Source of the DNA: Crossiella sp. SN42
GTDB taxonomy: Bacteria > Actinomycetota > Actinomycetes > Mycobacteriales > Pseudonocardiaceae
Assembly (NCBI RefSeq): GCF_023897065.1
Contig: NZ_JAMHIV010000012.1
Span: 1 to 64,000, forward strand
Direction of reading: 5' to 3'
DNA length: 64,000 nt
The notes beneath the pieces are model-generated. The model saw nothing but the letters and a program-made list of their open reading frames with translations. It did no database searches and was not told the DNA's origin. Positions 1-64,000 of this stretch are shown here, piece after piece. The translations under genes were made by a program, and so were the position numbers. The first letter of the stretch is position 1; each line of letters starts with the position of its first letter.

Positions 1-1075
1 AGTCCTGCCGCTGCTCACCGCCGGAGTCTCCATCGCGGCCGTCAACACCCCGACCTCGGTGGTCGTCTCCGGCAACGCCGAGGAGGTGGAAGCCCTGCGG
101 GACTGCGGCTTCCGCACCAACCAGCTCACCGTCAGCCACGCCTTCCACTCGGCGCACCTCGATCCCATCCTGGACGAGTTCGCCACCGTCGCCCGGGAAC
201 TCACCTACCACGAACCCCGGATCCCGGTCATCACCAACCTCACCGGCGAGATCGCCACCACCCTCACCGACCCCCAGCACTGGGTCCAGCACGTCCGCGG
301 CACGGTCCGCTTCGCCGACGGCCTGGCCACCCTCGCCGACCGGGGTATCACCCACCTGATCGAGGTCGGCCCGCACCCAGCCCTCATCCCCATGGCCCAG
401 GAAGCCCTGGGGGAACGCGCACCGGTGCTGATCGCGCTGGCACAGCGCCGCAAACCCCAGCAACGACGCCTGCTCGCCGGACTGGCCAAGCTGTGGGTCT
501 CCGGCATCCCGGTGCGCTGGCCCGAACTGCTGCCCCCCGGCCAGGCCGAACTGCCCACCTACCCGTTCCGCCGCACCCGGTTCTGGCTGCGGACCAGGCC
601 GCCCCGCACCAAGGACGTGCTGCACGACGCCCTGCACAACGCCGACCTGGACAAGGTTTCCGAGCTGCTGGAGCTCACCGCCCCGGAACAACGCACCGCG
701 CTGGCGGCGCTGCTGCCCGCCTTCGCCGACTGGTACCGCCGCGAGCAACCCCCGCTGCCCGAGGAGACCGAGCCGGACAACCCGCTGGCCGGGCTGCCCG
801 CGGCGGAACGGCTCGGCGCGCTGCTGGAGCTGATCCAGCGGCAGACCGCGGACGTGCTCGGCCACCACAGCACCGGCCTGATCACCCCGGACCGCAGCCT
901 GCTCGAACTCGGCCTGTCCTCCTTCTCCCTGCTGGAGCTGCGCAACCGGCTGGTCACCGCGACCGGCCTGCTGCTGCCGGCCAAGGCCCTGCTGGAACAT
1001 CCCACCGCCGGTCAGCTCGCCGAGCACATCAACGCGCTGCTGGCCACCGACTCCGCCGAAGGAGCCCACCCGTGA
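1..1075 (+). CDS. Type I polyketide synthase, C-terminal part (AT end and ACP), partial
   Basis: The 3' end of a modular PKS gene whose start lies left of the window; the reading frame is open from base 2. The first ~190 visible residues are the end of an acyltransferase domain, including the HAFH motif typical of malonyl-CoA-selecting ATs (methylmalonyl ATs usually have YASH). After a ~100-residue linker comes an acyl carrier protein with LELGLSSFSLLELRNR; the second Ser of GLSS is the expected phosphopantetheine site, with the usual Asp before it replaced by Ser. There are no KR, DH or ER domains between AT and ACP and no thioesterase after it, so this is a minimal module and product release must happen elsewhere. 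The stop overlaps the next gene (GTGA), which suggests the FAD monooxygenase tailors the same product. AT specificity is inferred from motif only. Confidence 0.93.
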   Translation, partial: VLPLLTAGVSIAAVNTPTSVVVSGNAEEVEALRDCGFRTNQLTVSHAFHSAHLDPILDEFATVARELTYHEPRIPVITNLTGEIATTLTDPQHWVQHVRGTVRFADGLATLADRGITHLIEVGPHPALIPMAQEALGERAPVLIALAQRRKPQQRRLLAGLAKLWVSGIPVRWPELLPPGQAELPTYPFRRTRFWLRTRPPRTKDVLHDALHNADLDKVSELLELTAPEQRTALAALLPAFADWYRREQPPLPEETEPDNPLAGLPAAERLGALLELIQRQTADVLGHHSTGLITPDRSLLELGLSSFSLLELRNRLVTATGLLLPAKALLEHPTAGQLAEHINALLATDSAEGAHP

Positions 1076-2565
1076 CCACGGAGTCCGCACCGGTGATCAT
1101 CGCGGGCGCCGGCCCGGTCGGGCTGGTGCTCGCCGCGGAACTGCGCCTGGGCGGCGTCGAGGTGCTCGTGCTGGAGGCCGAGCCCGCACCCGCCGGGCAG
1201 TCCCGCGCGCCCGGCGTGTACGCCCGCACCATCGAGGTGCTGCGCCAGCGCGGGGTGCTGGACCACCTGCCGGAGAAGCGGTTCGGCCGGTTCAGCCACT
1301 TCGCGCTGCTGCCGGTCCCGCTCGACCTGAGCACCCCGGGCAGCGAGGACGCGGTCATGCTGCTGCCCCAGGCCCGCCTGGAACAGGGCCTGGCCGAGTG
1401 GGCGATCTCCCTGGGCGCACAGGTGGTGCGCGGGCACCGGGTCGAGGCCGTGGACCAGGACGGCAGCGGGGTCACCGTCACCACCCGGGACACCGCGGGC
1501 CGGGTGCGCGACCTGCGGGCGCGGTACCTCATCGGCTGCGACGGCGGCCGCAGCAGCGTGCGCGCGCTGGCCGCTTTCGACTTCCCCGGCACGCCCGCCA
1601 CCACCGAGGTCCTGCTCGCCGACGTGGCCGGACTGCCCACCGACCTGCCCGTGCTGCGCGGCCGCCCCTTCCCCTACCAGCGCGGCGCGGACGGCTGGCT
1701 GGCCATGTCCGTGGTGGCCGTGGCGGAGAACCGCCCGGACGTCATCCGGATCATCGCAGGCGAGTTCGACCGGCCCGCGGCGCGGCGGCCGGAACCGCCG
1801 AGCTTCGCCGAGGTCTGCCGAGCGGTCCGGCGGATCTCCGGGATCGACATCTCGGGCGCGGAACCGGTGTGGCTGAGCAGTTTCGGCAACGGCACCCGGC
1901 AGGTCACCCAGTACCGGCGCGGCCGGGTGCTGCTGGCCGGGGACGCCGCGCACGTGCACCCGCCCTTCGGCGGCCAGGGCCTGAACCTGGGCATCCAGGA
2001 CGCGGTGAACCTGGGCTGGAAACTCGCCGCCACCGTGACCGGCACCGCGCCCGCGGACCTGCTGGACAGCTACCACGCCGAGCGGCACCCGGTGGCCGCG
2101 CGGGTGCTGCTCAACACCCGCGCCCAGGACGCGCTGATGCGCGGCGGCCCCGAGATCGAGGCCCTGCGCACGGTGGTGGCCGAACTGCTGAGCACCCCCG
2201 AAGCCAACCGGCAGATGTCCGACGAGCTCAGCGCGGTCGCCGTGCGCTACCCGATCGGCGAGGGCGAACTCGTCGGCACCCGGCTCCCGCCAGCACCGCT
2301 GCGGCTGGCCGACGGCAGCACCGCCGACTCCCTCAGCCTGCTGCGCCAGGCCCGCGGCGTGCTGCTCGACCTTGGCGCCGGACTGGCCGGCACCGCCGCC
2401 CGCTGGGCGGACCGGGTCCGGCTGGTCGAGCTGGCCGAGGGCTTCAACGGCCTGTCCACCGTGCTCATCCGTCCCGACGGCCACATCGCCTTCACCGCCC
2501 GGCAGGCCGATCCGGACGGCCTGGACCAAGCCCTGCGGCGCTGGTTCGGCACTCCACTGACCTGA
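1072..2565 (+). CDS. FAD-dependent aromatic/polyketide hydroxylase (group A flavin monooxygenase)
   Basis: A 497-residue flavoprotein monooxygenase of the PheA/TfdB and RdmE/PgaE/OxyS type. An N-terminal Rossmann motif GAGPVGL lies near residue 11, the DG motif GCDGGRSS near 160, and the second FAD motif GDAAHVHPPFGGQGLN near 290. The C-terminal ~100 residues form the thioredoxin-like domain usual in polyketide hydroxylases. The GTG at 1072 is chosen because it overlaps the PKS stop in GTGA and follows GAAGGAG; a longer open frame upstream is only PKS coding read out of frame. It probably hydroxylates or epoxidises the polyketide using NADPH and O2. A rifampicin-monooxygenase-like resistance role is possible but less likely given the coupling. 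Confidence 0.93.
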   Translation: MTTESAPVIIAGAGPVGLVLAAELRLGGVEVLVLEAEPAPAGQSRAPGVYARTIEVLRQRGVLDHLPEKRFGRFSHFALLPVPLDLSTPGSEDAVMLLPQARLEQGLAEWAISLGAQVVRGHRVEAVDQDGSGVTVTTRDTAGRVRDLRARYLIGCDGGRSSVRALAAFDFPGTPATTEVLLADVAGLPTDLPVLRGRPFPYQRGADGWLAMSVVAVAENRPDVIRIIAGEFDRPAARRPEPPSFAEVCRAVRRISGIDISGAEPVWLSSFGNGTRQVTQYRRGRVLLAGDAAHVHPPFGGQGLNLGIQDAVNLGWKLAATVTGTAPADLLDSYHAERHPVAARVLLNTRAQDALMRGGPEIEALRTVVAELLSTPEANRQMSDELSAVAVRYPIGEGELVGTRLPPAPLRLADGSTADSLSLLRQARGVLLDLGAGLAGTAARWADRVRLVELAEGFNGLSTVLIRPDGHIAFTARQADPDGLDQALRRWFGTPLT

Positions 2566-2574
2566 TCCGCACCA

Positions 2575-3007
2575 CCACACGGTGCACGGCCTCGAAGAGG
2601 AAGTCGGCCGCTCCTGCCTGCCGGAGGCCGTAGCGCACGCGCTTGAGGTGCCGCGCGGCACCGTCTGTCTTGTACTCGTACCGCACGAGGTTGCCCCGGT
2701 CGTCACGGGTCTCCTCAAGCAGCCAGCTGTACACCCGGGCCGGGGCCGCCGGATCAGCCACCCGGGCGTCCAGGCCGCGCCCGAACACGCTGTTCCCAGC
2801 CCCGGAGTCGTAGGCGAGCGTCAACTCGGGTGCCACGCCGGGACGGCCCGCGGTCAGCGCGACCGGCACGGACACCGCCGCCGTCCCAGTGACCGGGTTG
2901 GTGGCGAACTTATCGCCCATGCCTCGGATCGCGCCACCGGCCCTGGGCAGCGACAGCGAGGGCTCGTCGCGAGGCGCGCCAGTCGAACCCAGCACGGACC
3001 TGGCCAC
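2575..3007 (-). pseudogene. SpvB/TcaC-like insecticidal toxin complex gene, remnant with internal deletion
   Basis: The minus strand encodes an N-terminal stretch with PSLSLPRAGGAIRGMGDKF, NPVTGT and YDSGAGNSVFG, which is the hallmark start of SpvB-family proteins (Salmonella virulence plasmid 65 kDa B; B components of Tc toxins). It then jumps at about 2795 to WLLEETRDDRGNLVRYEYK and LKRVRYG, which in family members lies a few hundred residues further on. The segment after about 2590 loses similarity. Intact proteins are over 1000 residues; about 140 remain. The frame is still open across the junction, so the loss looks like a clean internal deletion plus 3' truncation. Family assignment is from memory of the motif. 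Confidence 0.72.
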
Positions 3008-3239
3008 TCGGCCAGGCTGTGCCGCCCGATGGACTTCGACACATGGTTGCCGGTGCTGACCTGGATCCCTGGGCAGTGCTCATCAGCACCGCTGGAAGTC
3101 GAGCAGCCCGTCGCCCCGGGAACCAAGCGCGGTGGTTCGGGCTGGCCCTCGTCTACCCGACAAACCGGCCAGAACAGCTCGGCAGCACTCAGCCCCGTTC
3201 CAGCCCCGGACCGACGACCCAAGCGCCTTCTCATCGAGG

Positions 3240-3440
3240 GGGCCGCAGATTCACCTGACCCGACCACCAGAACCGCGAAGCGATCTTGAGCCAGGCTCGT
3301 ACACTCACCGGGTTGTCCTGCATCGGTGCTGCGGCGAGCGAACTCCTCCGCTCTCTCCGTGCGCCCGGTCGACTCGTGCGATTGCACCAGGTCCGCCCAC
3401 GCCTTGGCGTGACCAGACTCAGCGGCTCGGATCCACGGTC
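3240..3440 (-). pseudogene. TPR/Sel1-like repeat protein remnant
   Basis: Minus-strand translation gives AAESGHAKAWADLV followed by GRTERAEEFARRSTDAGQP and then TSLAQDRF, which matches the alternating helix pattern of an actinobacterial repeat family (units like 'DREGAEALARQAADAGDTDAL'). Neither side continues. No start with a ribosome binding site is visible. The rest of 3008-3600 shows nothing I can assign. Low certainty. Confidence 0.35.
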
Positions 3441-3602
3441 GGCGTTTCTGACAGCGTTGATCGCAGCCGTCCTCCTAGGACATGGAGCAGCCCGCGCCCA
3501 CGGTGGCTGGCACGTCACGTTCCCGCTCAAGTCAGCCATGTGGATATAGAGGTCACCACCGGAAGCCGCTGCACAGGCACCAGGTGACGAACCCGGTGGC
3601 CA

Positions 3603-3641
3603 CGGCGGCGCCTGCCTGGCAGCACCCGGCAGGCGCCGCCG
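3603..3641 (-). terminator. Hairpin after the serine hydrolase gene
   Basis: Perfect 14-bp arms CGGCGGCGCCTGCC and GGCAGGCGCCGCCG with an 11-nt loop, starting a few bases after the minus-strand stop at 3645. There is no T-run, so it is a factor-assisted or hairpin-only terminator candidate. Confidence 0.6.
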
Positions 3642-3644
3642 CGC

Positions 3645-4808
3645 TCAGCCCTCCAGCCGCAGCCCACCGGCGCCGAACTCGGCCGCCAGCAACCGGTCGA
3701 AGATCGGGAACCCGGAGTAGTCGTTGGCCACGTGCGCGGTCACCAGGTGGCTGCCGTCCACAGTCCCCATGGCCAGGGTCATCGTCCCCGTGCTGGCCCC
3801 GCTGGACCCCCGCAGCACCACCCCGTTGGCCAGGCGCAGCTCGTACACGCCCAGCCCGTACCGGGTGTCGGCCAGCCAGTGCGCACCCGTCGTCGGCACC
3901 GTCGTCCACATGTCCGCGTGCTGCGCCGCAGGTAGCAGGTCCCCGGTGATCACGGCACGCAGGAACGAGGTCACATCGTCCAAAGTGGACACGACATCGC
4001 CCGCGCCGAAGGCCCAGGAGTTGCTGCACTCGGTGGTGTCCAGGGGCGGCAGGGCGGGGTCCTCCATCTTGGTCTGCCAGTTGTCCGGGGTCACCTCCTC
4101 CGGCTGCACGCCCTCGCGCAGGAAGACCTTGGAGAACAGGCGGGGGTGACGGCCCCGGTAGCCGGTTTCGCAGCGGTCCCTGGCGAAGGTGCCTGCCAGG
4201 CCCAGAGGCCGGACCACTGCTCTGTCCACTTCGGACTCGAAGGTGTTACCGGTGACCTGTTCGACGATGGCGGCGGCGAAGTTGAAGCCGCCGTTGGAGT
4301 AGAAGAAGCGTTCGCCTGGCCGGCCGACCGGGGGTTCGGACAGGGCAACGCGCAGCACGTCCTGGCGTTCCCAGGCGTCGAAGCGGTGCTTCAGGAAACC
4401 GCTGCGGATGTTGACCCGGCGCTGGAACTCCTTGGCCATGCCGGTGGCGAACAGGCCGCTGGTGTTGGCCAGCAGCTGGCGGATGGTGATCTTGGTGGCG
4501 TCGTAGGGGCTGTCGTCCATCGAACCGGGCAGCCAGTGCTCGACGGTGTCCTCCAGGGTCAGCCTGCCCTCGGCGGCCAGGGTGAGCACGGTGGCGGCGG
4601 TGAAGCCCTTGGCGATGCTGCCCACGTTGAGCTGTTCGCCGGGCACCCGGCGGGCCCCGGTGAGCGGGTCGGCCAAGCCCGCCGAACCGAACCACACGCC
4701 GTCGTTGTCCTGGATGCGCACCGCGAGGCTGGGCGCGCCGGCCTCGGTCACCGCCCAGTCCAGGATCTCGCGCACCTTCGGGCGGCCGGGGCTCTGGAAG
4801 TCGTTCAT
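3645..4808 (-). CDS. Serine hydrolase of the beta-lactamase / D-Ala-D-Ala carboxypeptidase (class C) fold
   Basis: A 387-residue penicillin-binding-protein-fold hydrolase. The SxxK nucleophile motif is SIAK near residue 68 and the YxN motif is YSN near residue 170. The third motif (KTG or HxG in relatives) appears degenerate as GSSGASTG near residue 330. No signal peptide or membrane segment is seen, so it probably acts in the cytoplasm as an esterase or peptidase rather than as a secreted beta-lactamase. It ends at a strong hairpin and starts 60 bp after the divergently unrelated end of the AfsR-like gene on the same strand. Substrate unknown. Confidence 0.85.
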   Translation of the reverse strand: MNDFQSPGRPKVREILDWAVTEAGAPSLAVRIQDNDGVWFGSAGLADPLTGARRVPGEQLNVGSIAKGFTAATVLTLAAEGRLTLEDTVEHWLPGSMDDSPYDATKITIRQLLANTSGLFATGMAKEFQRRVNIRSGFLKHRFDAWERQDVLRVALSEPPVGRPGERFFYSNGGFNFAAAIVEQVTGNTFESEVDRAVVRPLGLAGTFARDRCETGYRGRHPRLFSKVFLREGVQPEEVTPDNWQTKMEDPALPPLDTTECSNSWAFGAGDVVSTLDDVTSFLRAVITGDLLPAAQHADMWTTVPTTGAHWLADTRYGLGVYELRLANGVVLRGSSGASTGTMTLAMGTVDGSHLVTAHVANDYSGFPIFDRLLAAEFGAGGLRLEG

Positions 4809-4868
4809 GTCACTGCCTTTCGAGCTCGGGTGTCCGGCACACCGTGCTCCGCGGCGATGACAGCGGGC

Positions 4869-7800
4869 TTATACCGCGCTGACAGGGTCGGCCAGGCGTG
4901 TCAGCGCGGACTCCGCGCTCAGCTCCGCGCCGAGCTGAAATGCCTGGTGGTAGGCGGTTTCGCCGAGTCCGGCGGTGAGCTGGGCGATGAGCGAGCGGAG
5001 CTCGGGATCGCCGTGGTCGAAGCTGCCGCGCAGGGCCTGGCTCAGGCCCAGGGCGGTGGCCGCGCCGGGGTGGTCGCCCTCCTGGTGCCGCAGCCGGGCC
5101 AGCAACTGGGCGGCGGTGGCGGGTTCGCCGTTGGCCACGGCGGCGGCCAGCGCGGCCGGGAACAGGGCGCGGGCGGGGCCGCCCTCGCTCAGCCGGAGCG
5201 CGAGCCGGGCGGGCGCCAGCAACCGGTCGGCTTCCGGGAGGCACAGCTGCTCGGCCAGGCCGGCCAGCCGGGCCAGCGCCTGGCGGGAGCGGTCGAACTC
5301 CCCCGCGCGGCGGTGCAGTTCGGCGCGGCCGCGCCAGAGTTCCAGCGCGGTGTGCCGCAGGCCGCGGATCTCGGTCAACTGTTCGGCGGTGTCCAGTTCG
5401 CGGGCCGCGCCGGGCAGGTCGCCCGCGCGCAGGCGCAGGGTGGCCAGCAGCACCAGGAAAGGCACGTCGTGCTGGGACTCCGCGCCTGCGGCCAGTTCGA
5501 TCGCCCGGGCCGCGTCCGCGATCGCGGTGGCGTGATCACCGCGCAGGCTGTGCGCCTGTGCACCCAGGGCCAGGGCGACCGCGGTCCACAGCCGGTCGCC
5601 GGTGGCGGCGAAGCGCTCCGCCGCGTCCGGTTCGGCGGCCAGCAGGGCCAGCACGGCGGCGGCCCAGGGGTCTGGTTGCGCGCGGCGGTGCAGGGTTTCG
5701 GCCAGGTCGGTCAGGCCGAGGCGGTGCGCGACGGGCTGGGTGACGGTGAACAGCAGCGGGTAGCGCTCGTGCGCACCGGTGCGCAGGCAGTCCTCGATCA
5801 GCGCCCGCACCAGGGCCGGGTCGGTGCTGGGGCTGTGCGCGCCGATCAGCGCGTCCAGCGCGGCCAGGGCGGCGCGGGTCTCGGCGGGCAGGGCCGCGCC
5901 CAGGGTGAGCGCCTCGGCGAGGAAGGACTCGGTGCGGGCGTCGTAGCGGAAGGCGTACCAGTACCAGTGCAGCAGCCCGAACAGCTGGGCCACCGCGGGG
6001 GCGTCCCGGCTGTTCAGGGCCGAGCGCAGGGCGAAGACCAGGTTGCCGTACTCGGCGGTGACCAGCGGCAGCGAACCAGCCTGCGCCGCGGTGCGGACCA
6101 GGGGTTCGTGCTCGGCGGCCAGTGCGGCGTAGTGGGCGGTGAACCGGGCCCGGATCCGCGCCCGCTCCGCCTCGGTGAGCTCCTCGGCGGCGAAGGCGCG
6201 GATGCTCTCCAGCATGCGGTAGCCCGAACCGGTGCGCTCCACCAGCGAGCGGTCCACCAGCGCGTCCAGCAGGTAGGCCGACGCGCCCTCGGCGCAGACC
6301 GCCTCCACCGCCTCCGCCCCGGCCGCGGCGGGGAAGAAGGACAGCCGCCGGGCCAGCGCCCGTTCCGCCTCGGTGAGCAGTTCCCAGCTCCACTCGATCA
6401 CCGCGCGCAGTGTGCGCTGGCGGGGCAGCGCCGCCCGGTTCCCGGTGGCCAGCAGGCGGAAGCGGTCATCCAGCCTGCGTGCGATCTGGCCGATGTCCAT
6501 CGAGCGCAACCGGGCCGCGGCCAGCTCCAGCGCCAGCGGCAGCCCGTCCAGCTGCCGCACCACCTGCAGCACATCGTCCACAGTGGACTCATCGAGTGCG
6601 AAGCCCGGCCGGACCGCGGCCGCTCGGTCCAGGAACAGCCGCACCGCGGGCGATTCGGCCGAGCCCTCCGGCGGCAGGGCCAGCGGGCCGAGGCGGCACA
6701 GCGCTTCGCCGATGATCTCCAGCGGTTCCCGGCTGGTGGCCAGCACGGTCAGCCGGGGCCGGGCCTCCAGCAGCGCGCGCACCACCTCGGCGGCCCCGGC
6801 GGCCAGGTGTTCACAGTTGTCCAGCACCAGCACGGCGTCCCCGGTGCCGAGCAGTGCGGCCACCCGGGCAAGTGGATCACCTGAGCCGCCGGAGCGGTCG
6901 CCTGCGCTGAGCGCGCCCAGGATGGCGGTGGCGATCCCGGCCGGGTGCTCCACCGCGGCCAGCGGCACCAGCCACAGCCGCCCGTCCCGGTGCGCCCGGT
7001 GCCGCGCGGCCGCCGCCACCGCCAGACTGGTCTTGCCGACGCCGCCGGGCCCGGTGACGGTCACCAGCCGCGCGGAGTCCAGCAGACCCGCCAGCAGCGC
7101 CAGTTCCCCTTCTCTGCCAACGAAAGAGGTCAGCCGCGCGGGCAGCCGTCCCGGGGCGGGGCCGGTGCGGTCCAGCTCGCCGCGCAGCACCGCGAGCTGG
7201 ACGCCGCGCAGTTCGGCCGAGGGGTCGACGCCCAGGTCCTCGGCCAGCCTGCCGCGGGCCTGCTCGTAGACGGCCAGCGCCTCGGACTGGCGGCCCGCCG
7301 CGGCCAGCGCCCGCATCCGCAGCCCGATCAGCCGCTCCCGCAACGGACGCGCGGCGCAGGCCGCCTCCAGATCGGCCAGCAGTTCGCCGGACCGGCCGAG
7401 CCGCAGCTCCGCCTCGAACCGGTCCTCGGCCGCCCCGGCGCGCAGTTCGGCCAGCCGCGCCCCAGCGGCCTCGGCGAACACCGCGTCCACATCGGCGAAC
7501 GCGGTGCCCTGCCAGAGTTCCAGGGCTTCCGCGAGCGTGCCCGCGGCCCGCGCCGGATCCTCGAGCTCCCGCCTGCCCTGGGCGGCCAGCTGCTCGAACC
7601 GGTGCGCGTCCACGATGTGGGCGGGCAGCGCCAGCCGGTACCCCGCGGGCAGCGATTCGACCGCACCGGCGGGCAGCGCGCGCCGCAGCCGGTGCACCAA
7701 GGCGTGCAAGGTGTTGGGCACCCCGTCCGCGCCCCAGATGTCGGCCAGCAGCACCTCGGCGGGCACCACCCGCCCCGCCGAGAGCGCGAGCCGGGCCAGC

Positions 7801-7889
7801 AGCGCGCGCAACCGGGCCCCGGCCAGCTCCACCGGGACCCCGTCCGCACCGAAGGCCCGCACCGGACCCAGCACCTCTACCCGCAGCAC
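4869..7889 (-). CDS. AfsR/SARP-type transcriptional regulator with BTAD, NB-ARC and TPR-like regions
   Basis: A ~1006-residue regulator. Residues 1-90 form the OmpR-like winged helix of SARPs (start LRVEVLGPVRAF), ~95-245 the bacterial transcriptional activation domain ending in the typical YEQARGRLAEDLGVDPSAEL, and ~265-520 an NB-ARC-type ATPase with Walker A GPGGVGKTS and Walker B VLVLDNCEHL. The C-terminal half is helical TPR-like. The GTG at 7889 fits the domain start and has GGGAGG upstream; the longer open frame adds 69 residues unlike any SARP. Such proteins activate secondary metabolite operons and integrate a nucleotide-dependent signal. The PKS genes nearby are a possible target; this is inference. 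Confidence 0.93.
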   Translation of the reverse strand: MLRVEVLGPVRAFGADGVPVELAGARLRALLARLALSAGRVVPAEVLLADIWGADGVPNTLHALVHRLRRALPAGAVESLPAGYRLALPAHIVDAHRFEQLAAQGRRELEDPARAAGTLAEALELWQGTAFADVDAVFAEAAGARLAELRAGAAEDRFEAELRLGRSGELLADLEAACAARPLRERLIGLRMRALAAAGRQSEALAVYEQARGRLAEDLGVDPSAELRGVQLAVLRGELDRTGPAPGRLPARLTSFVGREGELALLAGLLDSARLVTVTGPGGVGKTSLAVAAAARHRAHRDGRLWLVPLAAVEHPAGIATAILGALSAGDRSGGSGDPLARVAALLGTGDAVLVLDNCEHLAAGAAEVVRALLEARPRLTVLATSREPLEIIGEALCRLGPLALPPEGSAESPAVRLFLDRAAAVRPGFALDESTVDDVLQVVRQLDGLPLALELAAARLRSMDIGQIARRLDDRFRLLATGNRAALPRQRTLRAVIEWSWELLTEAERALARRLSFFPAAAGAEAVEAVCAEGASAYLLDALVDRSLVERTGSGYRMLESIRAFAAEELTEAERARIRARFTAHYAALAAEHEPLVRTAAQAGSLPLVTAEYGNLVFALRSALNSRDAPAVAQLFGLLHWYWYAFRYDARTESFLAEALTLGAALPAETRAALAALDALIGAHSPSTDPALVRALIEDCLRTGAHERYPLLFTVTQPVAHRLGLTDLAETLHRRAQPDPWAAAVLALLAAEPDAAERFAATGDRLWTAVALALGAQAHSLRGDHATAIADAARAIELAAGAESQHDVPFLVLLATLRLRAGDLPGAARELDTAEQLTEIRGLRHTALELWRGRAELHRRAGEFDRSRQALARLAGLAEQLCLPEADRLLAPARLALRLSEGGPARALFPAALAAAVANGEPATAAQLLARLRHQEGDHPGAATALGLSQALRGSFDHGDPELRSLIAQLTAGLGETAYHQAFQLGAELSAESALTRLADPVSAV
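6576..6588. repeat. 13-bp palindrome GTCCACAGTGGAC, copy 1
   Basis: Inside the AfsR-like gene. Same as copies 2 and 3 except for the central base on this strand. Confidence 0.7.
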
Positions 7890-8284
7890 CCCGCCGACGT
7901 TACCTCCCGGCCGCCAGGAGCTGTTCCGGCGCCACCCGCGCCCCGTCCCCGCGCACCAGCCCGGCGACCTCCGCCACACCCAGTACGGCTGATCCGCCTG
8001 CTGCGGCACGACAACCAGTGGTGTGGTCGCACCACCAGGAGACCGCGCTGGCCACGCCGGTGACGCGGGGAGGTGGCCGTGCTGCGGGTTGTGCACCGCG
8101 CGGCGCGAAGGGCTCGCGTCGCGCTGCCGAGAACGTCACCTGGCCAGTGCAGAGTCGATCCCGGACTTGAGGCCCGGATTCACTGACCCTGCTCCTCGAC
8201 GGCAGAGACCCCTTCGCCGCGCCGGGTCAGGAACCCCGTCTGTCCTGCCGTCTCTATCGCGATGACCGGGGCAGCCCGGCGGGC

Positions 8285-8384
8285 GCGCCAGATTCTGGTC
8301 GCAGCCCAACCCGTGGGCGAGCAGTGCCGTCGGGCTGTCCTCGCGACCAGTGACAGTGACGTTGTTGCCGTGGCGCGTGTCCAT
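8285..8384 (-). pseudogene. RsbQ/KAI2-type alpha/beta hydrolase, N-terminal fragment
   Basis: Starting at ATG 8384 the minus strand reads RHGNNVTVTGRED followed by LLAHGLGCDQNLAR, the characteristic first 35 residues of RsbQ-family hydrolases (HG.GCDQN oxyanion region). Beyond that the frame is unrelated. The catalytic Ser, Asp and His regions are missing. The rest of the 7890-8447 gap shows nothing assignable. Confidence 0.55.
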
Positions 8385-8447
8385 CACCGCATCCGGCCAC
8401 CTGGACCACGGGGCCGGCGTCCGGTACGCGTGGCCCCTGGACCACGT

Positions 8448-8876
8448 CTACGCGGTCCGTTCGCCCGTTCCCGCCGTCGCGGCGGAGCGGGCCTCCAACA
8501 GCTCCAGCATCTCGGGCAGGTCGAAGTGCCTGGCCACGTCGAGCGCCGACCTCGGCCCGAGCGCGGGATCCGCGCCCGCGTCGAGCAACAGACCGGCGGT
8601 GCGCTCGGAACGGCGGAAGACCGCCGCTCCGAGCGCGGTCTGTCCCCGGTCATTGACGCGCCCGGTGTCCGCGCCTCGCTCCAGCAACATCCGGACGGTG
8701 TCCGGGTGGTCGCGGTAGCTGGCGAGGATCAGCAGGGAGTCACCCGCGCTGTTGGTGAGGTTCACCGGTATCCCCGCGTCGATCGCCTCCGCCAGCCGGG
8801 CCGTCTCCCCAGCCCGTGCCAGGTCGAACATCGAGTTGAGGAACGCGAGTTCCTCGTCGGTGAGCTCGTCGGCCAT
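8448..8876 (-). CDS. Ankyrin repeat protein paired with catalase
   Basis: A 142-residue protein with about three ankyrin repeats (GDSLLILASYRDHPDTVRML, LLERGADTGRVNDRGQTALG and a third around LLLDAGADP). No signal peptide. ATG 8876 is preceded by GAGGAG, which overlaps the end of the catalase gene; only 11 bp separate the two, so they are one operon. In other bacteria a small ankyrin protein (AnkB type) encoded beside a catalase is needed for full catalase activity or heme loading; the same role is inferred here. Confidence 0.88.
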   Translation of the reverse strand: MADELTDEELAFLNSMFDLARAGETARLAEAIDAGIPVNLTNSAGDSLLILASYRDHPDTVRMLLERGADTGRVNDRGQTALGAAVFRRSERTAGLLLDAGADPALGPRSALDVARHFDLPEMLELLEARSAATAGTGERTA

Positions 8877-8887
8877 GACCGGACTCC

Positions 8888-11140
8888 TCAGGCGATCGTC
8901 GCGGGGAAGCGTTCCCACACCCGGTGTGCTCCGAGCAGCACGGTCAACGCCTTGAGCACATCCGCCGGATCGTCGTCGATCACGATGCCCGGCTGGGTGG
9001 CGTACCCGGCGGCCTCAACGGCGAGCCGGCCGGAGCCCCACGCACCGATCGCCTTGGCGTGGCGGTAGCACTCCTGGACCATGCGGATGACGCGCGGGTC
9101 GATCGTGTCAGCCGGTTCGACGGGGCCTCCCGGCGCGTCCGCTCCGGAGGGTGGGCTGCCCGCGAGCAGCAGGGCGTCGAACTCGACCGACCGCGCGGTG
9201 TGCAGGGTGCGCTGGGCGACCAGACCGCTGTCGGCGTCGAGCGGCCCGCCGGTCGGGGCGATCAGCAGGGGCACCATCCCACCTGCCAGCACGGTCTCAC
9301 GGACGGCCCGCACGCCGTCAAGCTGGGCCGGATCGACCACGATCCCGATGACGCGACCGTCGGTTGGCCACCTCCGCCCGATCTGGGACAGGACCGGACT
9401 CGGCTCGACCTTCTTGGGTCGCACGGTGGCGGCCGGCGCCGGCATGCCGAGCCCCCTGGCCACCTCGGCGCACAGCGTCGGGTCGACGTTGGCCAGCACG
9501 AGCAGCTCGCGTTCCTTGATGGTCTGCTCATAGCACTTGCCGAGCTCGAAGGTGAAGGCGCGCACCAGGTGCTCCTTCTCGACCGGGGAGAGGCTCAGCC
9601 AGAACAGCCTCGGCTGCGTGTAGTGGTCGGCGAAGGAGGTGGGCGACTGCCGGGTCTTCGTCGACCTGGGCAGCGGCTGCGCCACCTCGACGAACGGCCG
9701 GTCCTCGGCACCTGCCTCGAACGGGTTGCCGCCATCGAGGGTGTTGGGCCGGTAGGGGGCGACCCCGGCGTGCACCGCGTGCTGGTGGAACCCGTCCCGC
9801 AGCATGTCGTTGACCGGAGCGTGCGGGCGGTTGATCGGGATCTGGTTGAAGTTCGGCCCGGACAGCCTGGACAGCTGAGTGTCCAAATAGGAGAACAGCC
9901 GGGACTGGAACAGCGGGTCGTCGGTCACGTCGATGCCCGGCACCAGGTTGCCGGGGTGAAACGCGACCTGCTCGGTCTCGGCGAAGAAGTTGGTCGTGTT
10001 GCGGTTGAGTGTGAGGATGCCGACCGGCTGCACCGGCGCGAGCTCCTCCGGCACGATCTTGGTCGGGTCCAGCAGGTCGATGCTCTCGAACGTCTGCTTT
10101 GGCGTGTCGGGCATGATCTGCAGGCCGAGTTCCCACTGCGGGTACGCGCCGGACTCGATGGCGTCGGCGAGGTCGCGGCGGTGGAAGTCGGGGTCGACGC
10201 CGCTGAGCATCTGTGCCTCCTCCCAGACCAGGGAGTGCACGCCGAGCTTCGGCTTCCAGTGAAACTTCGCGAGCGCCGTTTCGCCGGCGGCGTTGACGAG
10301 GCGGAACGTGTGGACGCCGAAGCCCTCCATCATGCGGTAGGAACGGGGGATCCCGCGGTCGGACATGTTCCACATGACGTGGTGGGTGGCCTCGGTGTGC
10401 GTGGAGACGAAGTCCCAGAACGTGTCGTGCGCGCTCTGTGCCTGCGGGATCTCCCGGTCCGGATGCGGCTTGGCCGCGTGGATGATGTCCGGGAACTTGA
10501 TGCCGTCCTGGATGAAGAACACCGGGATGTTGTTACCGACCAGGTCGAAGTTGCCTTCCTCGGTGTAGAACTTCGTCGAGAACCCGCGCGTGTCGCGGAC
10601 GGTGTCCGCCGATCCTCGCGAGCCCAGGACGGTGGAGAACCGCACGAACACCTGCGTTTGGACGCCGTCACCCAGGAAGCCGGCTTTGCAGACGTTCGCG
10701 GCAGTGCCGTAGCCCACGAACACGCCATGCGCTCCGTAGCCACGGGCGTGCACGACACGCTCCGGAATGCGCTCGTGGTCGAAGTGCGTGATCTTCTCGC
10801 GCAGGTGGTGGTCCTGCAGCAACGTCGGGCCGCGCTCGCCTGCCTTGAGCGAGTGGTCGGTGTCGTACACCCTCGCGCCGGCCGACGTCGTGAGGAACTC
10901 GCCCTGCTGCCCGTTGGCGATCTTCGGGGCGCCGGTGGGCGCCCCCGTCGGGGACACCGTCTCGGGACTGGTCTGATCCGCCTTCGGCGGCAACGGCCCG
11001 CGCGGGGCGGTCGGCTCCTCGAGCGACGGGGGTGCGCTGCTGGGGGCGCCGGGGATCGGCGAACTCCCCAGTTCGACGACCTTCTCCACCGCCTTCTTCA
11101 GCGCTGCTTTCACGAGCTTGCCTGGCTTGTGCGCAGCCAC
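8888..11140 (-). CDS. katE: Large-subunit monofunctional catalase (HPII/KatE clade)
   Basis: A 750-residue heme catalase, 2 H2O2 to 2 H2O + O2. It has a long Pro/Ala-rich N-terminal extension (~90 residues), the catalytic His in RVVHARGYGAHG near residue 130, the distal Asn in LVGNNIPVFFIQD near 200 and the proximal heme Tyr in RLFSYLDTQ near 415. The C-terminal ~150 residues are the flavodoxin/DJ-1-like domain that separates large-subunit from small-subunit catalases. The downstream ankyrin gene is cotranscribed. Cytoplasmic. The ATG start has AGGAGG-like sequence upstream (CCGAGGAGGAAGC). Confidence 0.96.
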   Translation of the reverse strand: MAAHKPGKLVKAALKKAVEKVVELGSSPIPGAPSSAPPSLEEPTAPRGPLPPKADQTSPETVSPTGAPTGAPKIANGQQGEFLTTSAGARVYDTDHSLKAGERGPTLLQDHHLREKITHFDHERIPERVVHARGYGAHGVFVGYGTAANVCKAGFLGDGVQTQVFVRFSTVLGSRGSADTVRDTRGFSTKFYTEEGNFDLVGNNIPVFFIQDGIKFPDIIHAAKPHPDREIPQAQSAHDTFWDFVSTHTEATHHVMWNMSDRGIPRSYRMMEGFGVHTFRLVNAAGETALAKFHWKPKLGVHSLVWEEAQMLSGVDPDFHRRDLADAIESGAYPQWELGLQIMPDTPKQTFESIDLLDPTKIVPEELAPVQPVGILTLNRNTTNFFAETEQVAFHPGNLVPGIDVTDDPLFQSRLFSYLDTQLSRLSGPNFNQIPINRPHAPVNDMLRDGFHQHAVHAGVAPYRPNTLDGGNPFEAGAEDRPFVEVAQPLPRSTKTRQSPTSFADHYTQPRLFWLSLSPVEKEHLVRAFTFELGKCYEQTIKERELLVLANVDPTLCAEVARGLGMPAPAATVRPKKVEPSPVLSQIGRRWPTDGRVIGIVVDPAQLDGVRAVRETVLAGGMVPLLIAPTGGPLDADSGLVAQRTLHTARSVEFDALLLAGSPPSGADAPGGPVEPADTIDPRVIRMVQECYRHAKAIGAWGSGRLAVEAAGYATQPGIVIDDDPADVLKALTVLLGAHRVWERFPATIA

Positions 11141-11449
11141 TGCTTCCTCCTCGGTGCGGGAACGTCATCAAGGCGATACCCGTGCTTTCACCGTCTAAGC
11201 GCCGTTGAACTGATTGGGTTAGGCGTAGACGAGGTCCTGCACAGCCCTCATCGATCGGCCGTACCGCGCACCGCCCACTCCTGCCCTGGCCAGTGCGGCG
11301 CGGGCCGGGCGCACACAGGCACTGGCTCCGTTGGCCCGCCGATTCACCTCGCCCTCGCAGCACGTGCGGCCGCCCAGTGCCGTGGCCGCGGCGACCGTGC
11401 TGGACTGCGCGCGGGCAGCCGACCGGCTCACCTCCTCGGCAGCGCTAAA

Positions 11450-11625
11450 CGACGAGGTGGGCACGCCCTGCCGGGCGCGCTGTGTCGTGAGCTGGCGGCG
11501 GTGCTACACGCCGACGATGGCTCCGCGCCCGAGGCTGGTGTCGCACTGCGGGCCGCGGTGACCGGGTACCAGGCCCTCGGCGAGCATTGGGACATCCGCC
11601 GGGCACAGAGCTCGACCATGCCAGC
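11450..11625 (+). pseudogene. Possible C-terminal fragment of a LuxR/AfsR-type ATPase regulator
   Basis: The plus-strand frame gives LRAAVTGYQALGEHWDIRRA, a pattern common near the TPR-HTH end of large LuxR-family regulators. It is isolated, without start or flanking domains. 11160-11450 holds nothing recognisable. Weak call. Confidence 0.25.
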
Positions 11626-11844
11626 GGGCCTCCGCGTCGAGCTGGCGGTGACCAGCAAGTACCCCATCGAGCGGGTGCTGACCGGTTCGGAACGGGGAAG
11701 TGGCGCGGCACGCCCCCCAACGACCAGGCCGCCTCCGTCCTGTCATCCCCTCGCGTGCGGCGGCGGACAGTCCTGCACCATCCGCTGTGCCACAGAGGTG
11801 ATGTCCCCCTTTGAGGAGGGTGATACCAGGTACTTTGGAGGTAC

Positions 11845-12072
11845 TCGCCATACTGAATCCAGTCGTGCCCGACCTCGTCCCGCTGAACATGTGCGACATG
11901 ATCCCGAACGCGGAGCACTGGCGGGTGGCGGTGTGGGAGGCGCAGGAGCTCCAGCACGCGATCATGGGGTATCTGCCGGGGTACGCGACGCCGCGGATCG
12001 TGTGCGATGTGCCGTATGTCGGGAAGCGGTGGGTGCACCAGGTCTCGGAGTACGACCGGGAGCGCGCTGGCA
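11845..12072 (+). pseudogene. KamA-like (lysine 2,3-aminomutase family) radical SAM protein, C-terminal fragment
   Basis: About 75 residues including NMCDMIPNAEHWRVAVWEAQ, IMGYLPGYATPRIVCDVP and VGKRWVHQVSEYDRER. The order 'CDM..., ...GY.TP..V.D.P..GKR.VH...YDRE' matches the C-terminal part of KamA-family aminomutases. The radical SAM CxxxCxxC cluster and the rest of the enzyme are gone, and the fragment ends at the terminator hairpin of the neighbouring minus-strand gene. Assignment rests on motif memory. Confidence 0.5.
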
Positions 12073-12097
12073 CGACTCCCGCGCCGGAACGAGAAAA

Positions 12098-12136
12098 GGC
12101 GCGGTTCCACCGGCCCCAGTCCGGTGGAACCGCGCC
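12098..12136 (-). terminator. Rho-independent terminator on the minus strand
   Basis: Perfect 16-bp arms GGCGCGGTTCCACCGG / CCGGTGGAACCGCGCC with a 7-nt loop; read on the minus strand the stem is followed by TTTTCTC. It lies about 25 bp after the point where a normal-length bL37 gene would stop. Confidence 0.8.
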
Positions 12137-12161
12137 GCGCCCTCGGCTGCCAGCAGCCCTG

Positions 12162-12233
12162 ACAGCCGGGTCGCTTCCCGTGGTTGGCCTTCTTCTTGCG
12201 GCGGGCGGCTTTCTTCCTGGCGCGTTTGGACAT
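12162..12233 (-). CDS. bL37-like tiny basic ribosomal protein; no stop codon before its terminator
   Basis: ATG 12233 starts MSKRARKKAARRKKKANHGK followed by RP, closely matching the ~24-residue actinobacterial ribosomal protein bL37 (consensus ending ANHGKRPN plus one residue). The ATG overlaps the SDR stop by one base (TGATG). In a normal gene the stop would follow within two or three codons of KRP. Here the frame continues GCQGCW... through the hairpin at 12098-12136 and stays open to 11445. The coordinates cover only the bL37-like part. Either an indel destroyed the stop or the transcript is non-stop; a full-length copy elsewhere in the genome is to be expected. Confidence 0.5.
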
Positions 12234-13036
12234 CAGGCGGCCATCCCGGTCAGTTGTGCGCTCACCTTCCACAACCGCTGTGCCGCGCGCCGGTCCTCGA
12301 CCACGGGGGCGGGCTTGGCCGGGACCCGGCCCTCGTAGTAGCCGCCGTCGAGCACCGCGGTGCGCGGCTGGGCGAGGTGGGCCACTGGTTCGGCGCCGTC
12401 GGCCGCGGGCCTGCCGCGGTAGCTGTAGTGCTTGAGCAGCGGGGTGTTGATGATGCCGGGGTGCACGCTCACCGCCGGGCGCCCGGCGTCGGCCAAGGCC
12501 GTGGTGAACACCGTCAGGGCGAGTTTGGACTGGGCGTAGACCGCGCCCCGGGTGTAACGCTTGGCACGGCTGAGATCGGACCAGTTGAGGTTTCCGCCGC
12601 GGTGCAGCGACGAGGACAGGTTCACCACCCGGCCCCGTGGCGCCGCGGCCAGCAGCGGCTCCAGCGAGCGGGTGAGCAGGTAGGCGGCCAGGTAGTTCAC
12701 CTGGAAGGTCACCTCATTCCCGTCCTCGGTGAGCAGCCGGTGTTGCGGGCCTGCGATGGCCGCGTTGTTGACCAGCACATCGAGCCTCGGGTGCCGCTCG
12801 GCTATCTCGGCGGCGAGCGCGGTGACCGCGCTCAGCCGGGTGAAGTCGGCGACGGCCTGGTGCAGGCGCAGGGGTTCGGCCCCCGCCTTCACCAGCCGCT
12901 CGACCGCGTCCTCGGCCAGTTCGGCGGAGCGGGCGTGCAGGATGACGGTGGCACCGGCGGTCAGCAGGCGACGCACGGTCTCAAAGCCGATTCCGTCGCT
13001 GCCACCGGTCACCAGAACGATCGGTGAATCAGACAT
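12233..13036 (-). CDS. Short-chain dehydrogenase/reductase
   Basis: A 267-residue classical SDR. The cofactor motif is TGGSDGIG near residue 9, NNAA near 85, the catalytic Ser is in NLSSSLH near 135 and YxxxK is YAQSK near 165. The substrate loop resembles retinol-dehydrogenase-like and WW-domain oxidoreductase-like SDRs. ATG 13036 is chosen over upstream in-frame starts because SDRs begin about 8 residues before the first beta strand; the ribosome binding site is weak (GGATGG). Substrate unknown. The 3' end overlaps the bL37-like start. Confidence 0.9.
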   Translation of the reverse strand: MSDSPIVLVTGGSDGIGFETVRRLLTAGATVILHARSAELAEDAVERLVKAGAEPLRLHQAVADFTRLSAVTALAAEIAERHPRLDVLVNNAAIAGPQHRLLTEDGNEVTFQVNYLAAYLLTRSLEPLLAAAPRGRVVNLSSSLHRGGNLNWSDLSRAKRYTRGAVYAQSKLALTVFTTALADAGRPAVSVHPGIINTPLLKHYSYRGRPAADGAEPVAHLAQPRTAVLDGGYYEGRVPAKPAPVVEDRRAAQRLWKVSAQLTGMAA

Positions 13037-13336
13037 CAACCATCCACAAAGGACAGAGGGAGCGCACGAAGGCGCACTGGGACAGGGAAAGGCGCGGGGC
13101 TTCCGCGAGAAGGTGTCAGGTGCCGACCGGCGCGCAGGCGTGCTAGGCCGCGCTGCCGGCCGGCTGGGGATTCGGCGGCTGGTCGTCATGCCGCACGCCC
13201 TGCACGCGCGGAACCACGAGGCCGTATCCCATGTGTTGAGGTAATCCTGTGCGGTACGGATGCGCAAGAACGCCGGCGCCGAACTTACGTGGCCTTAGCG
13301 CGACATCTCGGCGGCCGGTGCGTCGCGGCGGGCGCC

Positions 13337-13456
13337 GGCAGGCAGGCCGGGTCGCTGCGGTGTCGCCCCCAGGGGCTGGCCGACGTGCATGACCGGGCGG
13401 CTGCGTGGATCCGGTTCGGCCTGGCGCGCCGGTGGCCCGGCCCGGCCAAGTACTGA
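13337..13456 (+). pseudogene. Unrecognised C-terminal gene fragment
   Basis: The plus frame ending at TGA 13454 reads LADVHDRAAAWIRFGLARRW then PGPAKY and stop, with strong G/C third-position bias, as in a real protein tail. No start is available. Together with the otherwise empty 13037-13487 gap this suggests a decayed gene. I do not recognise the family. Confidence 0.25.
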
Positions 13457-13487
13457 GGCAGCACGTCCAACCGGGTCGCTGCCCAAG

Positions 13488-14009
13488 TCAGGCCAGCAGC
13501 AATACGATGATCACCGTCGAACCCGCCGTGGCCAGCGCGAATCGCGCGATGATCGCCAGGTGCAGCCAGGCCGGGTAAGCCCGGCGCGCTGCCTCGACCA
13601 TCGAGCCGACGTCCAGGCCGCGCACGGCTGGATCGCCGGATTTCCGGAAGCCTGCCTCGACGTAGCGGGTCGTCCAGATCTCGCCCGGCATGACGATCAG
13701 GCCGAGCACCAGGATGATCGGCTGCGCGATCCAGGTCAGCGTCCGGCCCAGGTCCGCACCGGCGAGGTTGAGCGCGCCCAGCGCCGCGAAGACCACGCCG
13801 ATGGACGCCGCGAGCACCAGGCTGGCCGTGCTCGCACCGAAGTCAACCCCGCGCCCAGTCAGCACCGCGGCTGGGAAGCCCTGCCGGACCACCTCGCCCT
13901 CGGCCGCCCGCTGCGCAGCCGCTCCGCGACGCGCGCCAGCGAACGGGACCAGCCAGAACGTCACGGCCAGCAGCGACTGCACCAACGACACCACTGTCAA
14001 AGCTGCCAT
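13488..14009 (-). CDS. Small integral membrane protein, unknown function
   Basis: A 173-residue protein with about four hydrophobic segments: ~3-22, ~62-82, ~90-110 and a C-terminal helix ~150-173. The conserved-looking middle part MPGEIWTTRYVEAGFRKSGD lies in a cytoplasmic loop. I cannot assign a family with confidence. Start ATG 14009 (or GTG 14012); no clear ribosome binding site. The promoter region just upstream carries two palindromes (14029-14080), so expression is probably controlled by a dimeric repressor not encoded next to it. Confidence 0.75.
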   Translation of the reverse strand: MAALTVVSLVQSLLAVTFWLVPFAGARRGAAAQRAAEGEVVRQGFPAAVLTGRGVDFGASTASLVLAASIGVVFAALGALNLAGADLGRTLTWIAQPIILVLGLIVMPGEIWTTRYVEAGFRKSGDPAVRGLDVGSMVEAARRAYPAWLHLAIIARFALATAGSTVIIVLLLA

Positions 14010-14028
14010 CACAACCCCCAGACGCGCA

Positions 14029-14080
14029 CTTGCACATTGTTCAAGTCAGACCATAGTGGCCGACTTGCACAATGTGCAAG
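14029..14080. promoter_or_regulatory. Twin palindromic operators over a minus-strand promoter
   Basis: Two 17-bp sites: CTTGCACATTGTTCAAG (14029-14045, imperfect) and CTTGCACAATGTGCAAG (14064-14080, perfect about its central base). Read on the minus strand, TTGCAC within the perfect site and TATGGT 18 nt further make a plausible -35/-10 pair for the membrane protein gene. The layout suggests a TetR-like dimer binding twice. 14081-14264 holds no gene I can support. Confidence 0.6.
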
Positions 14081-14264
14081 TGCGCCGCTGGACGGCCGGA
14101 CCGGGCCACCCGCCCCCACCACGCGCTCGACCAAGCGTTGCTTGGCCTGGGTGACCAGACCGGCCCCGAGGTTCACCACCGGCTCGATTCCCTCAGCTGC
14201 CGCGAGGCGGGCGTTGTGTGCCGCCGAACGCCACAGGCTCGGCGGCACACCACGTTGCTGTCGA

Positions 14265-16565
14265 TCAGCCAGCGGAAACCGATTCCCGTTCCGCCGCCTC
14301 CGATGTGGTGTTCACGCTGCGGAAGGACCGCAGGCGCAGGCTGTTGGTCACCACGAACACCGAGGACAACGCCATGGCCGCGCCGGCGATCATCGGGTTG
14401 AGCAGCCCGGCCGCCGCCAGTGGCAGCGCGGCCACGTTGTAGGCGAAGGCCCAGAACAGGTTGGTCTTGATCGTGCCCAGCGTGCGGCGGGACAGCCGGA
14501 TCGCGTCGGCGGCGGCGCGCAGGTCGCCGCGGACCAGGGTCAGGTCACCGGCCTCGATGGCCGCGTCGGTGCCGGTGCCCATGGCCAGGCCCAGGTCGGC
14601 CTTGGCCAGGGCGGCGGCGTCGTTGACCCCGTCGCCGACCATCGCCACCACTTTGCCCTCGCCCTGCAGCCGGGTGACCACCTCGACCTTGTCCTTGGGC
14701 AGCACCTCGGCGATGACCTGCTCGATGCCGACCTCGGCGGCCACCGAGCGGGCCACGGCCTCGTTGTCGCCGGTGAGCAGCACCGGGGTCAGCCCGAGCG
14801 CGCGGAACTGCCGGATCGCCTCGGCCGAGGTGGCCTTGACGGTGTCGGCGACCACGAGCACTCCGCGGGCCCGGCCGTCCCAGGCGACCGCGACCGCGGT
14901 GCGGCCACGGGTCTCGGCGGCGGCCTTGGCCTCGGCCAGCTCCGCGGGCAGGTGCAGGCTCCACCGCTCCAGCAACGCGGTCCGCCCGACCAGCACGGCG
15001 TGCCCGTCCACCACGCCCTGCACGCCAAGGCCCTCGGTGTTGGTGAAGCCCTCCACCTCGGCCAGCGTGCCCAGGCGTTCCCGGGCGCCGCGGGCGATGG
15101 CCTGGGCGATGGGGTGTTCGGAGGCGTTCTCCAGGGCGCCGGCCAGGCGCAGCAGGTCGAGCTCGGCCACGCCCTCGGCCGGGTGCGCCTCGACCAGGCT
15201 CATCCGCCCGGTGGTGACGGTGCCGGTCTTGTCCAGCACGATGGTGTCCACCCGCCGGGTCGACTCCAGCACCTCGGGTCCCTTGATCAGGATGCCCAGC
15301 TGCGCGCCGCGGCCGGTGCCGACCAGCAGCGCGGTCGGGGTGGCCAGGCCCAGGGCGCACGGGCAGGCGATGATCAGCACCGCGACCGCGGCGGTGAAGG
15401 CGGCCGCGGCCGAACCGCCCGCGCCGAGCCAGAACGCCAGCGTGCCCACGGTCAGCGCGATCACGATCGGCACGAACACCGCCGAGACCCGGTCGGCCAG
15501 GCGCTGCACCTCGGCCTTGCCGTTCTGGGCGTCCTCGACCAGCCGGGCCATCTGGGCCAGCTGGGTGTCGGTGCCGATCCGGGTGGCGCGCACGACCAGG
15601 CGCCCGCCGGCGTTGACGGTGGCGCCGACCACCGCGTCCCCCGCGCCCACCTCGACGGGCACGGACTCGCCGGTGAGCATGCTGGCGTCGATCGCCGAGC
15701 TGCCCTCCTCGATCACACCGTCGGTGGCGATCTTCTCCCCCGGCCGCACCACGAACCGGTCCCCCACCGCCAGCTGCTCGATCGGGACGCGCTGCTCGCT
15801 TCCGTCCCGCAGCACCGCCACGTCCCTGGCGCCCAGCTCCAGCAGGGCGCGCAGGGCCGCGCCCGCCCGCCGCTTGGAGCGGGCCTCGAAGTAGCGTCCG
15901 GCCAGGATGAACAGGGTGACCCCGGCGGCGACCTCCAGGTAGATGTTGGCCTCACCGCTGCCGCGCTGGATGGTCAGCTCGAAGGCGTGCGTCATGCCCG
16001 GGGTGCCCGCGGTGCCCAGCAGCAGCGCGTACAGCGACCACAGGAACGCCGCCAGGGTGCCCAGGGAGATCAGGGTGTCCATGGTGGCCGCGCCGTGCCG
16101 CAGGTTCGCCCAGGCGGCGCGGTGGAACGGCCAGCCCGCCCACACCACCACCGGTGCGGCCAGGGTCAGCGAGATCCACTGCCAGTAGGTGAACTGCAGC
16201 GCCGGGATCATGGCCAGGGCGATCACCGGCACCGAGAGCACCGCCGAGCCGATCAGCCGCTGCCGCAGCGTGCGGAGCGGGTCGTCCGCGCCGGCCTCGA
16301 TCGCCGGGGTGGCATCGGCGGTCTTGGGCCGGGGCAGTTCGGCGGTGTATCCGGCGGCCTCGACCTGCTCGATGAGCACGCCGGGGTCGAGGTCGTCCGG
16401 GAAGACGACCTTGGCCTTCTCCGTGGCGTAGTTGACCGTGGCGGTCACGCCGTCGAGCTTGTTGAGCTTGCGTTCGATCCGGGCCGCGCAGGAGGCGCAG
16501 GTCATCCCGGTGATGGACAGTTCGACCTGGTTGGCGGTGTCCGATGTGGACAGCTCCGTGGTCAC
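14265..16565 (-). CDS. copA: Copper-exporting P1B-type ATPase
   Basis: A 766-residue Cu(I) efflux pump. One N-terminal heavy-metal-associated domain with GMTCASC (~20-26), eight membrane segments, the transmembrane CPC motif in ACPCALG (~401), phosphorylation site DKTGT (~445), SEHP (~495), and hinge GDGVND (~640). Start GTG 16565 is chosen because GGAAGGAG lies 8 nt upstream; the ATG 18 bp further up has no such site. It follows the secreted HxH protein by 23 bp in the csoR operon, and CsoR boxes upstream indicate derepression by Cu(I). Confidence 0.96.
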
Positions 16566-16588
16566 GGTGTGCTCCTTCCGCATCGGGG

Positions 16589-17587
16589 TCAGCCGCCGTG
16601 ACCGGCGTGGCCGTCGGCTGGCGTGGCCGGCGGGGCCGGGGTGGTCTGCCGCGGGCTCGGCGTCACGGGTTGCCCGGCGGAGTCCACGGTGAACTCCGCG
16701 GTGCGCACCTTGCCCTGGTGCTGGAAGTCCAGGAACAGCCGGTAGGAGCCCGCGGAGGGGATCTCGGCGAAGAAGGTGATCGCCGGTCCGGCCGCGGTCT
16801 TCCCGTCGCCAGGGCTGCCTTCGGGGTGCACGTGCAGGTAACCGAGGTCGCCGCCGCGCAACGCGACCAGGTGGCCGTAGGCGCCGAGGTAGGGCTGGAG
16901 ATCGGTCACCTCGCGGCCGTCCTTGGTGACGGTCAGGGTCACCTTGGAAGAGCGGCCAGGCACCAGGTCGCCGTCCAGCCGGACCTGGTATCCGTCCACT
17001 GTGGACACACGAGACGGGGTGTGGGTCACCGGCTGGAAGTTCCCGGCCGCCGACAGGTCCACGCCCAGCGTCGTGGCCTTCTGGCCGGTGGGCTTGAAGT
17101 CGGCGAAGGCGCGGTAGCTGCCCGCGGCCGGCAGGGTCAGCGGCACCCGCCAGGTGCCCTCGGCGTCCAGTTCCGGGTGGACGTGCTGGAACCCGGCGGT
17201 GTCGCGGCGGACCACGATGAGGTGCATGCGCTTCTCGTGCTCGACGTCGAAGCCGGTCACCGGCTTGCCATCGGGTCCGAGGATGCGGAAGGAGAAGGTT
17301 TCGCTGGTTCCCGCGGTGAGCGTCGTGCTGGTGGGCGTGAGGGTGTAGCCGCCCCTGGACGACGCCAGCCCGCCGGGCTGGTCGTTCCGCGCTGCCTCCG
17401 CGACAGTGCCGCTGTAGGTGTCCCCGTGCCCGGCGTCCTCGCCACCGGGGGTGCCGCCGCCGGTCGCACCGGAGTGCGTGCCGGTCGGTTCGGCGAAGGG
17501 ACCGACAGCGGTTCCGGCCGCCCAGCCGCCGACGGCGACCAGAGCGAGTGCCGCACCGTAGGCGGAGAGCTTCGCTGCTGTGTTCAT
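16589..17587 (-). CDS. Secreted copper-associated protein with HxH motifs
   Basis: A 332-residue exported protein: an uncleaved or cleavable N-terminal hydrophobic segment (~7-27), then two beta-rich repeats of about 110 residues, each carrying HVHPE (near residues 135 and 255), and a His-rich tail HAGHGG. The His pairs and the His/Asp-rich linker at 38-60 suggest metal binding outside the membrane. It lies between csoR and copA, so a periplasm-equivalent copper chelator or chaperone role is inferred. The ribosome binding site is GAGG about 9 nt before the ATG. The family (YtkA/FixH-like or a heavy-metal-binding protein) is uncertain. Confidence 0.85.
16994..17006. repeat. 13-bp palindrome GTCCACTGTGGAC, copy 2
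   Basis: Inside the secreted copper protein gene. Confidence 0.7.
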
Positions 17588-17629
17588 GGTCTTTTCCTCA
17601 CTGTGGGGCGGAAAGCCCCGGTCGGTCCG

Positions 17630-17689
17630 TCAGCCGGTGACGGTGCAGGTGACCTCCGTGCTGGCGGTGGTGGCGCAGGTGTCGCACAT
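17630..17689 (-). CDS. 19-residue cysteine ORF in the copper operon, possible copZ stub
   Basis: ATG 17689 is preceded by AAGGAG at ideal spacing and reads MCDTCATTASTEVTCTVTG then TGA. Actinobacterial CopZ chaperones often start with a short Cys/Thr leader followed by 'T.TVTGMTCGHC'; here the frame stops exactly where the metal site should begin. So it is either a copZ gene reduced to its first codons or a genuine Cu-binding micropeptide (CxxC plus one Cys). The strong translation signal and clean position between csoR and the HxH gene favour real translation. Between it and the next gene lies a small GGGGC/GCCCC hairpin. Confidence 0.45.
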   Translation of the reverse strand: MCDTCATTASTEVTCTVTG

Positions 17690-17735
17690 GGCGGACTCCT
17701 TCGTGTTCGGGTGTTGCCGGTGACCCGGCGCCGGG

Positions 17736-18017
17736 TCAGGAACGGACCAGGCGGGCGATGGCCTCGCTGGCCTCGCGGACCTTGGCTTCGGCGGTCTCGC
17801 CGCCCTCGGCGATCGCCTGGCTCACGCAGTGCTTGAGGTGCTCGTCGATCAGGCCCAGGGAGACCGCCTGCAGCGCCTTGGTGGCCGCGGAGATCTGGGT
17901 CAGGATGTCGATGCAGTACTCGTCGTTCTCCACCATCCGCTGTAGCCCGCGGATCTGGCCCTCCACGCGGCGCAGCCGCTTGAGGTAGCCGTTCTTGTCG
18001 CTGCTGTATCCGTGCAT
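17736..18017 (-). CDS. csoR: Copper-sensing repressor CsoR
   Basis: A 93-residue all-helical metal-sensing repressor. The Cu(I) ligands are visible as Cys in DEYCIDIL and the HC pair in EHLKHCV; an N-terminal YLKRLRRVEGQIRGLQRM helix carries the DNA-contacting Arg/Lys residues. ATG 18017 is preceded by GGGAG; a start 8 codons upstream is possible. First gene of the copper operon, transcribed from a region with G/C-tract palindromes like known CsoR operators, so autoregulation is expected. Confidence 0.94.
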   Translation of the reverse strand: MHGYSSDKNGYLKRLRRVEGQIRGLQRMVENDEYCIDILTQISAATKALQAVSLGLIDEHLKHCVSQAIAEGGETAEAKVREASEAIARLVRS

Positions 18018-18059
18018 CTCGCATCTCCCTGGGTTGTGCACACCGGAACCTTCAACGTA

Positions 18060-18125
18060 CCCCCTACCCGTAGGGGGCTCCGTCGACGATCACCGGCACG
18101 GACGAATTTATACCCTAGGGGGGTA
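18060..18125. promoter_or_regulatory. Two CsoR-like operators upstream of csoR
   Basis: 18060-18077 has perfect arms CCCCCTAC and GTAGGGGG separated by CC. 18111-18125 is TACCCTAGGGGGGTA, centred on the palindrome CCCTAGGG. Both fit the 'TACCC...GGGTA' pattern of actinobacterial CsoR sites. One or both should cover the csoR promoter. Confidence 0.65.
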
Positions 18126-18222
18126 CGGTTTACAACCCTGTGAGTGACCAAGGTGGCCACATCCGTATCTCCTGGCAGCAACAGGAATCGAAACATGCAA
18201 GATCCCTGCCAACGATCGAGCT

Positions 18223-18243
18223 GGGTACCCTACCCCCGTATAC
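18223..18243. promoter_or_regulatory. Third CsoR-like site, before the divergent hydrolase gene
   Basis: GGGTACCCTACCCCCGTATA lies 22 bp before the GTG of the hydrolase gene and repeats the C-tract pattern of the two sites near csoR. It suggests copper control of the divergent gene as well. Confidence 0.45.
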
Positions 18244-18264
18244 ACGCCGCCGAAGGGAAGCCTC

Positions 18265-19077
18265 GTGATCGAGTTCAGCTACCACGGGCACGACGGCCAG
18301 CCGTTGCGCTCCGGCTCCATCGGGGACGGCCCGGTGGTCGTGCTGCTGCACGGCGGCGGCCCTGACCACCGCAGCCTGATCCCGCTGGCCCGCCTGCTCG
18401 CCGACCGGCACACCGTGGTGCTGCCCGACGTCCGCGGTTACGGCCGATCGGTGTGCACCGACCCGGCCCGCCACACCTGGGACCAGTACGTCCAGGACGT
18501 GCTCGCCCTGCTGGAGCACCTCGGCGTCCCGCGGGCGGCCGTGGGTGGCACCGGCATGGGCGCGACGATCACCATGCGGATGGCGCTCGCGCACCCCGGC
18601 CGCCTCACCGCCGCCGTCCTGATCAGCGTCGAGGACATCGAGGACGATGCGGCCAAAGCGGCGGAGACGGCGTTCCTGGACGCCTTCGCCGAGCGTGCGC
18701 GCACCCAGGGCATCGACGCCGCGTGGGCGCCGGTCCTGCCCGAGCTGGCTCCGGTCATCGGCGCCCTCGTCCGGGACGCCATCCCCCGCTCCGATCCGGC
18801 CAGCATCGCCGCCGCGGCGGCCATCGGCCGCGACCGCGCCTTCGCCAGCGTCGAGGAACTAGCCGGGATCACCGTGCCCACGCTGATCTTCCCGGGCATC
18901 GACCACCGGCACCCAGGCGCCCTCGCCGAGGAACTCGCCCGGCTGCTGCCCGCCGGGCGCCTGGCGCCCACGGCCTTCTCCGCCGAGCTGCGCACCGCCG
19001 AGGACCTCGCCCTCGCGGTCGCCCCGGCCATCCGCGAGTTCCTCGCCGAGGTACCCGCCAGCACCGAGCCACATTGA
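18265..19077 (+). CDS. Alpha/beta hydrolase-fold protein with altered nucleophile elbow
   Basis: A 270-residue alpha/beta-hydrolase fold protein. The oxyanion region LLHGGGPDHRSLIPLA is at ~29 and PDVRGYGRS at ~58. The nucleophile elbow, normally GxSxG, reads GGTGMG (~95), with no Ser at the expected place, so Thr would have to serve or the protein is not a hydrolase. The later Asp/His region is IFPGIDHRHPGALAEEL (~210). GTG start with GAAGGGAAG upstream. It is divergent from csoR and shares its regulatory region, so a copper link is possible. Substrate unknown. Confidence 0.85.
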   Translation: MIEFSYHGHDGQPLRSGSIGDGPVVVLLHGGGPDHRSLIPLARLLADRHTVVLPDVRGYGRSVCTDPARHTWDQYVQDVLALLEHLGVPRAAVGGTGMGATITMRMALAHPGRLTAAVLISVEDIEDDAAKAAETAFLDAFAERARTQGIDAAWAPVLPELAPVIGALVRDAIPRSDPASIAAAAAIGRDRAFASVEELAGITVPTLIFPGIDHRHPGALAEELARLLPAGRLAPTAFSAELRTAEDLALAVAPAIREFLAEVPASTEPH

Positions 19078-19089
19078 TAACCATTTTCA
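19075..19089. promoter_or_regulatory. Zur/Fur-like operator A
   Basis: TGATAACCATTTTCA (reverse TGAAAATGGTTATCA) fits the 15-bp TGA(A/T)AA-N3-TT(A/T)TCA pattern of actinobacterial Zur boxes. It overlaps the hydrolase stop codon and lies about 225 bp before the transport operon. A 17-codon ORF at 19107-19160 starts just after it, with no supported function. Confidence 0.5.
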
Positions 19090-19241
19090 GCAAGGGGCAT
19101 TATGCGATGCGCCTAACAAAAGCACAAGCTCGCCGGTGCTCACGCTCGTCGTCGCCCTGACCTCTGTCGCTCAACGGATAGCGGCGACTCCTGACCGCAC
19201 CACCACGTCACCTTGACAGGCCAAGCGACTACTGTTCGAAC

Positions 19242-19252
19242 ATGATTATCAT
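19242..19252. promoter_or_regulatory. Zur/Fur-like operator B at the transport operon promoter
   Basis: ATGATTATCAT is an 11-bp perfect palindrome about its centre and matches the core of Fur/Zur boxes. A TTGACA hexamer lies at 19213-19218. It sits 50 bp before the first gene of the operon, where a repressor would block transcription. Confidence 0.5.
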
Positions 19253-19301
19253 TTGCCCTCGGCTGCTGGCTGACGCCGGTCGCTGACCAAAGGGAGCGCG
19301 T

Positions 19302-19589
19302 GTGGGCCATCTGCTGATGATCGAGAGCTGGGTCGGAGCGATGAGCACGTTGTCGCCCAGGGCGATTCGCGAGTCCGGCCACCGCTTCACCTTCCGCACC
19401 CGGGACCCGCGCCACTACCTGCGCTCCGCACCGGCCACCGGCCCGCATCCCTTGCCGGCCGCGGACAACGTGCGCACCGCGGAAACCAACGACCTGCCCG
19501 CACTACTGTCCTCTGTGGAGCGGCTACAGGACGTGCCGCTCGTGGTGCGGCTGAGCGGCAGGCCCGGGCTCGGGATGGCGGCCGGATGA
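19302..19589 (+). pseudogene. ATP-grasp ligase, N-terminal stub (95 residues)
   Basis: GTG 19302 with AAAGGGAG upstream starts MGHLLMIESWVGAMSTLSPR, followed by AIRESGHRFTF, HYLRSAP and AADNVRTAETNDLPAL. This looks like the pre-ATP-grasp domain of carboxylate-amine ligases. The ATP-binding and catalytic domains (~300 residues) are missing; the last ~25 residues look like a fused or frameshifted tail. The stop overlaps the MFS start in ATGA, so the operon's translational coupling survived the deletion. In an intact locus this would be the amide-forming enzyme of the transported small molecule. Family call from motif memory. Confidence 0.55.
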
Positions 19590-20791
19590 GGACGTTCCTG
19601 AGCTACCCGCTGTCCGTGCGGCTGCTGCTGGTCAACCAGTTCGGCGTGAACACCGGCTTCTACCTGCTGATCCCCTACCTGGCCGGCTATCTCGGCGGTG
19701 AGCTCGGCATGTCCGCGGCGGTGGTCGGCGTGGTGCTCGGTGTGCGGACGCTGAGCCAGCAGGGCCTGTTCCTGCTCGGCGGTTCGGCCTCGGACCGGCT
19801 CGGGCCGCGACGGGTGATCATCGCTGGTTGTGCGTTGCGGGCTCTCGGTTTCGGTCTGTTCGCCGCGGGTGAGTCGGTGGCGGTGCTGCTGGCCGCGGCC
19901 GTGCTCAGCGGACTCGCGGGCGCGTTGTTCAACCCGGCGGTGCGTGCCTACCTCGCGGTGGAGGCCACCGAGTCCCGGCGGGCCGAGGCGTTCGCCCTCT
20001 TCGGCGTCTTCGCCCAGGCGGGCGCGCTGCTCGGGCCGGTGCTAGGCGGCGTGTTGTTGTGGTGGGACTTCCGGATCGCGGCCGTGGTCGCGGCGGCGAT
20101 CTTCGCCGCGCTCACCGTGGCGCAGGCGGCCGTGCTGCCGCGACGTCCAGCGCCGGTCCCGCGCGGCACCGTGCTCGGGGACTGGCGGGAATGCCTGACC
20201 AACCACCGTTTTCTCGTCTTCACCCTCGCACTCACCGGCATGTTCGCCTTGCAGAACCAGCTGTACCTGGTGCTGCCGATGCAGGCGCAGCGGGCCACCG
20301 GCACGGCGGCCAGCGTCGCCGCGCTGTTCCTGGTGTCCACGGTGGCCACTGTGCTGGGCCAGGTGCGCATCACCAGGGTGCTGGCTCGCCGGGCGGCCAA
20401 GGGCCGGGCGATCGCGGCCGGGCTGGCCGTGATGGGCCTGGGCTTCCTCGCGCCCGCGCTCGCCGTCTGGTGGCCCGCCTCGGGGCCGGCCGGCGTGCTG
20501 ATCGCCACGCTGCTGCTGGCGGTGGGGGTGATGATGGCTCAGCCCTTCGTCCTTGAGCTGATCCCCGCCTTCGGCCGCCTGGAGCTGACGGGGACCTACT
20601 TCGGCGTGTTCTACCTGGCTTCCGGGATCGTCGCGGCGGCTGGCAACGCGGTGATCGGCGCCGCGATGGAAGTCAGCGCCGTCCTGGCCTGTCTGCTGTG
20701 CACCGGGATCGGCCTGGGGTGCGCGGGCGGGATGTTCCTGCTGCACCACCGCGGCATGCTCCCGGCCCGGCAACCGGAGGCAGTCCGATGA
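19586..20791 (+). CDS. Major facilitator superfamily exporter
   Basis: A 401-residue transporter with 12 predicted membrane segments, the loop motif GGSASDRLGPRR (~70) typical of drug/H+ antiporters of the MdtH/YfcJ-like type, and a central cytoplasmic loop around residue 190. Overlaps both neighbours by ATGA. In staphylopine-type loci an MFS protein (CntE) exports the metallophore that the adjacent ABC system brings back; the same role is inferred here from the operon and the Zur-like boxes. Confidence 0.88.
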   Translation: MRTFLSYPLSVRLLLVNQFGVNTGFYLLIPYLAGYLGGELGMSAAVVGVVLGVRTLSQQGLFLLGGSASDRLGPRRVIIAGCALRALGFGLFAAGESVAVLLAAAVLSGLAGALFNPAVRAYLAVEATESRRAEAFALFGVFAQAGALLGPVLGGVLLWWDFRIAAVVAAAIFAALTVAQAAVLPRRPAPVPRGTVLGDWRECLTNHRFLVFTLALTGMFALQNQLYLVLPMQAQRATGTAASVAALFLVSTVATVLGQVRITRVLARRAAKGRAIAAGLAVMGLGFLAPALAVWWPASGPAGVLIATLLLAVGVMMAQPFVLELIPAFGRLELTGTYFGVFYLASGIVAAAGNAVIGAAMEVSAVLACLLCTGIGLGCAGGMFLLHHRGMLPARQPEAVR

Positions 20792-20853
20792 CCACCGAGA
20801 CCGCTGGCGCGAACCTGCTCACCGGCAATCCCGCGCCCACTGAAGGGAACGAC

Positions 20854-22401
20854 ATGCACGCTGCCTCCCCCTCCTGGAACCGTCGAGGTTTCCTCGGCCT
20901 GGCCGCCGGGCTCTCGCTGGGCGCCGTCGCGGGCTGTGGCTCCGGCGACTCCCCCGCCGGCTCCGCAACGCCCAGCCGCGGTGGCCGGCTCCGCGCCGCC
21001 TTCGCCGGTGGCGGCGCCAAGGAGGTGCTCGACCCGCACCTGGCGAACCTGTTCGTCGAAGCCTCCCGAGCCAAGGCGATGTTCGACAAGCTCGCCGACC
21101 TCGGCACGGACATCTCTGCCCAGCCGAGGCTGGCCGAGAAGTGGGAGCCCGACGCCACGCTGACGAAGTGGCGGGTCACCTTGCGCCAGGCGCGTTTCCA
21201 CGACGGCAAGCCAGTGCGCGCCCAGGACGTGCTGGCCAGCTACGCCCGTGTCCTGGATCCGAAACGCGCGTTCCGGGCGAAGTCGAGCCTGGCGCTGATC
21301 GACCTGCCGAACAGCCGCGCGGTGGACGAGCGGACCGTGGAGTTCGCGCTCAAGCGCCCGTTCGTGGAGTTTCCCAACGTGCTGGCCGCCTTCGGCGCCT
21401 ACATCGTGCCCGAGGGCACCGAGGACTTCAGCAAACCGGTCGGCTCGGGGCCGTTCAGTTTCGTCTCCTTCCAACCCGGCAAGTCCTTGCTGCTCAAGCG
21501 GAACGCCGAGTACTGGGAGGGTGCGGCGCACCTGGACGAGCTGGAGTTCGTCATCGCCAACGAGGAGTCGGCCCGGGTCAGCGCCCTGCTCGGCGGGCAG
21601 GTGGAGTACGCGCACGACCTGACTCCGACCACCGCGCGCAGCCACGCGGGCGGGGACCGGATGACCATCCACCGGGCTCCCAACAGCGCGGTGCAGGCCT
21701 TCGCGATGAAGCTGGACCGCCCGCCCTTCGACAACCGCGACCTGCGCGAGGCGCTGTTCCTGCTGGCCGACCGGCCACAGCTGGTGGAGACCACCCTCTC
21801 CGGCAGCGGACAGATCGGCAACGACCTGTTCGGCAAGGGCTACCAGTACTACGCCGCCGACATCCCGCAGCGTGCCCGCGACCTGGACAAGGCGGCCTAC
21901 CTGATCCGCCGGGCCGGCGCCGCCGGGCTCAAGGTCAAGCTAGACACCTCGGCCGCGGCGGCCGGGATGGTCGAGGCGGCAACGGTGTTCGCCGACCAGG
22001 TGAAGGGTTCCGGGCTGACCATCGAGGTGGCCATGGGGAACAAGGACAGCTACTGGTCGGACACCCTCAACAACGGTTCGCTGTCCAGCTACCGCTCCGG
22101 GGCCATGCCGATCGAGACGCACATCGCCCAGCGGCTGCTGCACGGTGCGGGCACCAACGTCACCAAGTGGGCGCGGCCGGAGTTCGACGCGCTCTACCAC
22201 AAAGCGGTGTCCACTGTGGACAATGGCGCGCGGGGTGCGGTGTACGCGGAGATGCAGCGGATGTTGCACGCCGAGGGCGGCTACCTGATGTGGGGCTTCG
22301 CGGACTGGATCGTCGGCACCACCCGCACTGTGCACGGGGTGTCCACCGCCCCGGCCAACTCCCTGGACTGGGCGCGTTTCGACAAGGTGTGGCTCGGGTG
22401 A
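20854..22401 (+). CDS. Tat-exported lipoprotein, peptide/nickel/metallophore-type substrate-binding protein (SBP family 5)
   Basis: A 515-residue extracytoplasmic binding protein. The N-terminus has twin arginines in NRRGFLGLAAG and a lipobox AVAGC, so it is exported folded and lipid-anchored. The body matches the DppA/OppA/NikA family (ARFHDGKPVRAQDVLASY near 130, PVGSGPFSF near 215). ATG 20854 is preferred because GAAGGGAAC precedes it and it places the RR motif 10 residues in; ATG 20788, which overlaps the MFS stop, is an alternative. Relative CntA binds metal-opine complexes; the ligand here is unknown. Confidence 0.92.
   Translation: MHAASPSWNRRGFLGLAAGLSLGAVAGCGSGDSPAGSATPSRGGRLRAAFAGGGAKEVLDPHLANLFVEASRAKAMFDKLADLGTDISAQPRLAEKWEPDATLTKWRVTLRQARFHDGKPVRAQDVLASYARVLDPKRAFRAKSSLALIDLPNSRAVDERTVEFALKRPFVEFPNVLAAFGAYIVPEGTEDFSKPVGSGPFSFVSFQPGKSLLLKRNAEYWEGAAHLDELEFVIANEESARVSALLGGQVEYAHDLTPTTARSHAGGDRMTIHRAPNSAVQAFAMKLDRPPFDNRDLREALFLLADRPQLVETTLSGSGQIGNDLFGKGYQYYAADIPQRARDLDKAAYLIRRAGAAGLKVKLDTSAAAAGMVEAATVFADQVKGSGLTIEVAMGNKDSYWSDTLNNGSLSSYRSGAMPIETHIAQRLLHGAGTNVTKWARPEFDALYHKAVSTVDNGARGAVYAEMQRMLHAEGGYLMWGFADWIVGTTRTVHGVSTAPANSLDWARFDKVWLG
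22209..22221. repeat. 13-bp palindrome GTCCACTGTGGAC, copy 3
   Basis: Inside the substrate-binding protein gene. Near matches occur elsewhere (for example GTCCACTGTGTA near 28275). Confidence 0.7.
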
Positions 22402-23348
22402 GCCTGGGCCGCTACGCAGTACGGCGCCTGCTGCTCGGGCTGGGCCAGGTGCTGGCCGTGGCCACCGTGGTGTTCCTCCTGGTGCAGGCATTGCCGGGGG
22501 ACGCCGCGGTGGCGCTGGCCGGGGACAACCCGGACCCGCAGCGGATCGAGCAGATCCGGGCGGCGATGGGGCTGGACCGGCCGCCGCTGGAGCGGTTCGG
22601 CAGCTGGCTGTGGGGCTTGGCGCAGCTGGATTTCGGGGTCTCGTTGTTCTCCGGCCGGCCGGTAGCGGCGTTCCTGGCCGACGGGCTGGCGCCGACCCTG
22701 CTGCTGGCCGCGCTGACCCTGGTGCTGCTGGTTCCGTTGTCCGTGCTGGTCGGAGTGCTCGCCGCGCTGCGCGAGGGGGGCCCGCTGGACCGGTCGCTGA
22801 CCGCGGTCAGCGTCGGCCTGCACTCGGTGCCCGAGTTCGCGCTGGCGGTGGTGCTGGTCGCGGTGTTCAGCCTCCAGTTGCGCTGGTTGCCGCCGACCGC
22901 GGTGGGCACCGGTGGTGACCTGCTGGCCCAGCCCGCGGTGCTGGTGCTGCCGCTGGTGGTGCTGCTGGCCAGGCCGATCTGCTCGATCAGCAGGCTGGTG
23001 CGCGCTGGCATGATCGAGGCGCTGAACTCCGAGTACGTCCGGCACGCCGGCAGGCTCGGCATCGGCCGCACCCGGATCCGGTACGCGCACGCCCTGCCCA
23101 ACGCGCTGGCTCCCGCGCTGCAGCAGGTCGCGCGGACCACGGACTGGTTGCTGGGCGGGGTGATCGTGGTGGAGGCGGTGTTCGTCATCCCCGGCCTGGG
23201 CACCACGCTGGTGGACGCCGTGGCCGGCCGGGACCTGCCGGTGGTGCAGGGGCTCGCGGTGGTGTTCGCCGCGACCACCGTGCTGGTCAACCTGCTGGCT
23301 GACCTGGCGGCCTTCCGGCTGGCCCCGCGCTCGGTGGAGGCACGGTGA
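22398..23348 (+). CDS. ABC transporter permease, DppB/OppB/CntB type
   Basis: A 316-residue inner-membrane permease with about six membrane segments. The start YAVRRLLLGLGQVLAVATVV is the typical OppB first helix, and the EAA-like coupling loop is near RHAGRLGIGRTRIRYAHALP (~215). GTG 22398 overlaps the binding-protein stop (GTGA). Pairs with the next permease. Confidence 0.93.
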   Translation: MSLGRYAVRRLLLGLGQVLAVATVVFLLVQALPGDAAVALAGDNPDPQRIEQIRAAMGLDRPPLERFGSWLWGLAQLDFGVSLFSGRPVAAFLADGLAPTLLLAALTLVLLVPLSVLVGVLAALREGGPLDRSLTAVSVGLHSVPEFALAVVLVAVFSLQLRWLPPTAVGTGGDLLAQPAVLVLPLVVLLARPICSISRLVRAGMIEALNSEYVRHAGRLGIGRTRIRYAHALPNALAPALQQVARTTDWLLGGVIVVEAVFVIPGLGTTLVDAVAGRDLPVVQGLAVVFAATTVLVNLLADLAAFRLAPRSVEAR

Positions 23349-24136
23349 AGTCGTTGCGCCGCTACGGTCCTGGCGGAGTCCTGATCGCGGTCCCGCTGCT
23401 GCTCGCCCTGTTCGGCCCGCTGTTCGTGCCGGCGGACACACCCCGGCGCGGGCCGTTCCTGCCCGGCGGCTTGCTCGGCACCGACTTCGTCGGCCGGGAC
23501 GCCTGGCATCAGGTGCTCACCGGCGGCCAGACCGTGGTGCTGGTCGCGCTGCTGGCCACCGCGGGCGCCTACCTGGCCGGCGTGCCCTGGGGTGTGCTGG
23601 CGGCCACCGCGCGGCTGCGGATCTTCGACGAGGCGCTCATGCGGCCGCTTGACCTGCTGCTCGCGGTGCCGTCCCTGCTGTTGCTCATCCTGGTGGCCGC
23701 GATCGCCGGCCAGGGCGTGCTGGTGCTCACCGGCATCGTCGCACTGATCAACTTTCCCGACGTCGCGCGGATCTCCCGGGCTGCCGCGCTGGAACTGGCC
23801 AGCAGTCCGGCCCTGGAGGCGATGCGGCTCCAGGGCGAGTCCCGGTACCGGATCTTCGTTGTCTACATTGGACGGTCGATGTCGCGAACCCTCGCCGCGG
23901 ACCTGGGGGTCCGGCTCACCGGCGCGCTCTACCTGGTCGCCTCGGCCAGTTTCCTCGGCGTCGGCGTGCCACCGGATGCCGCCGACTGGGCGGTGATGGT
24001 GGACCGCAACCGCACCGGGCTGTTCCTGCAACCGTGGGCGGTCGTGGTGCCTGCCGTGCTGATCGTGTGCCTGTCCATCGGGCTGAACCTGGTCTTCGAC
24101 CGCGCCCTGCGTACCCGGCGGGAGGTGCGGCCATGA
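23345..24136 (+). CDS. ABC transporter permease, DppC/OppC/CntC type
   Basis: A 263-residue permease with an N-terminal helix, LLGTDFVGRDAWHQVLTGG (a classical OppC signature) near residue 43, and an EAA loop around ELASSPALEAMRLQGESRYR (~155). About six membrane segments. Starts at GTG overlapping the previous stop, ends overlapping the ATPase start. Confidence 0.93.
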   Translation: MKSLRRYGPGGVLIAVPLLLALFGPLFVPADTPRRGPFLPGGLLGTDFVGRDAWHQVLTGGQTVVLVALLATAGAYLAGVPWGVLAATARLRIFDEALMRPLDLLLAVPSLLLLILVAAIAGQGVLVLTGIVALINFPDVARISRAAALELASSPALEAMRLQGESRYRIFVVYIGRSMSRTLAADLGVRLTGALYLVASASFLGVGVPPDAADWAVMVDRNRTGLFLQPWAVVVPAVLIVCLSIGLNLVFDRALRTRREVRP

Positions 24137-25605
24137 CCGAGGTCGTGCGGGTCGAGCGACTGCGGGCCGTGGCGGGCAGCCACCGCCTCGTCGACGGGGT
24201 GGGTTTCACCCTGGCCGCCGGGCGGGTGCTCGCGCTGGTCGGCGCCTCCGGCAGCGGCAAGACCACCACCGGGCTCGCGCTGCTGGGCGAGCATCCGCCC
24301 GGGGTGACGGTCACCGGCACGGTCACCGTTGCCGGGCGGGCCGCCTTCGTGCCGCAGCACCCCTCGGCCGCGCTCAACCCGGTTCGCCGGATCGGCGCGG
24401 TCTTCCGGGAGATCGCCGCCCGGCACGACGGCGACCGGGACGAGCTGATCACCACCGCGCTCCGCCGCGCCCGGGTGCCCGCGGGCCTGCTGCGCCGCTA
24501 CCCGCACCAGCTTTCCGGCGGGCAGCAGCAGCGGGTCGTGCTGGCGCAGGCCCTGGTCGGTGATCCGGCGGTGCTGGTGGCCGATGAACCCACCACCGGG
24601 CAGGACGCCATCACCAGGGACGAGGTCGTGGCCGAGTTGGCGGAGGTGGTCCGGCAGGGTGTGGCGCTGGTCCTGCTCACCCACGACCTCGACGTGGTGC
24701 GCGCGCTGGCCGATCAGATCGTGGTGCTGTGCGCTGGCACGGTGGCCGAGGCCGGGGACGCGGGCGAGGTGCTCTCGGCGCCCCAGCACGAGTACACCCG
24801 CGCGCTGATCGCGGCCCAGCCGAAGGTCACGGTGGCCACTCCCCGCCCGTCTTGCCCGCCGCTGCTGGCCGTGCGCGACCTGAGCGCCCGGCACCGCGCC
24901 ACCACCGTCCTGCACGCCGTGAACCTGGCCGTGGGCGCCGGGGAACGCCTCGCCGTGGTCGGCCGCTCCGGCAGCGGCAAGACCACTTTCGCCCGCTGCG
25001 TGGCCGGGCTGCACTCCGCGCGCACCGGCCACGTGCTGCTTGACGGGGTGCCGCTGGCCGCCTCGCTGCGCCGCCGCTCCCGCGCGGAGCTGGCCAGGGT
25101 GCAGTACGTCTTCCAGGACGCCAGCGCCAGCTTCGACCCGCGCCGGAGCGTGCTCGACCAGGTGTGCCGCACCGCCGTCCGGTTGCGCGGCAAGCCGATC
25201 GCCGCCGCCCGCGCCGAGGCGCTGATCGAGCTGGCCGGGCTCGGCATCGACGAGGACACCGCCTGCCGCAGGCCCAGTGGCCTCTCCGGGGGCGAACTCC
25301 GCCGCGCCGCCCTGGTCCGCGCCCTGCTCGCCCAGCCGGAGGTGCTGGTGTGCGACGAGATCACCTCCGGCCTGGACACGCTGACCCAGGCCGGCCTGCT
25401 CGACCAGCTCGCCGCCATGCCCTGCGCCCTCATCGTGATCAGCCATGACCTGGGCGTGATCGCTCGCCTGGCCGACCGGATCGCGGTCCTGCACGAGGGC
25501 CACGTCGTTGAACACGGCCCAGCGCGGCAGGTGCTGGGCGCCCCGCGACATCCCGTCACCCTCGGCCTGCTCGGCCACAGCACGGAAACAGTCAAGGAGA
25601 AATGA
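24133..25605 (+). CDS. Fused double ABC ATPase (OppD-OppF type)
   Basis: A 490-residue protein with two complete nucleotide-binding domains. First half: Walker A GASGSGKTT (~37), signature LSGGQQQR (~128), Walker B VLVADEPTTG (~148). Second half: Walker A GRSGSGKTT (~278), signature LSGGELRR (~388), Walker B VLVCDEITSG (~408). Fusing CntD- and CntF-like ATPases in one chain resembles GsiA/YejF. It energises uptake through the two permeases. ATG 24133 has GGAGG upstream and overlaps the permease stop. Confidence 0.95.
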   Translation: MTEVVRVERLRAVAGSHRLVDGVGFTLAAGRVLALVGASGSGKTTTGLALLGEHPPGVTVTGTVTVAGRAAFVPQHPSAALNPVRRIGAVFREIAARHDGDRDELITTALRRARVPAGLLRRYPHQLSGGQQQRVVLAQALVGDPAVLVADEPTTGQDAITRDEVVAELAEVVRQGVALVLLTHDLDVVRALADQIVVLCAGTVAEAGDAGEVLSAPQHEYTRALIAAQPKVTVATPRPSCPPLLAVRDLSARHRATTVLHAVNLAVGAGERLAVVGRSGSGKTTFARCVAGLHSARTGHVLLDGVPLAASLRRRSRAELARVQYVFQDASASFDPRRSVLDQVCRTAVRLRGKPIAAARAEALIELAGLGIDEDTACRRPSGLSGGELRRAALVRALLAQPEVLVCDEITSGLDTLTQAGLLDQLAAMPCALIVISHDLGVIARLADRIAVLHEGHVVEHGPARQVLGAPRHPVTLGLLGHSTETVKEK

Positions 25606-26150
25606 AGTTGATCAGCCACGTCGGCCCCTACGAGATCCGCCAGGCCAGCGAACGCGACCTGGACGGCGCACGCAGCGTCATGCTGGACACCTTCTACCAC
25701 GAGTTCGGCTACGGCTACCGACCCGAATGGCACGCCGATGTCATCGACCCCGGCACCGCCTACCTCGCCCCGCCCCGGCACGCGCTGTTCGTGGCCGCCA
25801 AGGGCGATGAGGTCGTCGGCACCACCGGCGTGCGCGCCACCGCGCCGTCCAGCCCGCCGCACCCGGCCTGGCTGGTCGAGCGCTACGGCGGCGACCGCAC
25901 CGCCCAGCTGTTCCGGGTCTACATCCGCCCCGACCACCGCCGCTGCGGCCTGGCCCGCGCCCTGGTGCGGGCGGCCACCGCGTTCGTGGCGGACGAACCC
26001 AGCTACGACAAGCTGTACCTGCACACCGACACCCGGGTGCCCGGGGCGGAGGAGTTCTGGCGGTCACTGGCCGTGGAGGTGCACGACGACCGCGACGGCA
26101 ACCCGCTCACCTTCCAGACCGTGCACTTCGAGATCCCGCTGAACCGCTGA
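25602..26150 (+). CDS. GNAT family N-acetyltransferase
   Basis: A 182-residue acetyltransferase: beta strand RVYIRPDHRRCGLARALV carries the acetyl-CoA loop (R/Q-x-x-G-x-A form RRCGLA) near residue 115. Last gene of the operon, ATGA overlap with the ATPase. It could modify the imported ligand, detoxify or recycle it, or release metal; all inferred. A strong hairpin follows. Confidence 0.88.
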   Translation: MKLISHVGPYEIRQASERDLDGARSVMLDTFYHEFGYGYRPEWHADVIDPGTAYLAPPRHALFVAAKGDEVVGTTGVRATAPSSPPHPAWLVERYGGDRTAQLFRVYIRPDHRRCGLARALVRAATAFVADEPSYDKLYLHTDTRVPGAEEFWRSLAVEVHDDRDGNPLTFQTVHFEIPLNR

Positions 26151-26160
26151 ACTCGATCGG

Positions 26161-26181
26161 CCCGCCGGCACGGCCGGCGGG
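26161..26181 (+). terminator. Hairpin ending the transport operon
   Basis: Arms CCCGCCGG and CCGGCGGG with loop CACGG, 10 bp after the GNAT stop; no T-run. Convergent with the SnoaL-like gene, so it may serve both. Confidence 0.7.
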
Positions 26182-26207
26182 TCGAAAGAGCCGGAGAACC
26201 GTCCTGT

Positions 26208-26585
26208 TCAGAACATCGGGTTCGTGTTCGCACGCACTTCCGGCATCTGCATCATCGCATCCCAGTGCTCGGCCAACTTGCCGTTCTCAACACGATAGAT
26301 GTCGATGAACCGCCACTCGGCCCCTGCCATTTCATAGCGCGAGTGGAGGATCACGACGTCACCTTCGGCAACGACATGCTTGAACTCGATTTTCTGCTTC
26401 GACACCCCTTGCGAAGACAGCGCTCCCACAAGCGCCTTCACGCCCTCCGGGCCGTCGGCGATCGTGGGGTTGTGCTGCTTGAAATCTTTGCTGAAAAATT
26501 CATCGACCGCAGCCGCGTCCAAGTCGCCGAAAATGCGCTGGTACGCCTCGATGGCGATTTCCTTGTTGGCCTGCTCGTTGCTCAC
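26208..26585 (-). CDS. SnoaL/NTF2-fold protein (COG4922-like)
   Basis: A 125-residue single-domain NTF2-fold protein. AYQRIFGDLDAAAVDEFF, FKQHNPTIADGPEGVKAL and the C-terminal strand KLAEHWDAMMQMPE match the 'predicted SnoaL-like aldol condensation enzyme' group. GTG 26585 is preceded by GGGAG and begins directly at the first helix; an upstream in-frame start adds 16 unrelated residues. Its promoter carries an 18-bp sequence repeated before the HxlR gene at 27697. No catalytic activity can be assigned. Confidence 0.88.
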   Translation of the reverse strand: MSNEQANKEIAIEAYQRIFGDLDAAAVDEFFSKDFKQHNPTIADGPEGVKALVGALSSQGVSKQKIEFKHVVAEGDVVILHSRYEMAGAEWRFIDIYRVENGKLAEHWDAMMQMPEVRANTNPMF

Positions 26586-26690
26586 GGAAACTCCCGCTCT
26601 CGCTGTGACAAGTGTGGCGACGAGCCTCGCCACCGCGACGAGTGCCGGAGACTGTCCCCTGTGGCTCCAATGGTCACCGTCAGCGCCCAG

Positions 26691-26708
26691 TCACCTCAAC
26701 GTAACCAA
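26691..26708 (+). repeat. 18-bp repeat, copy 1 (shared operator candidate)
   Basis: TCACCTCAACGTAACCAA lies between the divergent SnoaL-like and PPOX genes and recurs in reverse orientation at 27705-27722, before the HxlR gene. GTAACC elements are plausible half sites for an HxlR dimer. Confidence 0.6.
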
Positions 26709-26807
26709 CAGAGTCGCATGACGCACATCACATCCGCGGCGCGAGAGTCCACAGAGGACATACCGGTTGCCGGTGCGGCCAGCCGGGTTTGGCGGCAAGC
26801 TGGTGCC

Positions 26808-27233
26808 ATGCGAAAGATGTCCAGGGACGAAGCGATCGAGTTCCTCATGTTCGGCACCCGCGCGGGAAAGCTCGCCACCGCGTCACCGTCGGGCGCCCCC
26901 AGCCTCGCGCCGCTGTGGTTCACAGTGGACGGTGACGACGTGGTCTTCAGCACCGGACGTGACAGCCTCAAGGGACGACACCTGGCGGCCAACCCTCGCG
27001 CGGCGCTGACCGTGGACAGCGACGAGTTCCCGTACGCGTACGTCACCGTCCGCGGCCCGGTTGCCCTGACCGACGATCCGGACGAACTGCTCGAATGGAA
27101 CACCAGGCTCGCAGAGCGATACGTCCCCGAGGGCAGGGCGGCGGAGTACGGCAGGCGCAACTCCAGCCCGGACATGCTGGTGTGCCGGCTGCGCATGCAG
27201 CGCGTCTCGGCCTTCGCCGAGATCGCCTCCTGA
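26808..27233 (+). CDS. PPOX-class / split-barrel F420- or flavin-dependent oxidoreductase
   Basis: A 141-residue pyridoxamine-5'-phosphate-oxidase-fold protein. ATASPSGAPSLAPLWFTVD (~23) and VFSTGRDSLKGRHLAANPR (~48) are typical of the actinobacterial 'PPOX class F420-dependent enzyme' group. ATG 26808 used; ATG 26817 is equally possible and no strong ribosome binding site separates them. Divergent from the SnoaL-like gene, sharing the region with the 18-bp repeat. Cofactor inferred from the family. Confidence 0.88.
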   Translation: MRKMSRDEAIEFLMFGTRAGKLATASPSGAPSLAPLWFTVDGDDVVFSTGRDSLKGRHLAANPRAALTVDSDEFPYAYVTVRGPVALTDDPDELLEWNTRLAERYVPEGRAAEYGRRNSSPDMLVCRLRMQRVSAFAEIAS

Positions 27234-27267
27234 CCCGCAGGCCCGGCACCAGCCGGGTACGATCCTC

Positions 27268-27299
27268 GGAAGTTGATTTCACGGAACCAACTTCCGTGG
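27268..27299. promoter_or_regulatory. Overlapping inverted repeats between convergent PPOX and HxlR genes
   Basis: GGAAGTTG (27268-27275) pairs with CAACTTCC (27288-27295); alternatively CACGGAA (27281-27287) pairs with TTCCGTG (27293-27299). It may act as a bidirectional terminator. GGAACCAACTTCCGTGGA (27283-27300) also closely resembles 28296-28313 before the UvrA-like gene (15 of 18 bases). Confidence 0.4.
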
Positions 27300-27313
27300 A
27301 TCTTTGCCCGGAC

Positions 27314-27697
27314 TCAGGGACCGCCGGCGTCGTAAGCCTCGCGCGCCGCGAGCACCTCCGCCGTGTGCTCCTCCGCCCATCGGCCCAGCGCCTGCAGCGG
27401 CACGTGCAAGGTGCGCCCGAGAGCGGTCAGCTCGTACTCGACCCTGGGCGGCATCTCCGCGTACTCGTGCCGCGCGACGATCCCGTCGCGCTCCAGGTCC
27501 CGCAGGGTCTCGGTGAGCACCTTCGCGCTGATCCCCTCGACCACCGCACGCAGGTCGCGGAAGCGCAGGCCGTCGCCACGCCCGAGCGCGATCACCACCA
27601 TGGCCGTCCACTTGTTGTCCATGCGCGCCAGCGACGTGCGCGTCGACCAAATCGCTGCCGAGGCGGCCCATCTGGGATTCTGCGACAAGGGCCACAT
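27314..27697 (-). CDS. HxlR-family transcriptional regulator (paralogue 1)
   Basis: A 127-residue winged-helix regulator: DNKWTAMVV at the start of helix 1, LRFRDLRAVVEGISAKVLTE as the HTH, and RVEYELTALG in the wing. It is closely similar to the divergent gene at 27821, but where that copy has Cys (TCPSRTSLAR) this one has Trp-Ser (IWSTRTSLAR), so the redox or ligand-sensing Cys is lost. ATG 27697 is used; the ribosome binding site is weak. The 18-bp repeat lies 8 bp upstream, suggesting autoregulation and control of the SnoaL/PPOX promoter. Confidence 0.87.
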   Translation of the reverse strand: MWPLSQNPRWAASAAIWSTRTSLARMDNKWTAMVVIALGRGDGLRFRDLRAVVEGISAKVLTETLRDLERDGIVARHEYAEMPPRVEYELTALGRTLHVPLQALGRWAEEHTAEVLAAREAYDAGGP

Positions 27698-27704
27698 CCG
27701 CTCA

Positions 27705-27722
27705 TTGGTTACGTTGAGGTGA
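27705..27722 (-). repeat. 18-bp repeat, copy 2
   Basis: Exact reverse-oriented copy of 26691-26708, placed just before the HxlR start at 27697. It is followed by GGTTACC, so GGTTAC occurs twice within 25 bp, as expected for a tandem regulator site. Confidence 0.6.
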
Positions 27723-27777
27723 CCGGTTACCAGCGGTGAGCATAGGACAGCACCAAGGACAACGCACGCGGAGGCGA

Positions 27778-27800
27778 GTACGGTTGTCAACCACCCGTAC
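27778..27800. promoter_or_regulatory. Nested palindromes before the second HxlR gene
   Basis: GGTTGTCAACC (27782-27792) is a perfect palindrome about its centre, flanked by GTACGG (27778) and CCGTAC (27795). It lies 21 bp before ATG 27821 and is a likely operator. Confidence 0.5.
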
Positions 27801-27820
27801 GTGACCGACAGGGAGCAAGA

Positions 27821-28189
27821 ATGGCCGAGCACCCCGAGTTCAACGTGCTCACGGCGACCTGCCCGTCACGTACCTCGCTCGCCCGCATCACCAACAAGTG
27901 GACAGCCATGGTGGTCTCCACGCTCGGCGACGGCCGGCTGCGGTTCTCCGACCTCCGCTCCGCCGTGGACGGCATCAGTGGCAAGGTCCTCACCGACACA
28001 CTGCGCGAGCTGGAGCGGGACGGCCTCGTCAGCCGCCACGTGTTCGCCGAGGTCCCACCGCGCGTCGAGTACCAGCTGACCTCGCTCGGGCACACCCTGC
28101 ACGCACCGCTGCGCGCGTTGGGGAACTGGGCCGAGAAGCACATCGAAGAAGTGCTCACCGCCCGCGAAGCCTACGACCACCGTCGCTGA
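27821..28189 (+). CDS. HxlR-family transcriptional regulator (paralogue 2)
   Basis: A 122-residue winged-helix protein with the family Cys near the start (LTATCPSRTSLAR), ITNKWTAMVV, HTH around LRFSDLRSAVDGISGKVLTD and wing RVEYQLTSLG. Divergent from paralogue 1 with 123 bp between. The pair likely arose by inverted duplication. It lies upstream of, and in the same direction as, the UvrA-like gene, which it may control. ATG with AGCAAGA upstream, no strong ribosome binding site. Confidence 0.92.
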   Translation: MAEHPEFNVLTATCPSRTSLARITNKWTAMVVSTLGDGRLRFSDLRSAVDGISGKVLTDTLRELERDGLVSRHVFAEVPPRVEYQLTSLGHTLHAPLRALGNWAEKHIEEVLTAREAYDHRR

Positions 28190-28295
28190 CCACCGGCGCG
28201 AACGGACAGACCACCGGCCTGAGCTCACCGCGAAGACCGCCACGCGAAGCACGCCCGGCACGGGTGATCGACTGTCCACTGTGTATAGTTTCCTT

Positions 28296-28313
28296 GGAAG
28301 CAAGTTCTGTGGA
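28296..28313. promoter_or_regulatory. Operator-like element before the UvrA-like gene
   Basis: GGAAGCAAGTTCTGTGGA matches 27283-27300 at 15 of 18 positions. It lies just after a TATAGT hexamer (28284-28289), where a repressor would block transcription of the gene at 28349. Confidence 0.4.
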
Positions 28314-28348
28314 ATAGCCATGGAGCCGTAGCCGGATGAGAGGCGCTC

Positions 28349-30886
<2,538 letters not shown>

Positions 30887-30937
30887 CGCCACCGGTCAGC
30901 ACGTTCCCCGCTTCCTGGCGTGGCTGATCTTGTCCCC

Positions 30938-30962
30938 ACCTGCCCCGGGTCCGGGGGCAGGT
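30938..30962. terminator. Bidirectional hairpin between convergent genes
   Basis: Arms ACCTGCCCC and GGGGCAGGT with a 7-nt loop, between the UvrA-like stop (30886) and the TetR stop (30962-30964). Confidence 0.6.
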
Positions 30963-31561
30963 CACGTACTCCTGAACAGCCGGTCCAGATGCACGTCGAT
31001 CGCGGCGAGCGCGTCCCGGGGCTCGATCACGTCGAGTTCGATCAGGGGGGTGAAGCCGGTGAGGGCGAGGAGCAGGTTGGTCTCGGTCGCCGGGTCGCGG
31101 CCGGAGTCGATGTGCCCGTCGGCGATCGCCTGGCGGACCAACTGCTCGACGAGGGCCCGCCCTTGGCCGAGGCCGCGGCGCGCCTGCTCGTGCACGGCCT
31201 CGTCGTGCAGCGCCTCCAGGACGTAGGCGGCGCTCATCCGGCTGGTCGCACGGGCGTCGGCATGCAGGGGGAGCATTTCCGCGAGCGTCAGTCGCAGCAC
31301 GTCACGGGGGTGCGGACGGTCACCGAGTTTGTCGAGCCCCTGTTGTACGCGCACCGAGGTCTGCTCGGAGGCGAAATCCATGGCGAAGGAGAGCATGGCG
31401 GTCCGGGAGGCGAAGTAGTGCTGCAGCTGCCCGAGTGACATGCCCGCCTCCCGCGCCACCACGCGCATCGTCAGTTGTGTGACGCCGCGCTGCTCCACCA
31501 CCCGCCACAGTGCGCGGGCGATCGCTTCGCGGCGGCCGCGGTGATCCACCTGTTTCGGCAT
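30962..31561 (-). CDS. TetR-family transcriptional regulator
   Basis: A 199-residue regulator with an N-terminal HTH (LTMRVVAREAGMSLGQLQHYF, residues ~28-48) and a helical ligand-binding domain with a C-terminal TetR_C-like part. ATG 31561 has GAGGGAGGGG upstream; an earlier in-frame start is less likely. Divergent from a carboxylesterase gene, with an inverted repeat between them, so it probably represses that gene and itself. Confidence 0.92.
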   Translation of the reverse strand: MPKQVDHRGRREAIARALWRVVEQRGVTQLTMRVVAREAGMSLGQLQHYFASRTAMLSFAMDFASEQTSVRVQQGLDKLGDRPHPRDVLRLTLAEMLPLHADARATSRMSAAYVLEALHDEAVHEQARRGLGQGRALVEQLVRQAIADGHIDSGRDPATETNLLLALTGFTPLIELDVIEPRDALAAIDVHLDRLFRST

Positions 31562-31587
31562 CGCCTGCCCCTCCCTCGTCCCCCGGG

Positions 31588-31603
31588 ACTGTTCCAATAC
31601 AGT
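31588..31603. promoter_or_regulatory. TetR operator candidate
   Basis: ACTGT-TCCAAT-ACAGT inverted repeat, directly followed by TTGACA (31603-31608), in the 96-bp region between the divergent TetR and esterase genes. Confidence 0.5.
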
Positions 31604-31657
31604 TGACATAATACACCTGACCCGCAATCCTGAGGTCACCCGACGGAAGGAATCGTC

Positions 31658-33148
31658 ATGTCAGAACAGCCAAAGGTGCGGACCACGGAAGGCGTGGTGC
31701 AGGGGCTCTGGCGGCAGGGGCACGCGGTGTTCCGCGGCATCCCCTACGCCCAGCCCCCGGTCGGAGCGCTCCGCTTCGCCGCGCCCGCGCCGGCGCACCG
31801 CTGGGACGGGACGAGGCAGGCGGTCGAGTTCGGCCCCGTGGTGCCGCTGTCCCTGCCGATCGACGTGCCCCCGCAGGGCGCCGACTGGCTGACGCTCAAC
31901 GTCGGCACTCCGGATCCCGGCGCGGCGGGACTGCCGGTGCTGGTGTGGATCCCGGTGGGCGGCTACCTCTCGGCGGCGTCGAGCGACCCGATGTTCGACC
32001 CGGCAGCGCTGGCCGAGGCGGGAGTCGTCGTGGTGACCATCAACTGCCGCGTGGGCGCGGAGGGATTCGCGTTCCTCGACGACGTGCCGCCCAACCGCGG
32101 ATTCCTCGACCAGATCGCGGCGCTGGAGTGGGTGCAGCGCAACATCGCCGCCTTCGGAGGCGACCCCGGCCGGGTCACCGTGGGCGGGGTGTCCGCCGGG
32201 GCGGGCTCGGTCGCCGCCCTGCTGACGATGAAGTCCGCGCGCGGCCTGTTCCGGCGGGCCATCGCCCATTCGGTGCCGGGGCTGTACAGCACCCCCGCGC
32301 TGGCACGGCAGGTCACCGCCGCGTTCGCGGACCGGCTCGGCGCGGCGGCCCCCACCGCCGAGGCCCTGCGCGACATCGACCCGTGGCACCTGGCCGCCGA
32401 GCTCACCTCCTTCAACGCCGGCCTCCACGCGCACCGGGAGAGCTGGGGACGCCTCACGGAGGCCGGCTCCGCGCTGTGCCCCGTCGTCGACGGCGAGGTC
32501 CTCCCGGAAATGCCTTGGCCCGCGCTGACCGGCGCGCGCGCGAGCGGGACCGAGCTGCTCGTCGGCCACGCCCGGGACGAGTTCCGGTACTTCAGCGTCA
32601 TGAGCGGACGGCACGGCACCTTCACCGAGGAGGACGCCCACGCGGCCCTGGAACTGCTCGCCCCGCAGCCGGACGGCGCGCGGGCCTACCGTGCCGCGTT
32701 CCCGCAGGCAGGCCCGGAGGAGCTGGTGGAGACGGTGTACTCCGACGCTCTCTTCCGGATGCCGTCACAGAAGCTGGCCGAGGCGAACGCCGCAGCCGGC
32801 GGCACCTCGTACCTGTTCGAACTGTGCTGGGTTGCCCCGGTCCTCGGCGGCATCCTGGGCGCCTGCCACAGCCTCGACATGCCGCTGGCGTTCGGCACGC
32901 TGGACAGCCCCGTCGGCACCCAGCTCATCGGCGAGGAGCCCACTGCCGAGGCCGTCGCGCTCTCCCGCGAACTCCAGGAGGCATGGGTCCGCTTCGTCAC
33001 CACCGGCGACCCGGGCTGGTCCGCTCACCGGCCCGGCGGGCGCCTCACCCGCGTCCTGGACACCGAGTCGAAGACTCTGCCCTACCCCGAACAGGCATCC
33101 CGCCAGATCTGGGCAGGCCACTCCCCCGCACCCTTCGATCTCTCGTAA
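31658..33148 (+). CDS. Type B carboxylesterase
   Basis: A 496-residue esterase of the carboxylesterase/lipase family. FRGIPYAQPPVGALRF (~25) is the family start signature; nucleophile motif GVSAG (~183) replaces the commoner GESAG; the His region is GACHSLDMP (~403). No signal peptide, so intracellular. ATG has GGAAGG upstream. Likely induced by a substrate sensed by the adjacent TetR. Exact ester substrate unknown. Confidence 0.93.
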   Translation: MSEQPKVRTTEGVVQGLWRQGHAVFRGIPYAQPPVGALRFAAPAPAHRWDGTRQAVEFGPVVPLSLPIDVPPQGADWLTLNVGTPDPGAAGLPVLVWIPVGGYLSAASSDPMFDPAALAEAGVVVVTINCRVGAEGFAFLDDVPPNRGFLDQIAALEWVQRNIAAFGGDPGRVTVGGVSAGAGSVAALLTMKSARGLFRRAIAHSVPGLYSTPALARQVTAAFADRLGAAAPTAEALRDIDPWHLAAELTSFNAGLHAHRESWGRLTEAGSALCPVVDGEVLPEMPWPALTGARASGTELLVGHARDEFRYFSVMSGRHGTFTEEDAHAALELLAPQPDGARAYRAAFPQAGPEELVETVYSDALFRMPSQKLAEANAAAGGTSYLFELCWVAPVLGGILGACHSLDMPLAFGTLDSPVGTQLIGEEPTAEAVALSRELQEAWVRFVTTGDPGWSAHRPGGRLTRVLDTESKTLPYPEQASRQIWAGHSPAPFDLS

Positions 33149-33790
33149 TCGTCCGGGTCGGCTCCTACGACTGCGACGCCGCCGTTCACCTGCCCATCGG
33201 GGACAGCGCGAAGTGGCGGGGACGTCGTTGCTGGGTTTGGCCACACAACTTCGCCGCTGGCCTCCACCGAGACCTGCCCGCCGTCAACGGTCCGCTCGAC
33301 CACGGAGTGCCCCACCACCGTCCCCCCCGATGCCGGTTCGATGAAGCCGAATGAGCGGAGAACTCTAGTGGCAGACTTCTGATCGCAGGTGCGGTTCAGA
33401 GTTTCCACGGCACCTGACTGGAGATCTTGCCCGCGCACGCGGGGCGACGTGGCGGTATCCGGCGCACAAAGAGGTATCGAGACTGCGTGATTCCCCACTA
33501 TTTGGGTTCCTCGAACCCGCGGGGTATGACTAAAGGATGTCTCGCAATTGCACGCTCGTGCGGTTGAGGTCCGTTAGGTATTACCGGCGAGGCGAGGTCA
33601 AGGCTGCTTCGTGACGGCGGCGACGATCGCGGTCAGCGCGCCGACGATCGTGGTCAGCCCGATGGCGACGCCAGTGGTCTTGTGGAAGCCGAACACGAAG
33701 TCAAGCCCGCCGAGCCGAACCCACCGATCACGTTCGTCCGCACCACGCTCGGCCAGGGGCTCCGGGGTGTGGATAGGCCGAAGGGCTCGG
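33149..33790. other. Gene-poor interval
   Basis: No convincing gene. The minus strand at about 33310-33420 reads CDQKSATRVLRSFGFIEPAS, weakly like the C-terminal helix of a GNAT acetyltransferase. A 32-codon minus-strand ORF at 33598-33696 encodes a hydrophobic peptide (VAIGLTTIVGALTAIVAAV) but lacks a ribosome binding site. Both may be decay products. Confidence 0.3.
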
Positions 33791-34540
33791 CTACGGAACC
33801 GGGCGCGGTGGAGTGGTCCTGGTCAGTCCGGCGACCGCGGGCGATCGTGCGATCACCTGCTGCGCGACATCGGAGAGGAACTCGTTGTTGTCGCGGGCGT
33901 ACTTCCGCATCAAGGAGAAGGCGTCCGCGATGCCGATCTGCAGGCGTTCGGTCAGGATCCCCTTCGCCTGTTCGATCACGATCCGGCTGTTGAGCGCGGT
34001 CTGCAACTGTTCGGCGACCATCTCGCTGTGCCGCAGCGCCCGCACCTGCAGGATGCTGATCGTCGCCACATTGGCCAAGGACTGCGCCAGCGCGGTCGTC
34101 TCGGCCGGGACGGCGCCAGGGGAGGTCCGGAACAGGTTCAGCGCGCCGATGACCTGCTCACGTAGCCGCATCGGCACCGCGTGCACCGCGGCGAAACCCT
34201 GCTCCCGCGCGGCGACGGTGAACCGGGGCCAGCGCTGCGGCGCTGTGCTCAGGTCCGCGCATTCCACGGCCACGCCGGTGCGGAAGCAGTCCAGGCAGGG
34301 ACCCTCCTCGTCCTGCAACTGGAACAGCTCCAGCATCCGGGCCTGCTCGGTGGAGGCCGCCACCAGGTTCAGCGCACCCCGCTGGTCCACCAGCAGGATC
34401 CCGACCGCGTCCACCTCCAGCAGCTCGACGCAGCGCTCGGTCAGGGTGTGCAAGAAGTCGATGGTGTCGAACCCCAGCACGAGCGTGTCCGACAACTCGA
34501 CGAAGGTCTGCGCGACCCGCCGGTCCAACACGTGACTCAC
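33791..34540 (-). CDS. GAF-ANTAR transcription antitermination regulator
   Basis: A 249-residue protein: GAF sensor ~30-165, then a C-terminal ANTAR RNA-binding domain (LNSRIVIEQAKGILTERLQI near 185, FSLMRKYARDNNEFLSDVAQ near 208). ANTAR proteins bind paired RNA hairpins and prevent termination. Starts at GTG overlapping the stop of the next GAF-ANTAR gene (GTGA), so the two form an operon. Signal unknown. Confidence 0.93.
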   Translation of the reverse strand: MSHVLDRRVAQTFVELSDTLVLGFDTIDFLHTLTERCVELLEVDAVGILLVDQRGALNLVAASTEQARMLELFQLQDEEGPCLDCFRTGVAVECADLSTAPQRWPRFTVAAREQGFAAVHAVPMRLREQVIGALNLFRTSPGAVPAETTALAQSLANVATISILQVRALRHSEMVAEQLQTALNSRIVIEQAKGILTERLQIGIADAFSLMRKYARDNNEFLSDVAQQVIARSPAVAGLTRTTPPRPVP

Positions 34541-35259
34541 CTCTGCTTCTCATTGGTCTCCGGGGTGAATCTCAGTCTGCGCGCAACCACGTCGGCCGCC
34601 ACCTCCGACAGCCGCCGGCCGGAGAGGTAGGCGTGCGCCCGCAACCGCAGCAGCGCCTGGCCCAGATCGGTGTCCAGCTGCACCGACATCATGCCGGTGG
34701 CCTGGTGCACCACCGCCCAGCGGCCTTCCGGCTCGCTGTGCGACAACTCCGCCACCGGAGTCGCGGACCGGCTGAGCAACAGCGCGGTCGCGGTGTCCGC
34801 GCACAGCAACGCGTCGGCGAGCTCGTCCCGGGTGAGGTGGCCGCTGACGTCCCGGCAGATCTCCAGCGCGCCGAGCGCGATCGCCCCCAGCGTCAGGGGG
34901 ACCACGAACACCGCCGCCACACCGGCGGCCAGCGCGGCCGGGGCGAAGGCGGGCCAGCGGGTGGCGTTCCAGGCGCTGGCCAGTTGCGGCACGAACACCG
35001 GCCGGTTCTGCCGCACGGCCTCCGAGACGGGGCCCTCGCCCAAGGTGACCTGCAGCTCGGCCATCTCGTCTCCCACCGGTCCGACGACCTCGAGCGGTTG
35101 CGCGGTGCCGACCAGGTAGATCGCCACACCTACCGCGGTCAACCGGTCCCGGCAGGCCAGACAGACATGGCTGACGTTGACCGGTTCGCGGTCGGACCTG
35201 GCGATCTCATCGATCATCACCAGGATGTCGCGGTGCCGATCCGGGCCCACGTCGGTCAC
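34537..35259 (-). CDS. GAF-ANTAR regulator, second member of the pair
   Basis: A 240-residue protein with a GAF domain (~25-160, including LGEGPVSEAVRQNRPVFVPQL) and a C-terminal ANTAR domain in which the usual 'I.QAKG.L' helix reads VVHQATGMMSVQLDTDLGQA, followed by LRLRAHAYLSGRRLSEVAAD. The Lys-Gly to Thr-Gly change is common in actinobacteria. First gene of the two-gene operon. Confidence 0.92.
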   Translation of the reverse strand: MTDVGPDRHRDILVMIDEIARSDREPVNVSHVCLACRDRLTAVGVAIYLVGTAQPLEVVGPVGDEMAELQVTLGEGPVSEAVRQNRPVFVPQLASAWNATRWPAFAPAALAAGVAAVFVVPLTLGAIALGALEICRDVSGHLTRDELADALLCADTATALLLSRSATPVAELSHSEPEGRWAVVHQATGMMSVQLDTDLGQALLRLRAHAYLSGRRLSEVAADVVARRLRFTPETNEKQR

Positions 35260-35429
35260 CTCTCGCCACCTGCGATCCTGGCAGGACCACCCTAGTCCTC
35301 CCCCGTACGGGCACGCACGTCACCCGGTCGCGAATCATCACCAAGGGTGACCGGCACTATGCTCAACGCTCTCATCTCTCACCGCCCCAGACCCCGGCGG
35401 CACCACGACTTCAGATCGGAAGTGCTGCC

Positions 35430-35747
35430 ATGCCCGGGGACTGCTTCACCGCGTCGTTCCCTGAACTGCTCACCCGGATCCAGGACCGCGAGTGGGCCGC
35501 CATGGTGGAACTGCACGAGCAGCTCAGCGAGGCGGTGTTCCAAGCCTGCTACGCCATCACCGAGGACGAACTGGCCGCCGAGCTGATCACCATCGGCGTG
35601 TTCGTCCGGGTCTGGGACCACCCCGAAGCGCTGTCCGGGCCGGCCGCCCCGACGAGCCCGGGCCTGCTCAGCAGCACAATGGTGGCCCAGGCCCTGCACC
35701 TGGCCGTGCTCTGGCGGGTCGAGGAGCCGCCACGGGAACTCGGCTGA
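35430..35747 (+). CDS. Small protein resembling sigma-70 region 2
   Basis: A 105-residue protein. LHEQLSEAVFQACYAITEDE followed by LAAELITIGVFVRVWDHPEA has the helical spacing of ECF sigma region 2 (compare '..VFR.AYAITGD..LAED..Q.VFLR.W..P'), but there is no region 4. It could be a truncated sigma factor or a stand-alone decoy. It lies divergent from the GAF-ANTAR pair and ends at a strong hairpin. Confidence 0.65.
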   Translation: MPGDCFTASFPELLTRIQDREWAAMVELHEQLSEAVFQACYAITEDELAAELITIGVFVRVWDHPEALSGPAAPTSPGLLSSTMVAQALHLAVLWRVEEPPRELG

Positions 35748-35752
35748 ACACA

Positions 35753-35785
35753 GTGAAGCCGCCCGTGGCGTACGGGCGGCTTCAC
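35753..35785 (+). terminator. Strong hairpin
   Basis: Perfect 14-bp arms GTGAAGCCGCCCGT / ACGGGCGGCTTCAC with a 5-nt loop, 5 bp after the stop of the sigma-like gene; ends in CACTCCTG rather than a T-run. Confidence 0.78.
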
Positions 35786-35822
35786 TCCTGACCGGGTGGC
35801 ACCTGGCTATCGCGGAGCCGGG

Positions 35823-36671
35823 TTACCCGGTGCAGTTCGGGACCGCCGGGACGCTGCCGACGCAGTTGTTCGGCGTGTTGGCGCTGATCGGCGAGTTGGT
35901 GGTGGTCATGGTGCCGCCCAACCGGAAGACACCGCCCGCGGTCAGCAACGCGAGGTTGCCGGAGACCGCGGTCTGGGTCATGGTGGTCGCGGTCGAGTTC
36001 ACCGTGGCGATGCCGCCGCCCTCGGATCCGGTGTTGCCGTTGACGGGCATCGGGCTGCCGGAGACGCCGGTGGTGGTCAGCGTGCCGCGCAGACCGTTGT
36101 AGAGGCCGCCGCCGCGCAGCAGCGAGGTGTTGCCGGAGACCGGGCTCCTGGTGAACGTCGCGGCCGGCGCGCCCCCTCGCGGGGTGTCGGCGTTGGCCAG
36201 GCCGCCTCCGTTGAGGGTGGCCAGGTTCCCGCTCAGGCTGCTGCTGGTGAAGGTCACCGCGCCCCGGTTGAGGATGCCGCCGCCGTCGCCGACGACACTG
36301 CCGTTGGTGATCGCGACCGAGGTGGTCAAGGTGAGGTTGCCGGTGCTGCTGACCTCGGCGATGCGGAAGAGCAGCAACGAGTTCCGCGTGATGGTCGCCG
36401 GGCCGAGCATCTCGATCCGGGTGGTGATGACCGGCAGACCGTTGCTCAGGCCACCGTGCGGCGAGGTCAGCCCATAGGTGCAGCCACCGGCCAGGGCCAA
36501 GGTGTCCGCGGCGGCGGTGGAGTTGGCCAGGTTGACCGCCGCGACCAGGGCGGTCTCACTGCAGGCCACCGGGATCGTGATGGCGTGCGCGGCCGGCGCG
36601 ACTATCGTCATGCCGCCGACCACGACAGTGGCGCCGAGCAAGGCCTTGACGGCTGTGCGGATCTTTCGCAT
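35823..36671 (-). CDS. Secreted right-handed beta-helix repeat protein
   Basis: A 282-residue exported protein with a Sec signal peptide (MRKIRTAVKALLGATVVV..., cleavage likely after AHA) and a body of short Ser/Thr/Gly/Asn repeats (GGGILNRGAVTFTSSSLSGN, GGGLYNG, GGGIATVN) typical of polymorphic-outer-membrane/Chlam_PMP-like beta helices. Two Cys pairs may staple the ends. ATG 36671 is chosen at the signal peptide start. Probably cell-surface or secreted; function unknown. Confidence 0.85.
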   Translation of the reverse strand: MRKIRTAVKALLGATVVVGGMTIVAPAAHAITIPVACSETALVAAVNLANSTAAADTLALAGGCTYGLTSPHGGLSNGLPVITTRIEMLGPATITRNSLLLFRIAEVSSTGNLTLTTSVAITNGSVVGDGGGILNRGAVTFTSSSLSGNLATLNGGGLANADTPRGGAPAATFTRSPVSGNTSLLRGGGLYNGLRGTLTTTGVSGSPMPVNGNTGSEGGGIATVNSTATTMTQTAVSGNLALLTAGGVFRLGGTMTTTNSPISANTPNNCVGSVPAVPNCTG

Positions 36672-36709
36672 AACGCCTTCTGTTCCCACAAATTAGCTGT
36701 GCACGAAAA

Positions 36710-36745
36710 GGACCCCGGCTCGCAAAAACTGCGGCACCGGGGTCC
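36710..36745. other. Hairpin in the leader between beta-helix gene and small-protein operon
   Basis: GGACCCCGG and CCGGGGTCC, 18-nt loop. It lies 39 bp before the beta-helix start on the minus strand, so it could be a 5' leader structure, or a terminator for the other strand. The rest of 36746-37009 shows no gene. Confidence 0.4.
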
Positions 36746-37009
36746 AGGGTTGCACGACTCAAGCTACGCCCTTATCTGGTGCGAGTACACCGCCGTACGC
36801 CGATTGGCCGAATGTCGCAGACGAAGTGCCGGTCGTCACATTTCCGGATAATCAGAGAAATACGCCGGCGAGGGCGGTGGGCGGATCCGGGAAATCGGCG
36901 CGCCGGTCCGCGCGCGGGTCCGCGGGTGCGCGGTGCCGCAAAAGCGAGTACGCTCACCTCAAGTGCCCCGGACCCCGGCGTGACCTCTGCCGACCGAAGG
37001 GTTGTCCCG

Positions 37010-37186
37010 ATGGCACAAGTTGATTCAGTCCGCTTGGGCATGTCTTTTCCAGGTGTTGCCGAGCCGCACCAGAGCACCGTCGTGGCCATTCTGCGCGCCG
37101 CCGGGAACGCCCTCATCACCACCGCCGAGGCGGAGCTGCTGATCGCCCGGCTCCGCGACCACGTGACCAGTCCCGCACGGTCATGA
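37010..37186 (+). CDS. 58-residue protein coupled to a desaturase
   Basis: ATG 37010 with GAAGG upstream encodes MAQVDSVRLGMSFPGVAEPH and a helix LITTAEAELLIARLRDHV. The stop overlaps the desaturase ATG (ATGA), so it is the translated first gene of a three-gene operon. No known domain; an amphipathic helix at the end suggests a binding partner or regulatory peptide. Confidence 0.65.
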   Translation: MAQVDSVRLGMSFPGVAEPHQSTVVAILRAAGNALITTAEAELLIARLRDHVTSPARS

Positions 37187-38166
37187 CCGCCTCCGCACCG
37201 ACTCGCCCACCGCTCGGCGCCGAGTCGCAGCCGATGACCATTCCCGGGCGGACGGTCGGTGAGCAGATCCTGGTCAAGGTCTTCGTGCTGCTGCCCTTCG
37301 CCGCGCTCATCGCGGCGGTGCCGCTGGCCTGGGGCTGGGGCCTGGGCTGGACCGACCTCGCCCTGGCCACGGGGATGTACGTGGTGTCCTGCCTCGGGGT
37401 GACCGTGGGCTACCACCGGCTGTTCACCCACCGGGCGTTCAAGGCCAACCGCGGGCTGCGCATCGCGCTGGCGGTGGCCGGCGGGCTGGCCGCGCAGGGC
37501 CAGGTGATCGTCTGGGTCGCCGACCACCGGCGGCACCACGCCTTCTCCGACAAGGAGGGCGACCCGCACTCGCCGTGGCTGTTCGGCACCGGACCGGTGG
37601 CCCTGGCCAAGGGGTTCTGGCACGCCCACATGGGCTGGCTGTTCGAGCGGGTCAGCACCAACGCCGAGCGGTTCGCCCCCGACCTGCTCGCCGACCGGGA
37701 CCTGCGGGTGATCGACCGGTTGTTCCCGCTGTGGGTCGCGGTGGGCTTCGCCGTGCCGATGGCGCTGGGCGGGCTGATCAGCTCCTCCTGGCAGGGTGTG
37801 CTGACCGCGTTCTTCTGGGCCGGGCTGGTGCGGGTGTCCTTCCTGCACCACGTGACCTGGTCGGTCAACTCGATCTGCCACCTGATCGGTGACCGGCCCT
37901 TCCGCTCCAGGGACAAGGCCGCGAACTTCTGGCCGCTGGCCATCCTGTCCCTGGGCGAGTCCTGGCACAACTCCCACCACGCCGACCCCACCTGCGCCCG
38001 CCACGGCGTGCTGCGCGGTCAGCTCGACGTCTCCGCCAGGGTGATCTGGCTGCTGGAGAAGGCGGGCTGGGCCACCGAGGTCCGCTGGAGCAACCCGGCC
38101 CGGCAGGCCCGGCTCACCGCGCCGGCCAAGGGCGCCACGGTCGCGACCGGGCAGCCTCGGCCATGA
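37183..38166 (+). CDS. Membrane fatty-acyl desaturase (delta-9 type)
   Basis: A 327-residue di-iron desaturase with four membrane segments and the three His boxes HRLFTH (~87), HRRHH (~116) and HNSHH (~267). It uses O2 and electrons to introduce a cis double bond, probably into acyl-CoA or phospholipid acyl chains for membrane fluidity. Coupled at both ends (ATGA) to the small protein and the STAS gene, suggesting stress-linked membrane remodelling. Confidence 0.95.
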   Translation: MTASAPTRPPLGAESQPMTIPGRTVGEQILVKVFVLLPFAALIAAVPLAWGWGLGWTDLALATGMYVVSCLGVTVGYHRLFTHRAFKANRGLRIALAVAGGLAAQGQVIVWVADHRRHHAFSDKEGDPHSPWLFGTGPVALAKGFWHAHMGWLFERVSTNAERFAPDLLADRDLRVIDRLFPLWVAVGFAVPMALGGLISSSWQGVLTAFFWAGLVRVSFLHHVTWSVNSICHLIGDRPFRSRDKAANFWPLAILSLGESWHNSHHADPTCARHGVLRGQLDVSARVIWLLEKAGWATEVRWSNPARQARLTAPAKGATVATGQPRP

Positions 38167-38606
38167 CCACCATCCAGCGGCCGCCTTCTACCGCCAGACC
38201 ACCCCAGGCGATCACCCCCGCGCCGGATCTCCTTGCCCCAGAACAGATCCTCGACGTCACCGTGTGTTCGGTCCCGCCAGGACCGCTGGTGCTCTCGGTG
38301 CGCGGTGAGATCGACCTGCACACCAGCCCACTACTGCGGGACCGGCTGCTCGCCCAGCTCCCCCGCGCCACCAGGCTGCTGGTCATCGACCTCACCGAGG
38401 TGGGCTTCCTCGGCGCGACCGGTCTCACCGTGCTGCTGGCCGTCCAGGCCCGTGCCCAGGCGGCGGGCGTCCACCTGCGGGTGGTGGCAGGCACGGTGCT
38501 GCTCCGCCGGGTGCTCGGCGTCACCGGCCTGCTGGATGTGCTGGACGCCCAGCCGGATCTCGCGCACGCGTTGAGCCTCGCGGGCGGGCCGCCGCACTTC
38601 TCCTGA
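38163..38606 (+). CDS. STAS-domain anti-sigma factor antagonist
   Basis: A 147-residue protein: ~30 unstructured residues, then a STAS domain (VLSVRGEIDLHTSPLLRDRL near 43, VIDLTEVGFLGATGLTVLL near 73). In RsbV/SpoIIAA the phosphorylated Ser sits in DSSG; here it reads GATG, so Thr would be the phosphorylation site or it is unphosphorylated. ATGA overlap with the desaturase. No matching anti-sigma kinase is in the window. Confidence 0.9.
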   Translation: MTTIQRPPSTARPPQAITPAPDLLAPEQILDVTVCSVPPGPLVLSVRGEIDLHTSPLLRDRLLAQLPRATRLLVIDLTEVGFLGATGLTVLLAVQARAQAAGVHLRVVAGTVLLRRVLGVTGLLDVLDAQPDLAHALSLAGGPPHFS

Positions 38607-38717
38607 ACGCCAGCGCAGGGCGTGCTGTTCCGCCGCCGGCGCAAGCGGATCCGGCGAACAGCGAATCCCTGACCACGCCGCGGTAACGCCGCGCCGCCCG
38701 ATCCTGCCACGCGCCGG

Positions 38718-38753
38718 GGCGCTGGCCTCCGGAGATCTCCGAAGGCCAGCGCC
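38718..38753 (+). terminator. Long hairpin between STAS and glycine-rich genes
   Basis: GGCGCTGGCCT and AGGCCAGCGCC arms with an inner palindrome CGGAGATCTCCG, only 20 bp before the convergent glycine-rich gene's stop; likely bidirectional. Confidence 0.7.
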
Positions 38754-38773
38754 CGCAACACCTCCCCGTTTGC

Positions 38774-40105
38774 TCAGCAGGAGCAGATCCCGCCGTTGTT
38801 GGTACCGGCGACACCATTGCCGCCGGCGAGGCCGCCAGTGCCGTTGACGTTGGCGATGGTGTTCGTGCCAAGGCCGCCGTTGACGGTGCCGGTGTTGCCG
38901 GCCCCACCCGCGCCAGCCGCGCCACCGAGGCCGCCGAAGCCACCCGGACCGGCGCAACCGGTGCCGCCGTTGCCGCCGCCACCGCCGTTGCCACCCTTGC
39001 CGCCGGTGGTGGTGATGCCGTCGTTGCCCGCTTCGCCGTTGATGTTCCCGGAGTTGCCGATACCACCGGCACCGCCAGCGCCGCCTACGCCACCAGCGCC
39101 ACCGGGCTGGACGGCGGACATGCCGTTGCCGCCCTTGCCCGCGGCCGCGCCGTTGCCGCCGATGCCGCCGTTGGTCTTGATGATGTCGTTGCCCGGGCCG
39201 CCGTTGACGGTCCCGGAGTTGCCGATACCACCCGCGCCGCCCGCGCCAGCGACGCCACCTGCGCCGCCACCGTGACCGCAGCCACCGATGCCGCCCGCAC
39301 CGCCGGTGCCGCCCGCACCGCCGGTGGTGGTGACGGTGTCGATGCCGGTGTCACCGGCACCGCCGTTGACGGTCCCGGAGTTGCCGACCCCGCCTGCGCC
39401 ACCTGCGCCACCGATACCTCCGGCACCGGCTCCGCCCGCGACGTTCCCGCTGTTGCCACCGAGGCCGCCCAGGCCGCCGTTGCCGCCCTTGCCACCGGTG
39501 GTGGTGATGGTGTCGGCGCCCGCGTCGCCGATGATGGTCCCGGCGCTGGCCGTGCCGCCGACACCGCCGACTCCGCCGTTGCCACCGGCACCACCGGCGC
39601 CGCTGGCGAGTCCGAGGCCGCCGGTCCCGCCGTTGCCACCGTTGCCGCCAGGACCGCCCTTGACGGTGATCATGTCGGTGCCCGCGCCGCCGTCGATGAT
39701 CCCGCCGCTGCCGACTCCGGCGCCGCCGCCGCTCCCGACTCCACCGTTGCCGCCGGCGCTACCGGCCGGGGTGCCCACGGTGCCCGGGGCGCCTGGTGCG
39801 CCGTTGCCGCCGTTCACCCCGGTGGTGCCGGTGACGTTGATCGTGTCGTTGCCTGCCAGGGCGTTGATGGTGCCGTTGACCGGCCCGCCGGTGATGGTGA
39901 TGACGTTGGCGTTGGCGCTGCCGGTGAGGACCTCACCGGCCGGGATGCCCGCGGTGCAGGTGATGTTCTCGCCTGCCCGGGTGCAGCCGACCGGGTCGGC
40001 GTGCGCCACGGCAGGCGCCACCAGGGCGAACCCGGCGGCGGTGCCTAGGCCGATCAGGGCACGGCAAACCCGGCCCGTTGTGCTGCTGCGCGTTGTCGAT
40101 CTCAT
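38774..40105 (-). CDS. Secreted glycine-rich protein, PGRS-like with GNDTI elements
   Basis: A 443-residue exported protein. Signal peptide ends in AVAHA (~37); a ~50-residue head has GCTRAGENITC; then six or so imperfect units of ~60 residues alternate a short GNDTI/GNDII-type strand (as in RTX/Ca-binding repeats) with GGxGG runs, and end in NSGTVNGG. The tail is GGICSC. Gly plus Ala plus Asn dominate, as in mycobacterial PE_PGRS repeats, but there is no PE domain. GGAGG lies before ATG 40105. Likely a cell-surface or matrix protein, possibly Ca-binding. Confidence 0.85.
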   Translation of the reverse strand: MRSTTRSSTTGRVCRALIGLGTAAGFALVAPAVAHADPVGCTRAGENITCTAGIPAGEVLTGSANANVITITGGPVNGTINALAGNDTINVTGTTGVNGGNGAPGAPGTVGTPAGSAGGNGGVGSGGGAGVGSGGIIDGGAGTDMITVKGGPGGNGGNGGTGGLGLASGAGGAGGNGGVGGVGGTASAGTIIGDAGADTITTTGGKGGNGGLGGLGGNSGNVAGGAGAGGIGGAGGAGGVGNSGTVNGGAGDTGIDTVTTTGGAGGTGGAGGIGGCGHGGGAGGVAGAGGAGGIGNSGTVNGGPGNDIIKTNGGIGGNGAAAGKGGNGMSAVQPGGAGGVGGAGGAGGIGNSGNINGEAGNDGITTTGGKGGNGGGGGNGGTGCAGPGGFGGLGGAAGAGGAGNTGTVNGGLGTNTIANVNGTGGLAGGNGVAGTNNGGICSC

Positions 40106-40419
40106 GTTCAGCCTCCACCCGTGGGGTGGGTCCGGGCCGATCTGCCGCGGACCCGCGGGGGTGGTGTGGTGACCGGGGTCTGGGGCCACTGCCCGGTGTC
40201 GCTGTGCGAGAGCACCGGAGCCAACCAACACCCTCGGTGATCCAGCCTCCGCTCCGGTGCGCGAGATGAAAAGGCACAACACGGCCACTCACCCGGCTGC
40301 GCAAAGATTCCCCTAAATGCGAACAGGCGGGATTCGCTGGAATGAGCGGCGTCACGCGGCGGTGACGCCGGCCAGAACACGATACATACGTACAAGTCAC
40401 CACGGACAAGGAGAATGAG

Positions 40420-40887
40420 ATGCGAAATCGAAACCTGTGCGCCCTTGCCTTCGCCGGGGCCCTGGCCGCGAGCGGATTCATCGGGGTCGGCACCGCTTCC
40501 GCCGCCGTCAACTGCACCATCGGACCCGGAGTGACGCAGACCGACACGACCGTCACCGGCTCCGGCGGCAACGACACCATCGATTGCACGAGCGCCAACC
40601 CCGCTAAAACCATCCTCGGCAACGGCGGCAACGACACCATCACCGGCACCGTCTACCACGACATCATCCGCGGTGGTGACGGCGACGACACCCTCACCGG
40701 CGGCGTTGGCAACGACTCGCTCTACGGCGACCTGGGCATCGACACGCTCAACGGCTCCGCGGGCAACGACACCCTGAGCGGACCTGGCACCGACGTCGCC
40801 CAGGACACGCTCAACGGCGGTGACAACACCGATTCCTGTGGCCCCGTGGGCGTACCCCCGGACCTGCGCAGCAGCTGCGAGTCGTAG
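40420..40887 (+). CDS. Secreted RTX-like calcium-binding repeat protein
   Basis: A 155-residue exported protein: signal peptide to about residue 29 (ASA-A), then repeats GGNDTIDC, GNGGNDTITG, GGDGDDTLTG, GVGNDSLYG, GSAGNDTLSG matching the GGxGxDxL nonapeptide that binds Ca2+ in a beta roll. Cys residues at both ends could form a disulfide. It is divergent from the PGRS-like gene, sharing a 314-bp intergenic region without another gene. AAGGAG before the ATG. Confidence 0.9.
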   Translation: MRNRNLCALAFAGALAASGFIGVGTASAAVNCTIGPGVTQTDTTVTGSGGNDTIDCTSANPAKTILGNGGNDTITGTVYHDIIRGGDGDDTLTGGVGNDSLYGDLGIDTLNGSAGNDTLSGPGTDVAQDTLNGGDNTDSCGPVGVPPDLRSSCES

Positions 40888-40942
40888 CAGGTCGGGCATC
40901 CCCGGATGTCCTGTTCGCCAGCAGCACTATAAACATATTGAT

Positions 40943-40972
40943 GGCCCGGACCCCACCAGGGGATCGGGCCAT
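40943..40972 (+). terminator. Hairpin after the RTX-like gene
   Basis: TGGCCCG..CCCC / GGGG..CGGGCCA arms with a 4-nt loop and one two-base mismatch, followed by TTTCGG. Confidence 0.65.
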
Positions 40973-41107
40973 TTCGGCGTGCGCCACGACGATTTGTGCC
41001 GTGCCGTACCGTGGTAATCGAAGAATTCAGCCGGCAGCGAGCCGCAGTGAGAGGACCTCCGTGTTCACCTCCTCAACTCTCCACCAGGCAACACCGGCCC
41101 GCACCCC

Positions 41108-41956
41108 GTGACGCTGCTGAGCACACGCGGGTCCGGGGTGCGGGTCGGGCTCCTCGGCGGGTTCGAGCTGCGATCAGGTGATGAGGTCCTGCCCGTGCCC
41201 GGCGGAGCCGAGCGCCTGCTCGCGTTCGTGGCCACGCGCTCCCAGGTGGTCGGGCGGCTGGTCGTGGCCGGTTCCCTCTGGCCCGGCTCATCGGAGGGAC
41301 ATGCCTACGCGGCCCTGCGCTCGGCCCTGAGCCGCATGGACCGGGTCAGCCGCAGGACATTGCGGACCACCCCGGGCAGCCTGGAGCTCACCCGGGGCGT
41401 GGTGGTCGACCTGCACGACGCCCAGGCGCTGGCCCACCGGCTGCTCCGCACCGGCCCACCGGAGGCGCTCGACCTCAGCGCGACCGCGATCGCCACCCTC
41501 TCCCTGGAACTCCTGCCACTCTGGTACGACGACTGGGTGCTGCTGGAGGCCGAGGACTGGCGCCAGCTCCGCCTGCACGCCCTGGAGGCCGTGGTCGACG
41601 GCCTGGTGCAGGCAAGCCGGTTCGGCGACGCCACGGCGGCGGCCGTCGCGGTCATCAGGGCTGATCCACTCCGGGAAAGCGCCCAGGCCGCCCTCATCCG
41701 CGTGCACCTCGCCGAGGGCAACCAGTCCGAGGCCGTCCGCACCTTCGACCGGTTCAGCCGCCTCCTCCAGGCCGACCTGGGCCTGCTGCCCACAACTCGG
41801 CTACGGGAACTGGTGCCCGAGCGTGTGGCCGGCTGTCACAGCTGCTTCCAGGTCGCCGCTCCCCTGCCCCACAGGACGGTGTTCCCGTCCAGGGGACTGG
41901 TGGGGAAATCACCGCGCAGCATGCGGGTGAGGAACTCGGCCATGCCGCAGTCGTAG
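41108..41956 (+). CDS. SARP-like transcriptional regulator (winged helix plus BTAD)
   Basis: An up to 282-residue protein with an OmpR-like DNA-binding part (VGLLGGFELRSGDEVLPVPG near 12, WPGSSEGHAYAALRSALSR near 58) and a BTAD domain (~100-245, ending FDRFSRLLQADLGLLPTTRL). Family members normally stop soon after that helix; here the frame runs ~40 residues further, antisense to the SUKH gene, so the natural stop seems lost or the genes became overlapped. No ribosome binding site before GTG 41108. A local pathway regulator by inference. Confidence 0.82.
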   Translation: MTLLSTRGSGVRVGLLGGFELRSGDEVLPVPGGAERLLAFVATRSQVVGRLVVAGSLWPGSSEGHAYAALRSALSRMDRVSRRTLRTTPGSLELTRGVVVDLHDAQALAHRLLRTGPPEALDLSATAIATLSLELLPLWYDDWVLLEAEDWRQLRLHALEAVVDGLVQASRFGDATAAAVAVIRADPLRESAQAALIRVHLAEGNQSEAVRTFDRFSRLLQADLGLLPTTRLRELVPERVAGCHSCFQVAAPLPHRTVFPSRGLVGKSPRSMRVRNSAMPQS

Positions 41957-42378
41957 CGGCTGAACTTGCCTTCGCCGCGGTCGAACACCAGCACCGGCCA
42001 CTCCGCCGGGTCCGTCGCGGTGGCGTCCCAGCAGAACATGTCCGCGCCGCTGGAGGCCGCCCACGCGATCAGCGAGGGGGACGTCCCGGCCAGCTCGGCG
42101 GACTTGAACGCCATCTCCCAGGTGTCCTCCGCGTTGCCCGTCTCGTGGACCATGCCGTCCCAGCCGGCCTCGTGCAGCGGCGCCTTCGGCTGTGGGGGGA
42201 CGACCTCCAGGAAGTCCTCGACCGTCCCGGCGCCGTAGACCTGGATGAAGCGCCGGTAGTCGGGCGGGAACGGCCGTTGCCAGGACCGGGCGATCTCCGC
42301 CCAGTCGATGGGTGGCCCGCCGGTGGGTGGCGGCGGCATCAACGTCACCAGCACGTCCACATCGGCTGCCGAGCTCAT
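41836..42378 (-). CDS. SUKH (SMI1/KNR4) family immunity protein
   Basis: A 180-residue cytoplasmic protein. RPFPPDYRRFIQVYGAGTV (~35) and the later LIAWAASSGADMFCWDAT and WPVLVFDRGEGKFSRYDCGM match the SUKH superfamily, whose members are immunity proteins for nuclease toxins. It starts 19 bp after the nuclease gene on the same strand, the classical toxin-immunity order. Its 3' end overlaps the convergent SARP gene by 121 bp. Confidence 0.88.
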   Translation of the reverse strand: MSSAADVDVLVTLMPPPPTGGPPIDWAEIARSWQRPFPPDYRRFIQVYGAGTVEDFLEVVPPQPKAPLHEAGWDGMVHETGNAEDTWEMAFKSAELAGTSPSLIAWAASSGADMFCWDATATDPAEWPVLVFDRGEGKFSRYDCGMAEFLTRMLRGDFPTSPLDGNTVLWGRGAATWKQL

Positions 42379-42397
42379 CCGGTGCTCCTTCCCCCGG

Positions 42398-44137
42398 TCA
42401 CGGCATGCCTGCGGTGGGGACCGGTACGCCCGCGTCTGTCTGGGTGCCCAGGTTGTACCCGTTGGAGAGGATGTTCGGCACGATGGCGTTGAGGCCGATC
42501 GCCGGGGTCCCGTCGGGATAGGTGCCCTGCACCGTCACGTGGTAGCCCGTGGGGACCGTCCTGTTGCCCGCGTACCGGGGAGTCACGCTGTACAGCACCT
42601 GCGCGTCGCCGGAGTCGATCACAGCCTTGATCTGGTTCTCCCACAGGGCCATGTGGTTGAACCGGTACTGCTGTGAGTCTCGCTGACTGGCGTTGGCGCT
42701 GCGTGCGCAGGGCGAGAGGTTGCGCAGGTCGCTGCCGGAGCCGCCGAGCTGCTTGCCGAGCAGGTGGCAGGCGTTGATGTTGCGGGTCTGGCTCAGGCCC
42801 TTGCTGGTGGCGAAGCTCTGCGCCCACTGGTAGCCGGGCGGCTGCGCGCTGGCCGGGGTGCCGGTGTGGCTGGCCAGGTACCCGCGGTTCAGGCACGCGG
42901 TGATCCCCTGGGCGCGGTTTCCGTTGGCGGCGTCGGTGGCCTGGATCCGGTCCCAGCCCTGCGGGCCGCAATCGACCGGTTTCTTGGGTCGTTCCCCGGT
43001 GGGAAGGCCACCGGGCACGGGCTGGACCCGGATGATGTTGAGCATCCTGCCGTCGACGAAGGCGGTGGCCTGCCCGCCGTCGTTGATCGCCTGGGAGACG
43101 GGATCCGGCGGGGCTCCGGGGGCGACGACCTGCAGCGCGGTGAACGTACCGCCCGGGTTCAAGATCAGGCCGTCGTAGGACCGGTAGGGGGCCAGCCCCG
43201 CCGCCTTGTCCGGCGCGAGTCGCTTCACCGTGCCGGGGGTGAGCAGCACCCGCACCGGTTGCGGGTGGACGGTGACGCCCTGGGCTTGGCCGTACTGGGT
43301 CAGGGCGTCGCGGATGGCCTTCGGAGAGCTGGGGTCACCGCCGTCGTTGCCGGCCCGCCCGGTGTCCGCGGACACCTTCGCGGGCCGTCCTTGGTCGCCG
43401 CCGGCCGCCAGATCGGCTGCCTGGCCGTTCTCCTGCGGTGCCGTCGCGGCCTGCTGGAGCGCGGCGGCCATCTGCTCCAGCAGGTTCCGCATCTGGGACT
43501 GCAGGGCGGTCATCCCGTTGTTGTGGGCCGTGATCCGCTGGTTGAGTTGCTGTTTCTGTTGCTCGAGCTGCTGACCCTCACCGTTGACCTGGTTCTGCTC
43601 GGCGGTGGTGGCGGCCTTCTCGGCGTTGAGCGCGCTCTGCCGCGCCTGCATCTGGCTCTGCGCGGCCCGGAGCTGGGCGGCTTCGGCGTTGTAGGCCGCG
43701 TACGCCGCTTGCTGCTGGGGCAGCCGGAAGGTGTTCGGCTTGGCGTTGTGCGCGTTGATCCGCACCTGCAGGGCCGCGACCTCCTGGTTCAGCGCGGCGG
43801 CCTTGCCGTTCCAGCCGGCCGCCTTCTGCCGGACCGCGGCGGATTTCTGGTTGTGGGCCTGGATCTTGGCTTCTTCGGCTTGCTTCTGCTGGGTCAGCTG
43901 CTGAGCTTGCTGCTGCTCCTGAAGCACCTTTGCCTCGATCGCCTTGAGCTCAGCGAGGAACTTGGGGTCGAGCTGGCCGGCCAGGTCCATCCCGCCGGGG
44001 CGAGGGGGCGCCAGCACGGCGGTGTCGGCGGCCGCCACTGCCCCGCCGGGCAGGAGAACCAGCACGGCGACGGACAGGACGGCCAAGGCACGCCTGAAGA
44101 ACAGCACGGTGTGGAAACTGCGGCGCTTCATCCTCAC
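42398..44137 (-). CDS. Secreted coiled-coil protein with C-terminal DNA/RNA non-specific endonuclease domain (putative toxin)
   Basis: A 579-residue exported protein. Signal peptide ~1-38; ~55-230 is a Gln/Ala-rich coiled coil (EQQQAQQLTQQKQAEEAKIQ); ~280-370 a linker domain; ~440-560 a nuclease domain with NACHLLGKQLGGSGSDLRNL, where His is the expected general base of the beta-beta-alpha metal fold, and VLYSVTPRYAGNRTVPTGY. It resembles Endonuclea_NS_2 toxins. GTG 44137 overlaps the previous stop; ATG 44131 is an alternative. With the SUKH gene after it, this is most likely a contact or diffusible polymorphic toxin. Delivery route unknown; no LXG or WXG domain. Confidence 0.85.
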   Translation of the reverse strand: MRMKRRSFHTVLFFRRALAVLSVAVLVLLPGGAVAAADTAVLAPPRPGGMDLAGQLDPKFLAELKAIEAKVLQEQQQAQQLTQQKQAEEAKIQAHNQKSAAVRQKAAGWNGKAAALNQEVAALQVRINAHNAKPNTFRLPQQQAAYAAYNAEAAQLRAAQSQMQARQSALNAEKAATTAEQNQVNGEGQQLEQQKQQLNQRITAHNNGMTALQSQMRNLLEQMAAALQQAATAPQENGQAADLAAGGDQGRPAKVSADTGRAGNDGGDPSSPKAIRDALTQYGQAQGVTVHPQPVRVLLTPGTVKRLAPDKAAGLAPYRSYDGLILNPGGTFTALQVVAPGAPPDPVSQAINDGGQATAFVDGRMLNIIRVQPVPGGLPTGERPKKPVDCGPQGWDRIQATDAANGNRAQGITACLNRGYLASHTGTPASAQPPGYQWAQSFATSKGLSQTRNINACHLLGKQLGGSGSDLRNLSPCARSANASQRDSQQYRFNHMALWENQIKAVIDSGDAQVLYSVTPRYAGNRTVPTGYHVTVQGTYPDGTPAIGLNAIVPNILSNGYNLGTQTDAGVPVPTAGMP

Positions 44138-44958
44138 CCACTCACTCTGCTGACGAGCTGGTCGGCGATCGCGGCCGCGGCCTGGCGGCTGTCACCGGCC
44201 TGGCAGACCGCGACCTGGAGCACGGCGCGTTCTTTCAGCCGTGCCTGCCGGTGACAGGCCCAGCCGTCGCCGGCGTCCTGGGTCGCGACCCAGCTCACCG
44301 CCTCCGCGGTGGCGTTGTGGAGCTCGTAGTTCCACTGGGAGGCGCGGGTGCTTGCCGCCCCGCCTGCCCGCACCGCGGTGGGGCAGTTGGCGATGCCGTT
44401 GGTCAGGGTGCCGAAGACCTGGCGGGCGTGGTCGCTGGTGGGGTACAGGCCGATCACCTGGGTGACGGTGTGGTCGGCCTGGGAGTCGGAGTCCTGGTAG
44501 GTCACCGACCCGAAACTCGTCCAGCCGCCGGCGTAGACGGCCTGGGTGGCCGGACCGACCGCCACCGCGCACTCCAGCGGGTCGGCGGTCAGCGCCGGTG
44601 GTGGTTCGCTGATGCCGTGCTGGGCTTGCAGGGTCTGCCCGAGCACCTTGCTGACGTCTTCGGCCGGCAGGACGCTGGCCTGCACCGTGCCCGGCACCGC
44701 GTTCATCCCCGAGGGCCACATCGACCAGGTGACAACCGTTGCCACCACCAGGACGACCGCGGCAGCGCCGACGACCCACCAGAGGCGCTTGCGCGACCGG
44801 GCGGGGGCCGGCTGCGCGGCGGGTGCGGGTGGTGGTGTCTGGAAGCCGACGGCTGGTGTGGTGGGTTCCTCCGCTGCGGGAGGCTGCTCCGGAGCGGCGG
44901 GAAGCCCGCTGGTCTCCGGTTCCTGTGGTGGTTCTCCGGCCGGTGGTGGCTGGTTCAT
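44134..44958 (-). CDS. Membrane-anchored PknH-like sensor-domain protein
   Basis: A 274-residue protein: ~65 Pro-rich cytoplasmic residues, a Lys/Arg stop, one membrane helix (LWWVVGAAAVVLVVATVVTW) and an extracellular domain like the C-terminal part of mycobacterial PknH (LPAEDVSKVLGQTL, ADPLECAVAVGPATQAVYAG, two Cys pairs). No kinase domain. ATG 44958 has GGGGGA upstream. Overlaps the nuclease start, so it belongs to that operon; it may sense a cell-wall cue or help toxin export (inference). Confidence 0.87.
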   Translation of the reverse strand: MNQPPPAGEPPQEPETSGLPAAPEQPPAAEEPTTPAVGFQTPPPAPAAQPAPARSRKRLWWVVGAAAVVLVVATVVTWSMWPSGMNAVPGTVQASVLPAEDVSKVLGQTLQAQHGISEPPPALTADPLECAVAVGPATQAVYAGGWTSFGSVTYQDSDSQADHTVTQVIGLYPTSDHARQVFGTLTNGIANCPTAVRAGGAASTRASQWNYELHNATAEAVSWVATQDAGDGWACHRQARLKERAVLQVAVCQAGDSRQAAAAIADQLVSRVSG

Positions 44959-45140
44959 CGGTCCCCCATTCAGAATGGCCACGCTGCTGCTGCGCTGGGC
45001 GCGCATCGGTGAGCTGCCTCGCGCAGTCGTGCGATGCCGCGTGCAGAGAACCGCCGTGATCAGGTTCATCACAACCGGCACCGTCCGTTGAGCCCCCAGT
45101 ACGGCGAGATAGTAACTTCCCGCGGTCTGCGGTCGGCGTC

Positions 45141-45527
45141 TCAGCCGCCCATGGCTTCCTGCTTGACGCGGTCGAACTGCGCTCCCATGGCCTCGGCCAG
45201 CGCCTGGGCGGCGGAGAGCGGCCGCACCATCACGGTCAGCTGGTCGATGAGTCCGTTCTCGTCCAGGTGCAGGAAGTCGCAGCCCTCCACCAGGGTCTCG
45301 CCGATGCGAGCCTCGAAGACCAGCGCGTGGTCGCGGTCGCCGCCGATCTCGCGGACGTAGCGGAAGTCCTCGAACACCCGCAGCACGCCGCGCAGGATCG
45401 CCGCTGTGATCGGCTTGCCCTGGTACGGACGGAAAGCCACCGGACTGGTGAACACCACGTTGTCGGCCAGGGCGGCCGCGAGGGCTTCCGGATCCCGGGC
45501 TTCGACCGCTGCGCGGAAACTCGTCAT
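45141..45527 (-). CDS. NTF2/SnoaL-like protein
   Basis: A 128-residue NTF2-fold protein: MTSFRAAVEARDPEALAAAL, ADNVVFTSPVAF, and GCDFLHLDENGLIDQLTVMV are typical of the SnoaL_2-like group. No catalytic residues can be assigned. Stand-alone gene; a remnant of an oxidoreductase gene begins just upstream in the opposite direction. Confidence 0.88.
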   Translation of the reverse strand: MTSFRAAVEARDPEALAAALADNVVFTSPVAFRPYQGKPITAAILRGVLRVFEDFRYVREIGGDRDHALVFEARIGETLVEGCDFLHLDENGLIDQLTVMVRPLSAAQALAEAMGAQFDRVKQEAMGG

Positions 45528-45569
45528 GACGGGATCCTAATCGGCTTGGTCTCGGAAATACCCGCCGTG

Positions 45570-45665
45570 ACGATGTCTCATCTGGGACAGCGGTTGTCCG
45601 CCACCGGCCGCCCGGCCCGGACCTTCGCGGAGTGGGCCCGCGACCACGTCGCGGACTTCCGCTGA
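45570..45665 (+). pseudogene. NmrA-type NAD(P)-binding oxidoreductase, C-terminal fragment
   Basis: The last 30 codons before TGA 45663 read MSHLGQRLSATGRPARTFAE and WARDHVADFR, like the tail of NmrA/NAD(P)H-binding proteins ('TGRP.RTFAEWA..H...FR'). No Rossmann part remains. Short, so tentative. Confidence 0.4.
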
Positions 45666-45675
45666 CACCACGCGG

Positions 45676-46161
45676 TCAGCGGGCAACCGGTTCCTTGCGT
45701 GGCCGGTCCGAGGACGGCCAGACGTAGGGCAGATCGTCGGGCACGTCCGGGAAGTACGGGCGATAGTGCTCGGCAGCCTTGCGCACGAGCGCGGACTGGT
45801 GGCTGCGGTGCAGGTCGCGCTCCCCGAGCCACGGTGGGAGCTCACCCGCCTCCGCCAGTTCGGCCTGGGTGCGCACGAGTTCGAGCCCCGTCACCCGGTG
45901 CAGGTCCTGCCGGAGGGTGGACTGGCAGGTGTCCTGCCTGCCCGCCGCACACCAGACCGCGCAGATCTCCAGCCCGTAGCGGACCAGCGCCTCCTCATAG
46001 CCCGCCCACATGGCCGCGGCCGGGTGGTGGCGCCACCCGTACCCGGCCACGGTGAGCGCACGGAGCACCTGTATCGCCTCCACCCGCTGCTTGCCGAGCC
46101 GCAGCGGGTCCAGCACCGTGGCTGTCTGGTGAAAATCGGGACAGGGAAGGAAGGTCTGCAC
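45676..46161 (-). CDS. MSMEG_6728-family conserved protein
   Basis: A 161-residue protein. VQTFLPCPDF, ATVLDPLRLGKQRVEAIQVL and GYGWRHHPAAAMWAGYEEAL match the actinobacterial MSMEG_6728 family, which has a pyrimidine-dimer-glycosylase-like look (pattern 'RLGKQRVE...L' and 'HHP...MW'). Biochemical role not known to me. GTG 46161 follows AGGAGG directly and starts at the conserved QTFLP; an upstream start would add a Cys-rich out-of-family leader. Confidence 0.87.
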   Translation of the reverse strand: MQTFLPCPDFHQTATVLDPLRLGKQRVEAIQVLRALTVAGYGWRHHPAAAMWAGYEEALVRYGLEICAVWCAAGRQDTCQSTLRQDLHRVTGLELVRTQAELAEAGELPPWLGERDLHRSHQSALVRKAAEHYRPYFPDVPDDLPYVWPSSDRPRKEPVAR

Positions 46162-46393
46162 GGTCCTCCTCTCGCATCGAGCTCTACGGCAGCACGCACA
46201 CACGTGCGCACCGGTTACCCGCTCTGCCCCGGTTCACCGCGCCCACAACCCGATCGGTGTCGCCGTGCCCGCCGGAGCGGTGGGGCGGCACCGGCGAACC
46301 GGGACCGTCCCACCGTCCACTCAGGACCTGCTCGGCCGCCCGGAGCGAACCGACGCCGTCCGGCACCCGTCACTGGCCTGTCCGTGAGGCGGT

Positions 46394-48127
46394 TCAGCCC
46401 TTGGGGTGGGCGATGTAGAGCTTGAGGTTGGGGTTGCCGGGCAGGACGTCCTGCAGGTGGCGGTACTTCTTCTTGGGGCTGTGCTGGGAGTACCAGATGT
46501 GGTTGCCCTTGACGTTGGTGACCACGGCGGCGTGGTCGAGGTGGCCGTCGCCCTGGAAATCGAAGTACAGGATGTCGCCCGGCACCGCCTGGTTGAAATA
46601 GGAGCGGAAGTCCGCGCGCTTCTTCTTCCACATGTGGTTGAAGCTGTTGTGCGCGGCGTACCAGGTGAACGATCCGTAGATCGGCCTGGCGCCGGTGTAC
46701 CACCAGACGCCGTCGTTGCGGTAGAAACCGCGCTTCATCGGGAAATATCCGTGGCGCAGGGCCTGGGAGATGAAGTTCGTGCAGTCATTGCCCTTGATCT
46801 TGTAATGCGGGTTGTCCTTGAGCGCCCACGCCCGGCCGTAGGCGGCGATCCTGCCGTGGTTGACCGCGGCGGTGCTGGACATGAGCTGCGGGCCTTCGAC
46901 AAAACCGTTCTTGTCCATGGCCACCGGTTTCACGTCCGGGGTCTCCACCACCGGATCGGGCTGCCCCTCTCCCTCCAGTGGCGTGGTGGCCGAGGTCAGC
47001 GTCCAGGCGGTGCCGGAGACGGTGAAGGCGAAGGTGAAACGGCGGATGCGCTCCTCCGGCACCTGGACCTTCTCCGCGGTGCTGACCACCGCCTCCTGGT
47101 CGAGCTTCTCGTAGACGTCGGCGTGCACGGTGACCGTGCCGCCCTGGCCGGGGATGACCGCGATCTCGGACAGGTTCGTGGTGTGCGAGCCGACGAACAG
47201 GTTCTGCCGCACCAGGTGCTCGCGCTGCTTCAGGTCCGCCGGACCGTCGGCCTGCACCGCCGCCCGGATGACCTCGCGGTGCGGGCTCGCCTCCACCGCC
47301 TGCGCCGGGCTGGTCGCGCCGCCGCTGGCGAGCAGGCCGCGGGCCTTGACGTAGTCCGTGGCCATGGCGGTGAACTGGGCCGCGGGCAACGGCGTGGTGG
47401 CCGGGCGCACGGCGCCGGACACCGCTTCCGGGCCGGGGAACCAGTCGTTGTGCGCGGTGACGCTGTACCGGTACTCGAGCTCGCTGGACAGTCCGCTGAC
47501 CACGGCGTGGTCCTGGCCCGCCGGCACCACCACCTCGGCCCCGGGCGAACTGCCGCTGCCGGTCTGGTGGGCCCGCACCACGTAGTGCGTCACGGCCGCG
47601 CCGGGACCGCCGTCCGCGGCCTGCCAGGTCAGGTAGGCGCCGCCGGCGGCGGGGGTCACCACGAGCCCGTCGACCGCGCCGGGTTTCGGCGGGCTCGCGG
47701 GCAGGTCCACGCCGTCGGTGAGGTCAACCGCGATGGGGTGGAGCTCCGACCACTCCCCCTCCTGGCCGCCGGTGACGGCTCTGCTGCGCCAGGCGTATTC
47801 GTTCGTGTCGGCGAATACTCCATTCGGCACCGTCCAATTGACCCGGCCGGTCGCGTCGAAAGTGCCGGTCCCGCTCGCCAGCCGGGTGGTCTGCTCGGCG
47901 TTGTAGACCTCGAACTCGACCGACGGACGCTGGCTGCCGATCGCCTCGACCTGCACGGAAAAGGTCGGGGTCAGCGATTTGGCTGCGGTTTCGTTGATCG
48001 GATACGGGGCACTGGTGATCGATTGTGCCGAAGCGCTGGCCGCGGCGGGCGTCACCAGCAACGGCAGGCACAGCACTAAACCGGCCACACCGGCCACGGA
48101 TCTGCGGAATAAACTTCGTCTTGTCAT
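46394..48127 (-). CDS. Secreted Amidase_6-domain protein (CHAP/NlpC-like cysteine hydrolase)
   Basis: A 577-residue exported protein. Signal peptide with RRSLFRRSVAG (Sec or Tat-like) to about 33; two fibronectin-III-like beta domains (~45-130, ~145-240); a helical linker; and a C-terminal Amidase_6 domain with the Cys in KGNDCTNFISQALRHGYFPM (~455) and the His in GHLDHAAVVT (~540). Relatives cleave amide bonds in peptidoglycan. Start ATG 48127 sits at the signal peptide. The 46162-46393 gap before the next gene holds nothing. Confidence 0.88.
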   Translation of the reverse strand: MTRRSLFRRSVAGVAGLVLCLPLLVTPAAASASAQSITSAPYPINETAAKSLTPTFSVQVEAIGSQRPSVEFEVYNAEQTTRLASGTGTFDATGRVNWTVPNGVFADTNEYAWRSRAVTGGQEGEWSELHPIAVDLTDGVDLPASPPKPGAVDGLVVTPAAGGAYLTWQAADGGPGAAVTHYVVRAHQTGSGSSPGAEVVVPAGQDHAVVSGLSSELEYRYSVTAHNDWFPGPEAVSGAVRPATTPLPAAQFTAMATDYVKARGLLASGGATSPAQAVEASPHREVIRAAVQADGPADLKQREHLVRQNLFVGSHTTNLSEIAVIPGQGGTVTVHADVYEKLDQEAVVSTAEKVQVPEERIRRFTFAFTVSGTAWTLTSATTPLEGEGQPDPVVETPDVKPVAMDKNGFVEGPQLMSSTAAVNHGRIAAYGRAWALKDNPHYKIKGNDCTNFISQALRHGYFPMKRGFYRNDGVWWYTGARPIYGSFTWYAAHNSFNHMWKKKRADFRSYFNQAVPGDILYFDFQGDGHLDHAAVVTNVKGNHIWYSQHSPKKKYRHLQDVLPGNPNLKLYIAHPKG

Positions 48128-48171
48128 GGCCCGGATGCTATTGACTTCCGACTCGCACCATGGCCGGTCGT

Positions 48172-48305
48172 TCAACCCCCAGTGGCGCGATCGCGGAGGT
48201 CCTTTCCGTGTTCGGCGAACGCCGTGAAGTCCTGGCTGAACCGGTACTCGTTCTCACGCACCCAGGGCGTCGTCTCCGGGCCGGTTCGGGTCAGGCGCTC
48301 GCGCG
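48172..48305 (-). pseudogene. Unrecognised C-terminal gene fragment
   Basis: Minus-strand frame ending at TGA 48172-48174 reads ERLTRTGPETTPWVRENEYR then FSQDFTAFAEHGKDLRDRA, with about 90 percent G/C at third positions, as in true coding DNA. No usable start; it abuts the lipoprotein gene's 3' end. Family not recognised. Confidence 0.35.
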
Positions 48306-48313
48306 CGGCACGC

Positions 48314-49267
48314 TCAGAAGGGGGCGGCTTCGGCGATCCTGACCGACCGGTAGTCGCTGGCGCCGCTGGGAGTCAGTCTCAGCAGCATGGACTTGCCGAG
48401 GGTGCTCGTGTCGATCCCGACCGACCAGCGGCCCGGGGTGTCGAGCGCGCCATGGACCCTGCGGTACTCGCAGTCCCGGGTGAAGCCGCGGCGCTGGGCG
48501 TCGAAGTCGTTGCCGAACTTGTAGTACAGCTCGAACGGGACGGACAGGCCGGAGAGGGTCACCGTGCTGTCGCGGCGGACGAAGACACTGGCAAGCGGCC
48601 GGGCGGGGTCCTCACCGGCCACGGCGAAGACCACGGCGTCCAGCTTGCCGCTGTTGTTGGCGATGGTCACCGTGGTGGGGCCGCCGGGGCCGCGTTGCAG
48701 GAGCTCGCCGTTGCCGGGCCTGCGGGTCTCGAGCTCGGGCATGGCCGGTTCGGGCGGTAGCGGCCAGCCGGCGAACTGGAGGCCGGCCTTGGTGAATGCC
48801 TCGGGCAGCGGCGCGGTGGTGGGGCGGCCCAGGGTCTTGCGGGTGGCGACCTTGGCCTCGTGCAGGCTGAGCGCTTCCGGCGAGGGCACGCCGCAGGAGT
48901 TGTCGCCGGTGCCGGAGATGGGCTTGCGGAGGTCGGTGCCGAAGGAGGACAGGTCCTCGATCAGGGCCCGGTGGGGCACGGCGGCGGACTTGGGCGGCGC
49001 GAAAGCGCTGAAGGCGGTGTGCTGCTCGCCCAGCACGGCGCCGAGCCGGCCGCGGACCTGGTTGACCTGCTCCAGGGTGGCGGCCGGGTTCAGCTGCTCG
49101 GTGAGCGGGCGGATCGCCGCCACCAGGCCGTCGAGCTTCTGCTGGTAGTCCGCGACGCTCAGTTCGGGTGGGCCGGACGGCTTGGGCGGCTGTTCGGACC
49201 CACCGCAGGCGGTGGCGACCAGCAGCAGAACGCAAGCAGCGGCGGCTCGGACGAAGGAACTCCCCAT
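48314..49267 (-). CDS. Lipoprotein of unknown function
   Basis: A 317-residue exported lipoprotein: signal peptide with lipobox VATAC (Cys near residue 21) followed by a Pro/Ser linker. The helical first half (YQQKLDGLVAAIRPLTEQLN) is followed by a beta-rich C-terminal domain (VTLSGLSVPFELYYKFGNDF, two Cys). No enzyme motif is seen. Cell-envelope protein; no operon partner. Confidence 0.83.
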   Translation of the reverse strand: MGSSFVRAAAACVLLLVATACGGSEQPPKPSGPPELSVADYQQKLDGLVAAIRPLTEQLNPAATLEQVNQVRGRLGAVLGEQHTAFSAFAPPKSAAVPHRALIEDLSSFGTDLRKPISGTGDNSCGVPSPEALSLHEAKVATRKTLGRPTTAPLPEAFTKAGLQFAGWPLPPEPAMPELETRRPGNGELLQRGPGGPTTVTIANNSGKLDAVVFAVAGEDPARPLASVFVRRDSTVTLSGLSVPFELYYKFGNDFDAQRRGFTRDCEYRRVHGALDTPGRWSVGIDTSTLGKSMLLRLTPSGASDYRSVRIAEAAPF

Positions 49268-49365
49268 CCGCTCAGCCTAATGCGCTAGTGCTTTTGCCGT
49301 CATCCGGCGGTTGCGGTCCTCGCTGCCGGCTGCCGCAGGCGCGCGGGGACGCCCCAGCGGGAGTC

Positions 49366-49575
49366 TCAGTCGCCGCGGGTGACCGGATCGGAGTGGGCGT
49401 CGAGCACCGCCTCACCGTTCGCCCTTGCCCACTCGGCCAGCACGTGGATCGGCTCGACCACCGTCCACTTGTCGGCGATCAGCTCGACCGCCAGGCGCGC
49501 CGGGCAGTCGGCGAGGAAGGGACCGGACCCGCTCGTGGCGCCAAAGGTACCTGCTGGTTCCTGTCGGAAACCTAG
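49366..49575 (-). pseudogene. HxlR-family regulator with the DNA-binding region deleted
   Basis: Minus strand: FLADCPARLAVELIADKWTV runs straight into EPIHVLAEWARANGEAVLDA. In intact HxlR proteins about 60 residues (HTH and wing) separate these two blocks, so the recognition helix is gone, in frame. The family Cys (ADCPAR) is retained. Divergent from an oxidoreductase gene with the same kind of lesion. Confidence 0.7.
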
Positions 49576-49611
49576 CGTGGGGTTTGCCTGTCCGGAGCCA
49601 GTAGGAGAGTC

Positions 49612-50267
49612 ATGCGAGTCATCACCCAGCAGGAGTTCGGCGGTCCCGAGGCGCTCACCATCGTGGACGCGCCCGCGCCGCAGCCGCTGCCGACCGAGGT
49701 TCTGGTCCGGGTCAAGGCGATCGGGCTGAACCCGGTGGAGGCGCGGCTGCGCGCCGGTCAGTTCCCGTTGCTCGGCCGGCCGCCGTTCGTCCTCGGCTGG
49801 GACATCGGTGGCGTGGTCGAGCAGGCGCGGACTGGGCGGTTCCGGACCGGCGACGAGGTGTTCGGAATGCCGCTGTTCCCCAGAGCGGCCAACGCTTATG
49901 CCGAAGTCGTGGCCGCGGCGTTGCCGGTGGTCGGGCTGACGGCGTGGCAGGGCCTGGTCGACCTCGGCGGTGTGACCGCGGTCGACCTCGCCAGGGCCGT
50001 CCGCGACATCGACCTGGTGCTCGACACGATCGGCGGTGACACCCTCGAACGGTCGCTCGGCGTGCTCCGCCCCGGAGGCCACCTGGTCACGGCAGTCGGC
50101 GAGGAGGACGCGGAGCTCATCGCCGAGTTCGAGGCAGCCGGGATGCGCTTCAGCGGCATCGCGGTGGACCCGGATCCGTTGGCGCTGCGCGGTTTGGTCG
50201 CGTTGCCGACGCGCACCGGCTGCTCGACCGTGGTCACCTCCAGGGCAAGCTCGTCCTCACCGTCTGA
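49612..50267 (+). pseudogene. NADPH:quinone oxidoreductase-like (zinc-less MDR) gene with internal deletions and frameshift
   Basis: N-terminal GroES-like part is intact (MRVITQQEFGGPEALTIVDA, GLNPVEARLRAGQFP, VLGWDIGGVVEQ). A segment before VEAAALPVVGLTAWQG is shortened, and the NADPH-binding Rossmann part with its GGxGxVG motif is missing between DLGGVTAVDLA and VRDIDLVLDTIGGDT. Near 50200 the frame slips: ADAHRLLDRGHLQGKLVLTV to TGA 50265 continues in another frame after a further ~25-codon loss. The unslipped frame runs on to 50454 but is meaningless. The protein cannot bind cofactor. Confidence 0.75.
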
Positions 50268-50316
50268 TCCCGCGCTACAAGCCGGCCTCCGCGGTCAGGT
50301 CGCCGGTCGGTTCCGT

Positions 50317-51525
50317 TTACTCCATTGTGGACGGTGGGCCGAGCAGCACCGGGAACGTCCGCGGCGCGTGCACGTGCACGCTGCGCCGGAAGGTGAGCTC
50401 CTCCTCCCCCGTGGCCGCCCGGATGTGCGGGAACCGGGCGAACAGGGCGGGTAGGGCGACCTCGGCCTCCAGGCGCACCAGGGCCGCGCCCAGGCAGCGG
50501 TGCAGGCCGTGGCCGAAGGCGAGGTGGCCGGCCGGGTCGCGGTCCGGGTCGAGCCGGGTGGGGTCCGGGAAGCGGTCCGGGTCGCGGTTGGCCGCGCCGG
50601 TGGACAGGGTCACCGAGGCGCCGCGCGGGATGGTGGTGCCACCGATCTCCAGGTCCTCGGTGGCGAAGCGGACGGAGGCGTTGAGCGCCGGTGAGACCCA
50701 GCGCAGCAGTTCCTCGGTGAGGGCGGCGGCGGAGTCCGGAGTGGACAGACGGTGCCGGGCCGCCGGGTCGGCGAGCAGGGCGCGGACGCTGTTGGTGATG
50801 AACACCGCGCTGGTCTCGTGGCCCGCCATCAGCAGCAGCAGCGCCATCGCGACGATCTCGAGGTCGGAGAGGCGGTTGCCGTCCTCGGCGGCGGCGATCA
50901 GGCCGGACAGCAGCGCCTCGTCGGGCTCCCGCCGCCGGATCGCGACGAGCTCGCCCAGGTAGTCGGCCATCTTGGCGCAGACCCGCGCCAGCTCCTGCTC
51001 CGGGCACTCGTCGATCAGCACCGTCGACCAGTGCGCGAAGGTCTCGCGGTCCAGCTCGGGCACGCCGATCAGCTCGCAGATGATCTCCATCGGTAGCGGG
51101 ATCGCATAGCGCGCAACCAGATCGACCGGTTCGTCCGAGGGCAGGCCGGCCAGCAGGTCCCTGGCGAAGGTCTGCACCCTCGGGCGCAGGCCGGCCACGC
51201 GGCGGGCGGTGAACGCCTGGGTGACCAGCCTGCGCAGCCGGGTGTGCTCGGGCGGGTCGAGGGAGGTGAGCATGTGCGACATGGGCGGGGGCAGGGCGGG
51301 CGGGGCCGCGGCGCGCTCCTCGGCGGGCAGGCTGGCCCGCCGGTCCTTGGCCAGTCGCGGATCGGCCAGCCCCGCCCGGACGTCGGCGTAACGGGTGACC
51401 AGCCAGGTCGGCCCGGTCTCGAAGGTCACCTCGCGGACCGGGGTGTGCTCGCGGGCGCAGGCCAGGGCGGGGTGCGGGTCGCGCCAGTAGGACTCCAGGA
51501 AGTCCTCGCCGGTGATGCTGCTCAT
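50317..51525 (-). CDS. Cytochrome P450 (bacterial class I type)
   Basis: A 402-residue soluble P450. I-helix oxygen-activation motif AGHETS (~238), K-helix ExxR as EELLR (~280), heme-binding loop FGHGLHRCLGAALVRLE (~345, Cys ligand). The Ala/Gly-His-Glu-Thr form is canonical, so it should be catalytically competent with a ferredoxin partner from elsewhere. Starts 12 bp after the TauD-like gene on the same strand, so cotranscribed. Likely a late hydroxylation step of the adjacent terpenoid pathway (inference). CGGAGAG precedes the ATG. Confidence 0.93.
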   Translation of the reverse strand: MSSITGEDFLESYWRDPHPALACAREHTPVREVTFETGPTWLVTRYADVRAGLADPRLAKDRRASLPAEERAAAPPALPPPMSHMLTSLDPPEHTRLRRLVTQAFTARRVAGLRPRVQTFARDLLAGLPSDEPVDLVARYAIPLPMEIICELIGVPELDRETFAHWSTVLIDECPEQELARVCAKMADYLGELVAIRRREPDEALLSGLIAAAEDGNRLSDLEIVAMALLLLMAGHETSAVFITNSVRALLADPAARHRLSTPDSAAALTEELLRWVSPALNASVRFATEDLEIGGTTIPRGASVTLSTGAANRDPDRFPDPTRLDPDRDPAGHLAFGHGLHRCLGAALVRLEAEVALPALFARFPHIRAATGEEELTFRRSVHVHAPRTFPVLLGPPSTME

Positions 51526-51537
51526 CGGGCTCTCCGT

Positions 51538-52374
51538 TCAGTCCTTGACCGCGGTCGCGCTCATCCCGGTGACCTGGTGGTCCGGCCACCGTGCCCCGTC
51601 GCCCTTCGGCTCGTCGCCGAGCACCGTGACCCGGTGGCCCACCCGGCGTTCGGTGTAGTCGTTGACGGCGTAGTGCTGGGTGGCGCGGTTGTCCCACATC
51701 GCCACCGCGCCCTCGATCCACCGGTAGCGGCACACCCGTTGCGGGCTCTCCGACACGGTGAACAGGTGGGTCAGCAGGGCCGTGCTCTCCTCGGCGGTCA
51801 GCTGCGGGATGCGCTTGGTGAACATGCGGTTGACGTACAGGGAGCGCCTGCCGGTCTCCGGGTGCGTGCGGACCACCGGGTGCTCGGCCTCGCTGCGGTA
51901 GGAGCCGCCGGGCAGCTCGAAGACGTGGCGGGCGGTGAGGCCGTCGACCAGCTCCCGGATCGGCGCGGACAGCGCCTCGTAGGCCAGGTACTGGTTGCTC
52001 CACATGGTGTCCCCGCCAACCTCGGGGGAGGTGACGATCTGCAGCACCGAGGCGATCGGCGGGTTCGGCGCGAAGGTGACGTCGGTGTGCCAGACGTCGG
52101 CCTTGGCGCCCTGGTCGGAGTCGAGCACCACGATCTCCTCGTGCCCGGCCAGCTTCGGCAGGAACTTGTGCACCTCCAGCGGGCCGAACCGGCTGCCGAA
52201 GGCCTTGTGCGCCTCCGGGGTGAGCCCGGCCGCCTCGGGGAAGAACAGCACGAGGTGGTCGAGCAGCAGCTGGTGGATCTGCGCGAACAGGGCGTCGTCG
52301 ACCTCGGCGAGGGTAACGCCCCGGACTTCGGCGCCCAGCGCCCCGGTCAACGGCCGCACAGCGAGTGAACCCAT
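51538..52374 (-). CDS. TauD/TfdA-family Fe(II)/2-oxoglutarate dioxygenase
   Basis: A 278-residue dioxygenase. Iron ligands are visible as HxD in WHTDVTF (~98) and the distal His in [10 protein letters not shown] (~245), with the 2-oxoglutarate Arg in RRVGHRVT (~255). ATG 52374 is chosen because AAAGGAG lies at good distance; an ATG at 52410 has no such site and would add [12 protein letters not shown], which is the leader itself. Cotranscribed with the P450. Could hydroxylate or desaturate a pathway intermediate. Confidence 0.92.
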
Positions 52375-52400
52375 ACCGCGAACTCCTTTAAACGCATTCT

Positions 52401-52411
52401 TGATAACCATT
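52401..52411. promoter_or_regulatory. TGATAACCATT, half of the Zur-like box A
   Basis: This 11-mer is identical to the first 11 bases of the box at 19075-19089 and lies 27 bp before the TauD-like start. The other half is not conserved (CCGCG instead of TTCA), so a functional link is uncertain. Confidence 0.25.
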
Positions 52412-52529
52412 CCGCGATTCCCGGAATGGATTCGACAAATAGCCCCGGGACCTTGCCCGGTTCAGTTCGGAAATGCCATTCTCACGCCAGCAGTGAATTC
52501 ACCTCCGGGCCGTTCCCGAAAGGACCGCC

Positions 52530-53546
52530 GTGACCAGTGAGACCACGGACCACCAGGCAGCCACCGCCGCGCTGGCCGGGCTTGTCGACCTCGCCACGCC
52601 GTTCGCGGTGCGCACCGCCGTCGCGCTGCGCCTGCCCGAGCTCATCCGCGACGGGCACACCACCACACCCGCGCTGGCGCAGGCCTGTGCCGCCGACCCG
52701 GACGCGCTGGCCCGCCTCCTGCGCCACCTGGTCGCGGTCGGCCTGTTCGCCGAGCCCGCCCCCGGCCAGCACGCGCTGACCGCGGTGTCGCGGGCGCTGC
52801 TGGACGAGCGCAACGCGCTGCTGCGGTCCTGGCTGGACGCGGACGGCCCCGGGCTGAAGATGGACCTGGCCTACGCCGGCATGCCGCACTCGGTGCGCAC
52901 CGGGGAGTCCGGCTACGGCGTGGCGCACGGCACCGGTTTCTGGTCGGACTACCGGGCGGATGAGCGGCTGCGCCTGTTCTTCGGCGAGACGATGGCCGGT
53001 TTCGCCTGGCAGACCGGCCCGGAGGTGGCCGCCCGCGCGGACTGGGCCGGGGTGTCCAGCGTGCTGGACGTGGGCGGCGGCACCGGGGCGCTGCTGGCGG
53101 CCATCCTGGACGCGCAGCCCCACCTGACCGGGGCGGTGCTGGACCTGCCCGAGGTCCGGCCCGAGGCCGAGCAGTTCCTGGCCGGGCTCGGCGGCCGGGC
53201 GAAGTTCGTCGGTGGCAGCTTCCTGGACCCGCTGCCCACCGGCTACCAGGTGCTGGTCGTCTCCCGGGTGCTCACCGACTGGCCCGACGCGGACGCCGTG
53301 CGGATCCTGCGTCGCTGCGCCGAGGCACTGCCCGAGGGCGGGCGGGTGCTGGTGGTGGAGGTGCTGGCCGGCGCCGAGCACGCCAAGAACAACTCCTCCT
53401 TCGACCTGCAGTCGCTGACCCTGCTCGGCGGGCGCGAACGCAGCCCGGCGGACTTCGACGAGCTGGCCGCGGCCGCGGGCCTGGTGCGGACGGACCGCAC
53501 CGACGGCGACAACGGCTTGGTGGTGCTGGGGTACGGCAAGGCCTGA
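52530..53546 (+). CDS. SAM-dependent O-methyltransferase (plant OMT/DnrK-like)
   Basis: A 338-residue methyltransferase: N-terminal winged-helix dimerisation domain (~10-95, LRHLVAVGLFAEPAPGQHAL), then a Rossmann SAM domain with VLDVGGGTG (~180), acidic residue in LDLPEV (~208) and FVGGSFLDPLP (~230). Same family as aclacinomycin/carminomycin O-methyltransferases, acting on phenols or hydroxyls of natural products. GTG start. Divergent from TauD/P450 and convergent with the FAD enzyme gene, inside the putative terpenoid cluster. Confidence 0.93.
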   Translation: MTSETTDHQAATAALAGLVDLATPFAVRTAVALRLPELIRDGHTTTPALAQACAADPDALARLLRHLVAVGLFAEPAPGQHALTAVSRALLDERNALLRSWLDADGPGLKMDLAYAGMPHSVRTGESGYGVAHGTGFWSDYRADERLRLFFGETMAGFAWQTGPEVAARADWAGVSSVLDVGGGTGALLAAILDAQPHLTGAVLDLPEVRPEAEQFLAGLGGRAKFVGGSFLDPLPTGYQVLVVSRVLTDWPDADAVRILRRCAEALPEGGRVLVVEVLAGAEHAKNNSSFDLQSLTLLGGRERSPADFDELAAAAGLVRTDRTDGDNGLVVLGYGKA

Positions 53547-53548
53547 GG

Positions 53549-54817
53549 TCACCGCGCCGCCTCCCCGGCCGGTGCCGGGGCGGCGGTGCGCACCCAGTCC
53601 GGCAGCCTGCGCGCCCGAGGATCCGGCAGCAGCCGCGCCTGGTGCAGCCGGTCCAGCAGGGTCAGCTTGCGCACGCCCAGGCCGGACATGGTGTGCAGGA
53701 CCTCGTGCCGGATGCGGTCGTTGCCGCCCGTGCCCGCCAGCGCCCTGGCCCCGAGCCAGGACCGGGTGGTGATCATCCGGGCGGCGTTGTGGCTGGTCCG
53801 GCCGATGTGCGCGAGGTTGGCCCGCCGCGCGCGGTCGTAGCGGCGCAGCGCGTGGTCGACCACCTCGGGGGCCAGCGAGCCGCCCTGGCGCAGCACCGCG
53901 GCCAGTTCGTGCGCGTCGGCGATCGCGCTGTTCATGCCCTGCGCCGCCATCGGGTGCACCAGGTGACCGGTGTCGCCGGCCAGCGCCAAGCCGGGCACGA
54001 CCAGCGAGGCGGCCAGCGCGCGGCCCACCGGCAGCAGCTGCCGCTGGGCCAGCCCCGCGTGCAGGGCCCCGGCCAGGGGTGCCAGGCCGGGGCAGCCCGC
54101 CAGCACCCCGTCGGCCCACCGGCGCAGGCCGTCCTGGTCGAGTCCGCGCAGCTCGTCCGGTCCGATCTGGACGTAGAGCCGGACCCGCCTGCCGGGCAGC
54201 GGGTAGTGCAGGCGCAGCCCGCCGTCGGTGACGTAGGCGGAGAAGTCGGGCGGCACGTCCGCCTCGGCCAGCTCGAAGGCGGCCAGCCGGTGCGGGTAGT
54301 CCTGGCGCGGCGCGCTCAGCCCGGCCGCCTCCCGCAGCCGCGAGGACACGCCGTCGGCGGCCACCACCAGCGCCGCCGGGAGGTCACCGTCATCGCAGCG
54401 CACGCCGGTGATCCGGTCGCCGGCGCGCAGCGGCTCGCGGACCACCACGCCACGGCGCACCTCGACGCTGGGCGGCAGCGCGTCGGTGAGCGCCTGGAGG
54501 ATCACCGGGTAGTCGTGCGCGAGCAGCCACGGCTGTTCGGCAGGCAGCCGGTGGTAGTCCAGGACCATCCGCGGCTCACCGTCGGCGGCGCGGGCGACCA
54601 GAGTGGACAGTCGCAGCGCACCAGCCTGGTCCAGCAGCTCGGTCACGCCCCACTGCCGCAGGATCGCCAGCGAACCTGGTTGCAGCACCTCGCCTTTGGC
54701 CACCCGGGCGGGGGTCTGCCGCTTCTCCAGCACCAGGACCCGGTGCCCAAGACGGCCCAGCGCGCAGGCCGCGGCCAGCCCGGCCACCCCGGCGCCGACG
54801 ACCACGATGCGGCTCAC
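53549..54817 (-). CDS. FAD-dependent monooxygenase, terpene/squalene-epoxidase-like
   Basis: A 422-residue flavoprotein: GAGVAGLAAACALG (~8), KGEVLQPGSLAIL (~45) and GDTGHLVHPMAAQGMNSAI (~285). GExLQPGG is a feature of squalene epoxidases and bacterial terpene epoxidases, distinguishing it from aromatic hydroxylases. GTG 54817 overlaps the stop of the cyclase-like gene. Last gene of the five-gene operon; epoxidation of a prenyl chain before cyclisation is the likely role (inference). Confidence 0.9.
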   Translation of the reverse strand: MSRIVVVGAGVAGLAAACALGRLGHRVLVLEKRQTPARVAKGEVLQPGSLAILRQWGVTELLDQAGALRLSTLVARAADGEPRMVLDYHRLPAEQPWLLAHDYPVILQALTDALPPSVEVRRGVVVREPLRAGDRITGVRCDDGDLPAALVVAADGVSSRLREAAGLSAPRQDYPHRLAAFELAEADVPPDFSAYVTDGGLRLHYPLPGRRVRLYVQIGPDELRGLDQDGLRRWADGVLAGCPGLAPLAGALHAGLAQRQLLPVGRALAASLVVPGLALAGDTGHLVHPMAAQGMNSAIADAHELAAVLRQGGSLAPEVVDHALRRYDRARRANLAHIGRTSHNAARMITTRSWLGARALAGTGGNDRIRHEVLHTMSGLGVRKLTLLDRLHQARLLPDPRARRLPDWVRTAAPAPAGEAAR

Positions 54818-56475
54818 CGGGTGACCGCCTGGAACCGGCCGAGTGCGCGCAGCGCCATGCCGTGGGTGAAGCCGGGGTTGGCGTAGCGGCTGACCCGGCG
54901 GACGTACTCGTGCACCGGGTGCGGCGTCCACCCGCCACCGGGCAGGCGAGCCGCGAGTAGCCAGCGCACGCCGTCCGCGGCGGCCTCCCGCTCCCCCGCC
55001 GCCAGCAGCGAGGACACCGCCCAGCCGGTCTCCTCGACGGTGCCGGGCGCACCGTGCCCGTCCCCCCAGGACCCGTCGGCGTTGCGCGCGCCGAGCAGCC
55101 AGTCACGCGCCCGCACAGCGGCAGTGGACCCGGTCTGTCCACATCGGACAAAGGTCTCCAGCACCGCGGCGGTGCCCATCGTGTGCTCCCGGTACCAGAC
55201 CGACTCGTAGCCGCCGTCGGGCAGCTGCGCCCGGCCCAGCCAGCGCAGGGCGCGCCGGATCCGCTTGTCCCCGGCGGGCACGCCCGCGTCCAGCAGCGCG
55301 TCCACGGCCTGCGCGGTGGTCATCGGGCACGGGCCACTGTTGGCGACCTTGGTGTTGCGCACGCACAGGCCCCAGGAACCGCGGCTGTCCTGGCGGTCGC
55401 TGAGCCAGGCGACACCCTGGGCGATGGCCTGTTCCTGCCCGGTGCCGGGCGAGCGGGCCAGCACGGAGATGATCTCGCCGGTCTCCAGCACCGCGGGCCA
55501 GCCGTTGGGCCCCGACCAGCCCCAGAAACCCGGCGGGCAGCCGAAGGCCAGGAACGGCCGGTGTTGTTGCAGGCGCACGAACAACTCCCGGGCGGCGGCC
55601 ACTCCCGGGTGGTCGCGGTAGCCGGCCTCCAGCAGGCCGCGCGCGGCGTACATCGTCCAGGCCGCGTCCAGCGGGGTGGAGGCCCAGGAGCCGTCGGGGT
55701 GCATGGTGCGCCGGAACCAGCCCACCGCCGCCTCGACCATGTCCGGGGCCAGGCCCGCCCGCGCCAGTCCGGCGCAGACCAGGCCGGTCACCCACGCGTC
55801 CTCCGACCAGGAACCCGCCGAGCCCTCGTGCTCGAAGGCCTGCCGGATGCACAGGAGCGCCTTGGGTTCGGCCCAACGGGCCAGCCGCTGTTGCAGCCGG
55901 GTCAGCGGGCGGTGCCGGGTCTGGGCCAGGCCGAGCGCGGAGGCCATCGGCAGCCGCAGGTCGAACAGGCGGCGGTACAGCCCCGGCACCAGCGCGAGCT
56001 CCAGCGGGAAGCGGCGCATCTGGCTGGGGGCCAGCCAGCCGGCGAAGCCGTAGAACTGGCGGCACCACAGCACCACCTCCGGATGCGGGATCGCTTCCAG
56101 GCCGCCGTAGTCGTCCAGCCAGCGCCGTCCCGCCGCGACCTGCTCGGCGTTGCCCGCCGGGTCGACCAGGTGCAGGGCCGCCGCCGACACCGCGGTGGGG
56201 CCCGGTTCGCTCGGCAGGCCCGGCACCATCGCCCAGCCGCCGTCCTCGTTCTGCGTGCGGCGCAAGCGATCCGCACCGGCACCGATCAGGTCGGGCGCGC
56301 CACCGGGGTCGGCGAAGTGCAGCGCGGTGATCGCGCCCGCGGTGGCCAGGGTGGACCGCAGGCTGCTGGCCCCGTAGTCGAACACGCCGTCCGGCCGCTG
56401 CGCCGCCAGCAACGCCTCGGCGCCCTCCTCGATGGCGGTGGCGAGCTCTTCCGTGCCGGTGTGAGCCGAGGTCAT
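54814..56475 (-). CDS. Prenyltransferase/squalene-oxidase-repeat protein, class II terpene cyclase fold
   Basis: A 553-residue alpha-alpha barrel protein with at least six QW-type repeats (NEDGGWAM ~70, HPDGSWAS ~265, SRGSWGL ~380, LPDGGYESVW ~435, NADGSWGDG ~480, GGGWTPH ~525). Length and repeats match squalene-hopene-type cyclases, but the acid motif DxDD is not visible; the equivalent position seems to read CPMTTAQAVDALL. So it may start cyclisation differently (for example from an epoxide), or be non-catalytic. ATGA overlap with UbiA. ATG 56475 chosen by overlap; the longer frame is UbiA antisense-frame sequence. Confidence 0.85.
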   Translation of the reverse strand: MTSAHTGTEELATAIEEGAEALLAAQRPDGVFDYGASSLRSTLATAGAITALHFADPGGAPDLIGAGADRLRRTQNEDGGWAMVPGLPSEPGPTAVSAAALHLVDPAGNAEQVAAGRRWLDDYGGLEAIPHPEVVLWCRQFYGFAGWLAPSQMRRFPLELALVPGLYRRLFDLRLPMASALGLAQTRHRPLTRLQQRLARWAEPKALLCIRQAFEHEGSAGSWSEDAWVTGLVCAGLARAGLAPDMVEAAVGWFRRTMHPDGSWASTPLDAAWTMYAARGLLEAGYRDHPGVAAARELFVRLQQHRPFLAFGCPPGFWGWSGPNGWPAVLETGEIISVLARSPGTGQEQAIAQGVAWLSDRQDSRGSWGLCVRNTKVANSGPCPMTTAQAVDALLDAGVPAGDKRIRRALRWLGRAQLPDGGYESVWYREHTMGTAAVLETFVRCGQTGSTAAVRARDWLLGARNADGSWGDGHGAPGTVEETGWAVSSLLAAGEREAAADGVRWLLAARLPGGGWTPHPVHEYVRRVSRYANPGFTHGMALRALGRFQAVTR

Positions 56476-57473
56476 GTCCGGTCCCCTCCCCCGGCCTGCG
56501 CCGGGAACTCGTGGCGGGCCCGCATCCGGGCCTGGACGACGATCGAGAACGCCAGCGCGGGCAGCAGCACCAGCAGGGCGGTGCCAGGACCCGTGGCCCC
56601 GGCCACCACGGCGGCCGCGAGCACGAGCCGTTCGGCCACCAGCAGTTCGTGGGCGCGCAACGCTCGGCGCGCGGTCAGGCCGACAGGTCGGGCTGTCGCC
56701 AGTGCGCAGCCGCCGACCACTGCGGCGACAGTGAACAGGGCCAGCTGGGGGCCGGGCCGGGGGGCCAGGAACGCACCGGCCACCAGCGCGGCGATGCCCG
56801 CCGCCCACAGCGTCGCGGCCAGCCGCACCGCCGCGACCACCCCGTGCCGCACCGGCACCGACCGGTAGCCGCCCGCCCGGTCGCCATCAACGTCCCGGAC
56901 CGTGCCGATCAGGTTGGACGCGGTGTCGTGCAACAGAAATCCGGCGGCCACCGGCGCGAGGGCCCACGGCGGCCAGGGGACCGCGGTCATCGCGCCGACC
57001 GCCAGCGCGAGCGCGGAGAGCACGCCCCGGCTCAGGTTCCCGGCGAAGCCCATGCGCTTGAACACCGCGCTGTAGGCGACGATCCCGCTCATGGTCACCG
57101 CGAACACCGGCAGGATCCGCCAGTTGACCGCGACCGCACCCGCCAGCGAGGCTGCCGCGCAGCCGATCCCGCACCACAGCGCCGTGCCGGGGGCGAGCCT
57201 GCCGGAGGGGATCGGGCGCTGAGGTTTGGCGATCGCGTCCAGGTCCCGGTCGAAGTAGTCGCCCAGGTAGTGCCCGGACAGCCAGCCCAGCACCGGCGAC
57301 AGCACCGCGACGAGCAGCCCGGCGGGTCCCGCACCACCTGCCGCCAGCGCGCCGGCCAGCCCCAGCAGCGCCGGATAACACGTCGTGTACGGCCGCCAGG
57401 TCTGCCAGTGCGCCAGTGCCCGCTCGCGCACCGGCCTGCCGCTGCGACCGAGCTCGCGCAGATCAGCGGTCAC
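56472..57473 (-). CDS. UbiA-family aromatic/membrane prenyltransferase
   Basis: A 333-residue integral membrane protein with about eight helices. Two Asp-rich Mg-diphosphate motifs: DYFDRDLDA (~78, form of NDxxDxxxD) and DVDGDRAGGY (~198). It transfers the polyprenyl group made by the next enzyme to an acceptor, probably derived from the aminotransferase step. GTG 57473 overlaps the polyprenyl synthase gene by 11 bp. Confidence 0.93.
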   Translation of the reverse strand: MTADLRELGRSGRPVRERALAHWQTWRPYTTCYPALLGLAGALAAGGAGPAGLLVAVLSPVLGWLSGHYLGDYFDRDLDAIAKPQRPIPSGRLAPGTALWCGIGCAAASLAGAVAVNWRILPVFAVTMSGIVAYSAVFKRMGFAGNLSRGVLSALALAVGAMTAVPWPPWALAPVAAGFLLHDTASNLIGTVRDVDGDRAGGYRSVPVRHGVVAAVRLAATLWAAGIAALVAGAFLAPRPGPQLALFTVAAVVGGCALATARPVGLTARRALRAHELLVAERLVLAAAVVAGATGPGTALLVLLPALAFSIVVQARMRARHEFPAQAGGGDRT

Positions 57474-58470
57474 GGTCGACCGCGATCTCGGCAAGGGCGG
57501 CGAGCCTGCCCGCGGCGGCGGTCCCCGGCAGTTCGGGCAGCCGCGCCACGGCGAGCGCGGACCGCTCCCGCGCGCCCTCCCTGGCGGTGCCGAGCGCGCC
57601 ACTGCCGAGCACGGCGAAGCGGAGCAGCTCCAGCGCCTCGGCGGGTTCGACCGAGCCGGACAGCGCGGTCTCCACCGCCCGCCGGTGCCCGGTCTCGCCG
57701 TCGCGGTGGGCGATCAGCACCGGCCAGGTCGGCCGGAGGTTGGCCGCGTCGCTGGTGGTGGGCTTGCCCGCGGCGGCGCAGCCGTCCAGGTAGGGCAGCA
57801 GGTCGTCGTACATCTGGAAGGCCACCCCGGTGTGGTGGCCGAAGTCGGCGAGCAGGTCGGCCTGCCCGGCCGTGCCGCCGCCGAGCAGCGCGCCGACCCG
57901 GCAGGCGGCGCGGAACAGCGCGCCGGTCTTGAACGCGGCCACGTCGAGGTAGTCGCTCAGGCCGCTGCCGGGCCGCCCCGCGCCCGGCGGCACCATCGCG
58001 GACTCGAGCACCTGGCCGCGGCAGAGGTCACCGCCCGCGCGGGCCAGCTCGGCCACGGCCGCGACGACCGCCTGCGGGGGCGCGGCACTCTCGGCCGCGG
58101 CGGCGAACAGGTCGAACAGCAGCGCGTCGCCGGTGACGATCGCGTCCGCAATGCCGTGCCGGGCGTGCACCGAGGGCCGGCCCCGGCGCAGGTCGTCGCC
58201 GTCAATGATGTCGTCGTGCACCAGCGAGGCCACGTGCAGGTGCTCCACCGCCACCGCCGCGGGCAGCACGGCGCCTGCCTGGCCGCCGACGGCTTCCGCG
58301 GCCGCGATGAGCATCAGCGGGCGCAGCAGCTTGCCCGGCACCGCCATGGCGTAGCGGGTCAGCTCGTCAAGCCGGTCGCCGCCGCGGCGGCGGTCGGCCA
58401 GCGCCTCCCGGATCAGCGCGAGGGCGTCCCCGGCAGGCGGGCGCAGCGCCGGGCTGACCGTGCCAGTCAC
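57463..58470 (-). CDS. Polyprenyl diphosphate synthase (trans-type, likely C20 or longer)
   Basis: A 335-residue isoprenyl diphosphate synthase. First Asp-rich motif VHDDIIDGDD (~88), second FQMYDDLLPYLDG (~220). The residue five before the first DDxxD is Ala, a small side chain, which in this family usually allows chains of at least geranylgeranyl length. Substrates IPP and an allylic diphosphate. GTG 58470 overlaps the aminotransferase stop (GTGA). Exact chain length needs assay. Confidence 0.94.
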   Translation of the reverse strand: MTGTVSPALRPPAGDALALIREALADRRRGGDRLDELTRYAMAVPGKLLRPLMLIAAAEAVGGQAGAVLPAAVAVEHLHVASLVHDDIIDGDDLRRGRPSVHARHGIADAIVTGDALLFDLFAAAAESAAPPQAVVAAVAELARAGGDLCRGQVLESAMVPPGAGRPGSGLSDYLDVAAFKTGALFRAACRVGALLGGGTAGQADLLADFGHHTGVAFQMYDDLLPYLDGCAAAGKPTTSDAANLRPTWPVLIAHRDGETGHRRAVETALSGSVEPAEALELLRFAVLGSGALGTAREGARERSALAVARLPELPGTAAAGRLAALAEIAVDRDR

Positions 58471-59492
58471 CGGAGTGCCCCCTCGGTCTGCGGGGCGGCC
58501 AGCGCGGCGAAGGCCCGGGCGGCGGCCAGCACAACATCGTTTGCGTGCGGCAGCCCGGTGCTCACCCGCACCCCGCCCGCCACCTCGCGCACGGCCACGC
58601 CGTGCCCGGCCAGGTGCGCGATGAACTCCTGGTTGCGCGCGCCCAGCCGGACCCACAGGTAGTTCCCGCCACTGGGTGGCACGTCGAAGCCCAGCTCGGT
58701 CAGCCCCCGGCGCACCCGGTCGCGCTCGGCGGCGACCTCGCGGCACTGCTCGCGCATGCGGGCACCGGCATCCAGCGCGGCCAGCGCCGCGGCCTGGGCC
58801 ACCGTCGGCACCCGGTGGAACGGACTCGTCCGGCGCAGCGGGGCCACCAGCTCCTCGGCACCGGTGAGGTAACCGACGCGTAGCCCGATCAGCCCGTGCG
58901 ACTTGGAGAACGTGCGCACCACAGCCACCCGACGGTCCTTTGTGGACAACCCCGCCGCGTCCGCGATGGCGGCCGGATCGGCGAACTCCCGGTAGGCCTC
59001 GTCGACGAGCAGCACCACGTGCGCGGGCAGCGCCGCCAGCAACGCGGTCAGCTCGCCGGTGCCGAGCACCTCGCCGGTGGGATTGTTGGGGTTGCACACC
59101 AGCACAACCCGGGTCCGGTCGGTGACCGCCGCGGCCAGGGCGTCCAGGTCCTGACCGCCCCGGCTGTCCCCGGGCACGGCGACCGGTTCGGCGCCGGCGT
59201 TGCGGATCAGCAGCGGGTAGAGGTCGAAGGAGGGCCAGGTGTGCAGCACCTCGCTGCCCGGCCCGCAGTGCGCGGTCAGGAACTGCTGCAACAGCGCCCC
59301 GGACCCAGCCCCGGCGACCACCCGGCCGGCCGTGACACCGAGCTCGGCGGCCAGCCGGTCCTCCAGCCGGGCGGCGAGCGCGTCCCCGGTCAGGTTGACC
59401 GAGCCGAGCGAGTCCACCAGGGCCTCGCGCACCCCCGGCAACATCGGCCAGTGGTTCTCGTTCAGCGCCAATTGATGAATTATCCGATCCAA
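58467..59492 (-). CDS. PLP-dependent class I/II aminotransferase (HisC-like)
   Basis: A 341-residue aminotransferase. NPNNPTGEVLG (~135), DEAYREF (~165), the PLP Lys in TFSKSHGLIGLRVGY (~195) and RVSTG (~318). Relatives use histidinol phosphate or aromatic amino acids. Start is TTG 59492, with GAGGAAGG ~9 nt upstream; no ATG fits. First gene of the five-gene operon, which suggests it makes or modifies the prenyl acceptor. About 350 residues is the family's normal size. Confidence 0.92.
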   Translation of the reverse strand: MDRIIHQLALNENHWPMLPGVREALVDSLGSVNLTGDALAARLEDRLAAELGVTAGRVVAGAGSGALLQQFLTAHCGPGSEVLHTWPSFDLYPLLIRNAGAEPVAVPGDSRGGQDLDALAAAVTDRTRVVLVCNPNNPTGEVLGTGELTALLAALPAHVVLLVDEAYREFADPAAIADAAGLSTKDRRVAVVRTFSKSHGLIGLRVGYLTGAEELVAPLRRTSPFHRVPTVAQAAALAALDAGARMREQCREVAAERDRVRRGLTELGFDVPPSGGNYLWVRLGARNQEFIAHLAGHGVAVREVAGGVRVSTGLPHANDVVLAAARAFAALAAPQTEGALR

Positions 59493-59583
59493 TTCACATG
59501 CCTTCCTCGGAAAACAAGATGACTGATCAGAATGTCGACCCTACGCACGGCGGGCACGCATTTGTGACACCACTCAGCGCGCT

Positions 59584-59662
59584 TTGCCCGCTTCGACAAG
59601 CCATTTGCCCCTTCGGGCAAGATTCCCGGAATTTGACGAGAACCCGCCAAGCACAGCGCTTG
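59584..59662. promoter_or_regulatory. Cluster of CAAG/CTTG repeats upstream of the terpenoid operon
   Basis: TTTGCCCGCTTCG (59584 on) and TTTGCCCCTTCG (59604 on) are near-identical direct repeats 20 bp apart; TTGCCC-CTTC-GGGCAA (59605-59620) is an inverted repeat, as is CAAGC-ACAGC-GCTTG (59648-59662). They lie 90-170 bp upstream of the aminotransferase start and may be activator sites. 59498-59692 is open in one plus frame but does not look like a protein. Confidence 0.35.
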
Positions 59663-59779
59663 CCTTCTGCCGCAAAGGCACTTGTCAAATGAATGCAATA
59701 CAAAAATCTGGCAGATGCCCTACTGTTGCCGAGGTACCTGGACGGTCTGCGGCGCGCGCGGGACCGGGGTGCGGTCAGG

Positions 59780-60803
59780 GACTTCCCCGAGCCCTCGGCG
59801 GCGCGGCGGTCAAGCGGTCGCTCAACGCCGCCATCGGCGCCTACCTGAATGGGGACAAGGCGCCGCTGCGGCAGGAGCTCGACGCCCTGCGCGACGGGCT
59901 GCCCACCACCATCCCGCCGGCCCCTGCCATGTTCGCGGCTTCGCTGAGCTACACGTGCGGCGACGCCCAGTACCCATTCCGGCGAAGCTCGGCGCCCGCT
60001 CAGCGCAAGGCCGAGCTGGCTGCGTTCTACGCCCGGGAAAAGCCGTACGCCCCGTTCACCGCGGCGGAGGCGGAGGGCGAGTTCGGCACGCGCCTCAACC
60101 TCTGCCTGCACTGCCGACCCCGCGGCACAGTCCGCCGGTCGCCACCGCGTACCCGGCGGTGCCGGTCCTGGTGACCGGCGGCCAGCTGGATGCGAACACC
60201 CCGCCGGTACGGGCCAAGCCGGTGGCGGACCGCTTTCCGCGCGGGGTCTTCGTCGAGCACGGCTACGTCTCGCACGCTTCCTGGGCGCAGCCGGACCCCA
60301 CCGGCAGTTGGTGCCAGCGCGACTTCCTGCGCGAGTTCCTGACCCACCCGCACCGGCCGGTGGGCCAGGGCTGCCAGTCACCCGCCTACCAGGTGCTCGG
60401 CCGGTATCCGCTGCACGCCACCGACATCCCCGCGGCGGCGACCGCCGAGCTGTCCCCGCGCCAGCGCACCATCCTGGCCGCGGCCTTCGCCACGGCCCGG
60501 GATGCCGCCATGCACCGCCAGCCCGGCAACTTCACCCCGGCGCGGCTGCCGGGACTGCGCGGCGGTGAGCTCATCTTTCCCAGTGACAGCAACGACATCG
60601 CGCTCGAGGAGGTCCGCCACGTCAGGGACCTGGCGGTGTCCGGCAAGATCACTTTTGCCGGCCCGCAACGCGCGCTGGCCGAGCTGCGCCTGGCGAACAG
60701 CGCGCTGTCCTTCTCCTGGGCGAGTCTGGACCCCGGCCGGGAGATCACGGTGACCGGGGTGTTCGACGGCACCGCGTTCACAGCCGGGCTGTCCGCCTTC
60801 TGA
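59780..60803 (+). pseudogene. Secreted tripeptidyl aminopeptidase-like hydrolase (TAP-like), 5'-truncated and frameshifted
   Basis: Frame 1 carries AAIGAYLNGDKAPLRQELDA, LSYTCGD and AEGEFGTRLNLCLH to about 60112. The protein then continues in another frame as PTPRHSPPV, AYPAVPVLVTGGQLDANTPP (catalytic Asp region) and VFVEHGYVSHASW (catalytic His region) to the stop at 60803. Restoring one G after CACTG at ~60113 (giving the family's Trp) would join the frames. The N-terminal half with signal peptide and Ser nucleophile is absent. A 51-codon ORF at 59693-59848 overlaps the broken start and is probably not a gene. Confidence 0.72.
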
Positions 60804-60809
60804 CCAGCG

Positions 60810-60838
60810 GTGGCTGCTCGCCCCGTGCGAGCAGCCAC
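60810..60838. terminator. Hairpin between the broken peptidase and RidA
   Basis: Arms GTGGCTGCTCG and CGAGCAGCCAC with a 7-nt loop; convergent position. Confidence 0.65.
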
Positions 60839-60884
60839 CCACTCCTGCCCCTTGGTGTTGGGACCTACCGCACCGAACACCGCA

Positions 60885-61286
60885 TCACGCGACCGCGGTC
60901 CCCTCCAGCTCGACCATCAGGCCGGGGATCGCCAGCCGGTTCACCCCGAGCATCGTGGTGGCCGGGGCGACCCCGGCCGCGGCCAGTCGCGCGGCCAGCA
61001 CGCCGTAGTGCGGGAACAGCTGGTCGACGTCGGTGGTGTAGACGTTGAGCCGGACCAGGTTCGCCAGGGACATGCCCGCTTCGGCGAGCACGGCCTCCAG
61101 ATTGTCCAGGGTCAGGGCCAGCTGTGCCGCCAGGTCACCGGCGTGCTGGGCCTGGCCGTCCTCGCTCATCGCGGTCTGCCCGGAGCAGTACAGGGTCCGG
61201 GTGTGCCCGGAGACCAGTTCGCCCTGGTTGTACCCCAGCTCCACCGACCACTGCCACGGGTTGACCGCCGTTCGCCGCACTGCCAC
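60885..61286 (-). CDS. RidA/YjgF-family enamine/imine deaminase
   Basis: A 133-residue trimeric-barrel protein. LVRLNVYTTDVDQLFPHYGV (~78) and TMLGVNRLAIPGLMVELEGT (~112) are the family signatures; the catalytic Arg of canonical RidA (usually in 'PAR.') is here within VNRLAIPG. It hydrolyses reactive enamine intermediates or a related compound. Divergent from the WYL regulator, which probably controls it. Confidence 0.9.
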   Translation of the reverse strand: MAVRRTAVNPWQWSVELGYNQGELVSGHTRTLYCSGQTAMSEDGQAQHAGDLAAQLALTLDNLEAVLAEAGMSLANLVRLNVYTTDVDQLFPHYGVLAARLAAAGVAPATTMLGVNRLAIPGLMVELEGTAVA

Positions 61287-61341
61287 ATCAGCTCCATCTG
61301 GTTCATCGAGGTGCCCTGTCGCCCTGAACCTGCCACCGAAT

Positions 61342-61360
61342 CACGACATCCTGTGTCGTG
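61342..61360. promoter_or_regulatory. Palindromic operator between RidA and WYL genes
   Basis: CACGACA-TCCTG-TGTCGTG, perfect 7-bp arms, 20 bp before the WYL regulator ATG and 55 bp before RidA. Likely site for the WYL regulator at both promoters. Confidence 0.6.
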
Positions 61361-61380
61361 TATTCCGCTACCGTTTCCGT

Positions 61381-62358
61381 ATGCGCGCCGACCGGTTGGT
61401 CTCACTGGTGCTGCTGCTGCGCCAGCGCGGCCGGCTGTCCGCGGGCACGCTGGCCCGCGAGTTGGAGGTGTCCACCCGCACCGTGCTGCGGGACATCGAG
61501 GCGCTGTCCGCGGCCGGCGTTCCGGTCTACGCCGAACGCGGCAGGCACGGCGGTTTTGCCCTGTTGCCCGGCTTCCACACCGAGCTCACCGGGCTGAACC
61601 ACGACGAGGCGCTCGCCCTGCTGGTGGCCGGATCACGGCGCGGCGCGCAGGTGTTCGGCCTCGGCTCGGCGCTGGCTTCGGCCATGCTCAAGGTGGTGGA
61701 CGCGCTGCCGGAAGGTCATCGGGACACCGCGGCCGGCGTGGCCGAGCGATTGCTCATCGACCCGGAGACCGACCTGCTCTCCCGCCGCGTGGCCGCCGAG
61801 GAGGCGCCGGACACCGTAGTGGCCGAGGTCCGGCGCGCGGTGTTCGCCGGGCGCAAGCTGCGCATCCACTACGCGGCCACCGGCCAGGCGCCCCAGTGGC
61901 GCACGGTGGATCCGATCGGCCTGGTCACCGTGCGGGAGCAGGGTTACCTGCTGGCCACCAGGTCTGGCGCGGAGCGCACCTATCGGCTGTTCCGGGTGCT
62001 GGCCGCCGAGGCGCTCGCCGAACCCGCGGAGCGCGCGGCCCGGGTCGATCTGGACCGGGCCTGGCGGGAACGCAGCACGCGGTTCCGCACCGGCGGCGAC
62101 CAGGTCGCCGTGCTGGCCAGGGTGAGCCCGGTGCGGCGGGAGGAGCTGGTGGACACCGCGCTGGCCGTGCGCGCCGAGGAAACCGACGCGGATGGCTGGC
62201 TGCGGCTGGAGGTGAGCTTCCAGGACGCCCGGCACGCCGAATGGGCCCTGTGGCAGCTCAGCACGGACGCGGAAGCCCTTGCCCCGCAATGGTTGCGCGC
62301 CAAGCTGCGGGAACGCGCCGCCGCGATCGCCAGTCGCTACACAGCGGACACGACCTAG
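61381..62358 (+). CDS. HTH/WYL-domain transcriptional regulator
   Basis: A 325-residue DeoR-like regulator: N-terminal HTH (RLSAGTLARELEVSTRTVLR, ~18-37), WYL ligand domain (~140-225, RKLRIHYAATGQAPQWRTVD; the WYL core is diverged) and a WCX C-terminal domain. ATG 61381 chosen because the HTH starts 5 residues in; the longer frame is RidA promoter sequence. Its TAG stop overlaps the TAG of the convergent gene within CTAG. Confidence 0.92.
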   Translation: MRADRLVSLVLLLRQRGRLSAGTLARELEVSTRTVLRDIEALSAAGVPVYAERGRHGGFALLPGFHTELTGLNHDEALALLVAGSRRGAQVFGLGSALASAMLKVVDALPEGHRDTAAGVAERLLIDPETDLLSRRVAAEEAPDTVVAEVRRAVFAGRKLRIHYAATGQAPQWRTVDPIGLVTVREQGYLLATRSGAERTYRLFRVLAAEALAEPAERAARVDLDRAWRERSTRFRTGGDQVAVLARVSPVRREELVDTALAVRAEETDADGWLRLEVSFQDARHAEWALWQLSTDAEALAPQWLRAKLRERAAAIASRYTADTT

Positions 62359-64000
62359 CGCGACCGGAGGCCGGCGAGCTTGCCGCGTACCTCCTCGGCC
62401 TGTGGATGCCTTCGACTGTCCAAAAAGGACAGTGAGGATCGCCAGGACTCCCCCGCGGCCAAGGGATCGCCCGCGGCCAGTTGGGTGTCGCCCAGGCGGT
62501 GCAGGCTGAGGGCGGCCTCGTGGCGGTTGCTCAGCTGGTCGAAGATGGTGATCGCGCGGTGGTAGTTCGCGGTGGCCTCGGTGTGCTCGCCCAGGCGGTG
62601 GTGGATGAACCCGAGGCTGTCGTGCACCGCGGCCTCGGTGTTGCGATCACCGATCTCGGTGGCCACCGCCAGGGCTTGCCCGCACAGCTCGAAGGCCCGT
62701 TCGTGCTCGCCGAGGTGCGCGCTGGTCCAGCCGAGGCCGTTGAGGCTGCTGGCCTGGCCCGGCCGGAACCCGGTCTGCCGGTACAGCGCGAGTGCCTGCC
62801 GGTGGTGGGTGACGGCGCGCGGAAAGTCTTGCTGCTCCTGGTGAACCCACGCCAGCGTCCGGTGCACGTAGGCCTGCCCGGCCGGGTCGCCCAGCTCCCG
62901 GTACCGCTCACCGGCCGCCTCGGCATGCTTGATCGACTCGGCGTAGCGGCGCAACCGCAGGAACGCGTGGCCCAGCAGCCGGTGCGCCACCGCCTGGGCC
63001 GCCCGGTCGCCGAGCCGGTCGGCCGCCTCCAGCGCGAGCCGCTGGGTCGCCACCCAGTCCGGCCAGAAACCCCGCAGCTGCAAGAACTTCGCCATCGCCC
63101 AGGCCAGCCGCCAGGTGTCGGAGTGCCAGTTCTGGTCCCGCGCCTGGTGCACGCAGGCGAGCAGCACCAGGCGTTCCTCGTCGAACCAGCGCATGGCCTG
63201 CGGGTAGTCGGCCAGCTCCCGGGGCTGGGCGTGTGGGCCCGGTTCCGGCAGGGTCACCTCCGCCCAGTGCGGGTGCAGCAGCTCCGCCGCGGCCCGCGCG
63301 GTGTGCAGGTAGTGCTCAAAAACCCGGTGCAGGCCCGGGTTCCGCTCCCCCTCGGGGTCGGGCAGCTCCGCCGCGTACACCCGGAGCAGGTCATGCGCGC
63401 GGAAGCGGCCCGGCCAGTGCTCGGCGAGCAGGTTCGCCCGCACCAGCTCCGCGATCGCCTTGCGCGCCTTGGCGAATGGGACTCCGGCGAGTGCGGCAGC
63501 GGCGTGCACGCCGATGTCCGGCCCGGGATGCCCGCCCAGCAGGCGGAACAGCCGCGCGGCCGCCGGCCCAAGCTGCTGGTAGGACCAGGAGAACACCGCG
63601 CGCAGGTCCTCCTCGCCCGCGCCGAGGTCGAGCGCGTCCAGCCTGCCCCTGGCGTCCCGCAGCTCCTCGACCAGCCGCGCGCAGCCGGGCGAGTCGGCGG
63701 CGCGGGCCGCGACCACGCTCAGCGCGAGCGGTAGCCCCGCGCACAGCCGGACCAGTTCGGCGACGGTGCCCGGCGGCGCGGCCACACCCGGACCGACCCG
63801 CTCGGCCAGCAGCGCCCTGCCCTGCTCGACGGTGAACAGCTCCAGCGGCACGCGATGCCCGCCCTCCTTTGCCACCAGGCCGTCCAGGCGGTCCCGGCTG
63901 GTGATCAGCACCACGCAGCCGGGACCGCCCGGCAGCAGCGGCCGGACCTGCTCGGCGTCGCGGGCGTTGTCCAGCACGACGAGCATGCGCCGGTCGGCCA
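62355..64000 (-). CDS. NB-ARC/TPR regulatory ATPase (AfsR/SARP-like), partial
   Basis: C-terminal ~545 residues of a regulator whose start lies right of the window. At the visible N-terminal end: Walker B-like MLVVLDNARDAEQVRPLLPG and LITSRDRL (sensor), then the NB-ARC helical domain with LCAGLPLALSVVAARAA (GLPL motif). From ~290 on are about six TPR units (HRLLGHAFLRLRRYAESIKH, SSLNGLGWTSAHLGEHERAF). Probably preceded by a DNA-binding and BTAD domain outside the window. Its position beside the terpenoid cluster makes it a candidate pathway activator. Confidence 0.9.
   Translation of the reverse strand, partial: ADRRMLVVLDNARDAEQVRPLLPGGPGCVVLITSRDRLDGLVAKEGGHRVPLELFTVEQGRALLAERVGPGVAAPPGTVAELVRLCAGLPLALSVVAARAADSPGCARLVEELRDARGRLDALDLGAGEEDLRAVFSWSYQQLGPAAARLFRLLGGHPGPDIGVHAAAALAGVPFAKARKAIAELVRANLLAEHWPGRFRAHDLLRVYAAELPDPEGERNPGLHRVFEHYLHTARAAAELLHPHWAEVTLPEPGPHAQPRELADYPQAMRWFDEERLVLLACVHQARDQNWHSDTWRLAWAMAKFLQLRGFWPDWVATQRLALEAADRLGDRAAQAVAHRLLGHAFLRLRRYAESIKHAEAAGERYRELGDPAGQAYVHRTLAWVHQEQQDFPRAVTHHRQALALYRQTGFRPGQASSLNGLGWTSAHLGEHERAFELCGQALAVATEIGDRNTEAAVHDSLGFIHHRLGEHTEATANYHRAITIFDQLSNRHEAALSLHRLGDTQLAAGDPLAAGESWRSSLSFLDSRRHPQAEEVRGKLAGLRSR

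What the first reader, a model, noticed from the sequence alone, without database searches (positions are those of the whole stretch)
50317..59492. Uncharacterised meroterpenoid pathway with an unusual aminotransferase-led operon
Five genes are translationally coupled (HisC-like aminotransferase, polyprenyl diphosphate synthase, UbiA, cyclase-fold protein, epoxidase-like FAD enzyme) and flanked by an O-methyltransferase, a TauD dioxygenase and a P450. Polyprenyl synthase + UbiA + epoxidase + class II cyclase is the known logic of bacterial meroterpenoids. An aminotransferase as first gene suggests an acceptor derived from an amino or keto acid. I do not recall a described pathway with exactly this set; I could not search.
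Basis: partly seen in the sequence, partly recalled or inferred. Interest (0 to 1): 0.78.

Follow-up and report, generated by a model that had tools for sequence, protein, structure and literature searches.

The report
Orphan terpenoid amino-acid gene cluster
A block of eight bacterial genes that probably builds a ring-shaped terpenoid carrying an amino-acid tail, related to the antibiotic phenalinolactone and perhaps to the immunosuppressant brasilicardin, in a form that recurs in many soil actinobacteria and for which we found no known product.

Summary
Five minus-strand genes (aminotransferase, polyprenyl synthase, UbiA, squalene-hopene-cyclase-like protein, FAD monooxygenase) overlap by 4, 11, 4 and 4 bp, beside an O-methyltransferase, a TauD-family dioxygenase and a P450. 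All but the P450 form a set: 53 of 91 distinct cyclase loci, window included, carry all seven.

The logic is partly known. The dioxygenase is PlaO1-like (354 bits; taurine dioxygenase 208). A Streptomyces contig with a 98.9% PlaO1 match shares UbiA, cyclase, FAD enzyme and dioxygenase with the window but has no such aminotransferase. Four PlaO1-clade loci lack it in the stretches read; 61 of 66 dioxygenase-bearing loci have it. So it is probably not acceptor supply but a tail switch: UbiA joins a polyprenyl chain to a C3 keto acid, which becomes a lactone without the aminotransferase and an amino acid with it. Dioxygenase plus methyltransferase recall the C16 methoxylation of brasilicardin. 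The cyclase has the class II fold without DXDD. Acceptor, chain length and product are inferred; brasilicardin genes could not be compared.

The parts
58467..59492 (-). HisC/Pat-like PLP aminotransferase, first gene of the five-gene operon; proposed to aminate a terpenoid alpha-keto acid
   Evidence: PF00155 173 bits; best NCBIfam PRK03321 332.6 bits, below its cutoff of 374; hisC 220.8 of 276.55; best PDB sequence match 4r2n, putative phenylalanine aminotransferase, 222 bits
57463..58470 (-). trans-polyprenyl diphosphate synthase
   Evidence: PF00348 176 bits; DDIID motif, second motif DDLLP. Chain length not determined
56472..57473 (-). UbiA-family membrane prenyltransferase
   Evidence: PF01040 102 bits; DYFDRDLDAIAK and DVDGD motifs; nearest PDB match digeranylgeranylglyceryl phosphate synthase, weak, 34 bits
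54814..56475 (-). class II (squalene-hopene-cyclase-fold) terpene cyclase without DXDD; L330-E331 in its place
   Evidence: PF13243 and PF13249; AlphaFold model pLDDT 94.1, Foldseek top hit 1sqc E 9e-23; motif by two alignments
53549..54817 (-). FAD monooxygenase, presumed polyene epoxidase
   Evidence: PF01494 95.7 bits, PF08491 squalene epoxidase 23.5 bits; GxGxxG and GD motifs
52530..53546 (+). O-methyltransferase, convergent with the operon
   Evidence: PF00891 136 bits; a relative in 53 of 66 dioxygenase-bearing loci
51538..52410 (-). Fe(II)/2-oxoglutarate dioxygenase of the PlaO1 type
   Evidence: 7qtd PlaO1 354 bits against 208 for the best taurine dioxygenase
50317..51525 (-). cytochrome P450, accessory tailoring enzyme
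   Evidence: PF00067; best PDB match vitamin D hydroxylase 3a4g 386 bits; relative of 60% or more identity in 28 of 52 core loci, window included

Best explanation
A biosynthetic cluster of the phenalinolactone/brasilicardin kind, in a branch that carries an aminotransferase. Proposed route: the polyprenyl synthase makes a long prenyl diphosphate (C20 or C25, inferred); UbiA joins it to a C3 keto acid, probably pyruvate or an enol equivalent (inferred); the FAD enzyme epoxidises the far end (inferred from family); the SHC-fold cyclase, which lacks the DXDD general acid, opens the epoxide and closes the rings (fold predicted, chemistry inferred); the aminotransferase turns the alpha-keto acid into an alpha-amino acid (inferred); the PlaO1-type dioxygenase and the O-methyltransferase put a methoxy group beside it, as Bra0 and Bra11 are reported to do on brasilicardin (inferred by analogy); the P450 adds an oxygen. 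Product: an unglycosylated polycyclic terpenoid beta-methoxy amino acid.
For: PlaO1 is the best solved match of the dioxygenase by a wide margin. The contig with a 98.9% PlaO1 match encodes UbiA (46%), cyclase (39%) and FAD enzyme (48%) beside it and a polyprenyl synthase (36%) elsewhere, plus MEP-pathway, sugar-nucleotide, glycosyltransferase and acyl-CoA dehydrogenase genes, as I recall for the phenalinolactone cluster. Its cyclase has FLDS where the window has VLET: both lack the central Asp. The aminotransferase is not found in the stretches read of four PlaO1-clade loci, which are split from the 61 other loci in the tree, all with it, with support 1.0; of 66 dioxygenase-bearing loci 61 have it and the fifth without, L145, is a cut contig. 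Locus L100 (genus of Nocardia) has the dioxygenase divergent from AT-PPS-UbiA-CYC-FAD-P450, then a PapA-type acyltransferase and the O-methyltransferase. For brasilicardin, bra0 is divergent from bra1-bra11, bra1-bra6 make the core, bra7-bra10 are for 3-hydroxybenzoate and rhamnose, and bra0 (a dioxygenase) and bra11 for methoxylation; it has an amino acid side chain (PMC7837296, introduction read; PMC12185567, passages). Pyruvate as source of the phenalinolactone lactone is recalled from Durr 2006, which is not held.
Against: The bra sequences could not be reached, and the passages I saw do not say which enzyme each of bra1-bra6 is, so the link to brasilicardin rests on layout; the clade joining L100 to the glycosylated group has support only 0.69. 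No substrate of the aminotransferase or UbiA is known; the aminotransferase looks most like a putative phenylalanine one, which would also suit an aromatic keto-acid acceptor. In zigralone biosynthesis an aminotransferase-PPS-UbiA trio is proposed to act on tryptophan (PMC13307353). Eight loci with aminotransferase and dioxygenase show no such O-methyltransferase, and L073 has the five operon genes but neither dioxygenase nor O-methyltransferase in the 16.2 kb read (it ends 2.4 kb beyond the aminotransferase). A DegT sugar-type aminotransferase is on the phenalinolactone-like contig, so that contig is not free of all aminotransferases. Absence was judged within stretches of about 10 kb either side of the dioxygenase for two of the four PlaO1-clade loci.
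Confidence: 0.62

Rival explanations
1. The aminotransferase supplies the acceptor: it deaminates an aromatic amino acid to its keto acid, UbiA prenylates that, and the product is an aromatic meroterpenoid (zigralone-like logic).
For: Closest solved aminotransferase is a putative phenylalanine aminotransferase. In zig, AT + PPS + UbiA are proposed to build the prenylated indole intermediate from tryptophan (PMC13307353, two of three parts of the text read).
Against: The phenalinolactone-type loci share UbiA, cyclase, FAD enzyme and dioxygenase but show no such aminotransferase. zig needs a TPP enzyme and a Pyr4-like cyclase; no TPP enzyme is among the ten flanking proteins scanned. I did not search the related loci for TPP enzymes. 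The zigA deletion still gave product, so even there the aminotransferase is dispensable in the host used.
Confidence: 0.22
2. The cluster makes an atolypene-like tricyclic sesterterpenoid (C25), the atolypene cluster being a member of this same family.
For: Atolypenes are tricyclic sesterterpenoids from an Amycolatopsis cluster (PMC10301674, passages); orthologous seven-gene loci occur in named Amycolatopsis records L014, L015 and L023.
Against: The atolypene paper is not held and its genes were not compared; the polyprenyl synthase motifs do not settle C20 against C25.
Confidence: 0.2
3. The genes belong to primary metabolism (histidine, quinone, hopanoid).
For: HisC, UbiA, UbiH and SHC family resemblance.
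Against: The curated models listed for the aminotransferase, synthase, UbiA, cyclase and FAD enzyme are all below cutoff (best 25 of 67 and of 93 shown for two of them); matches at E up to 1e-30 in only 57 of 297 family genomes; the cyclase lacks DXDD while a hopanoid SHC keeps it.
Confidence: 0.02

Closest known systems
Phenalinolactone cluster (pla, Streptomyces sp. Tu6071) and its analogue tiancilactone (the latter from a review only)
   Same: PlaO1-type dioxygenase, UbiA, FAD enzyme and DXDD-less class II cyclase side by side; polyprenyl synthase in the cluster
   Different: Window has an aminotransferase and an O-methyltransferase for which no relative was found on the pla-like contig; that contig has sugar, MEP-pathway and acyl-CoA dehydrogenase genes of a kind not seen among the ten proteins scanned beside the window cluster
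Brasilicardin A cluster (bra0-bra12, Nocardia terpenica)
   Same: Dioxygenase and a second gene for a methoxy group, amino acid side chain, tricyclic terpenoid core, operon of core genes (PMC7837296, PMC12185567); L100 is a possible sequence bridge
   Different: No glycosyltransferase, acyltransferase or 3-hydroxybenzoate gene among the ten flanking proteins scanned; dioxygenase not divergent from the core; bra sequences not compared
Zigralone cluster (zig, Micromonospora zingiberis)
   Same: Aminotransferase, polyprenyl synthase, UbiA, methyltransferase, P450 (PMC13307353)
   Different: zig uses a Pyr4-like membrane cyclase, a P450 epoxidase and a TPP enzyme; the window has an SHC-fold cyclase, an FAD enzyme and a dioxygenase
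Brasilicardin-like terpene cluster Q of ant-associated Pseudonocardia Ps2
   Same: Reported as a terpene cluster with weak similarity to brasilicardin (PMC5183585, passages); a Pseudonocardia record, L016, carries relatives of all eight window genes
   Different: That cluster Q is the same as L016 is a guess; not compared

Membership tests
Phenalinolactone-type (pla) pathway | PlaO1-type dioxygenase rather than taurine dioxygenase | tested here: met
   354 against 208 bits; 61% identity to PlaO1
Phenalinolactone-type (pla) pathway | UbiA, FAD epoxidase-like enzyme and DXDD-less class II cyclase beside the dioxygenase | tested here: met
   46, 48 and 39% identity to the pla-like contig; motif
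Phenalinolactone-type (pla) pathway | No HisC-like aminotransferase; sugar and MEP-pathway genes in the cluster | tested here: not met
   Window has the aminotransferase; no such genes among the ten flanking proteins scanned
Phenalinolactone-type (pla) pathway | gamma-butyrolactone product | not testable with these tools
   needs chemistry
Brasilicardin-type (bra) pathway | Homology of bra0-bra6 to the window genes | not testable with these tools
Brasilicardin-type (bra) pathway | Dioxygenase and a methyltransferase present, for methoxylation | tested here: met
   roles of bra0 and bra11 from PMC12185567 and PMC7837296; that bra11 is a methyltransferase is inferred
Brasilicardin-type (bra) pathway | Dioxygenase divergent from the core operon | tested here: not met
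   in the window it is co-oriented with the operon and divergent from the O-methyltransferase; divergent from the core in L100
Brasilicardin-type (bra) pathway | Glycosyl- and 3-hydroxybenzoyl-transfer genes | tested here: not met
   none among ten flanking proteins scanned
Canonical class II terpene cyclase | SHC-like fold | tested here: met
   predicted model
Canonical class II terpene cyclase | DXDD with central Asp | tested here: not met
   L330-E331; no Asp at the central position in any of 66 dioxygenase-bearing loci: Leu 64, Met 1, Val 1
Zigralone-type pathway | TPP enzyme and Pyr4-like cyclase | tested here: inconclusive
   not among the eight cluster proteins or ten flanking proteins scanned; no dedicated search was made
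Histidinol-phosphate aminotransferase (HisC) | score above the curated cutoff | tested here: not met
   220.8 against 276.55 bits

The most novel reading that the evidence does not exclude
A widespread, largely uncharacterised actinobacterial family makes terpenoid beta-methoxy alpha-amino acids; one aminotransferase gene decides whether a shared terpenoid keto acid ends as a lactone (phenalinolactone side) or as an amino acid (this side), and the rings are closed by class II cyclases that lack the general-acid Asp and open an epoxide with a single Glu or Asp one position along.
Probability: 0.45. Interest if true: 0.62.

Novelty: new variant of a known kind. Interest (0 to 1): 0.48.

Why it matters
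It turns an orphan cluster shared by dozens of actinobacterial genomes into a family with a testable product class. Brasilicardin, a possible near product, is said in a paper title (Usui 2006, seen in reference lists) to target amino acid transport system L, so relatives with an amino acid tail would be of pharmacological interest. The presence and absence of the aminotransferase on an otherwise shared core offers a clean test of how one gene changes the end group of a terpenoid, and the DXDD-less cyclases are a handle on how class II cyclases start from epoxides.

Tried and rejected
Rejected: L130 (a 9.3-Mb genome of the Nocardia genus) as the brasilicardin cluster; it is a hopanoid locus with a normal SHC. 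PLDAAW as the catalytic motif: its Asp is not conserved and two alignments place DXDD at AVLE. Chain length from the Asp-rich motifs: similar residues occur across the family. A conserved eighth gene: clustering flanking ORFs of 52 loci gave mostly what look like antisense shadow ORFs, so it is inconclusive. The NCBIfam label pentalenolactone synthase for the P450 (231.5 bits, cutoff 700) is not adopted; vitamin D hydroxylase scores 386 in the PDB.

Dropped rows and bias: loci were chosen by cyclase, UbiA or dioxygenase similarity, so the counts are not a random sample. Loci with identical cyclase proteins were counted once. A minus-strand coordinate bug made the ORF list wrong; its tblastn hits stand and the list was redone. 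In one search a 150-residue cutoff hid the aminotransferase of L070, which is cut by its contig end. L145 is a cut contig. L073 has no dioxygenase or O-methyltransferase in 7.9 kb beyond its FAD gene; its other side ends 2.4 kb beyond the aminotransferase; my note put this down to the contig end, which is only partly so. One search's tree was rooted on the AT-minus clade by choice, so it shows a split, not a direction; it holds 65 of 91 loci, those with all four proteins.

No listed title or abstract describes this exact set; most hits were not opened. Papers of which only passages were seen: PMC10301674, PMC8222398, PMC8532670, PMC5183585, PMC12185567, PMC9802219, PMC7441235, PMC5159576, PMC10204089, PMC6680616, PMC9814783; sections read: PMC7837296 (introduction, besides passages), PMC12153302 (one section, besides passages), PMC13307353 (two of three parts). 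No biosynthetic cluster database was available.
Full report
Observation. The eight genes are real and placed as stated. The five-gene operon runs on the minus strand from 59492 to 53549 with overlaps of 4, 11, 4 and 4 bp. The O-methyltransferase lies on the other strand and ends 2 bp short of the FAD gene's end; the dioxygenase and P450 form a separate minus-strand pair. Families: Aminotran_1_2, polyprenyl_synt, UbiA, SQHop_cyclase, FAD_binding_3, Methyltransf_2, TauD, p450. The curated NCBIfam models listed for the aminotransferase, synthase, UbiA, cyclase and FAD enzyme are all below cutoff (for the aminotransferase and FAD enzyme the best 25 of 67 and of 93 families are shown).

Conservation. 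A scan of named genome contigs gave 17 loci related to the cyclase, 16 of them with relatives of the other six core genes. Their record titles name Lentzea, Amycolatopsis, Pseudonocardia, Saccharopolyspora, Nocardia, Streptomyces, Actinosynnema, Umezawaea, an unnamed actinobacterium and a contig labelled as another phylum. I fetched 12 stretches and 55. Among 76 distinct cyclase loci, the 52 with cyclase identity of 42.5% or more (window included) had AT 51, PPS 52, UbiA 52, FAD 52, OMT 51, TauD 51; the 24 below had AT 0, PPS 13, UbiA 16, FAD 9, OMT 1, TauD 0. The one missing AT (L070) is a gene cut by a contig end; the missing OMT and TauD (L073) are not explained by a contig end alone. The set survives rearrangement: in the Umezawaea and Actinosynnema records and in several loci of the genus that holds the Saccharopolyspora records the cyclase and P450 sit in one block and most of the rest in another (genus by matching contig lengths). 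A close P450 is present in 28 of 52. Flanking window genes are little or not conserved, which puts the cluster borders near 50317 and 59492.

What the dioxygenase says. Its best solved match is PlaO1 (354 bits, E 9e-105), far above taurine dioxygenase (208 bits); that PlaO1 belongs to phenalinolactone biosynthesis is recalled, and the review names other pla genes there (PMC10301674, passages). Among 392 genomes of the Streptomyces genus 17 have a relative at E up to 1e-65. I read the neighbourhoods of 16; the 17th, G471, is the genome of L021, read earlier. One contig, G686:C121, encodes a protein 98.9% identical to PlaO1 over 261 residues and also DXS, GcpE, a polyprenyl synthase, an EryCIII-type glycosyltransferase, sugar-nucleotide genes, an acyl-CoA dehydrogenase and a KAS-III-like protein (16 of its ORFs were scanned). 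I take it for the phenalinolactone cluster or a near twin. It shares with the window TauD 60%, FAD 48%, cyclase 39%, UbiA 46%, PPS 36%. It has no aminotransferase of the window's type: neither tblastn (E up to 1) nor a profile built from the family finds one on the 51-kb contig, though a DegT sugar-type aminotransferase is there.

The aminotransferase as a switch. Pooling all loci gives 91 distinct cyclases; 66 have the dioxygenase nearby, 61 of these the aminotransferase. The five without are four PlaO1-clade loci and one cut contig. On a tree of UbiA, cyclase, FAD enzyme and dioxygenase from 65 loci the four are split from the 61 AT-bearing loci with support 1.0. The review describes tiancilactones, close analogues of phenalinolactones, as carrying a gamma-butyrolactone; I recall, but could not open, the report that the phenalinolactone lactone comes from pyruvate (Durr 2006). 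[quoted passage not shown] PMC12185567, passages). The simplest reading is one shared step, prenylation of a C3 keto acid, followed by lactone formation without the aminotransferase or amination with it. This is inference. Against a tight functional unit: eight loci with aminotransferase and dioxygenase show no such O-methyltransferase, and L073 shows neither.

Bridge to brasilicardin. L100, from a genome of the Nocardia genus, has the dioxygenase divergent from AT-PPS-UbiA-CYC-FAD-P450 (the P450 by a 34% tblastn hit), then a PapA-type acyltransferase and the O-methyltransferase. That is like the reported order: bra0 divergent from bra1-bra11, core genes first, 3-hydroxybenzoate and rhamnose genes next, a methoxylation gene last. 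The passages I saw do not name the enzymes bra1-bra6. PMC12153302 (section read) says an N. arthritidis genome keeps 9 of 13 bra genes; that L100 is that genome is a guess. The bra proteins themselves were not compared. L100 groups with six loci (support 0.69), one of which, L035, was scanned and has two EryCIII-type glycosyltransferases, a condensation-domain protein and P450s. No glycosyltransferase or condensation-domain protein is among the ten proteins scanned beside the window cluster.

The cyclase. The model has pLDDT 94 and matches SHC, OSC and drimenyl diphosphate synthase structures. Aligned with a normal SHC, its D-x-D-D falls on A328-V329-L330-E331. Among the 66 dioxygenase-bearing loci the motif ends LET in 52, LES in 8, LDS in 4 (the PlaO1 clade), MET in 1 and VET in 1; none has Asp at the central position. 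Of the 25 other loci 16 keep ExED or ExDD, six have a Leu/Met-Glu/Asp form like the core, and three have neither. PMC9814783 (passages) calls the central Asp almost 100% conserved in the type II synthases it collected by similarity to Tpn2. [quoted passage not shown] that paper is not held. The acid may be E331; conservation alone does not prove it.

Verdict. Observation confirmed, interpretation partly supported. A new variant of a known kind, probably making a terpenoid amino acid, with a clear genetic test for the role of the aminotransferase. It is filed neither as a phenalinolactone nor as a brasilicardin cluster, because a defining feature of each was not met. Product, chain length and acceptor remain open.

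Noticed in passing
G000:C1:438674-440311 (locus L029): The window's own genome has a second, distant cyclase of this kind (37%) with a polyprenyl synthase, UbiA and P450s but no hit for the window's aminotransferase, O-methyltransferase or dioxygenase nearby; two same-genus genomes have a like locus.
   Followed up: partly
window 49612-50454: Zinc-type alcohol dehydrogenase with only partial domain matches, running convergently into the P450 end; looks truncated.
   Followed up: no
window 61045-62358 and 62355-64697 (runs beyond the window end, locus L028): A WYL-type regulator and an NB-ARC/TPR regulator lie upstream of the operon, followed by an MFS transporter at contig position 65453-66940. 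Neither regulator gave a hit in the 17 named loci.
   Followed up: partly
L031, L047, L053, L056: Some loci carry two aminotransferases, one by the cyclase (68-73%) and one by the polyprenyl synthase (57-60%).
   Followed up: no
L135 15494-16396: A fumarylacetoacetate-hydrolase-family gene sits beside UbiA on the phenalinolactone-like contig; it may bear on keto-acid handling.
   Followed up: no
L025: Relatives of seven window genes lie on a contig labelled Candidatus Melainabacteria, with the cyclase in two frames; a contig of the same length, in G014, is placed in the window's family by the genome search, so the label looks like a binning or naming error.
   Followed up: no
L073: The five operon genes in the window's order, but no relative of the dioxygenase or O-methyltransferase in the 16.2 kb read; a possible minimal version of the pathway.
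   Followed up: no
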